Assembly (NCBI GenBank): GCA_030627205.1
Contig: DAOUSN010000027.1
Coordinates: forward strand, 1-34,909
DNA from: Methylococcaceae bacterium
GTDB taxonomy: Bacteria; Pseudomonadota; Gammaproteobacteria; Methylococcales; Methylomonadaceae
Length of the DNA stretch: 34,909 bases
Direction of reading: 5' to 3'
The notes under the pieces are model-generated. The model saw nothing but the letters and a program-made list of their open reading frames with translations. It made no database searches and had not been told where the DNA came from. The translations under genes were made by a program, and so were the position numbers. Below, piece by piece: positions 1 through 34,909 of the stretch (positions within the stretch are counted from its first letter, which is position 1; each line of letters starts with the position of its first letter).

Positions 1-1156
1 CATCTTTAACTTTTTCAGCTTCTTTTTCTTTAGAAATATCACGCCAAACAGTATGTATAATCTGTTTTTTTTGATAATTTAATTTAGTCAATAAAACATC
101 AACCCAAAAATCATCCCCATTTTTTTTGCGATGCACCCATTCAAAATTATGCGATCCTTTTTGAAAACATAAGGCAATCATTTTTTCAGATTTGTCGGTA
201 GACAATTGACCGTCAGGTTGTTTAGGAGGCGACAAGTCACTAGGGTGCTTAAGTAATGCCTGTTTATTATCGTAACCCAGCATATGAAAGGCTTGTTCAT
301 TACAGTCAATAAAAATACCGTCTTCAATAAGAACAATGCCATAACTTGATTTTTCAAACAAAACTTCAAAGCGTTCTTTTTCTTGCTCTAATGCATGGGT
401 TTTTTGCTTAAGTACGCATAAATCATCCCAATACATCTTGGCAAAATGCAATGCTAAGAAAAGATAAGCAAAAGCTCTTAATAAATGCCAAAACCACCAG
501 TTTCCATCCCATAAAATTGAGGCTTCAAATAAAAGCCCTGCTAATCCAAAAAGACAAAAATTATTAGAAAAATAAAAGGAATCAGGGTGGTGTTGCTGAT
601 GATATTTTAGGGTAAAATACCCCCAAGAAATCATAAAAGCAAGGCCACCGACTAAATTTAAAATTTCAGCAGCTAAAGTGAATTTTTTATCTTCATCTAA
701 CATCACTAATGACATTTCAGGAAGAATTATTGACCAAATACTAAAGCTGATTGAGAGAATAATTAAAATAAAAAGAAAACTCTTATGGGCAAATTTTTTA
801 GAGGCTTTTTCTGGTAGCCAAATTAAAGCGGCAAAAAAACCACCAATAAAGGTTGCCGATGAATGCAGCCAGACAAAAGCCTGTCCAGGGGGAACTTGGG
901 AATGGGCTAAATCAAGAATCCCCATCGTAATAAAACAAGCAACTAGCCAAATATAATTTATGGCTAACCGTTGTTGTTTAATCATTGTAGTGATAAAAAG
1001 TGCGAGCATAAAAGCAATTAATGCACCACCACTTTCTAACAATACATGAAAAAAATGATGATCCCAATGAAAAGTTGGAATAAAATAAAAAATAACCACA
1101 CCAAGTAACATAGGAATAACAGCAAGATAACAAGTTATATAAAGAGATTTTAGCAT
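1..1156 (-). CDS. Membrane-anchored PAS sensor protein, partial (C-terminus beyond left edge)
   Basis: An open frame starts at an ATG (1154-1156, minus) and runs 385 codons to the window edge without a stop, so the output domain is missing. Residues 1 to about 250 form a multi-helix hydrophobic region, with the membrane-proximal phrases FFHVLLESGGALIAF, ILDLAHS and LHSSATFIGG. These resemble MASE-type membrane sensor domains (MASE3-like). A short coiled linker (KTHALEQEKERFEVLFEKS) leads into a PAS domain from about 265 onward, with the typical YGIVLIEDG, FIDCNEQAFHMLGY and FEWVHRKKNGDDFWV segments and an ending WRDISKEKEAE. In known proteins this architecture feeds a histidine kinase, a GGDEF/EAL domain or more PAS domains. 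Which one applies cannot be seen here. The gene is divergent from moaB across 120 bases. The sensor reading is secure; the MASE subtype and the output are uncertain. Confidence 0.8.
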   Translation of the reverse strand, partial: MLKSLYITCYLAVIPMLLGVVIFYFIPTFHWDHHFFHVLLESGGALIAFMLALFITTMIKQQRLAINYIWLVACFITMGILDLAHSQVPPGQAFVWLHSSATFIGGFFAALIWLPEKASKKFAHKSFLFILIILSISFSIWSIILPEMSLVMLDEDKKFTLAAEILNLVGGLAFMISWGYFTLKYHQQHHPDSFYFSNNFCLFGLAGLLFEASILWDGNWWFWHLLRAFAYLFLALHFAKMYWDDLCVLKQKTHALEQEKERFEVLFEKSSYGIVLIEDGIFIDCNEQAFHMLGYDNKQALLKHPSDLSPPKQPDGQLSTDKSEKMIALCFQKGSHNFEWVHRKKNGDDFWVDVLLTKLNYQKKQIIHTVWRDISKEKEAEKVKD

Positions 1157-1276
1157 AAAGAAACTTTTAGGTATAATGGTGTCATTAGTTTAATTTAGGG
1201 TAGTTATCTCACTATTCTCTCTTAAAGTTGTATAAAATACAAAAATTAACCTTGAAAAATTATTGAAAAATTAAAA

Positions 1277-1798
1277 ATGAAAATAGAAAAAAATTTTATT
1301 CCTTTAAGTATAGCCGTATTAACCATTTCTGATAGCCGTACCGAAAAAGATGATACCTCTGGGAAAACTTTAGTTGAGCGAATAATGAAAGCGGGGCATC
1401 TGGTTGCTGAAAAAAAAATAGTCGCTGATGATATTTATCAAATTAGAGAGATTGTTTCGGCATGGATTGCGAATCGATCAATTAATGTTGTTATTAGCAC
1501 AGGAGGAACTGGAGTAACGGGGAGAGATGGAACACCAGAAGCAGTTATTCCTTTATTAGATAAACAATTAGATGGTTTTGGCGAAATCTTTAGAATGCTT
1601 TCTTATGAGGAAATTAAGACCTCAACGATTCAATCACGAGCAATCGCAGGGGTTGCTAATGCCAGTTATATATTTTGTCTTCCAGGATCTTCTGGAGCAT
1701 GTCGTACTGCTTGGGATAAATTAATTCAAGCACAATTAGACCATCGAACCCGTCCGTGTAATTTAGTACAACTAATGCCAAGATTATTAGAACATTAA
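1277..1798 (+). CDS. moaB: Molybdenum cofactor biosynthesis protein MoaB
   Basis: 173 residues, a full-length MoaB/MogA-family protein. It has the family's nucleotide/molybdopterin-binding motif GGTGVTGRDGTPEA around residues 75-90, then EIFRMLSYEEIKTSTIQSRA and a C-terminal FCLPGSSGACRTAWDKL block. That long version with the TRPCNLVQLMPRL tail is typical of MoaB rather than MogA. The family adenylylates molybdopterin before molybdenum insertion in the cytoplasm. In E. coli MogA does this and MoaB is dispensable, so the exact role depends on whether a mogA exists elsewhere. The gene stands alone, followed by an inverted repeat. The start at ATG 1277 has no clear Shine-Dalgarno sequence, but it gives the expected N-terminal length (PLSIAVLTISDSR). 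Confidence 0.93.
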   Translation: MKIEKNFIPLSIAVLTISDSRTEKDDTSGKTLVERIMKAGHLVAEKKIVADDIYQIREIVSAWIANRSINVVISTGGTGVTGRDGTPEAVIPLLDKQLDGFGEIFRMLSYEEIKTSTIQSRAIAGVANASYIFCLPGSSGACRTAWDKLIQAQLDHRTRPCNLVQLMPRLLEH

Positions 1799-1808
1799 TT
1801 TCTGTATT

Positions 1809-1858
1809 GTAGGCTGGTTTAGATTTTTGTAACAGTAAAAAAACCTATCTCAGCCTAC
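1809..1858. repeat. Inverted repeat between convergent moaB and pnp
   Basis: Arms GTAGGCTG (1809-1816) and CAGCCTAC (1851-1858) are perfect complements. Inside them GGTTT (1816-1820) can also pair with AAACC (1841-1845), so the whole segment can fold as one stem with an A/T-rich loop. It sits just past the moaB stop and ahead of the pnp stop from the other side, a place suited to a bidirectional terminator. No clean U-tract follows either arm, so it may instead be a dispersed palindromic repeat. Confidence 0.5.
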
Positions 1859-1881
1859 GAAATCACACAAGAATAGTTTAA

Positions 1882-3963
1882 CTAATCTTCTTTATCAACT
1901 GCTTTCATGCTAAGTCTAACGCGACCTTGTCGGTCAATTTCTAAAACCTTAACTTTTACTATTTCACCTTCTGTGAGTTTATCACTTACCTTTTCAACTC
2001 GTTCTTCAGAGATTTGCGAAATATGTACTAAGCCATCTTTACCAGGTAAAATAGTTACAAAAGCTCCAAAGTCCATTAAACGTGCAACTTTACCTTCGTA
2101 AATTTTTCCAACTTCAACTTCGGCAGTAATTTCTTCAATAATTCTTTTAGCTTCTTCACCAGCAGCTTTATCAACTGAAGCAATTTTAACAATTCCATCA
2201 TCGGTTAAATCAACACTAGCCCCTGTTTGCTCAGTAATACCACGAATAGTTGCTCCACCTTTACCAATGACTTCTCTAATTTTACTCGGATCAATCTTAA
2301 AGGTAATAATACGTGGGGCGTAATCAGACATTTCTTCGCGCGTTTCTGATAAGGCTTTGTTCATTTCACCTAAAATATACAAGCGCCCTTCTTTTGCTTG
2401 TGCTAAGGCAGACCTCATGATTTCAGCGGTAATGCCATCAATTTTAATGTCCATTTGCAGCGCGGTAATGCCATCTTTAGACCCAGCAACTTTAAAATCC
2501 ATGTCACCTAAATGATCTTCATCTCCCATAATGTCAGATAAAACGGCAAAATCATCACCTTCTTTTATCAATCCCATAGCAATACCTGCGACAGGTGATT
2601 GTAATGGTACTCCTGCATCCATTAGGGCTAAACTACTACCACAGACAGATGCCATAGAGCTTGAACCATTGGATTCAGTAATTTCAGAAACTAAGCGAAT
2701 AACATAAGGAAAATCATCCATATCTGGTAAAACTGCTTGCACACCACGTTTTGCTAACCGACCGTGTCCAATTTCTCGGCGCTTTGGAGAACCAATAAAA
2801 CCTGTTTCACCTACACAATAAGGGGGAAAGTTATAATGAAGCATGAAATTATCTTTATATTCACCTGCTAAGGCATCAATAATTTGTGCATCACGTGCAG
2901 TTCCTAAGGTTGCAACCACAATTGCTTGAGTTTCACCACGGGTAAATAATGCTGAACCATGCGTTCTAGGTAAAACTCCAGTTCTAACACTAATTGGTCT
3001 AACAGTAGCTAAATCTCGTCCATCAATACGTTTACTATCTTGTAAAATTGAACGACGAACCACTTTCTTTTCTAAATGTTCAATAATGTCACGAATCGCT
3101 TTTTCTTCATATTGGTCGTCAGCAGTTAGTTTTTCAATAATAGCATTTCTAATAGCTTTTAAAGATTCTTGTCTAACTAATTTTTCTGCAATTTGATAAG
3201 CTTCTTTAATCGCAGCTTCTATTTCAACGCTAATTAAATTTTCTAAAGTCGTATCAATTTCAGTGGCAACCCATTCGTCTTTAGATTTACCAACTTCTGT
3301 AGCAAATTCATTAATGGCAGTAATTGCCACCTGCATCGCTTCATGACCAAATAAAACCGCATCAAGCATTACATCTTCTGATAAACACTGGGCTTCAGAT
3401 TCTACCATTAATACCGCGTCTTTAGTTCCTGCTACAGTAAGTGCTAATAAAGAATCGTCTAATTCAGTCGCTGATGGGTTTAATAAATATTCCCCTTCTT
3501 TATAACCAACAGTTGCAGCCCCTACTGGACCGTTAAAAGGTAATCCTGATATAGCTAACGCCGCAGAAGAACCTAATAAAGCAGGTATTTCTGGATCAAC
3601 TTCTGGATTTAATGACATAACCGTGACAATAATTTGCACCTCGTCAATATAACCATCTGGAAATAAAGGTCTAATAGGTCTGTCGATTAGGCGTGAAGTT
3701 AATGTTTCTTTTTCAGTAGGGCGACCTTCACGTTTAAAAAACCCGCCTGGAATTTTTCCAGCAGCATAGGCTTTTTCTTGATAATTAACTGTCAATGGGA
3801 AAAAGTCACCGCCTTTTTCATTTTTTTTACCCACAACAGAGACTAATAATGAGGTTCCATCTACATTAATAATAACTGCTGCATCGGCTTGACGGGCAAT
3901 TTCACCAGTTTCTAGGGTGATAAGTTTATCACCATATTGAAATTCTTTCCTGATAGGGTTCAC
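1882..3963 (-). CDS. pnp: Polyribonucleotide nucleotidyltransferase (PNPase)
   Basis: 693 residues, normal for PNPase, a phosphorolytic 3'-to-5' exoribonuclease of the RNA degradosome. Domain order: first RNase PH domain (about 10-145), all-helical linker, second RNase PH domain (about 325-460, with [29 protein letters not shown], and the catalytic-site region [15 protein letters not shown] and [19 protein letters not shown]), KH domain (about 553-612, with [15 protein letters not shown]) and S1 domain (about 622-690, with [13 protein letters not shown] and DGLVHISQI). The start codon is GTG (3961-3963), preceded by AAGGA about ten bases upstream. It is the last gene of the rimP-to-pnp run. 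A terminator lies between rpsO and pnp, as in E. coli, where pnp also has its own promoter and autoregulates through its leader. Confidence 0.98.
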
Positions 3964-4024
3964 TACAAGGTTTCCTTAATTTAAGGTTATTTTAAAAAAT
4001 AGGCTTCTATTTATGACAATAAAC

Positions 4025-4055
4025 AAAAAACGGCATATAAGATGCCGTTTTTAAG
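4025..4055 (-). terminator. Intrinsic terminator between rpsO and pnp
   Basis: On the minus strand, 6-bp arms CGGCAT (4042-4047) and ATGCCG (4031-4036) flank a 5-base loop. A-rich bases before and a U-run after extend the stem with A-U pairs and give a classic rho-independent terminator. It sits 10-38 bases past the rpsO stop and 60 bases ahead of the pnp GTG. The matching position of the E. coli rpsO terminator suggests partial read-through into pnp. Confidence 0.85.
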
Positions 4056-4062
4056 ATATTTG

Positions 4063-4332
4063 CTATTTACGTAAACCAAGACGCGCAATTAATGCACGAT
4101 AACGTTCTACGTCTTTTTTCTTTAGGTAATCAAGCATTTTACGACGTTGATTAACCATGCGTAATAATCCACGGCGTGAATGGTTATCTTTTTTATGTGC
4201 CGCAAAATGAGGGGTTAAATGAGTAATGTGAGCGGTTAATAAGGCAACCTGGACTTCTGCTGACCCTGTATCAGTATCAGATAAACGGTATTCTTTAATA
4301 ATGGCTTGTTTTTGTTCTGTTGTAAAAGGCAC
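4063..4332 (-). CDS. rpsO: 30S ribosomal protein S15
   Basis: 89 residues, the standard S15 length. It is a primary 16S rRNA-binding protein of the small-subunit platform. Diagnostic segments are [39 protein letters not shown] and [20 protein letters not shown], ending LGLRK. The start codon is GTG (4330-4332), with AGGGAT just upstream. It lies between truB and pnp, an arrangement conserved across Gammaproteobacteria. An AT-rich hairpin with a U-run in the truB-rpsO gap suggests that rpsO also relies on its own promoter. Confidence 0.98.
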
Positions 4333-4360
4333 TTTATAATCCCTATAGATTTAAAGATTT

Positions 4361-4383
4361 AAAAAAAATCATCAATTTGATGA
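4361..4383 (-). terminator. Weak intrinsic terminator between truB and rpsO
   Basis: On the minus strand TCATCA (4378-4383) and TGATGA (4369-4374) pair across a short A/T loop and are followed directly by eight U residues (4361-4368). The stem is only 6 bp and AT-rich, so termination is probably partial. It would uncouple S15/PNPase expression from the upstream nusA-infB operon. Confidence 0.5.
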
Positions 4384-4417
4384 CAGAAATAATAATTTCC
4401 ACAATAGGGCGTAGAAA

Positions 4418-5320
4418 TTAAGGTGATAAATTAAATAATTTTTTAGGGGCAAGTCGCCCATTAACCAACATTTCGCCTAATCCTAAAAAATTCTGTTGAT
4501 TATACATCCTTACTTTCCCTAATAAAGAATATTTTGTATTAATTGACTGACCTTGACGAATCGCAGCGGATTGGTTGTCAGAAAGTTCAATTTTAGCTAG
4601 TGATGTTAAGGGGTAGTCAACGGTTAATAAACAGTTCTGTAAGCTAGCTTTATCCATAGCAGTTAATTGCTCAATGGTATAGCTATTTTCAATAGTAAAT
4701 TGTCCTGCCTGTAATCTCCGTAAAGCTTTAACCATAGCAACTGTCTGTAAATGTTGACCTACATCTTCAGCTAATGAGCGAATATACGTGCCTTTTGAAC
4801 AAAAAACCTCTAAAGTAATACTGTCTTTAGTAAAATTAAGTAATGTTAATTCAAACAGGGTGATTTTTCGTGCCTTTCGGTCTACAGTAATTCCTTCACG
4901 TGCCAATTCATAAAGTTTTTTTCCTTGATGTTTTAAGGCAGAATACATCGGTGGAACTTGTTCTATCTCACCTGTAAAAGCCTGTAAGCAAGATTCGAGT
5001 AATGGTGTAGATAATTTGGGAACAGGCTGATTATTAAGGATCTTGCCTTCAGCATCCCCTGTATCAGTTAAAATACCTAATTGAATTTCAACTAGATAGC
5101 GTTTATGATCGGCTAACATTAAAGCTGATACCTTGGTAGCTTCTCCGAAACATAAGGGCAATAAACCTGTTGCCAATGGGTCTAAGCTTCCTGTATGCCC
5201 TGCTTTATTAGCATTAAATAATCGTCTTACTTCTTGCAAAGCACGATTAGAGGAAACCCCTAAGCGTTTATCAAGTAACAAAATCCCATGGATGTTAAGC
5301 CCAGATTTCCGTTTTGACAT
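4418..5320 (-). CDS. truB: tRNA pseudouridine(55) synthase TruB
   Basis: 300 residues. TruB converts U55 of the T-loop in nearly all elongator tRNAs to pseudouridine. The N-terminus GILLLDKRLGVSSN and the catalytic motif GHTGSLDPLATGLL, with catalytic aspartate at about residue 47, are clear. So are the RYLVEIQLGILTDTGDAEG block and the FCSKGTYIRSLAEDVG motif II. The C-terminal region (about 250-300: SNDNQ-type stretch, GQSINTK, FLGLGEM) is the small PUA-like domain. It follows rbfA with only a 3-base gap, so the two are co-transcribed. Confidence 0.97.
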   Translation of the reverse strand: MSKRKSGLNIHGILLLDKRLGVSSNRALQEVRRLFNANKAGHTGSLDPLATGLLPLCFGEATKVSALMLADHKRYLVEIQLGILTDTGDAEGKILNNQPVPKLSTPLLESCLQAFTGEIEQVPPMYSALKHQGKKLYELAREGITVDRKARKITLFELTLLNFTKDSITLEVFCSKGTYIRSLAEDVGQHLQTVAMVKALRRLQAGQFTIENSYTIEQLTAMDKASLQNCLLTVDYPLTSLAKIELSDNQSAAIRQGQSINTKYSLLGKVRMYNQQNFLGLGEMLVNGRLAPKKLFNLSP

Positions 5321-5323
5321 AGG

Positions 5324-5689
5324 CTAGTCATTATCCTGCTGAGGAATAACATCGTGCAATAACTCACTTACACGTATTCCTGTATCAAATGAATGGTCAT
5401 AAATAAAGCGTAATTCTGAAACATGACGTAAACGCATTCGTTTAGCAAGGTGATGTCGAATAACAGGCACACGCTCATTTAAGCGTTTAATTTGTTGTTC
5501 TTTAGTTACTTCATCCCCATTAAGAATGGTAATATAAACTTTAGCAAGGGCTAAATCTTTACTAAGCTCAACTTCATTGACAGTAATAAAACCTAATCGT
5601 GAATCATCTATATCACGTTGAAAAACTAGCGCGAGTTCTTTTTGAATTTGAGATGAAACCCGCGCACTACGACTGAATTCTCTTGCCAT
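5324..5689 (-). CDS. rbfA: 30S ribosome-binding factor RbfA
   Basis: 121 residues, the usual size of this single KH-like-domain assembly factor, which binds the 30S subunit near helix 1 of 16S rRNA during late maturation and cold adaptation. The family signature is seen in EFSRSARVSSQIQKELA at the N-terminus and LRHVSELRFIYDHSFDTGIRVSELL near the C-terminus. It lies in the infB-rbfA-truB order, with 3-base gaps to both neighbours. Confidence 0.96.
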   Translation of the reverse strand: MAREFSRSARVSSQIQKELALVFQRDIDDSRLGFITVNEVELSKDLALAKVYITILNGDEVTKEQQIKRLNERVPVIRHHLAKRMRLRHVSELRFIYDHSFDTGIRVSELLHDVIPQQDND

Positions 5690-5692
5690 AAA

Positions 5693-8281
5693 TTAAATTT
5701 CTCGCTTTACTTCAATGCGTTCAAATACTTCGATTTGATCGCCTGTTTTAACATCATTATAATTTTTCACTCCAATACCACATTCCATGCCCATTTTGAC
5801 GTCATTAACGTCATCTTTAAAACGTCGTAATGATTCTAATTGTCCTTCATAAATCACCACGTTATCACGTAATACTCGAATAGGGAGATTGCGTTTCATC
5901 TGTCCATCAATAACCATGCAGCCTGCAATTGATCCAAATTTAGGTGAACGGAAAACATCACGAACTTCGGCAAGCCCTAGGATATTTTCTTGAATTTCAG
6001 GAGCTAACATACCATTAATTGAGCGTTTAACCTCATCAATCGCTTCATAAATAACACTGTAATAGTGTAAATCAACCTCTTTTTCAGAAATTAATTTGCG
6101 TGAGGTACTATCAGCCCTGACATTGAACCCCATTAATATTGCTCCTGAAGCTAATGCTAAATTTACATCACTTTCATTAATACCACCGACACCACCATAA
6201 ACACATTTAACATCAACTTCATCGGTAGAAAGTTTTATTAAAGACTCTCGTAATGCTTCAAGACTTCCTTGTACATCGGTTTTAATTACCAAATTCAAGG
6301 TTGATGTTTCTCCTGCTGCCATTTTGGCAAAAACTTCTTCTAATTTTGCTGCTTGTTGTGCCGCATGACGACTGAGTTTATGCTTGTCTTCTCTATGTTC
6401 AGCTAATTCACGTGCAGTACGTTCATTTTGCACTACAATAAATTCATCACCTGCATTAGGTGTTGCTGAAAGGCCTAATATTTCCACAGGAACACAAGGA
6501 CTTGCTTCTTTTATTAATGCTCCGACTTCATTAAACATTGCCCGTAAACGACCATATTCATGACCACATAAGACAATATCACCTTTATGCAATGTTCCTT
6601 TTTGAACTAAAACAGTTGCAACTGCACCACGACCTTTTTCAAGACGTGATTCAATGACTAAGCCAGAGGCTGCCCCTACAATAGGTGCTTTTAATTCTAA
6701 AATCTCAGATTGTAAGATTAATGCTTCAATAAGTTCATTAACCCCTTCACCAGTTTTTGCAGAAATCTTCAAAAATTGGGTGTCACCACCCCATTCTTCA
6801 GGAACAACGTTAATTGTTGCCAGTTCCTGCATGACTTTATCAGGATTTGCTTCGGGTTTATCAATTTTATTAATAGCAATGATAATCGGAACTTTCGCGG
6901 CTTTTGCATGTTCAACGGCTTCTTTAGTTTGCGGCATTACCCCATCATCAGCAGCAACAACGACAATCACTACATCGGTAATTTTAGCTCCACGTGCTCG
7001 CATTGCAGTAAAAGCAGCGTGACCGGGTGTATCTAAGAAGGTTACTGAACCATGATCGGTTTTGACTTGGTACGCTCCAATATGTTGGGTTATACCTCCT
7101 GCTTCACCTGCAGCAACACGAGTTTTACGGATATAATCTAATAATGAGGTTTTTCCGTGATCAACGTGTCCCATAATGGTGACAATAGGAGCTCTTGATA
7201 GTTGTTCTCTCTCATCAACTTCTACTACTTGAGATAACATTTCTTGTTCAAGATCATCATCACTTTGCATAATTACTTTATGACCCATTTCCTCAACTAA
7301 AATAACCGCTGTTTCTTGGTCAATGCTTTGGTTAATGGTTGCCATCAGACCAAGTTTCATTAAATGCTTAATGACTTCGGCGGCTTTCACACTCATTTTT
7401 TGTGCTAATTCAGAGACAATAATATTTTCAGGAATGGTAACTTCCTTTATTGTTGGCGCAACAGGCATTTCAAACTGATGCTTAGTCTCAAGAACAGGGG
7501 TCGCCATCCGTCCTTTTTGTCGACCTTTTCTCCCTTTACCGCCTCTTGTTTTACGACCTTTATCAGCAGTAGTGGATTTATTTTTATTATCGTTACGTTT
7601 TGGTTCTGCGGCTTTGTTTCGATAGCTTGGTTTTTTCTTTGCAGTTGTTTCTGCATTAGCTTGTTGTTTTGCCGCAGCCTGTTTTCTAACTTTTTCAGCA
7701 TTGCGTTCTACAGATGCTTCTAAACGTTGTTTACGCTCTTGCTCTAAGCGTTTTTTATCCTTTTCCTGCTGTTGTTCTAAGATTTTTTTCTGCTCATCAG
7801 CATTAATAGCAGTTTGTTTTTTTTCTGACTCTTCTTGGGGTTTTATGTTTATATCAGGCAATTCTTTTGTCCCGTTTAGAGTAGGTGGAGTTACGCTTGT
7901 TGTTTTTTGTTCTACAACATTAGTCGATGAGGTTTTTATTCCTGGTTTTTCTTTTTTTGGATCTGCTCGTTTAATATACGTTTTTTTCTTACGAACTTCA
8001 ATAGAAATTGATTTAGTTGATTTACCAGGCACAGATGCTTGTTTTAATTCACTCACTTTTCGACGTTTTAATGTCACTCGTTTAGGTGAATTAGCATTAT
8101 CTAAGTTCTCATTTTTACCATGTCGCTTACGCAAATGTGCCAGCAATTTATTTTTTTCATTTTCATCAACAATATCATCGGGACGGCTTACTTGTAGCCC
8201 AGCCTCTTTCAGTTGTTCTAATAAACGATCTAGAGGAATTTTAACAACCTCTGCTAATTGTCGTACTGTTTGATTACTCAT
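5693..8281 (-). CDS. infB: Translation initiation factor IF-2
   Basis: 862 residues from the chosen start. IF-2 is the GTPase that places formyl-Met-tRNA on the 30S subunit and promotes subunit joining. It has an N-terminal IF2N domain ([14 protein letters not shown]...), then a long Lys/Glu/Gln-rich, low-complexity linker (about 60-275) that is variable in the family. A second IF2N-like segment ([20 protein letters not shown]) precedes the G domain, with G1 GHVDHGKT near 370, G3 DTPGHAAF and G4 NKID. The EF-Tu-like domain 2 and C-terminal initiator-tRNA-binding domains follow. An earlier ATG at 8329 is open in frame, but 8281 is preferred: it has an AGGGGG Shine-Dalgarno sequence, overlaps the nusA stop by 8 bases, and gives the conserved MSNQTV N-terminus. 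Confidence 0.97.
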
Positions 8282-9809
8282 TTTCGCCCCCTGTCTCTTT
8301 ACTTTGTTCTGCCATAAACCATGGCTCACGTGCTTTCATAATTAATTTACCCGCTCGAGATTCATCCATACTTACAAATTTTAACAAATCATCAACGGCT
8401 TGATCTGCCAAATTATCCATTGTAATAATTCCCTCACTGGCCATTTCATAAGCCAATTTTTCATCCATACCTTGCATGTTTAATAAATCGCTTGCAGGTT
8501 TAGCGGTTTCAATTTTTTCTTCGGAGGTAATCGCATTGATTAATAACGCATTTTTTGCTCGTTCTTTCAATAATTCGACTAATTCGGTATCAAAACCTTC
8601 AACCCCTAACATTTCGTCGCTAGGAACATAAGCTATTTCCTCTATCGTGTTAAAACCTACTTCAGCTAAAACAAAAGCAATTTCCTCATCAACCTCAAGA
8701 TGCTTCATAAAAAGTTGCTTAATAACTTCAATTTCAGCGTCACTATCCTTTTCAACTTTAGCAATATCTAAAACGTTAAGTTCCCAGCCTGTTAACTCAG
8801 TAGCAAGTCTTACATTTTGCCCGCCTCGACCTATTGCTTGTGATAAACTTTCAGTTGCTACAGCAACATCCATACTATGCTTATCTTCGTCGACAACAAT
8901 AGATTCTATTTCCGCAGGTGACATTGCATTAATAACAAACTGGGCTTCATTTTCATTCCACAGGATAATATCAACTCGTTCACCTGATAGTTCATTAGTT
9001 ACAGCCTGTACCCGTGACCCACGCATACCAACACATGCACCAACAGGATCTAAACGTGGGTCATGACTTTTAACTGCAATTTTTGCACGGGAACCAGGAT
9101 CACGTGCTGCGGCTAAAACCTCAATTAATCCTTCGCCAACTTCAGGAACTTCAAGGCTAAATAAAGCAATAAGGAGTTCTGGTGCTGTTCGGCTAACGAA
9201 TAATTGCGGCCCACGAGGTTCTAAGCGAACTTCTTTTAAATAACCTCGAATTCTATCACCTGTACGTACAGGTTCTCTAGGAATCATTTCATCTTTAGTA
9301 ATATAAGCTTCTACATGACCCCCTAAATCCAAATAAACATTCCCTTTTTCAATGCGTTTAACTATCCCTGTAATTAACTCACCGACACGATCTTGGTAAG
9401 CATCAACAATTTTTTTACGTTCAGCTTCACGTACTTTTTGAATAATAACTTGTTTAGCAGTTTGTGCGGCAATGCGACAAAATTGTGCTGATTCAGTTTC
9501 TTCTTCAACAAAATCTCCCACTTCAATATCAGGGTTATCTAATTGAGCTACTTCCAGTAATATTTGCCAACTAGGAAAAGCAACATCACCATTGATTTCA
9601 TCATTAGGGTCGACAACTTCCCAGCGTCTAAAGGTTTCGTAATTACCTGATGTTCGATCAATTTCAACTCTAGCCTTGATGGGAACAGCATGACGTTTAA
9701 TAGCGGATGCTTCTAACGCTGATTCAATAGCATAAAACACAATTTCCTTATCAATATCTTTTTCATTAGAAAAAACATCGACAACTAATAAAATTTCTTT
9801 ATTTGACAT
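8274..9809 (-). CDS. nusA: Transcription termination/antitermination factor NusA
   Basis: 511 residues, close to the 495 of E. coli NusA. It binds RNA polymerase and modulates pausing, intrinsic termination and antitermination. Layout: N-terminal RNAP-binding domain (1 to about 130), S1 domain (about 135-200, [23 protein letters not shown]), KH1/KH2 (about 230-345, with [17 protein letters not shown] and [12 protein letters not shown]), and two C-terminal acidic helix-hairpin-helix repeats (about 365-500), as in Gammaproteobacteria. The start has a perfect AAGGAGG five bases upstream, which lies inside the end of rimP. The two genes overlap by 11 bases. Confidence 0.98.
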
Positions 9810-10284
9810 GAGAACCTCCTTTTTCGAGTAAATATTGCGGCACTAAACGTGCTTTGCTCATTGCTGTGAATGGAATTTCAAATAGTTTATTTTTATCGTT
9901 AATAAAAATAATATTTGCTTCAACTTTTTGGATTAATCCTATAATTTTCCGGCGTTTTTCGATAGGGTTAAATAAATTTATTTCCACGGTACTGCCAATA
10001 AAGCGTTCAAATTGTGAAATTTTAAAAAAAGGTCTATTTTCTCCTGGAGAGGATATTTCTAAATGATAATTGGATGAGATTGGATCTTCCACATCTAATA
10101 CGCCACTAATTTGATGACTAACCTTAGTGCAGTCATCTAGCAAAATACCGTTTTCACTATCAATATATATTCTTAATAAACCATTTTGAGGGTGAGGATT
10201 ATAATCAATACCCACACACTCATATCCTAACCCATTGATAATAGGCTCGATAAGATTGACTAAGTGTTCAGGTGCTTGCTTCAT
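9799..10284 (-). CDS. rimP: Ribosome maturation factor RimP
   Basis: 161 residues, typical of RimP (formerly YhbC), an early 30S-assembly factor. The N-terminal domain shows EPIINGLGYECVGIDYNP and LRIYIDSENGILLDDCTKVS. The diagnostic YHLEISSPGENRPF (the family's LEVSSPGLDRPL motif) falls at about 72-86. It is followed by an SH3-like C-terminal domain (EIPFTAMSKARLVPQ). It starts the operon rimP-nusA-infB-rbfA-truB. An intrinsic terminator between the upstream tRNA and this gene means it needs read-through or a promoter close to 10300. Confidence 0.95.
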   Translation of the reverse strand: MKQAPEHLVNLIEPIINGLGYECVGIDYNPHPQNGLLRIYIDSENGILLDDCTKVSHQISGVLDVEDPISSNYHLEISSPGENRPFFKISQFERFIGSTVEINLFNPIEKRRKIIGLIQKVEANIIFINDKNKLFEIPFTAMSKARLVPQYLLEKGGSHVK

Positions 10285-10310
10285 TAATTTAATCCATTTA
10301 TTTTATTTTA

Positions 10311-10337
10311 CACAAAAAAAAAGAGCCTACAGGCCCT
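10311..10337 (-). terminator. Intrinsic terminator between initiator tRNA and rimP
   Basis: On the minus strand a 5-bp G/C stem, GGGCC (10332-10336) pairing with GGCTC (10323-10327, one G-U pair), has a 4-base loop and is followed by an unbroken run of about ten U residues. This is the second of two terminators in tandem downstream of the tRNA. Confidence 0.7.
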
Positions 10338-10382
10338 TCCATTGATATACCATTAATAAATTCGTTATTCTCTACCTTTAGA

Positions 10383-10411
10383 AAATAAAAAACCCCATAA
10401 ATGGGGTCTTT
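10383..10411 (-). terminator. Intrinsic terminator of the initiator tRNA gene
   Basis: Perfect 7-bp arms ACCCCAT (10401-10407, minus reading) and ATGGGGT (10392-10398) enclose a 2-base minimal loop, followed on the minus strand by a U-rich tract. It begins about 10 bases past the tRNA 3' end. Confidence 0.85.
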
Positions 10412-10417
10412 TGAATT

Positions 10418-10494
<77 letters not shown>

Positions 10495-10507
10495 ATTGAT
10501 TTACTGC

Positions 10508-10535
10508 ATTATAAAGGTTTATTTTAAATGTGCAA
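10508..10535 (-). promoter_or_regulatory. Sigma-70 promoter of the initiator tRNA
   Basis: On the minus strand TTGCAC (10530-10535) and a perfect TATAAT (10508-10513) are separated by 16 bases. The -10 box lies 13 bases ahead of the tRNA 5' end, as expected for a strong stable-RNA promoter. No clear GC-rich discriminator is visible. Confidence 0.8.
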
Positions 10536-10743
10536 GCATTATTTTATTTTATTTTATGAATAGCTAAACTTTCACTGAAAAATTAAAGTAGGTTTAATGA
10601 AATATAACTCACGTTCACATTGATTTTGTTATCTATAAGATTATCGTTTAGAATGGTTGTAAGTAATATCTTACGACCTTTTTTAGCGTCCTAATACTAA
10701 TTCTTTTATAGTATAGTCTTCAAATCAGCGGATAATCTACCTT
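10536..10743 (+). other. Leader/intergenic region ahead of prfB
   Basis: This 208-base stretch without an annotated gene holds, on the plus strand, an eight-codon ORF (10597-10623, MKYNSRSH then TGA, with AGTAGG a few bases upstream). A strong intrinsic terminator follows at 10655-10684. A possible sigma-70 promoter for prfB is TTAGCG (10683-10688) with TATAGT after an 18-base spacer. Another weak promoter-like pair, TTCACA (10614-10619) and TAAGAT (10636-10641), lies just before the terminator. The sequence therefore encodes either a short untranslated RNA or an attenuated leader of prfB. Which of these holds cannot be decided from sequence. Confidence 0.45.
10655..10684 (+). terminator. Strong intrinsic terminator upstream of prfB
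   Basis: GGTTGTAAG (10655-10663) and CTTACGACC (10670-10678) form a 9-bp stem with one G-U pair around a TAATAT loop, followed at once by six T residues. Only the plus strand has the T-run. It lies 60 bases ahead of the prfB start with no known plus-strand gene before it, so it must end a small RNA or attenuate a leader. Confidence 0.8.
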
Positions 10744-11841
10744 ATGCACGAAATTAACCCGATTAAAAATAAAATAACTAATCTTAATCAACGAGGTAAT
10801 GCACTTAAACAGTATTTAGATTTTGAAATAAAATCAGAACGTTTAGTTGAAGTTTTAAGAGAATTAGAAAATCCTGAAATTTGGAATCAACCTAAAGAAG
10901 CTCAAGCATTAGGTAAAGAAAGAGGGGGTTTAGAAATTATTATTAATACCATTACTAAATTAGAGCAAGGTTTAATCGATGCTACAGAACTTTTAGAAAT
11001 GGCAATTGAGGAAAATGATGAAGAAACATTAGATAGTGTTATTGATGACTTAAATAGTTTTGAAAAAGATGTTGTACAGTTAGAGTTTCAGCGAATGTTT
11101 TCGGGTGAAATGGATGCAAACAATGCTTTTTTAGATATTCAATCAGGATCAGGAGGTACGGAGGCACAGGATTGGGCGGAAATGTTAGAAAGGATGTTTT
11201 TACGTTGGGGAGAACGTAAAGGTTTTAAAACTGAATTAATTGAAGAATCTGCTGGTGAAGTTGCTGGGATTAAAAGTTGCACTATTAAGTTTATAGGTGA
11301 TTATGCCTTTGGTTGGTTACGTACCGAAACCGGTGTACATCGTTTAGTTAGAAAGTCTCCCTTTGATTCAGGTAGTCGTCGTCATACTTCTTTTGCGGCG
11401 GTTTTTGTTTCACCTGAAGTTGATGATGATATTGCTATCGAAATTAATCCTGCTGATTTACGGATTGATGTTTATCGTGCTAGTGGAGCTGGAGGACAAC
11501 ATATTAATAAAACCGAGTCAGCAGTACGAATAACGCATAATCCTTCAGGAATAGTAGTGCAATGTCAAAATGATCGCTCACAGCATAAGAATAAAGATAC
11601 CGCAATGAAGCAATTAAAAGCTAAATTATATGAACGAGAAATTCTTAAACGCAGTGAAACTCAACAAGCCTTAGAAGAAACTAAATCAGATATAGGTTGG
11701 GGTAGTCAAATTCGTTCTTATGTTTTAGACCAGTCACGAATTAAAGATTTACGAACACTGGTAGAAACTGGGAATACACAAGCGGTATTAGATGGTGATT
11801 TAGACCTGTTTATTGAAGCAAGTTTAAAAGCTGGGTTATGA
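10744..11841 (+). CDS. prfB: Peptide chain release factor 2 (RF2)
   Basis: 365 residues, co-linear with E. coli RF2. RF2 reads UAA and UGA stop codons and triggers peptide release. The tripeptide anticodon SPF is at 205-207 and the catalytic GGQ at 250-252 ([19 protein letters not shown]), both at the same numbers as in E. coli. The N-terminal coiled domain is intact. The in-frame UGA and +1 frameshift that interrupts most prfB genes near codon 25 is absent: the region reads TAT TTA GAT TTT straight through, and the upstream internal Shine-Dalgarno stimulator is also missing. The start ATG has only a weak ribosome-binding site. lysS, often its downstream neighbour, is not present; fchA follows. 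Confidence 0.97.
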
Positions 11842-11871
11842 TTAATATACTTGTTATTTGAGCTTAAGTTT

Positions 11872-11919
11872 TACGCTCCAGCGTAATAAACCTTATAAAT
11901 TTTCTATGCTGGAGTATAG
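11872..11919. repeat. Palindromic repeat between prfB and fchA
   Basis: TACGCT/AGCGTA (11872-11885) is a near-perfect small palindrome around CTCCAGC. Its complement GCTGGAG recurs at 11908-11914 within CTATGCTGGAGTATAG, so the two halves can also pair as one longer hairpin. It follows the prfB stop by about 30 bases without a U-tract. It resembles the ACGC-T-C-AGCGT style palindromes dispersed in some gamma-methanotroph genomes (recalled, not searched); compare the element at 32507-32531. Confidence 0.5.
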
Positions 11920-11940
11920 AAATTTAAATTTAAAGTACTA

Positions 11941-12567
11941 ATGAAAATAAAAGATAAATCAATAGAATTTTTCTTAGAAGAGTTAGCCAGTAAAGCAGCA
12001 ACACCTGGTGGAGGAAGCGTTGCAGCAATGATGGGCGCGCAATCAGCAGCATTGATAAGTATGGTTTGTCGTTTAACTATTGGTAAAGATGATTATGCTA
12101 ATGTTGAAACAGATATGAAAGATTTATTGAAAAAATCAGTGGAATTACATAAAAAGTTAACAGCAATGATTCAAGCAGATGTTGATGTTTTTAATCGTAT
12201 TATGGCGTGTTATCGTTTGCCTAAATTAACGAATCAGGAAAAAGAACAACGTAGTGTTAAAATTCAACAGGTTCTGAAAGAGGCAACTATGGTTCCTTTA
12301 GATTGTGTTCACGCATGTGTAGAGGCGATCAAATTAGCTCGTGTTGCTGCAAATAAAGGAAGTTTAACGGTTGTTAGTGATGCAGGAGTTGCGGTTATAA
12401 GTGCTTATGCTGGTATAAAAAGTTCAGCACTCAATGTTTATATCAATACTAATAGCATTAAAGATCAGGTTTTTGTTAAAGAAAAGTTACTTGAGTTGGA
12501 TGCTCTATTAGAAGGTATTAGCGTTGAAACAGATGAAATTTATCAAATTGTTAAAGAAAAATTATAA
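11941..12567 (+). CDS. fchA: Methenyltetrahydrofolate cyclohydrolase, FchA type
   Basis: 208 residues of the formiminotetrahydrofolate cyclodeaminase/FchA superfamily. It has the characteristic TPGGGSVAAMMGAQSAALISMV near residues 20-42, the LTIGKDDY that follows, a Q-A-D-V-D-V-F helix around 78-84, and the ANKGSLTVVSDAGVAV segment. In methylotrophs FchA hydrolyses methenyl-H4folate to 10-formyl-H4folate, linking formate and methylene-H4folate in one-carbon assimilation, usually beside MtdA and FtfL. Those partners are not in the window. A stand-alone cyclodeaminase for histidine or glycine degradation is the alternative. The methylotrophy context (Fae-family gene nearby) favours FchA. Confidence 0.85.
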   Translation: MKIKDKSIEFFLEELASKAATPGGGSVAAMMGAQSAALISMVCRLTIGKDDYANVETDMKDLLKKSVELHKKLTAMIQADVDVFNRIMACYRLPKLTNQEKEQRSVKIQQVLKEATMVPLDCVHACVEAIKLARVAANKGSLTVVSDAGVAVISAYAGIKSSALNVYINTNSIKDQVFVKEKLLELDALLEGISVETDEIYQIVKEKL

Positions 12568-12582
12568 ATTAAAGGCGGAATT

Positions 12583-12846
12583 ATGAAATTTTTAAAATTA
12601 ATACTATTTATTATATTATTAAACGGTTGTACAGGAGATCAACAAAATCAACTTTCAAGAAAAGCCGTTGAATATTTAGATGGCAGCTATAAAGTTACTT
12701 ATGCTAATGGCTCTACAAATAAAAGCTGGATAATTAGAGATGGTAAAGTTACTTCTAACCCTAAAGGTTATTATTTTTTTTGGGATGAGAATAAACATTA
12801 TATCCAAACTCCGATTGAAAATACCTTTATTGAAGAAATTAAATAA
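12583..12846 (+). CDS. Small predicted lipoprotein, unknown function
   Basis: 87 residues. The N-terminus MKFLKLILFIILLNGC is a lipoprotein signal peptide with a lipobox (LLNGC, modified cysteine at 16), so the mature protein should be about 72 residues, lipid-anchored in the inner or outer membrane. The mature part (YLDGSYKVTYANGSTNKSWIIRDGK... GYYFFW) looks like a small beta-rich domain; I recognise no family. It has a good ribosome-binding site (AAAGGCGG) and follows fchA by 15 bases, so it is likely co-transcribed. Confidence 0.7.
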   Translation: MKFLKLILFIILLNGCTGDQQNQLSRKAVEYLDGSYKVTYANGSTNKSWIIRDGKVTSNPKGYYFFWDENKHYIQTPIENTFIEEIK

Positions 12847-12868
12847 ATTTTCTTTGAGAAAATAAATT

Positions 12869-12973
12869 ATGAAAAAATTACGTTATGTAATTATTTTATC
12901 AGGATTATTTTTATCATCTATTCTTTATGCTGATGTAATTACAATTGTATCTTCTGATTGGGTATCGTATTAA
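12869..12973 (+). pseudogene. Truncated remnant of a secreted protein (N-terminal signal peptide only)
   Basis: An ATG opens a 34-codon frame encoding a convincing Sec signal peptide (MKKLRYVIILSGLFLSSILYA) followed by DVITIVSSDWVSY, then a TAA. The post-cleavage phrase resembles the first strand of periplasmic solute-binding proteins of the PAAT/SBP_bac_3 type, which often begin like ITIVT-EWPPY, directly before the ligand pocket. Only 31 bases remain before the convergent slyX gene, so the rest of such a gene is gone. A real 34-residue secreted peptide is possible but less likely. The family assignment is weak. Confidence 0.45.
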
Positions 12974-13004
12974 TTTAGTTAAGTAATATGGAGATAATGG
13001 AAAA

Positions 13005-13211
13005 TTAATAATGTGGTGGCGGTTGATTGTCAATTTGTGTTGCTTCAACCGTTTCAGCTAATGATTGTTGACGCTGATGTAATAACGATAATGAATTTTC
13101 TAAGCGATTAATTTGCTGTTGTTGCTCACTAACAGTGTTATTAAGTGATTCGATTAAATCTTCTTGGTAAGATAATTTAATTTCCAATTCAATAATACGG
13201 TTTTCATTCAT
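13005..13211 (-). CDS. slyX: SlyX family protein
   Basis: 68 residues, almost wholly a coiled coil (IIELEIKLSYQEDLIESLNNTVSEQ... INRLENSLSLL), ending PPPHY. That short coiled coil with the PPHY tail defines the SlyX family, whose role is still unclear despite its naming from a phage lysis suppressor screen. A good GAGGA ribosome-binding site precedes the ATG. It lies downstream of the Fae-like gene on the same strand but is separated from it by a terminator. Confidence 0.88.
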   Translation of the reverse strand: MNENRIIELEIKLSYQEDLIESLNNTVSEQQQQINRLENSLSLLHQRQQSLAETVEATQIDNQPPPHY

Positions 13212-13234
13212 GTTTATCCTCGGTATTTTTAAAA

Positions 13235-13272
13235 CTAAAAAGCCTCGATGAAACTTACCGAGGCTTTTGAAA
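13235..13272 (-). terminator. Intrinsic terminator of the Fae-like gene
   Basis: On the minus strand AGCCTCG (13259-13265) and CGAGGCT (13241-13247) form a perfect 7-bp stem, extended by A-U pairs, around an 11-base loop, and are followed by a U-run. It lies 27 bases past the Fae-like stop and ahead of slyX. Confidence 0.85.
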
Positions 13273-13291
13273 TTAATGCAAGATTCAGTAA

Positions 13292-13840
13292 TTAAATTTT
13301 ACCGTCTAAACCCATTTGAAAATATTTATGGGTAATTTTTTCTTGATTTTCTAATAACCAATCAATGCTAGGCTCATTATTCATGGCTTTTTTAATCGCT
13401 AACGCCGTTGCCTTACGATGAATATCAAATAAAATTTGATGATCTAAATTATCATCTTTAGCAACACTAGGATTTAACCAAACTGAACAGATAATACCTA
13501 AGTCATTTGCTTTTTCTTTAGGAATATCACCTGCACGCACAGCATCTAAAACCCCATTAGCAATAGCTGCTTGTACTGTTCCCATTAAAATATTGGTATA
13601 ACGATTATTGTTAACGGTTACTTTGCTTACCATTAAGGTGACAGGACGCACTTGAATATCAGTGTTTAAAATAGCAAACACTTTAGAGTGACCTTTTGCT
13701 TGATCTCCAGTTAATGTCGCTAATGCAATGCCAACAGGACCATCTAGTTCACCAATAACAATTTCAGGTTCTGCTGCTGTTCCAGGAGGTCCACCTGCTA
13801 CCAATGCTTCGCCTGTACGCAATACAATTCTATCATTCAT
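13292..13840 (-). CDS. Formaldehyde-activating enzyme family protein (divergent Fae paralog)
   Basis: 182 residues, a full Fae domain. Canonical Fae condenses formaldehyde with tetrahydromethanopterin in methylotrophs. Conserved elements include GEALV near the N-terminus, the central RPVTLMVSKVTVNN strand (Fae: KPNTLMFNKVTIN), a GTVQAAIANGVLDAV helix and a C-terminal ATALAIKKAMNNEPS. Canonical Fae has AHIDLIIG, whose histidine (His17) is the proposed active-site base. This protein reads AEPEIVIG at the aligned place, so that histidine is replaced by glutamate. It is therefore more like the Fae2/Fae3-type paralogs of unknown function than the housekeeping enzyme. The ribosome-binding site GGAG is clear. 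It diverges from the radical SAM gene. Confidence 0.85.
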   Translation of the reverse strand: MNDRIVLRTGEALVAGGPPGTAAEPEIVIGELDGPVGIALATLTGDQAKGHSKVFAILNTDIQVRPVTLMVSKVTVNNNRYTNILMGTVQAAIANGVLDAVRAGDIPKEKANDLGIICSVWLNPSVAKDDNLDHQILFDIHRKATALAIKKAMNNEPSIDWLLENQEKITHKYFQMGLDGKI

Positions 13841-13921
13841 TATTTTGTCTCCAAACTATTTATAAAATAAATTTAATTAGGTAGAATACCACGATTTAAA
13901 CCTTTTTTTAACTTTAAAAAA

Positions 13922-14776
13922 ATGAAAATATCACCAAAACTAACAAGCACTAACCATAGCCGTGATGTCGCAGGATTAACCTATGTTTATCCTGTCATTT
14001 CAAGACGCGCTGGCGGTCTATCTATCGGGATTAATTTCAACCCAAATAATGCTTGTAATTGGCGTTGTATTTATTGCCAAGTTCCTAATTTAAAAAAAGG
14101 TTCAGCCCCTAAAATGGACTTTGCTTTATTAGAAAAAGAACTGAATAATTTTCTAAACGATGTTTTGCATGGCGATTTTTATCAGCGTTTTAATATGCCT
14201 AAAGAACAAAGTGTTATCCAAGATATTGCTATTTCTGGAAATGGTGAGCCAACGAGCATAAAAGAATTTACAAAGGCAATTAATATTATTGCTAAATGTG
14301 CAACAAAATTAGGCGTACTTCCACAAGCAAATTTAGTTTTAATTACCAATGGAAGTTTTGTACATCGTAAAGAAGTACAGCAAGGTTTAAAAGTACTTGA
14401 TGATTATAATGGTGAAATTTGGTTTAAATTAGATAGTGTTACTGCTGAAGGTGTTTTGTTAATTAATAATAAAGTATTATCGCCATCAGCTCAATTTTCA
14501 AATTTAATTACTGCAACGAATCTATGTCGGACTAAAATACAAACCTGTTTAGTTAATTATCGTCATCAAGGTTTATTAGAATCAGAAAAACAGGCTTATT
14601 TAATTTTAATGGACAGGTTAAAATCACTTAATTTAATTAAAGAAATTATGCTGTACACCATAGAGCGGGAATCATTTCAACCAGAAGCAGTTGATTTAGA
14701 AAAAATGCCTGTAGAAACAATGGAAAATTTTGCAGATGAGATTAGAACTATGGGGTTTCAGGTTTCAGTTTGTTAA
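13922..14776 (+). CDS. Radical SAM protein
   Basis: 284 residues. The N-terminus gives VYPVISRRAGGLSIGINFNPNNACNWRCIYC in outline. CNWRCIYC (about 43-50) is the CX3CX2C motif that binds the catalytic 4Fe-4S cluster and S-adenosylmethionine. ISGNGEPT (near 105) is the GxGEP-like SAM-contact motif, and LITNGS follows in the next strand. It resembles the COG0731-type Fe-S oxidoreductases, for which no reaction is established; tRNA wybutosine-type enzymes are distant relatives. No auxiliary cluster motif is evident at the C-terminus. It diverges from the Fae-like gene by 81 bases and is followed by the Lon-like protease. Substrate unknown. Confidence 0.85.
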   Translation: MKISPKLTSTNHSRDVAGLTYVYPVISRRAGGLSIGINFNPNNACNWRCIYCQVPNLKKGSAPKMDFALLEKELNNFLNDVLHGDFYQRFNMPKEQSVIQDIAISGNGEPTSIKEFTKAINIIAKCATKLGVLPQANLVLITNGSFVHRKEVQQGLKVLDDYNGEIWFKLDSVTAEGVLLINNKVLSPSAQFSNLITATNLCRTKIQTCLVNYRHQGLLESEKQAYLILMDRLKSLNLIKEIMLYTIERESFQPEAVDLEKMPVETMENFADEIRTMGFQVSVC

Positions 14777-14824
14777 AAAATGTTAAAATAATCTGTTTAT
14801 TATAAAATTAATTTTTTTAAATCT

Positions 14825-17203
14825 ATGACTTCTCATCTAAAACTTGATTCTACTGCTTTAAAACTTAAAGTTGCATTGAATGTAAATGATTTTGAAAAAA
14901 CTAACCCTAAGCAACACCAAGGGATTTTAGGTCAACAACGGGCTCAAGAAGCGTTAAAATTTGGCGTTGCGATGGAAAATCCTGGTTACAATGTTTTTGT
15001 GATGGGGCGACCAAGTACTGGTAGATTATCTATGATTACCAATGCATTAAATCAACAGGCTCAACAGCAGCCTACACCACCTTCTTATGCTTATGTTAAT
15101 AATTTTACTAAACCGCGTGAACCGATTACTATTAAATTACCCTCAGGTTATGGAGAAATTTTTAGTAAAGATATGGAAGCCCTTATTGATAATTTATTAG
15201 CTACATTTCCTGCTACCTTTGAAAGTCCAATGTACCAACAGAAAAAAAGTGCTATAGAACGCAATTTTAATCAGCAATATAGTCGTGCTATTGATAAAGT
15301 CGATAAAAAATCTCGAACCCTAAATGTTGCTTTATATCGTGATGGCGACGGGATTACTTTTTTACCCATACGCAAAGATAAGTTACTTGACGATGATGAG
15401 TTCGCGCTTTTACCTCAGGCAGATCGTGAAAAATTTCATCAACATGTTGCTGAACTTGAAGAGTATTTAAGTGAAACCTTGCTAGAATTACCGCAATGGC
15501 GCAGAGCAATGGTGGAAAAAATTAAAAACCTAGATAATGACACCATAAATTATGCAGTTGCACCTTTATTAGAGGAATTAAATAAAAAATATCAAAGTGT
15601 TGATGATGTTATTAGCTTTTTAGCTGAAATTAAAACTGATTTAACCAATACGATTACTGATTATTTAATGCCTTCTCGTACTTTAGAGGAAAATGATTTA
15701 ACCACTCGACGAATTATTTTAACTGAACAGTATGTTCCTAATATTATTGTTGATTACTCTGAAAACACAGGGTCTCCAGTGGTTTATGAATCACACCCAA
15801 CGTATCAAAATTTATTTGGACGGATTGAATATGTTAGCGATCAAGGAACGTTAGTTACTACTTATCGACGTATTTGTACTGGATCTTTACATCGCGCTAA
15901 TGGCGGTTATTTAATTCTTGATGCAGAAGAAGTATTAACCCATCCATTTGTTTGGGAAGGTTTAAAACGTGCTTTGCAATCGGGTTTGATTGAAATTGAA
16001 ACCCCAAATTCAGAATTTGGAATTAATACCATTACTTTAAAACCCGAAGTAATTCCATTGAATGTAAAAATTATTCTGTTTGGCTCACGGGATACATATT
16101 ATTTTTTAGAAGAGTTAGATAGTGAATTTGATGAGATATTTAGAGTGTTAGCTGATTTTGATAATGATATTGTTCGTGATGATAATAGTATGGGTCAGTT
16201 TGCGGTATTAATGCAAACCCATGCGGCTAACTTAGGGATGAAACCGTTAACACACAAAGCATTAGAATGTTTAATTGAATATAGTTGTCGTTTATCTGAA
16301 AATCAAAAACGCTTGTCAGCACATGTTAATGGTTGTTTAGAAATTATCGGTGAAACTCGGTTTTTATCTAAAAAAAGAAAACGTCAATCAATTAGTCGTA
16401 AACAAATACAACGGGCTTTAAATGCACGTGAAGCACGTCATAGCCGTATTTCTGAAGAAATATTAGAAGAAATGTTGGAAGGAACTATTTTGATTGATAC
16501 CGTAGGTGATGCCGTTGGAAAAGTCAATGGTTTAACCGTATTAGAAATTGGTGGTAGTGCTTTTGGCGCACCTGCAAGAATTACCACCACCGTACATCCT
16601 GGATCACGTGGTATTATTGATATAGAACGTGAAGCAGAATTAGGACAAGCAATTCATTCTAAAGGAGTCTTGATTTTAACAGGCTATTTAGGTCATTGTT
16701 ACGCACAACAGTTTTCTTTAGCTATTTCTGCGAGTATCGCTATGGAGCAATCTTATGGTTATATTGATGGTGATAGCGCTTCTTTAGCGGAATTATGTTG
16801 TTTAATTTCAGCGTTAACACGGATTCCAATAAAACAAAGCTTTGCTATCACTGGATCGATTAATCAATATGGTGAAGTTCAGGCCATAGGAGGAGTTAAT
16901 GAAAAAATTGAGGGTTTTTTTAAATTATGTAATGCTAGAGGGTTGACTGGAAAACAAGGGGTGATTATTCCTGCTTCTAATAAACGTAATTTAATGTTAA
17001 AACAAGAAGTGATAGCTGCGGTTAAGAAAAGATTATTCAGTATTTATGTGGTACATAATGTTAATGAGACCTTAGAATTATTAATGGGTATGGTTGCTGG
17101 AGATGTTAATAAACAGGGTGAGTATCCCCAAGATAGTATCAATTTTAAAGCCATTTCACGGTTAAAAGAAATTTCTGGAATTAATGATGAAGATAAAACT
17201 TAA
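14825..17203 (+). CDS. Lon-like ATP-dependent protease (LonH/YcbZ type)
   Basis: 792 residues. An N-terminal AAA_32-type ATPase region carries the P-loop variant GRPSTGRLS (about 61-69, arginine in place of the usual lysine, common in this family). A long helical insertion follows (about 130-280), then a Walker-B-like ANGGYLILDAEEVL. The C-terminal S16 protease domain (about 560-760) has the catalytic serine in DGDSASLAEL and the catalytic lysine in GGVNEKIEGF, the Lon Ser-Lys dyad. This is the COG1067 cytosolic Lon-related group rather than classical LonA: there is no LonA-type N-terminal domain. Substrates are not known for this organism. Confidence 0.9.
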   Translation: MTSHLKLDSTALKLKVALNVNDFEKTNPKQHQGILGQQRAQEALKFGVAMENPGYNVFVMGRPSTGRLSMITNALNQQAQQQPTPPSYAYVNNFTKPREPITIKLPSGYGEIFSKDMEALIDNLLATFPATFESPMYQQKKSAIERNFNQQYSRAIDKVDKKSRTLNVALYRDGDGITFLPIRKDKLLDDDEFALLPQADREKFHQHVAELEEYLSETLLELPQWRRAMVEKIKNLDNDTINYAVAPLLEELNKKYQSVDDVISFLAEIKTDLTNTITDYLMPSRTLEENDLTTRRIILTEQYVPNIIVDYSENTGSPVVYESHPTYQNLFGRIEYVSDQGTLVTTYRRICTGSLHRANGGYLILDAEEVLTHPFVWEGLKRALQSGLIEIETPNSEFGINTITLKPEVIPLNVKIILFGSRDTYYFLEELDSEFDEIFRVLADFDNDIVRDDNSMGQFAVLMQTHAANLGMKPLTHKALECLIEYSCRLSENQKRLSAHVNGCLEIIGETRFLSKKRKRQSISRKQIQRALNAREARHSRISEEILEEMLEGTILIDTVGDAVGKVNGLTVLEIGGSAFGAPARITTTVHPGSRGIIDIEREAELGQAIHSKGVLILTGYLGHCYAQQFSLAISASIAMEQSYGYIDGDSASLAELCCLISALTRIPIKQSFAITGSINQYGEVQAIGGVNEKIEGFFKLCNARGLTGKQGVIIPASNKRNLMLKQEVIAAVKKRLFSIYVVHNVNETLELLMGMVAGDVNKQGEYPQDSINFKAISRLKEISGINDEDKT

Positions 17204-17225
17204 TCATATAAAGGATAAATAAATC

Positions 17226-17948
17226 ATGAATTCATTTGACATTACAAATTTACAAACCGAACTTTATAATAAAAGTCCAAGAAAAATACTGAGAACGGCA
17301 TTAGAACAATTTGATAATATTGCTATTTCGTTTAGTGGGGCAGAGGATGTCATTTTAATTGATATGGCCTTACAAATAAAAAAAAAGATACAGGTTTTTT
17401 CATTAGATACAGGACGTTTACATGCTGAAACTTACCGTTTCATTGAAAAAGTGAGAAAACATTATCAAATTGAGATTGAATGTTTAAGCCCTAATGCACT
17501 TACGGTTGAAAAATTAGTTAAAGAAAAAGGCTTGTTTAGTTTTTATGAAGATGGACATCAACAATGTTGTGGTATCCGTAAGGTTGAATCATTAAAACGC
17601 AAATTATCACACTTAGATGCTTGGATTACAGGGCAACGTAGAGATCAAAGTTTAGATACTCGGCAGGAAATACCTGAAGTTCAAATTGATGCGGCTTTTT
17701 CATCTACTAATGACTCTTTAATTAAATTTAACCCCTTAGTTAATTGGAGTTCAGCACAAGTTTGGGACTATATAGAAGCCTATAAAGTTCCTTTTAACCT
17801 GCTTCATCAACAGGGGTTTGTTAGTATTGGTTGCGAGCCTTGTACACGGACTGTGCTACCTAATCAACATGAAAGGGTAGGGCGGTGGTGGTGGGAATCT
17901 GAGTCTAAAAAAGAATGCGGTTTACATGTTGAGAATATAAAAAGCTAA
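17226..17948 (+). CDS. cysH: Assimilatory APS reductase (thioredoxin-dependent, 4Fe-4S type CysH)
   Basis: 240 residues of the PAPS/APS reductase family, reducing activated sulfate to sulfite in the cytoplasm. The N-terminal PP-loop-like segment IAISFSGAEDVILIDMA and VFSLDTGRLHAETY bind the nucleotide. Two cysteine pairs (QQCCGIRKVE near 114 and GCEPCTR near 203) are the ligands of the 4Fe-4S cluster. This marks the APS-using subtype; enteric PAPS reductases lack them. The catalytic C-terminal cysteine is in ECGLHVEN. It starts 22 bases after the Lon-like gene with AAAGGAT as ribosome-binding site. Sulfite reductase lies about 11 kb away in this window (29240-30895). Confidence 0.93.
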   Translation: MNSFDITNLQTELYNKSPRKILRTALEQFDNIAISFSGAEDVILIDMALQIKKKIQVFSLDTGRLHAETYRFIEKVRKHYQIEIECLSPNALTVEKLVKEKGLFSFYEDGHQQCCGIRKVESLKRKLSHLDAWITGQRRDQSLDTRQEIPEVQIDAAFSSTNDSLIKFNPLVNWSSAQVWDYIEAYKVPFNLLHQQGFVSIGCEPCTRTVLPNQHERVGRWWWESESKKECGLHVENIKS

Positions 17949-17958
17949 TCGTTTGGGT

Positions 17959-19308
17959 TTATTCCAAATCAAGCTTTTGTAAACGATAACGTAGCGATCT
18001 AAAAGAAATTCCTAAATATTTTGCAGTTACGGTTTTATTCCATTTATTTTCAATTAAAGCATCATGAATGAGTTGTCTTTCTATGATTCCTAAATAAGAT
18101 TCTAATGAGGTTTCGCTAGGGTCGTAGTCTTCGTTTAAACTTAAAATATGATCTTTTAGAGGAAGGTTTAAGTCATCGTCATTGATGACTGAACCTTCAT
18201 ATAAAGCTAATGCCCGTTCTAAAATATTTTCCAATTCACGTACATTACCTGGAAAGCTGTATGCTTTTAAGGATTTTAAAGCACTTATAGATAGCGAGGG
18301 TTTTTCAAAACCATTTTTTTTAGATAATAGAGTTAATAAATGTTCTACAAGTTCAGGAATATCCTCAGCTCTGGTTCGTAATGGCGGGACGTTAATTTCA
18401 ATGACATTAATACGATAATAGAGGTCTTGACGGAAACTTCCATTTTTAACCATGACGGCTAAATCTTTATGGGTCGCACTTAATAAACGTACATCAACAG
18501 TTATTTCTTGCTGACCACCTACAGGGCGTATTTTCTTTTCTTGAATAACCCGTAATAATTTAACCTGTAAGGAAAATGGTAAATCAGCAACTTCATCTAA
18601 AAATAATGTACCTCCATTTGCTGCCTGAAAAAGTCCTTTTTTATCACTGACAGCCCCTGTAAAACTGCCTTTTTTATGACCAAAAAATTCACTTTCCATT
18701 AATTCATGAGGAATTGCACCGCAATTAATCGCAATAAAAGCTTCGTGATTACGAATTCCCTGTTGATGGATTAATTTAGCAACTAATTCCTTACCTGAGC
18801 CAGATTCTCCATTAATATAAACTGCGGCTTGACTTCGTGCTAATTTAGCAATTTTCTCACGCAGACTTTCCATCGCTATAGATTGACCTAAAAGTATTTT
18901 TTTTGAGTCTTTTTGTTTTTGTGTTAAATTCTTATTATTTGATGATAATTTAAGTGCGCTGTTAATCAGTTGCCGTAACCCATCTAAATCAATAGGTTTA
19001 GAAATAAAATCAAATGCACCTTTTTTCATTGCGGTGATTGCCGTATCCATATTTCCATGAGCGGAAATCATCGCGACAGGAAGTTTAGGGTATTGCTGCT
19101 GTATATAATCAAGTATTTCTAAACCATCACCATCAGGAAGACGTAAATCAGTTAAACATAAATCAAAGTTATTGGTTTTAAGTAATGCCTTTGCAGTTGC
19201 GACACTTTTAGCACTATAGGTTTCTATCCCCATTCGGTTTAAGGTAATTTCCAATAACTCACAAATATCAGGCTCATCATCAACAATTAATGTAATGTTT
19301 TTTTTCAT
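17959..19308 (-). CDS. pilR: Sigma-54-dependent response regulator, PilR type
   Basis: 449 residues. Receiver domain (1-120) with acidic pocket DDEPD, phosphoacceptor aspartate in CLTDLRLP (about 54) and the conserved lysine in SKPID. Sigma-54 AAA+ domain (about 140-375) with Walker A GESGSGKE, a GSFTGA loop (GAFTGA variant that contacts sigma-54), Walker B GGTLFLDEV and the FPGNVRELEN sensor region. C-terminal Fis-type helix-turn-helix (WNKTVTAKYLGISFRSLRYRLQKL). It overlaps the kinase gene by 4 bases. The pairing with a six-helix PAS kinase is the PilS-PilR layout that drives type IV pilin transcription. No pilin gene is in the window, so the target is inferred. Confidence 0.88.
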   Translation of the reverse strand: MKKNITLIVDDEPDICELLEITLNRMGIETYSAKSVATAKALLKTNNFDLCLTDLRLPDGDGLEILDYIQQQYPKLPVAMISAHGNMDTAITAMKKGAFDFISKPIDLDGLRQLINSALKLSSNNKNLTQKQKDSKKILLGQSIAMESLREKIAKLARSQAAVYINGESGSGKELVAKLIHQQGIRNHEAFIAINCGAIPHELMESEFFGHKKGSFTGAVSDKKGLFQAANGGTLFLDEVADLPFSLQVKLLRVIQEKKIRPVGGQQEITVDVRLLSATHKDLAVMVKNGSFRQDLYYRINVIEINVPPLRTRAEDIPELVEHLLTLLSKKNGFEKPSLSISALKSLKAYSFPGNVRELENILERALALYEGSVINDDDLNLPLKDHILSLNEDYDPSETSLESYLGIIERQLIHDALIENKWNKTVTAKYLGISFRSLRYRLQKLDLE

Positions 19309-20933
19309 AGTTCAATTTTTATGTTTTGTGCATTTGATAATTTTAGCTGAAAACTATTTTTCTTACGATTAACTTGATAACTTAATGACGCTTGATTTAA
19401 TTCAGCTAGTTCACGGGAAAGATAAAGTCCTAAACCTGTTCCAGTTTCAGAGGTGGTAAAAAAAGGTTCAAATAAATGACTAATAATATCTGCGGTTAAT
19501 AAATCACCATTATCAGTAATATCTATACAGGGGTTAGCACTTAACTCACTTAGTGTTATCATAATTGTTTCTGCTTCAGGATGCCCATACTTTAAAGAAT
19601 TTTGGCATAAATTATCCATAATTTGTTTAAAATGGTCTACATCTATTAATGAATATAGCTGGTTTTCGCAAAGTTTAAGCTGTAAATAATTGTTATTAAT
19701 ACCATGTTCTAATTTAAAGTCTAGTAAATAGTTAGTTAAGGTATTATTAAGTTCCACTTTTTTTCTATTAGATGGATTTCTTTTTGATGATTTTAGTATA
19801 TCATTAATAATTTTATTAACCCGTCCACTATGATTTAAAATAATTTCGGTTAATCGGGTATCTTGTGAACTTAAATCTGGATTTTCTGCTAATAACTGCG
19901 TAGCATGGGTAATTGCACTTAAAGGATTACGGATTTCGTGAGCAATATTAGCTGTCAATCGTCCTAAAGAAGCTAGTACCCCTTGTTGTAATCGTTGATT
20001 ATGTAAGCTTATATCTTCTAACATAATCATATAAAATTCTTTGTTTTCAGAGATAAGTAAGTTAATACGTAAATGTAGATTAGCTTGTTTTGGTCGCTGT
20101 AATACAAAGAAATCTTGGTTTTGAGAATTAAGCCAATTTTGAAAAATTAGTGCTAAAGGGTTTGATACATCTCCTAATTTCAATGGGGTTTTGCATTGAA
20201 AAAATAAACTTAAAGCCGCCTCGTTAATAGTTAGTACCTGCTCTTGCTTATTAATAATAATAATTCCTGATTGTAAATGTTGAATAATATATTGGTTTAA
20301 AGCTTCTAAGGTAAAAATAGTTTGCTGTTGCTTATTTGCTAATAACTCTGATTGTTCAGACCGTTTAGCTAAAACATAAGATAAAAATGCAGTAATGAAA
20401 AAAGTTGCTCCTAACATTCCTGCTGTTGGGTAAGTGTTAATTGAAACTTCGTTTAAGCGAATGGCATATACTTGCTCTGTGAATATTGAGGCCGTAGAAA
20501 GGGCTGCAAATACCATTGAGCATCGTCCGCCAATGAGTAATCCTGATGCGGCAAGTGAACCTGCTAATAAAATACCAAAGCCGCTATTAATTCCACCACA
20601 ACTATGCATAATTAACGTGATAACGATTATATCGACAAAAATAATACTTTGTGTTTGAATGCTGTAACTTATAGTTGGCCAAAATGCGATAAAAAAAGAA
20701 ATAACCGATAAAATAAGATAAATTTTGCTACTGTAATTATATAATTGTAGATAATTGGTGGCAATTAAAATTTGTGATAGTTGACTTTCATACAAAATGA
20801 CTAACAAACTTGAAAGTATTACTCTGTATAGTAAAAAAACCTTTAAAAATAGCCATGCTTGTTTGCTAGGAATGCCATAACCTTTAGAAAACGGGCAAGG
20901 ATAAATGGTTTCAGTTTTGTTAGCTGACATCAT
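19305..20933 (-). CDS. pilS: Membrane sensor histidine kinase, PilS type
   Basis: 542 residues. About six membrane helices lie between 28 and 200 (for example VFLLYRVILSSLLVILY, YLILSVISFFIAFW, ILLAGSLAASGLLIGG, TFFITAFLSYVLA). A PAS-like region follows (about 210-310, GIIIINKQEQVLTINEAALSLF). The HisKA phosphoacceptor is His332 in ANIAHEIRNPLS, and the HATPase domain has N-box QIMDNLCQNSLKYG, DITDNG and ETGTGLGLYLSREL. The membrane-PAS-kinase order and the coupled PilR-type regulator match PilS. The gene starts at MMSANKT (20933). An inverted repeat lies in the 107-base gap to divergent sucC. Confidence 0.88.
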   Translation of the reverse strand: MMSANKTETIYPCPFSKGYGIPSKQAWLFLKVFLLYRVILSSLLVILYESQLSQILIATNYLQLYNYSSKIYLILSVISFFIAFWPTISYSIQTQSIIFVDIIVITLIMHSCGGINSGFGILLAGSLAASGLLIGGRCSMVFAALSTASIFTEQVYAIRLNEVSINTYPTAGMLGATFFITAFLSYVLAKRSEQSELLANKQQQTIFTLEALNQYIIQHLQSGIIIINKQEQVLTINEAALSLFFQCKTPLKLGDVSNPLALIFQNWLNSQNQDFFVLQRPKQANLHLRINLLISENKEFYMIMLEDISLHNQRLQQGVLASLGRLTANIAHEIRNPLSAITHATQLLAENPDLSSQDTRLTEIILNHSGRVNKIINDILKSSKRNPSNRKKVELNNTLTNYLLDFKLEHGINNNYLQLKLCENQLYSLIDVDHFKQIMDNLCQNSLKYGHPEAETIMITLSELSANPCIDITDNGDLLTADIISHLFEPFFTTSETGTGLGLYLSRELAELNQASLSYQVNRKKNSFQLKLSNAQNIKIEL

Positions 20934-20963
20934 AAAAATTCATTAAATAGTTAAGTAAAATTT

Positions 20964-20993
20964 GTTAATTTATCATAGCATTGATAAATCAAC
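20964..20993. repeat. Dyad in the pilS-sucC divergent intergenic region
   Basis: TTTATCA (20969-20975) and TGATAAA (20982-20988) are perfect inverted arms around a 6-base spacer. Outer GTT (20964-20966) and AAC (20991-20993) extend the symmetry. It lies between divergent start codons and lacks a T-run, so it fits an operator for a dimeric regulator better than a terminator. The regulator is unknown, and in AT-rich DNA this could be chance. Confidence 0.3.
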
Positions 20994-21040
20994 AAAAGCG
21001 TAGTCTTTTAATCTTTAATTCTAAGAGGAAATAAATACAG

Positions 21041-22207
21041 ATGAATATTCATGAATATCAAGCGAAGCAATTATTTAAAGCTTTTGATATTGCTACACCA
21101 GATAGCCAATTAGCGACATCGGTAACAGAAGCGATTAATGCGGCAAAGTTACTCAAAGAATCACCGTGGATTATTAAAGCCCAAGTTCATGCAGGAGGGC
21201 GCGGTAAAGTCGGGGGGGTTAAATTGGCTAAAACATTAGCTGAGGTTGAGGAAATTACCCAACAAATGCTTGGTAGCCGTTTAGTTACTAAGCAAACAGG
21301 AAACGAAGGTCTGCCAATAGAATCAGTTTTAGTTGAAAAGACTTCAATTATTAAACGCGAATTTTATTTAAGTTTATTGGTTGATAGAGGTAGTGAACGC
21401 GTCATTTTTATTGCTTCCAGTGAAGGAGGTATGAATATAGAAACGGTTGCAGATTCAACCCCTGAAAAAATTATTAGCTTAAATATACATCCAGCGGCAG
21501 GTTTACAGGGTTATCAATGTAGAAAAATTGCTTTTGCTTTAGGTCTACAGAAAAGTCAGTTTAAAGCCCTAGAAACTATTATGAGGGGTATGTATCAATT
21601 AATGCTTGCTAAAGATGCGAGTCAAATTGAAATTAATCCTTTAATTGAGACTGATACGGGTGATTTATTAGCGATTGATGCCAAAATTAATTTTGATGAT
21701 AATGCGGTGGCAACTCATAGTGATATAGCGGTATTAAAAGACCCTTCGCAAGAAGATGATAAGGAAAATGAAGCTGCAAAATTTGATTTAAATTATATTT
21801 CGTTAGAAGGTAATATTGGTTGCATGGTTAATGGAGCAGGGCTGGCAATGGCAACAATGGATTTAGTGAAATTAAAAGGTGGAAGACCTGCTAATTTTTT
21901 GGATGTTGGTGGTGGTACAACTACAGAAAAAGTAACTGAAGCTTTTAAATTAATTTTATCTGATAAGCAAGTGAAAGCAATGTTAGTTAATATTTTCGGT
22001 GGAATTGTTAAATGTGATGTGATTGCACAAGGTATTTTAACGGCAATTGAACAAGTTAAGGTGGAGATTCCTATTGTGGTGCGTTTAGAAGGTACAAATG
22101 CCTCAGAAGGGCGTTTATTATTAAGTCAATCTAAAATGGAAATTGTGGCTGCTGATGATTTGGAAGCAGCAGCTGAAAAAGTTGTGAGTTTAGCGGAGGT
22201 CGCATGA
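21041..22207 (+). CDS. sucC: Succinyl-CoA synthetase, beta subunit
   Basis: 388 residues, the size of E. coli SucC. The ATP-grasp N-terminal part begins [15 protein letters not shown], followed by [16 protein letters not shown] (nucleotide-binding loop), [19 protein letters not shown] (metal site), and the C-terminal CoA-ligase flavodoxin-like domain with [31 protein letters not shown] and [15 protein letters not shown]. With SucD it makes succinate and nucleoside triphosphate from succinyl-CoA in the TCA cycle. The malate-CoA ligase MtkA of serine-cycle methylotrophs is homologous and is the main alternative. Motifs and partner sequence read closer to SucC. The stop overlaps the sucD start by 4 bases (ATGA). 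Confidence 0.88.
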
Positions 22208-23070
22208 GTATTTTAATTAACCAACAGACAAAAGTTATTTGCCAAGGCTTTACTGGTAAACATGGAACATTTCATTCAGAACAGGCCATAATTTATGGGA
22301 CTCAATTAGTTGGTGGGGTCACTCCTAATCGTGGTGGGCAAACCCATTTAGGGTTACCTGTTTTTAATACTGTTGAGGAAGCTGTTAAAACCACTGGAGC
22401 AACAGCGAGTATGCTTTATGTTCCTCCTTTTTTTGCCGCTGATGCAATTTTAGAAGCGATTGATGCGGGGATTACTCTTATTATTTGTATTACCGAAGGC
22501 ATTCCTGTTTTACAGATGTTAAACGTAAAAGCGGCGATGCAAGGAACAGATGTGTTACTAGTTGGTCCTAATTGTCCTGGAGTTATTACTCCTGGTGAAT
22601 GTAAAATAGGAATTATGCCAGCATATATTCATCAACAAGGTTCAATTGGGATTGTCTCCCGCTCTGGGACATTAACTTATGAGGCGGTTGCACAAACAAC
22701 GGCTCAAGGTTTAGGTCAAAGTACTTGTGTCGGTATTGGTGGCGACCCTATTCATGGAATGAATTTTATTGATGTTATTAGTCGATTTCAAGAGGATGAA
22801 CAAACTAAAGGCATTGTGATGGTCGGTGAAATTGGTGGCAGTGAAGAAGAAGAAGCAGGGGAGTATATTAAGGCGCATGTTGATAAACCTGTTGTTGCTT
22901 ATATTGCAGGACAAACTGCACCTGCTGGAAAACGGATGGGACATGCTGGGGCAATTATCACTGGTGGACAAGGAACGGCTGCTGGGAAAATTGCTGCTCT
23001 CAAAGCTGCAAATATTAATGTTGTGCAATCACCGACACAAATTGGTGAAGCCATGAAAGCTTGTTTTTAA
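22204..23070 (+). CDS. sucD: Succinyl-CoA synthetase, alpha subunit
   Basis: 288 residues. Starts [18 protein letters not shown], very like E. coli SucD. The Rossmann CoA-binding domain contains [18 protein letters not shown], then [13 protein letters not shown] and [19 protein letters not shown]. The active-site histidine that is phosphorylated during catalysis is in the [14 protein letters not shown] motif (about residue 247). [15 protein letters not shown] is the family's ligase signature. It is translationally coupled to sucC. No sucAB genes are adjacent. The weak CCGTA/TACGG hairpin after the stop has no T-run. Confidence 0.9.
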
Positions 23071-23177
23071 CCGTAAGTTATACGGGGTTAGCTTATTGTC
23101 TTTCAAGCTCTAGCTTAGTTTTAAAGAACAGTTGACAAGGATGTTGACTATCTAAATATTGAAATTACGTTTTTTTA

Positions 23178-23921
23178 TTAATGGAATAATTTTCTAAGTT
23201 TGTATTTTAACCAGATACTAAATCCTGAGAATATTAATAAAATTAATAGAACTCCACAGGCATCAACTATTAACACCCCAGTTTTCCCAAAAAAACGTCC
23301 ACTGTGTAGATCAAGAAAAACGCGTTCTAAAGGTAAAATTTTACCGCGAAATTCTTGTTTAATAGATGTGTCTATTGATTTAGGTAGTTTGACGGTTTGT
23401 ACCCATTGAATTTCTGTCGTCGTTGCTTCTTGCCAGCTTAATAAGCCATCCTTAGTCACTAACACTTTTCCTGATTGTTGAATGAAAATATGTTGACGAC
23501 TATTAATCCCTATTTTCTCTAAATTAAGATGCTCAATCTGTTCAATAATATCACCTGTTAACGAGAGTAATAAGATTGAATTTTCTAAAGCAACGGCAAT
23601 AAAATCCTTGGTTTCAACTGTTCCTTGTAATTTATCAGAAGAATTTATAATAAACTGTTTATTTAAATAAATTTGTTGGTTAAATTGACTTAGATAATAA
23701 TTAGGGGTTTTAAAAACTTGGCTAGTAGTAGGTGCAAGGATTCCATACCAATTTAATAAAGCCTTATTTTGAATAAATCTATTATCTAGCTTTAAGGTTT
23801 CGGTATGATTTAATGCAATCCCTGTTACCGCAAGCATTAATAAAACTAAGGCGGATATTAATCCCATATAACGATGAGCTTTATAAAGTAATCGCCAAAA
23901 AGAAGGGCTATTTTTCTTCAT
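23178..23921 (-). CDS. PepSY-associated TM helix membrane protein
   Basis: 247 residues. An N-terminal membrane helix follows the family's RLLYKAHRYMGLISALVLL (histidine retained), and LAVTGIALNHTE ends the first helix. The middle (about 45-190) is a periplasmic beta-rich domain. The C-terminal DLHSGRFFGKTGVL and CGVLLILLIFSGFSIWLK give the second helix. This DLHSG...G pattern is the PepSY_TM family, whose members pass electrons across the inner membrane or assist iron-siderophore reduction, often with an FMN-binding partner. It overlaps the FMN-binding gene by 14 bases, so the two are co-translated. No terminator is evident downstream. Confidence 0.85.
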   Translation of the reverse strand: MKKNSPSFWRLLYKAHRYMGLISALVLLMLAVTGIALNHTETLKLDNRFIQNKALLNWYGILAPTTSQVFKTPNYYLSQFNQQIYLNKQFIINSSDKLQGTVETKDFIAVALENSILLLSLTGDIIEQIEHLNLEKIGINSRQHIFIQQSGKVLVTKDGLLSWQEATTTEIQWVQTVKLPKSIDTSIKQEFRGKILPLERVFLDLHSGRFFGKTGVLIVDACGVLLILLIFSGFSIWLKYKLRKLFH

Positions 23922-24417
23922 TAATGGTTTGATTAAATAATAAAGCCAGTGTCGCCATTTTCGTTAAAGCACGCACAGAAAGCGTTGCCCCTGAAATTCC
24001 ATCTATCGGTTGCGTTAATTGCAAATTATCAGCTAAACTTAAGCCTTTAAATTGTTGTGTAAAAAAATCATGTTTGACCTCCCAACCTCTACTCTCCCTA
24101 AAGGCGAGTACCTTTAATTGGGTGATTTGTTGTTGTTTAATCACCACGGCAATCGTAATCAGTTTCATTTTACCTATTTCATCTAAGATCCAGACGGTTT
24201 GTGTTTCATTTTGCCAATAGCGCGTGCGTAAAAAATGTGTTTTATGTTGAAGAATTTTTTCAACACGGGGTTTTATTGCTTTGCTAACCCATAATAATTG
24301 AGGTTCTGGAATACTTCCAGTAAAGATATTATTTAAAAATTCTTCTTTGCTTTGGTAAGTTTCTGCATAAACAAACGAGCAATTAATAAGAAATAATAAG
24401 GTTATTTTTTTTAACAT
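23908..24417 (-). CDS. Secreted FMN-binding domain protein (covalently flavinylated)
   Basis: 169 residues. Signal peptide MLKKITLLFLINCSFVYA (cleavage near 18). The C-terminal FMN_bind domain carries DGISGATLSVRALT, the D-x-x-SGAT flavinylation motif, with Thr145 as the residue to which ApbE attaches FMN through a phosphoester. Upstream, residues 20-75 (PEPQLLWVSKAIKPRVEKIL) and the WILDEIGKMKLITIAVVI strand fit the domain. The protein is expected in the periplasm, shuttling electrons with the PepSY membrane partner encoded next to it. An apbE gene is not in the window. Confidence 0.88.
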   Translation of the reverse strand: MLKKITLLFLINCSFVYAETYQSKEEFLNNIFTGSIPEPQLLWVSKAIKPRVEKILQHKTHFLRTRYWQNETQTVWILDEIGKMKLITIAVVIKQQQITQLKVLAFRESRGWEVKHDFFTQQFKGLSLADNLQLTQPIDGISGATLSVRALTKMATLALLFNQTINEEK

Positions 24418-24445
24418 GATTTATTTATATTTAAATATAGAAAGA

Positions 24446-25738
24446 TTAAAAACTATACCCTATCCCTAAATCAAAGCCGCGTTCATCTTTATTTGCCTGT
24501 AAGGTATCTTGTTTATAGATATAATTTGCTTTTAAAACTACATTTTCATGTATCCACCAATTTGCCCCCGCTTCCCATATATCATAGTTTTTATCACTTC
24601 CACTATAATAGTTAAGTTTTTGAAAGCGTCCATAAACACCTACATCACCATAAGTGGTGGGTAAACGATAGCTCGGTTCTAAATACCAACCATATTGGGT
24701 TTCTGCGGCTTGGTCGGCATCCCCATCTATATTAATACTCCAACGACTATAAAGTGCTTTAGCGGTTAAGACACCAGGCCCTAAGCTATGACTATAAATT
24801 GCATGGGTTTCAAATAAAGTCCCTGACCCTATATTAGTCATTTCTGCACTGGGATTATCACCTTGCCCCATATCCGTTTGATGTAAAACAGTGGCTGCTA
24901 CTTCTAAGCCAGGATAGCCTGTATACTTAACACGACCAACAATGATAGGTTCATTTGCTTGTGCTTTCGATACTTTACCACGACCTGAGCGAATAGAATA
25001 TTTATTACTCATTTCTAAACCTGTCATCAAAGCGGCATCCAAACTTAAGCCATTATCAAATTTATAACTCGCGCCAATCCCGGCTTCCCACCAGGTGGCA
25101 GGAATAATATATTTTTCAACTTCATTACGGTCTACCCCATAAAAAGTATCGGGTTCATGGGTTTCATTCATAATTCCGACAGGCATTAAAAATAACCCTG
25201 CTTTTGCGGATAATTGATCGTTAAAATCATATTCTATATAAGCTTGCTCTAATTCAATTTCACCTTTTTTGCCGTCGCCTGCAATGGAATGTTCAAGTTC
25301 TAATTCAGAAAAAAAGCGTAAATTATCTGAAAATTCATGACCAAAAAATAAAACAAAACGATGAAAATCAACTTGTTCTTGATGACTGGAATTTTCACGA
25401 CTACGATTGGTGTAATGTAATTCGCCATAACCGCCTATTGTTGTTTTATTAAACCATTGTCCTATTTTTGAGGCAACGGTTACATTATCACTCACGGTTT
25501 CAACCGCGATAGTATTATTTTTAACTTGTTTTTGAGTGCTTTCAAATTTATTTTTTAGTAGTTTATTTTGTTGTTTTAACGCCGAGTTTTCTTGAGTAAT
25601 TTTTTTCAATGCAAGAGCTTGTTGTTTTTTATAGGTTTCAAATTGAATGGCTAGCTCATCAGCGGTAATTGCCTGCACATTTGAGGTTAATAATAAGCTT
25701 GAAATAATGATCGCTAAAGAGGATTTAGAGGATAACAT
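24446..25738 (-). CDS. Outer-membrane porin with N-terminal coiled coil (OprO/P-like fold)
   Basis: 430 residues. Signal peptide MLSSKSSLAIIISSLLLTSNVQA, then a coiled coil (about 28-75, LAIQFETYKKQQALALKKITQENSALKQQN), then alternating amphipathic beta strands to the end. The protein ends GFDLGIGYSF with a C-terminal aromatic, the Bam recognition signal. Strand phrases such as TTIGGYGELHYTNRS, HRFVLFFGHEFSDNLRFFSELELEH and KAGLFLMPVGIMNE resemble the phosphate-selective porin (OprO/OprP) group. The substrate is unknown. It heads an operon with the FMN-binding and PepSY genes and is preceded by a Fur-like box, so iron-related uptake is a reasonable inference. Confidence 0.8.
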   Translation of the reverse strand: MLSSKSSLAIIISSLLLTSNVQAITADELAIQFETYKKQQALALKKITQENSALKQQNKLLKNKFESTQKQVKNNTIAVETVSDNVTVASKIGQWFNKTTIGGYGELHYTNRSRENSSHQEQVDFHRFVLFFGHEFSDNLRFFSELELEHSIAGDGKKGEIELEQAYIEYDFNDQLSAKAGLFLMPVGIMNETHEPDTFYGVDRNEVEKYIIPATWWEAGIGASYKFDNGLSLDAALMTGLEMSNKYSIRSGRGKVSKAQANEPIIVGRVKYTGYPGLEVAATVLHQTDMGQGDNPSAEMTNIGSGTLFETHAIYSHSLGPGVLTAKALYSRWSINIDGDADQAAETQYGWYLEPSYRLPTTYGDVGVYGRFQKLNYYSGSDKNYDIWEAGANWWIHENVVLKANYIYKQDTLQANKDERGFDLGIGYSF

Positions 25739-25766
25739 AAAGATTCCACGAAGAAAGAAGTCCTTA

Positions 25767-25796
25767 TCTTAATACAAATACGAATGATTCGCAATA
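25767..25796 (-). promoter_or_regulatory. Candidate Fur box overlapping the porin operon promoter
   Basis: The 19-base AATACGAATGATTCGCAAT at 25778-25796 is symmetric about its central G, with 7 of 9 pairs matching. It resembles the GAATGATTC-cored Fur boxes seen at iron-repressed promoters. On the minus strand it covers the -35 TTGCGA (25790-25795) and spacer of a plausible sigma-70 promoter whose -10, TAAGAT (25767-25772), lies after 17 bases. It is 40-58 bases ahead of the porin start. Repressor occupancy here would block RNA polymerase. Confidence 0.55.
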
Positions 25797-25875
25797 GTAA
25801 TTATTCCAAGTGCCACTTAAATCTGCTAAAATAATTATTAGTGATAGGACGTGGCTACTTATAAAATAATAAATA

Positions 25876-27528
25876 ATGAAATTAGAAATCAATTTAAACA
25901 ACTTAACTTTTAGCCGTTTAGACTTAGCTTTTGCAGAATTTTTAAGCCAAAGAAGTCATTTAGAATTAGTACAAAAACCATATTTTAAATTATTAATCAC
26001 CCGACTTTCTTTTGAACAATCACAAGGACATAGTTATTTAAGAATTAATGAAAAAGATCAACAGCTAATTTTAGCCTCTGGTTTAGCGTTATTAGTAGAT
26101 TTAAATACTAACGAAAATTTATTACCACAACCACTTATTGTTCAAGAAAATTGTTTATACACCCATCGCTATTGGTTTTATGAAACGCGATTAGCTAGAC
26201 AATTAAAACAATTACTAACAAATGATTATCAAATTAAAGGCTTAGACGATGGACTTAATCAGTATTTCCCTCCACTCAATTATAAAGATGAAATAGATTG
26301 GCAACGACAGGCTGCAAAAATAGCATTAACGAAAGCGTTTGCGATTGTGACTGGTGGGCCTGGAACAGGAAAAACAACTACGGTTGTAAAAATTTTAGCA
26401 TTATTACAGCAACTTAACTCTAAACCATTACAGATCGCTTTGGCTGCTCCAACTGGAAAAGCTGCTATGCGTTTACAAGAATCTATTGGCCATAGTAAGC
26501 AAGGATTAAATTGTCCAAAAGCAATTAAACAAATAATTCCTGAAGAAGTCAGCACTATTCATCGGTTACTTGGTGCAAAATCTCCTCCGTCACCTTATTT
26601 CAAGCATCATGCTGATAATCAATTGCCTTATGATGTTGTAGTGATAGATGAAGCATCAATGGTGGATTTAGCGTTAATGAGTAAATTAGTTGATGCCTTA
26701 AAACAAGATGCAAGGTTAATTTTGTTAGGTGATAAAGATCAATTAGCTTCGGTGGAGTCAGGTTCAGTCTTAGCCGATTTAACCTTTAGCCTCAAAGAGA
26801 ATACCGTTGAGTTGTTAAAATCTCATCGTTTTGGCGGTACTATTAAAGCCTTAGCGGTTGCTGTGAATGAACAGCGAGCTATTGACGCATGGAATTTATT
26901 GAAAATAGATGGAAAAATAGTTACTTTATTAGAGGATAATTTAATTAATTATATTGCTGGAAAATACTATCATTTTATGAATCTTATTCAACAACAGGTT
27001 AATTTTAAAGATATTTATACCGCTTTCAACGCCTTTCAAGTTTTATGCCCTAACCGTAATGGTCATAATGGGGTTAATGAAATTAATCGTTTAGTTGAAA
27101 AAAAGCTAGGATTATCAGGCCATTGGTACAATGGTAAGCCCATCATGATTACTAAAAATCATGTGGCTACTCAACTTTACAATGGAGACATAGGGTTATG
27201 TCTTACAGATAGTCATCAACAAGGTAAATTAATGGTTTTTTTTCTTAATGCAGACGGTTCAATTAAAAAAATACTACCCAGTCGATTACCTAGCTATGAA
27301 ACCGTATTTGCCATGACGATTCATAAAAGCCAAGGCTCAGAATTTACTGAAGTTTTAATCGCTTTACCAGATAGTTTAAATCCTGTGTTAACTAAGGAAT
27401 TAATTTATACAGGGATCACACGAGCAAAAAAAATGGTTAAGATTGTTGCTAATAAATCTATTTTCATTGATTCAGTTAATCAAAAAGTGGTACGTTATGG
27501 TGGTTTAGTTGCTAAAATATCTATGTAG
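25876..27528 (+). CDS. recD: Exodeoxyribonuclease V alpha subunit (RecD)
   Basis: 550 residues (E. coli RecD 608). Superfamily 1B helicase, the fast 5'-to-3' motor of the RecBCD double-strand-break repair nuclease. N-terminal RecB-interface domain (1 to about 120); Walker A GGPGTGKTTTV (about 158-168); motif Ia AAPTGKAAMRL; Walker B VVIDEASMVDLAL; motif III LILLGDKDQLASVESG; motif IV LLKSHRF; C-terminal SH3-like insert; and motif V/VI regions AMTIHKSQGSEF and YTGITRAKKMVKIV. The gene is alone, without the usual recC and recB upstream. It convergently overlaps hisH by 8 bases. Confidence 0.94.
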   Translation: MKLEINLNNLTFSRLDLAFAEFLSQRSHLELVQKPYFKLLITRLSFEQSQGHSYLRINEKDQQLILASGLALLVDLNTNENLLPQPLIVQENCLYTHRYWFYETRLARQLKQLLTNDYQIKGLDDGLNQYFPPLNYKDEIDWQRQAAKIALTKAFAIVTGGPGTGKTTTVVKILALLQQLNSKPLQIALAAPTGKAAMRLQESIGHSKQGLNCPKAIKQIIPEEVSTIHRLLGAKSPPSPYFKHHADNQLPYDVVVIDEASMVDLALMSKLVDALKQDARLILLGDKDQLASVESGSVLADLTFSLKENTVELLKSHRFGGTIKALAVAVNEQRAIDAWNLLKIDGKIVTLLEDNLINYIAGKYYHFMNLIQQQVNFKDIYTAFNAFQVLCPNRNGHNGVNEINRLVEKKLGLSGHWYNGKPIMITKNHVATQLYNGDIGLCLTDSHQQGKLMVFFLNADGSIKKILPSRLPSYETVFAMTIHKSQGSEFTEVLIALPDSLNPVLTKELIYTGITRAKKMVKIVANKSIFIDSVNQKVVRYGGLVAKISM

Positions 27529-28189
27529 CCTTTTTACCTGATTTTTGAATATTGCTTCCATTCCAAGCTAAAAAATTTTTCAATAATTGCAAGCCTACTG
27601 TTTGGCTTTTTTCTGGATGAAATTGTACCGAAAAAATATTTTCTTTTGCTAATGCACAGGTAAATGCTTCTGGGTAATCTGTGGTTGCCGCAATATCTTT
27701 GTTATTATTGGCTTGTACATAATAACTATGCACAAAATAAAAGCGGCTGTTATCAGGAATATTTTTCCATAAAGGATGCGGCTGTTGTTTAACTTGATTC
27801 CAACCCATGTGCGGTATTTTTAAAACTGCCCCTTTGGCATCAATTACGTTTTTAGGAAAATGAATCACTTGACCTGAAAAAATAGCTAAACATTCGACAC
27901 CCTGACTTTCTTCACTAGCCGATAATAACGCTTGCATTCCTAAGCAAATTCCCAGTAAAGGTTTATTATTAGCCACTTCTTTAATAACTTCTGCTAACCC
28001 TGATTCTATTAAGACAGTCATACAATTTCCTATTGCACCCACGCCTGGGAAAACCACCCGATCAGCGGCTAATATTTCTCTAGCATCCTTTGTAATTATT
28101 ATCTCTGTGTTTATCGCGACTTTTTGTAACGCTTTAGCAATAGAATGTAAATTCCCCATGCCATAATCAATAACCGCAACCGTTGACAT
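27521..28189 (-). CDS. hisH: Imidazole glycerol phosphate synthase, glutaminase subunit
   Basis: 222 residues. Class I glutamine amidotransferase that supplies ammonia to HisF in histidine synthesis. VAVIDYGMGNLHS opens the domain. The catalytic cysteine is in the nucleophile elbow LGICLGMQALL (about 81), and the catalytic His and Glu are in FSVQFHPEKSQ (near 195). PHMGWNQV and FYFVHSYYV are family signatures. The start ATG shares its A with the hisB stop (TAATG), so the two are coupled. hisA and hisF, which usually follow, are absent here; recD runs in from the other side. Confidence 0.96.
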   Translation of the reverse strand: MSTVAVIDYGMGNLHSIAKALQKVAINTEIIITKDAREILAADRVVFPGVGAIGNCMTVLIESGLAEVIKEVANNKPLLGICLGMQALLSASEESQGVECLAIFSGQVIHFPKNVIDAKGAVLKIPHMGWNQVKQQPHPLWKNIPDNSRFYFVHSYYVQANNNKDIAATTDYPEAFTCALAKENIFSVQFHPEKSQTVGLQLLKNFLAWNGSNIQKSGKKAT

Positions 28190-28782
28190 TATAAACTTCC
28201 TTTTGTGGATGGAATAATCCCCTGCATTCTTGGATCAGCCGTTATGGCCATTCTTGTTGCTCGACCAAAAGCTTTAAAAATGGTTTCAGCAATATGATGC
28301 GCATTACGCCCTTTTAAATTATCTATGTGTAAAGAAACGCCTGCATGATTGACAAACCCTTGAAAAAATTCACGAAACAAATCAACATCAAAAGTCCCGA
28401 TCATTGCGCGTGAAAAATCAACGTCATAATATAAACCCGGGCGACCTGAAAAGTCTATTACCACTCTTGATAGCGATTCATCAAGCGGAACATAAGCGTG
28501 ACCATAACGATACAGTCCTTTTTTATCGCCTAAAGCTTGTTTAAATGCTTGCCCTAAGGTAATGCCTATATCTTCAACGGTATGATGCGCGTCAATTTTT
28601 AAATCCCCTTTACAATCAATATCTATATCAATTAATCCATGTCGGGCAATTTGGTCTAACATGTGGTCAAGAAAAGGGACTCCAGTGATAAAGGTTGATT
28701 TTCCCGTGCCATCAAGATTTATAGAAAGTTTGATTTGGGTTTCAAGCGTATTTCGTTCAATTTTCGCAGTACGATGAGTCAT
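28189..28782 (-). CDS. hisB: Imidazoleglycerol-phosphate dehydratase
   Basis: 197 residues, the monofunctional HisB (no phosphatase domain). It removes water from imidazole glycerol phosphate in the sixth step of histidine synthesis. Metal-ligand motifs are clear: [23 protein letters not shown] (DxHHxxED), and the second-half repeat [31 protein letters not shown], with GRNAHH-type ligands. The spacing to the upstream DUF934 gene is 18 bases, so it may read in one operon with the sulfite reductase genes. Confidence 0.97.
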
Positions 28783-28800
28783 GATAATTAAGAATAAAGT

Positions 28801-29253
28801 TTAGTGTGAAGAGGCTTGATATTTAATTGAAAAATCATTTAATGTGGATAAAACCACGGCTAAATCATCACTATTTTCCATTTGAAAAGCATTAACACCC
28901 ACTCTGGATAAATAAAAGACTTGGTCTGCCATATAGCTGCCAACAGCCCGAATTTCACCTTGATAATTTAAGTCTTTTCTTAAAATTCTTGCTTGAGAAA
29001 ATCCGCGTCCATCGGTAAAAGCTGGAAAATTGAGTTCTATTAAAGTTAATGAAGCAACATCATTGATTAATTCATTAACATCAGCATCAGAATCAAGTCG
29101 CACGCCCACGTTACCTTGATGATTTTTTAATAAAACCTTTTCTTCATTCCAACGGGTTAATGAAATCGTAATATCTCCCTCAACCAATACCGCATCATCT
29201 GCAATATAAGACCAATTATTGGTTGTTAATTGTTTATCTTTAATGATTTGCAT
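28801..29253 (-). CDS. DUF934 family protein associated with sulfite reductase
   Basis: 150 residues from the chosen start. A DUF934 protein: LTLIELNFPAFTDGRGFSQARILR (the TDGRGYS-like core) and LRAVGSYMADQVFYLSRVGVNAF fit the family. Its genes almost always follow a cysI-type sulfite reductase gene and are thought to help sulfite reduction; the mechanism is not known. A longer frame opens at 29283, but the ATG at 29253 has an AAGGAG ribosome-binding site and gives the natural MQIIKDKQL start, overlapping the end of cysI by 14 bases. Downstream hisB follows after 18 bases. Confidence 0.88.
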   Translation of the reverse strand: MQIIKDKQLTTNNWSYIADDAVLVEGDITISLTRWNEEKVLLKNHQGNVGVRLDSDADVNELINDVASLTLIELNFPAFTDGRGFSQARILRKDLNYQGEIRAVGSYMADQVFYLSRVGVNAFQMENSDDLAVVLSTLNDFSIKYQASSH

Positions 29254-30895
29254 AAACTTTCTCCTTAAATGGACTGATTCCAATACGATTAACAGTATTT
29301 AAAAAACTTTCTTCTTCACTATCACGATGTTGAATATAAATTGTTAAAATATCAATGAGCGTTTGTGCTACTTTATCTTTAGCAATTGCTTTCCCTAAAC
29401 GCTCACCAATAGCGGCTTCATTTTCTGAAGAGCCACCTAGCGTAAATTGATACCATTCTTCGCCTTTTTTATCCACCCCTAAAATACCAATATGCCCGAC
29501 ACTTTGATGCGCGCACCCGTTCATACAGCCTGAAATATTAACGTTTAAATCGCCTAGATTATGAATATAATCTAAATCATCTAAAGCTTGGTTAATTTCT
29601 TTCGTTATATCAATTGAGCCTGCATTAGCAAGACTGCAAAAATCTAATCCCGGGCAACAAATTATATCGGTTACTGTGCCTATATTAGGCGTTGCTAATT
29701 CTAATGGGTTTAGTTGTTGCCAAAGCAGATAAAGATCAACTTGTTTTACATCAGCTAAAACTAAATTTTGTCGATGGGTGGTTCTAATTTCACCCAAACT
29801 ATAAGCATCTGCTAGATCTGCGATGGCATCTAATTGGCTATCGGTAATATCTCCGGGAGGAGAATCAGGGGATTTTAATGACACAAAAACCGCTTGATAA
29901 CCTGCAACCCGATGTTCTACCGTATTGTGTTTTACCCAAGTAGCAAAGGCTTTATTTTGTGCTAATAAGACGTTAAAACTTTCATTGTTACGTGCATTAT
30001 CCTCATAAATCGGCGGTGCAAATTGAGCAATCATAGCCTCATAAGTTGCGTTTGAAACTTCCATGTCTGCTCTGATTTTTAACCATTCAGTTTCCACCAT
30101 TTCACGCATTCGTTCAATCCCCGTTTCTCGGACTAAAATTTTGATTCGGGCGCGATATTTATTATCACGGCGACCCTTGAGATTATAAACCCGCAAAATC
30201 GCTTCTAAATAAGATAATAAATGTTTCTTTTCTAAGAAAGGGCGAATTTCAGTACCAATCACAGGGGTTCGTCCTAAACCGCCCCCGACTAAAATTCTAA
30301 AGCCATTTTCTCCTGCTTCATTTCGGACAATATGAACCCCAATATCATGAAACTGGGTTGCCGCTCTATCTTGTTTCGTTCCACTGACTGCAATTTTAAA
30401 CTTACGCGGTAAATAAGCAAATTCAGGATGCAACGTTGTCCATTGACGAATAATTTCACAATACGGACGCGGGTCTTCCAATTCATCGGTACAGACACCT
30501 GCTAAATGGTCAGCCGTGGTATTTCTCAAACAATTACCACTGGTTTGAATCGCGTGCATTTGAACACTGGCGAGTTCTTCCAAAATATCAGGAATTTGTT
30601 CTAATTTAGGCCAATTAAATTGAATGTTTTGACGGGTGGTAATATGAGCGTAACCCTTATCATAATCCCGTGCAATACTGGCTAATTTACGAAATTGTGT
30701 TGACGAGAGCAGACCATAAGGGCCTGCAATTCGTAACATGGGGGCGTGTATTTGAATATAAATGCCATTCATCAGGCGTAAGGCGCGAAATTCATCTTCA
30801 CCTATTTCCCCTTTTAAATAACGCTGGGTTTGCCCTCTAAACTGAGTAACACGTTCGTTAATAAGAGTTTGATCGTCGTCGTTATACTGATACAT
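29240..30895 (-). CDS. cysI: Nitrite/sulfite reductase (assimilatory sulfite reductase hemoprotein)
   Basis: 551 residues. Siroheme and 4Fe-4S enzyme of the sulfite/nitrite reductase family, reducing sulfite to sulfide with six electrons. Two nitrite/sulfite-reductase ferredoxin-like half domains (for example APMLRIAGPYGLLSS and GYAHITTRQNIQFNW) bracket the siroheme site. The cluster ligands are two cysteine pairs, CCPGLDFCSLANA (about 414-426) and GCMNGCAHQ (about 456-464), matching the family's CX5C and CX3C. The adjacent DUF934 gene and absent nitrite-transport genes support sulfite as substrate. It begins MYQYNDDDQTLINERV. The 154-base gap to nhaD holds the divergent promoters. Confidence 0.93.
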   Translation of the reverse strand: MYQYNDDDQTLINERVTQFRGQTQRYLKGEIGEDEFRALRLMNGIYIQIHAPMLRIAGPYGLLSSTQFRKLASIARDYDKGYAHITTRQNIQFNWPKLEQIPDILEELASVQMHAIQTSGNCLRNTTADHLAGVCTDELEDPRPYCEIIRQWTTLHPEFAYLPRKFKIAVSGTKQDRAATQFHDIGVHIVRNEAGENGFRILVGGGLGRTPVIGTEIRPFLEKKHLLSYLEAILRVYNLKGRRDNKYRARIKILVRETGIERMREMVETEWLKIRADMEVSNATYEAMIAQFAPPIYEDNARNNESFNVLLAQNKAFATWVKHNTVEHRVAGYQAVFVSLKSPDSPPGDITDSQLDAIADLADAYSLGEIRTTHRQNLVLADVKQVDLYLLWQQLNPLELATPNIGTVTDIICCPGLDFCSLANAGSIDITKEINQALDDLDYIHNLGDLNVNISGCMNGCAHQSVGHIGILGVDKKGEEWYQFTLGGSSENEAAIGERLGKAIAKDKVAQTLIDILTIYIQHRDSEEESFLNTVNRIGISPFKEKVYANH

Positions 30896-31049
30896 GAATT
30901 ATTAAAGTGTGCTTATACAAGCGATTAAAAATAGAATGGATAATAATATACTGCAAGCCATTAAATGACAAAGATTATTATATAATGTTACCATTTAAGG
31001 TTAATTTTTTTCCCCTTTATTAATCCACCTTATTCGGTAGGAGGTTATT

Positions 31050-32447
31050 TTGTTACGCTTATTTTTGATCTTTGCATCATTGTTTTTATTACCTGAACTT
31101 GGTATGGCTGAGGAATTAGTCACGGCTGTTGTAGAAGAAAAAGAGGGGGCAAATATTTTAGGTCTCACAGGCACAGAACGAGGTATTTATACGGTCATTA
31201 TTTTCATCATCGCTTATGGTTTTGTGATGGCAGAAGAATTTACGGGCTTAAGTAAATCGAAACCTGTTATTTTAGCCGCCGCCATTATTTGGGCGCATGC
31301 GGCTGTTTTAGCAACGTCTATGGGTGTTCCTATTGAAGAACTGCATGAAGAAATTGAATTTGATTTAAAAGAATATGCGGCGTTAATGTTGTTCTTGTTA
31401 GTTGCCATGACTTATATTAATGCCATGGCAGAACGTAATGTGTTTGAAGCTTTACGTTCTTGGATGATTAGAAAAGAATTTAATTATAAACAATTATTTT
31501 GGATTACAGGGATTATTACTTTCTTTTTATCGGCAGTCGCTGATAATTTAACTTCCGCCTTATTAGTCGGTGCAGTGGTAACCGCAGTGGGAGCAAATAG
31601 TCCTAAATTTATTGCGATTGGCTTTGTTAATTTAGTCGTTGCTGCCAATGCAGGCGGGGCATTTAGTCCTTTTGGCGATATTACTACGTTAATGGTATGG
31701 CAAGCAGGTTATGTGGAATTCTTTGATTTCTTTAGTTTATTTATTCCCTCGGTTGTTAATTATATTATTCCTGCCTTTTTTATGTATCTTGCCGTTCCTG
31801 ATGAAAAACCCCTTGCAACGAATGAAGAAGCTGTTGTGATGAAACAGGGTGCAATCACGATTTGTGTTTTATTTGCCATGACGATTGCAACCGCCGTTTG
31901 TTTTAAACAATTCCTTCATTTACCGCCTTTTATGGGAATGATGGCAGGACTTTCTATTTTAATGATTTATGGTTATAGCATTAATTTAACTGAAAAAGAA
32001 GCCGATGAAGTTAATCCTTTTGATATTTTTGATAAAATTCGTGATGCTGAATGGGATACCTTATTTTTCTTCTTTGGGGTCGTATTCTCAGTCGGCGGTT
32101 TAGCTTACATTGGTTATTTAGAATTATTATCGCTCGCTATGTATGATGGTTTAGGGGCAACAACTGCTAATATTTTGGTCGGAGGATTATCTGCTGTGAT
32201 TGATAATATTCCTGTGATGTTTGCGGTGTTAAATATGGGTCTGGATATGGACTTGTATCAATGGTTGTTAGTGACATTAACTGCAGGTGTTGGGGGTTCA
32301 ATGTTATCGGTCGGTTCTGCGGCGGGCGTTGCGTTAATGGGACAATCAAACCATAAATATACCTTTTTTACTCACATGAAATGGACACCTGTGATTGCTT
32401 TAGGTTATTTTGCCAGTATTTTTACCCACTATTTAGTTAATGGTTAA
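31050..32447 (+). CDS. nhaD: Sodium/proton antiporter NhaD
   Basis: 465 residues. Inner-membrane Na+/H+ antiporter of the NhaD type, with an N-terminal hydrophobic leader (MLRLFLIFASLFLLPELGMAEE) and about 12 further membrane helices. Conserved intramembrane motifs are SAVADNLTSALLVGA, GGAFSPFGDITTLMVWQ and AVIDNIPVMFAVL; the acidic residues and broken-helix glycines are the cation pathway. The start codon is TTG at 31050, fixed by a full GGAGG six bases upstream. TATAAT at 30981-30986 is a likely -10 box. It stands alone, ending before a palindromic repeat. Confidence 0.92.
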   Translation: MLRLFLIFASLFLLPELGMAEELVTAVVEEKEGANILGLTGTERGIYTVIIFIIAYGFVMAEEFTGLSKSKPVILAAAIIWAHAAVLATSMGVPIEELHEEIEFDLKEYAALMLFLLVAMTYINAMAERNVFEALRSWMIRKEFNYKQLFWITGIITFFLSAVADNLTSALLVGAVVTAVGANSPKFIAIGFVNLVVAANAGGAFSPFGDITTLMVWQAGYVEFFDFFSLFIPSVVNYIIPAFFMYLAVPDEKPLATNEEAVVMKQGAITICVLFAMTIATAVCFKQFLHLPPFMGMMAGLSILMIYGYSINLTEKEADEVNPFDIFDKIRDAEWDTLFFFFGVVFSVGGLAYIGYLELLSLAMYDGLGATTANILVGGLSAVIDNIPVMFAVLNMGLDMDLYQWLLVTLTAGVGGSMLSVGSAAGVALMGQSNHKYTFFTHMKWTPVIALGYFASIFTHYLVNG

Positions 32448-32506
32448 GAAAAGAGATATGTATTAAATTTTATTTTTAATAAATTTATTTATAAAGTACA
32501 TAATTT

Positions 32507-32531
32507 AATTCCCACGTTCTGCGTGGGAATT
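32507..32531. repeat. Palindromic repeat between convergent nhaD and the JetD-like gene
   Basis: AATTCCCACG (32507-32516) and CGTGGGAATT (32522-32531) form perfect 10-bp arms around a 5-base loop. T/A-rich flanks on both sides would let it act as a bidirectional terminator. The motif CCCACG..CGTGGG is a dispersed palindrome in several gamma-methanotroph and nitrifier genomes (recalled, not searched); compare 11872-11919. Confidence 0.65.
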
Positions 32532-32552
32532 TATAAGAGTAAAAATATACAA

Positions 32553-33575
32553 CTAGTAATGAAATTGTAATTCTTCGTAGCCTAAAGCTTCTTGCGGAAA
32601 CCAAATATTCTCTGCAAACAACTGCTTTATTTTTTCTTCTATACTTTCAGAAAGCCAGCCAGTAAGATAACTAGATTGTTTACCTTTTAGTAAAGAGCGT
32701 TTAATTCCATTTTCTAGCAACCATTCATAAAGCTCAATTTCAGGTAATATAGGTAGCATAGCTTTTGCAATACGGGCTTGGTTGACTCGCGCAGGAATAC
32801 TAATTCCTTTGGGGTCAATATCACCAAAATATTTTATTTCACTTGCGTTTAGTAAACTAATAATCTCTTCAATACTGTCATTTTCTAAGCTAGAAAAAGC
32901 TTCGCCTGCGCCATAGCCAATGCCTGAATAATGTCGAGCGGTTTCATTCCATTTACAGAAACTTGCAAAAGTATGATGATTTTCAATAATGAGAAAAGCT
33001 TTATTTGGACAGGGTGTTGAAGGTTGTTTATAAGGTATCGGCCAATTGACATCATAGCAACCAAGTTCTTCTAAGCTTAGATTATTGCTTAATAAATGAC
33101 CTTTATTAGAAAGGCTATCCAGCCTTTTTTCATCCTTAAATATTTTTAAAGAGCGTTCTCGGCGCGGAATTAAAAATTCAAATTTTCCTTTATCCGTGTT
33201 GTGCTTTAAATATTCACTGATTTTAAAAGCCACTTCCTTTTGTTTAAGGTTTAAATTATCAACAAAAGGCGCAAGTTTAGGGTGCCAGGCATAAGCTTTA
33301 GGAATAATAGATGTTGTAGATTCGATGAGATTAATCATTATCCAACTTGGCAGACTAGGATTTCCAGCTCGCCAAGATTTACCATTCATTGACGGCAGTT
33401 GTATTTTTTCGTCATTAGAAAGAAAATCAATGATTTCTCTTAAATGCTGAGGTTGCTCAGATTCATTTTTGTATTCAGGAAAAATATGAATATGCGCCCC
33501 CATCATTTGTTCAAAGTTTTTTTTCTTTCCTTTTCCTTGCGTAAGAAGTCGTAAAAATTCTTCTGCCCCTTTCAT
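32553..33575 (-). CDS. Wadjet JetD-like Toprim nuclease subunit (DUF3322/DUF2220)
   Basis: 340 residues. Its C-terminal half carries a Toprim-type site: glutamate 198 in FLIIENHHTF and the acid pair D252/D254 in YFGDIDPKGISI. The preceding RRERSLKIFKDEKRLDSL resembles a conserved region of JetD-type proteins (REKSLeIFGDEKRL). In Wadjet systems JetD cuts plasmid DNA held by the JetABC SMC complex. The start ATG at 33575 overlaps the stop of the SMC-like gene (ATGA), so the pair is co-translated. The order SMC then JetD is the Wadjet order; jetA and jetB homologs would lie past the right edge. The family call is from motifs, not a search. Confidence 0.75.
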   Translation of the reverse strand: MKGAEEFLRLLTQGKGKKKNFEQMMGAHIHIFPEYKNESEQPQHLREIIDFLSNDEKIQLPSMNGKSWRAGNPSLPSWIMINLIESTTSIIPKAYAWHPKLAPFVDNLNLKQKEVAFKISEYLKHNTDKGKFEFLIPRRERSLKIFKDEKRLDSLSNKGHLLSNNLSLEELGCYDVNWPIPYKQPSTPCPNKAFLIIENHHTFASFCKWNETARHYSGIGYGAGEAFSSLENDSIEEIISLLNASEIKYFGDIDPKGISIPARVNQARIAKAMLPILPEIELYEWLLENGIKRSLLKGKQSSYLTGWLSESIEEKIKQLFAENIWFPQEALGYEELQFHY

Positions 33576-34909
33576 TGTGAAGCCTCTTGTGAAGCCTCTT
33601 GTGAAGCCTCGCGTTCTTCTTCAAGATTAAAGCTAAAACCTATAGATTCTATTTTATATTTATCAAAATTAAGAGTGTCTCCAATTTCATTGGCTTTTTT
33701 TCCTTCAATTTCTACATATTGACGATTACTATTATTGTCGATTTTATCCTTACGCAAGCGGATTATATGTTCAAATTCTCCAATAGCATTAAGGTCTTCA
33801 ATCCCTGTTGCAAAAATAAGTTGAATGCCTAGTTTTTTGGCTAATTGCGTTTGAGGGCGGATTAAATCAATTTTATTAACTTTAGAAAAAGGATTGTCCA
33901 ATAATAAAAAGCTTCCTTTAGCACTATAACTGCCTTTGGTCATCATACTACTACGAATGTTAGCAATCACCAGATAAAGTAATAAGCCCGCCGTTAACCC
34001 TTCTCCACCACTGCCTATCATACTGCTAACAGGGATATACTCTATTTGAACATCATCAGGTTTGATGATTCGGATATTCAGCCCCGTTTTTTGTTTATGA
34101 TGTTCGCTTGAAAGTATGCTTTCATAGGCTTTTAATAAAAGAGTCGCCGCCAATTTATAACCTGTTTCATCAACAGATTTTATTTCTACGGTCTTTTTTA
34201 CATGAGAAAGGTAGAGAGCATGGCGTTGCTGTTCTGAAAATGAGGTTTTTAATTTATGCTTACTTTTTAGTCTGCTTTTTAATATTGGCATTTTGCTGTA
34301 ATGCTGCATATCGGCAGGAATCCTTACTTTAAAGGCTTCATGTAACGCATCATCTGCTTCTAAAAGTAAATAATCAAAACAGCTATTGATGACACCTAGT
34401 TTTTCAGTGTTAATTTTAATTTGGCTTTCTACAACATTAAGCGCATCTTGTAGGGTTATAAAATGATGTTTAGGTTGCTTAAGTAATTGGTTTATAGCTA
34501 TATTTTCAATATCTATTGCGATGACACCTAAACGCTGATTATTTTCAGAATTTTTTACAATAGGAATAATTTTGTTATTAAAAAGCCGTTTAACTTTTTC
34601 TTCCTCTGTTTTTCTTTGATTGACAATACTCTTTTTAGTGCTATTAGCTGTCGTTAGTTTAGTTGATAGATCGTCAGAGTTAATATTTTCAGCCAAGCTT
34701 AAATCTTCCTCATTAGCCGATGAAATAACTAATTCATTTGGAAGTGTTTTAATCGTCGCATCAACCGCACTTAGCTCAAGATTTAAAGCCTGCTCATTTT
34801 CTTTATCAAGGTTATAAGATTTAATCAACTTTTCGATGATTTTATTTGTTGATACTTTATTATTTTCCTGCTTTTCTAAAAAAGTCTTTAATTCTGGCAA
34901 TGAATTAGG
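33572..34909 (-). CDS. SMC-like ATPase (Wadjet JetC-like), C-terminal part; N-terminus beyond right edge
   Basis: The frame is open to the last base of the window; 34900 is only an internal TTG. The visible ~445 residues end a coiled-coil ABC/SMC protein: helical segments first, then the C-terminal head with signature SGGEG (residues about 297-301 counted from 34900) and Walker B FLLLDN (about 331-336), followed by LIRPQTQLAKKLGIQLIFATG. The Walker B aspartate is followed by asparagine rather than the usual catalytic glutamate. The very C-terminus is three copies of EASQ from a 12-base tandem repeat. Wadjet JetC or a MukB-like relative is the best reading, given the following JetD-like gene. 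Confidence 0.7.
   Translation of the reverse strand, partial: PNSLPELKTFLEKQENNKVSTNKIIEKLIKSYNLDKENEQALNLELSAVDATIKTLPNELVISSANEEDLSLAENINSDDLSTKLTTANSTKKSIVNQRKTEEEKVKRLFNNKIIPIVKNSENNQRLGVIAIDIENIAINQLLKQPKHHFITLQDALNVVESQIKINTEKLGVINSCFDYLLLEADDALHEAFKVRIPADMQHYSKMPILKSRLKSKHKLKTSFSEQQRHALYLSHVKKTVEIKSVDETGYKLAATLLLKAYESILSSEHHKQKTGLNIRIIKPDDVQIEYIPVSSMIGSGGEGLTAGLLLYLVIANIRSSMMTKGSYSAKGSFLLLDNPFSKVNKIDLIRPQTQLAKKLGIQLIFATGIEDLNAIGEFEHIIRLRKDKIDNNSNRQYVEIEGKKANEIGDTLNFDKYKIESIGFSFNLEEEREASQEASQEASQ
33575..33610. repeat. Three perfect 12-base tandem copies at the SMC-like gene's 3' end
   Basis: TTGTGAAGCCTC occurs three times head to tail (33575-33586, 33587-33598, 33599-33610). In the minus-strand protein it encodes EASQ-EASQ-EASQ directly before the stop, and the first copy overlaps the JetD-like ATG. 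The unit is a multiple of three, so copy changes would alter tail length without frameshift. Confidence 0.9.

What the first reader, a model, noticed from the sequence alone, without database searches (positions are those of the whole stretch)
32553..34909. Downstream end of a Wadjet-like SMC/Toprim defence system at the right edge
Seen: an SMC-type ATPase head (SGGEG signature, Walker B), co-translated (ATGA) with a protein bearing a Toprim E...DxD site and the RERSLKIF-DEKRL pattern. Known: Wadjet (JetABCD) systems restrict plasmids by SMC-driven loop extrusion and JetD cleavage. Inference: jetA and jetB genes lie beyond the edge, and the region to the right may be a defence island. The sequences look diverged enough to merit typing.
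Basis: partly seen in the sequence, partly recalled or inferred. Interest (0 to 1): 0.75.

Follow-up and report, generated by a model that had tools for sequence, protein, structure and literature searches.

The report
Type III Wadjet operon, split contig
The right edge of the window carries the last two genes (jetC tail and jetD) of a type III Wadjet anti-plasmid system, whose first genes were found on another contig of the same methylotroph genome; the system is of a known kind, but the motor protein of every type III system checked here lacks the glutamate that normally drives ATP hydrolysis.

Summary
ORF 32553-33575 (-) is JetD: PADLOC JetD3 231.6 bits, Pfam JetD_C over its cut-off, Toprim residues E198/D252/D254 invariant in 7 homologues. 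The 445-aa ORF 33572-34909 (-) is the C-terminal ATPase head of JetC3; the two overlap by ATGA. The contig ends at 34909 inside jetC. The rest of the operon was found on contig C38 (5,612 bp) of the same genome: jetA (JetA3, 197 bits; model closest to kleisin MukF), jetB (model closest to MukE/JetB KITE proteins) and jetC residues 1-938. About 104 residues of coiled coil are missing between the contigs. A complete relative in the same family (JetD 61-63% identical) confirms the order ABCD. In relatives nhaD is followed by ampG; here the Wadjet operon follows nhaD, so it was probably acquired. A wider defence island was not shown. New member of a known kind, with one testable oddity.

The parts
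32553..33575 (-). jetD (type III), 340 aa: N-terminal region with RERSLKIFKDEKRL plus C-terminal Toprim nuclease domain; acidic residues E198 (32984-32982), D252 (32822-32820), D254 (32816-32814)
   Evidence: PADLOC JetD3 PDLC00594 231.6 bits E 4.3e-69; Pfam JetD_C 28 bits, cut-off 22; invariant columns across 7 homologues; profile aligns E and DxD with the MksG Toprim 8b7f, weakly, E 0.12
33572..34909 (-). jetC (type III), C-terminal 445 aa: end of the coiled coil plus C-terminal ATPase half-head; 5' part lies on contig C38 of the same genome
   Evidence: PADLOC JetC3 109.3 bits E 3.1e-32; matches residues 1062-1464 of the complete JetC of relative G056
33998..34012 (-). ABC signature motif SGGEG
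   Evidence: SGG invariant in 7 aligned type III heads
33890..33907 (-). Walker B strand LLLDNP: Asn (33895-33893) where the catalytic Glu is expected
   Evidence: DNP in 10 of 10 type III JetC; DE in 9 of 9 type I/MksB-like controls
33572..33575 (-). ATGA overlap of the jetC stop and jetD start
   Evidence: sequence
33575..33610 (-). three tandem copies of GAGGCTTCACAA encoding EASQ-EASQ-EASQ at the JetC C-terminus, absent from relatives
   Evidence: sequence, alignment
32509..32529 (.). palindrome TTCCCACGTTCTGCGTGGGAA between the convergent nhaD and jetD; possible shared hairpin or REP-like element
   Evidence: single exact match in the window, none in shuffles

Best explanation
This is the 3' half of a type III Wadjet operon (jetABCD) that the assembly splits between contigs C38 (jetA, jetB, start of jetC) and C34 (the window: end of jetC, jetD). 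The most likely mechanism is that of Wadjet generally: JetA (kleisin), JetB (KITE) and JetC (SMC ATPase) form a loop-extruding motor that reels in small circular DNA, and completion of extrusion lets the JetD Toprim nuclease cut it, so plasmids are restricted. Shown here: gene content, order, type, conserved nuclease and signature motifs, and position next to nhaD where relatives have ampG. Inferred from types I and II: loop extrusion, size and shape sensing, JetD activation. Unclear for type III: how ATP is used, since the Walker B Glu is Asn.
For: JetD3 and JetC3 profile matches; JetC3 residues 1-917 on C38 with an open frame to its end; JetA3 197 bits on C38; JetB model best matches MukE/JetB, JetA model best matches MukF; complete ABCD operon in relative G056 with JetD 63% identical; same gene order in L003, Polaromonas and Rhodococcus loci; Toprim residues invariant.
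Against: About 104 aa of jetC (about 0.3 kb) are in neither contig, so an intact gene is not proven; an insertion or frameshift in the gap is possible. JetB has no PADLOC match, and the JetA/JetB models are of low confidence (pLDDT 50 and 57). Nothing here tests plasmid restriction. The Walker B Asn is unexpected for an ATP-driven motor.
Confidence: 0.92

Rival explanations
1. The operon is a decayed Wadjet remnant: jetC is interrupted or missing its middle, and the regulator has been lost to insertion sequences.
For: The contig break falls inside jetC; C38 begins with a DDE_5 transposase fragment; IS fragments sit upstream of ampG on C54; no homologue of the G056 WYL regulator was found in this genome.
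Against: All four ORFs are open without internal stops; motifs are conserved; both jetC pieces are in frame with the reference and the missing part is short coiled coil, as a plain assembly gap would leave.
Confidence: 0.12
2. It is a housekeeping MksBEF/MukBEF-type condensin with an accessory Toprim protein, not a defence system.
For: JetA and JetB models resemble MukF and MukE.
Against: JetD is present, co-translated and has intact metal-binding residues; found in 2 of 101 related genomes, as an accessory gene would be; sits at a locus where relatives have nhaD-ampG; JetC matches only JetC3 profiles.
Confidence: 0.03
3. C38 and the window carry parts of two different Wadjet systems.
For: No overlapping sequence joins them.
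Against: The genome has exactly one N-terminal and one C-terminal JetC3 piece; both run off their contig ends in frame and are complementary on the same reference.
Confidence: 0.03

Closest known systems
Wadjet type III (PADLOC JetA3/JetC3/JetD3)
   Same: Profiles of JetA3, JetC3 and JetD3 match; gene order ABCD; long JetC of about 1,470 aa
   Different: JetB escapes the PADLOC models; P-loop is NQGGKT in this genome and in G056 instead of NGGGKT; EASQ tail on JetC
Wadjet type I (E. coli GF4-3, P. aeruginosa PA14; MksBEFG of C. glutamicum)
   Same: Kleisin, KITE, SMC and Toprim subunits; JetD E and DxD residues
   Different: JetC is longer; Walker B DNP not DEA, D-loop Asp not kept; weak sequence similarity in JetD only (E about 1e-4)
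MukBEF condensin
   Same: JetA and JetB models best match MukF and MukE
   Different: JetD nuclease present; JetC gave no match to MukB in the profile search of solved structures
Lamassu LmuB
   Same: A defence SMC-like ATPase with a replaced Walker B Glu (Glu to Gln in LmuB, PMC10586767)
   Different: Different partners, size and family; here the replacement is Asn

Membership tests
Wadjet type III | JetD with C-terminal DUF2220/Toprim domain, type III profile | tested here: met
   JetD3 231.6 bits against JetD1 18.9 bits; Pfam JetD_C over cut-off
Wadjet type III | JetC SMC ATPase, type III profile | tested here: met
   JetC3 366.5 bits for the N part on C38 and 109.3 bits for the C part in the window
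Wadjet type III | JetA kleisin-like subunit | tested here: met
   JetA3 197.4 bits; structure search: MukF chains hold ranks 1-7, best E 1.7e-3, model pLDDT 50
Wadjet type III | JetB KITE-like subunit | tested here: inconclusive
   No PADLOC match; right place and size; 56% identical to JetB of G056; ranks 1-6 of the structure search are MukE or JetB but E is 0.04-0.5, pLDDT 57
Wadjet type III | Genes in one operon in the order ABCD | tested here: inconclusive
   A-B-C on C38 and C-D in the window; the two contigs are not joined; the order is complete in G056
Wadjet (any type) | Toprim metal-binding residues E and DxD | tested here: met
   E198, D252, D254 invariant in 7; MksG E236 and D279 are needed for cleavage (PMC10123090)
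Wadjet type I | SMC head with Walker B Glu (DEA) as in types I/MksB | tested here: not met
   Asn in this protein and in 10 of 10 type III JetC; so this is not a type I system, and the Glu is not a defining feature of type III
Wadjet (any type) | Restriction of plasmids | not testable with these tools
   needs an experiment

The most novel reading that the evidence does not exclude
Type III Wadjet as a class runs on an SMC head without the canonical catalytic Glu (Walker B DNP) and with a changed D-loop, so it either hydrolyses ATP by another residue or acts as a slow, switch-like clamp rather than the fast loop extruder known from types I and II.
Probability: 0.35. Interest if true: 0.6.

Novelty: new member of a known kind. 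Interest (0 to 1): 0.33.

Why it matters
As a locus it adds one more accessory Wadjet, in a methylotroph. The wider point is that type III, for which I found no structure or mechanism paper in the library, appears to have replaced the Walker B glutamate in every head examined. A Glu-to-Gln change at the corresponding site impairs ATPase activity in the type I homologue MksB (E1042Q, PMC10123090). Either type III hydrolyses ATP differently or it senses plasmids without continuous hydrolysis; both can be tested directly with existing assays, for example with the type III system found in about 1.7% of complete E. coli genomes.

Tried and rejected
Extending the contig: it ends at 34909, so the partner was found by profile search of the same genome. 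Viral contigs with JetD or the JetC head: no relatives. Phage records with JetC: none. Searches of solved structures by sequence or profile gave no significant hit for JetC, and only a weak MksG match for JetD. A type II JetC control was not obtained: the guessed model was JetB2 and rang nowhere. The terminator/promoter scan was at chance level.

Full report
What is there. On the minus strand at the right edge lie two ORFs: 33572-34909 (445 aa, running in from the contig end) and 32553-33575 (340 aa), overlapping by ATGA. The window is a whole contig, C34, and it ends at 34909. PADLOC profiles type the 340-aa protein as JetD3 (231.6 bits; the best type I JetD model gives 18.9) and the 445-aa piece as the C-terminal end of JetC3 (109.3 bits, profile positions 1279-1440 of 1451). 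Pfam JetD_C matches the 340-aa protein over its cut-off; Pfam has no match for JetC.

The missing half. A JetC3 search of the same genome found the N-terminal part on contig C38, positions 2799-5537, E 9.1e-110. C38 is 5,612 bp and carries jetA (484-2031; the true start is probably the ATG at 538, by comparison with the relative), jetB (2035-2796) and jetC residues 1-938 running off the end. JetA matches JetA3 at 197 bits; JetB has no PADLOC match. AlphaFold models from three-row alignments are weak (pLDDT 50 and 57), yet the best structural matches are MukF for JetA (ranks 1-7, best E 1.7e-3) and MukE or Wadjet JetB for JetB (ranks 1-6, best E 0.04).

The join. Against the complete 1,467-aa JetC of relative G056, C38 covers residues 1-937 and the window covers about 1042-1464. 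Both pieces are in frame at the contig ends. About 104 residues of coiled coil are missing, some 0.3 kb. I read this as an assembly gap; an interruption inside the gap cannot be excluded.

Relatives. G056 (same family, another genus) has a complete jetABCD with JetD 61-63% identical. A Deltaproteobacterium MAG (L003) and plasmids of Polaromonas and Rhodococcus have the same gene order. Two of 101 relatives, this genome included, had a JetD match. Single-model searches in the class and phylum found nothing beyond this genome or G056 (1 of 369, 1 of 398, 1 of 398), against 10 of 143 for one type I JetC model. These are lower bounds, since each used one model or a small profile. One E. coli lineage of type III JetC occurs in 90 of 5,426 complete E. 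coli genomes, all on chromosomes and at least 99% identical.

Genomic setting. Synteny with relatives runs up to the stop of nhaD (32447) and stops there. In G003, G004, G005 and G056 the next gene is an AmpG-like permease; in G001 the same gene is present, starting at a later ATG in my mechanical ORF list. In this genome ampG lies on contig C54, preceded by IS fragments, and the start of C38 holds a DDE_5 transposase fragment. The simplest reading is that the Wadjet operon and IS elements came in between nhaD and ampG. The contigs are not joined, so this is inference. In G056 the operon sits elsewhere, beside glmS. That site and L003 both carry a WYL-domain regulator upstream of jetA; none related to the G056 one was found here, and that search had no positive control. 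WYL (BrxR-type) regulators are known to co-localise with Wadjet (PMC9122601). No defence island was demonstrated. The names nhaD, ampG and glmS are my reading of the translated sequences; Pfam gives the ion-transporter family CitMHS for the first.

An oddity of type III. The Walker B strand here reads LLLDNP, with Asn where SMC and ABC ATPases have the catalytic Glu. The same DNP is in all 10 type III JetC heads examined: this genome, G056, L003, Polaromonas, E. coli, Salmonella, Rhodococcus, Microvirga and two Streptomyces. Type I and MksB-like controls extracted in the same way have DE in nine of nine. The strands align directly: VLVDEAFSKMDE (type I) against LLLDNPFSKVNK (here), which also shows the D-loop Asp changed to Asn or Thr. 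The first Gly of the P-loop is not kept either (NGGGKT in most, NQGGKT here and in G056). The signature SGG and P-loop GK[TS] are kept, so ATP binding and head engagement look possible; hydrolysis by the usual residue does not. In MksB, Glu-to-Gln at this site impairs ATPase activity and the authors call the mutant inactive (PMC10123090). Lamassu LmuB has a natural Glu-to-Gln (PMC10586767), so a defence SMC with a replaced Glu has a precedent. I found no mention of the type III change in the open library, but a main Wadjet structure paper is not held there, so novelty is unproven. A type II control is missing. From memory, not tested: type III was among the Wadjet types reported to restrict plasmids in Bacillus subtilis in the original description, which would mean the head works without this Glu.

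Mechanism. Shown: gene content, order within each contig, type, and conservation of the nuclease residues. Inferred from types I and II (PMC10586767, PMC12647877): JetABC extrudes a DNA loop, and complete extrusion of a small circle activates JetD to cut it. How type III uses ATP is open.

Verdict. The class-wide Walker B change is the part worth following.

Noticed in passing
L008 (contig C38) 1-484: Transposase fragment (DDE_5) followed by an inverted repeat GGCTACCAACTTAAAGCGGGACA / TGTCCCGCCTTAAGTTGGTAGCC directly upstream of jetA, where relatives have a WYL regulator.
   Followed up: partly
window 32447-32553; L041-L045: Synteny break at the nhaD stop: relatives have an AmpG-like permease next, here the Wadjet operon follows; ampG is on contig C54 behind IS fragments.
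   Followed up: yes
window 33575-33610: Three in-frame 12-nt tandem copies (EASQ) at the jetC 3' end just before the jetD start; copy number changes would keep the frame.
   Followed up: no
window 32509-32529: Exact palindrome TTCCCACGTTCTGCGTGGGAA between convergent nhaD and jetD, single copy in the window.
   Followed up: partly
L016 4212-9702: Type III Wadjet on a Salmonella plasmid looks broken: jetC is split into two overlapping frames and jetD is shortened (259 aa).
   Followed up: no
window 13292-13840, 11941-12567: Formaldehyde-activating enzyme (Fae) and a FTCD_C-family cyclodeaminase/cyclohydrolase: the genome is probably a methylotroph or methanotroph.
   Followed up: partly
L009 6868-7677, L003 2390-3028: WYL-domain regulators upstream of type III jetA in two distant genomes, a likely regulator of the operon.
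   Followed up: partly
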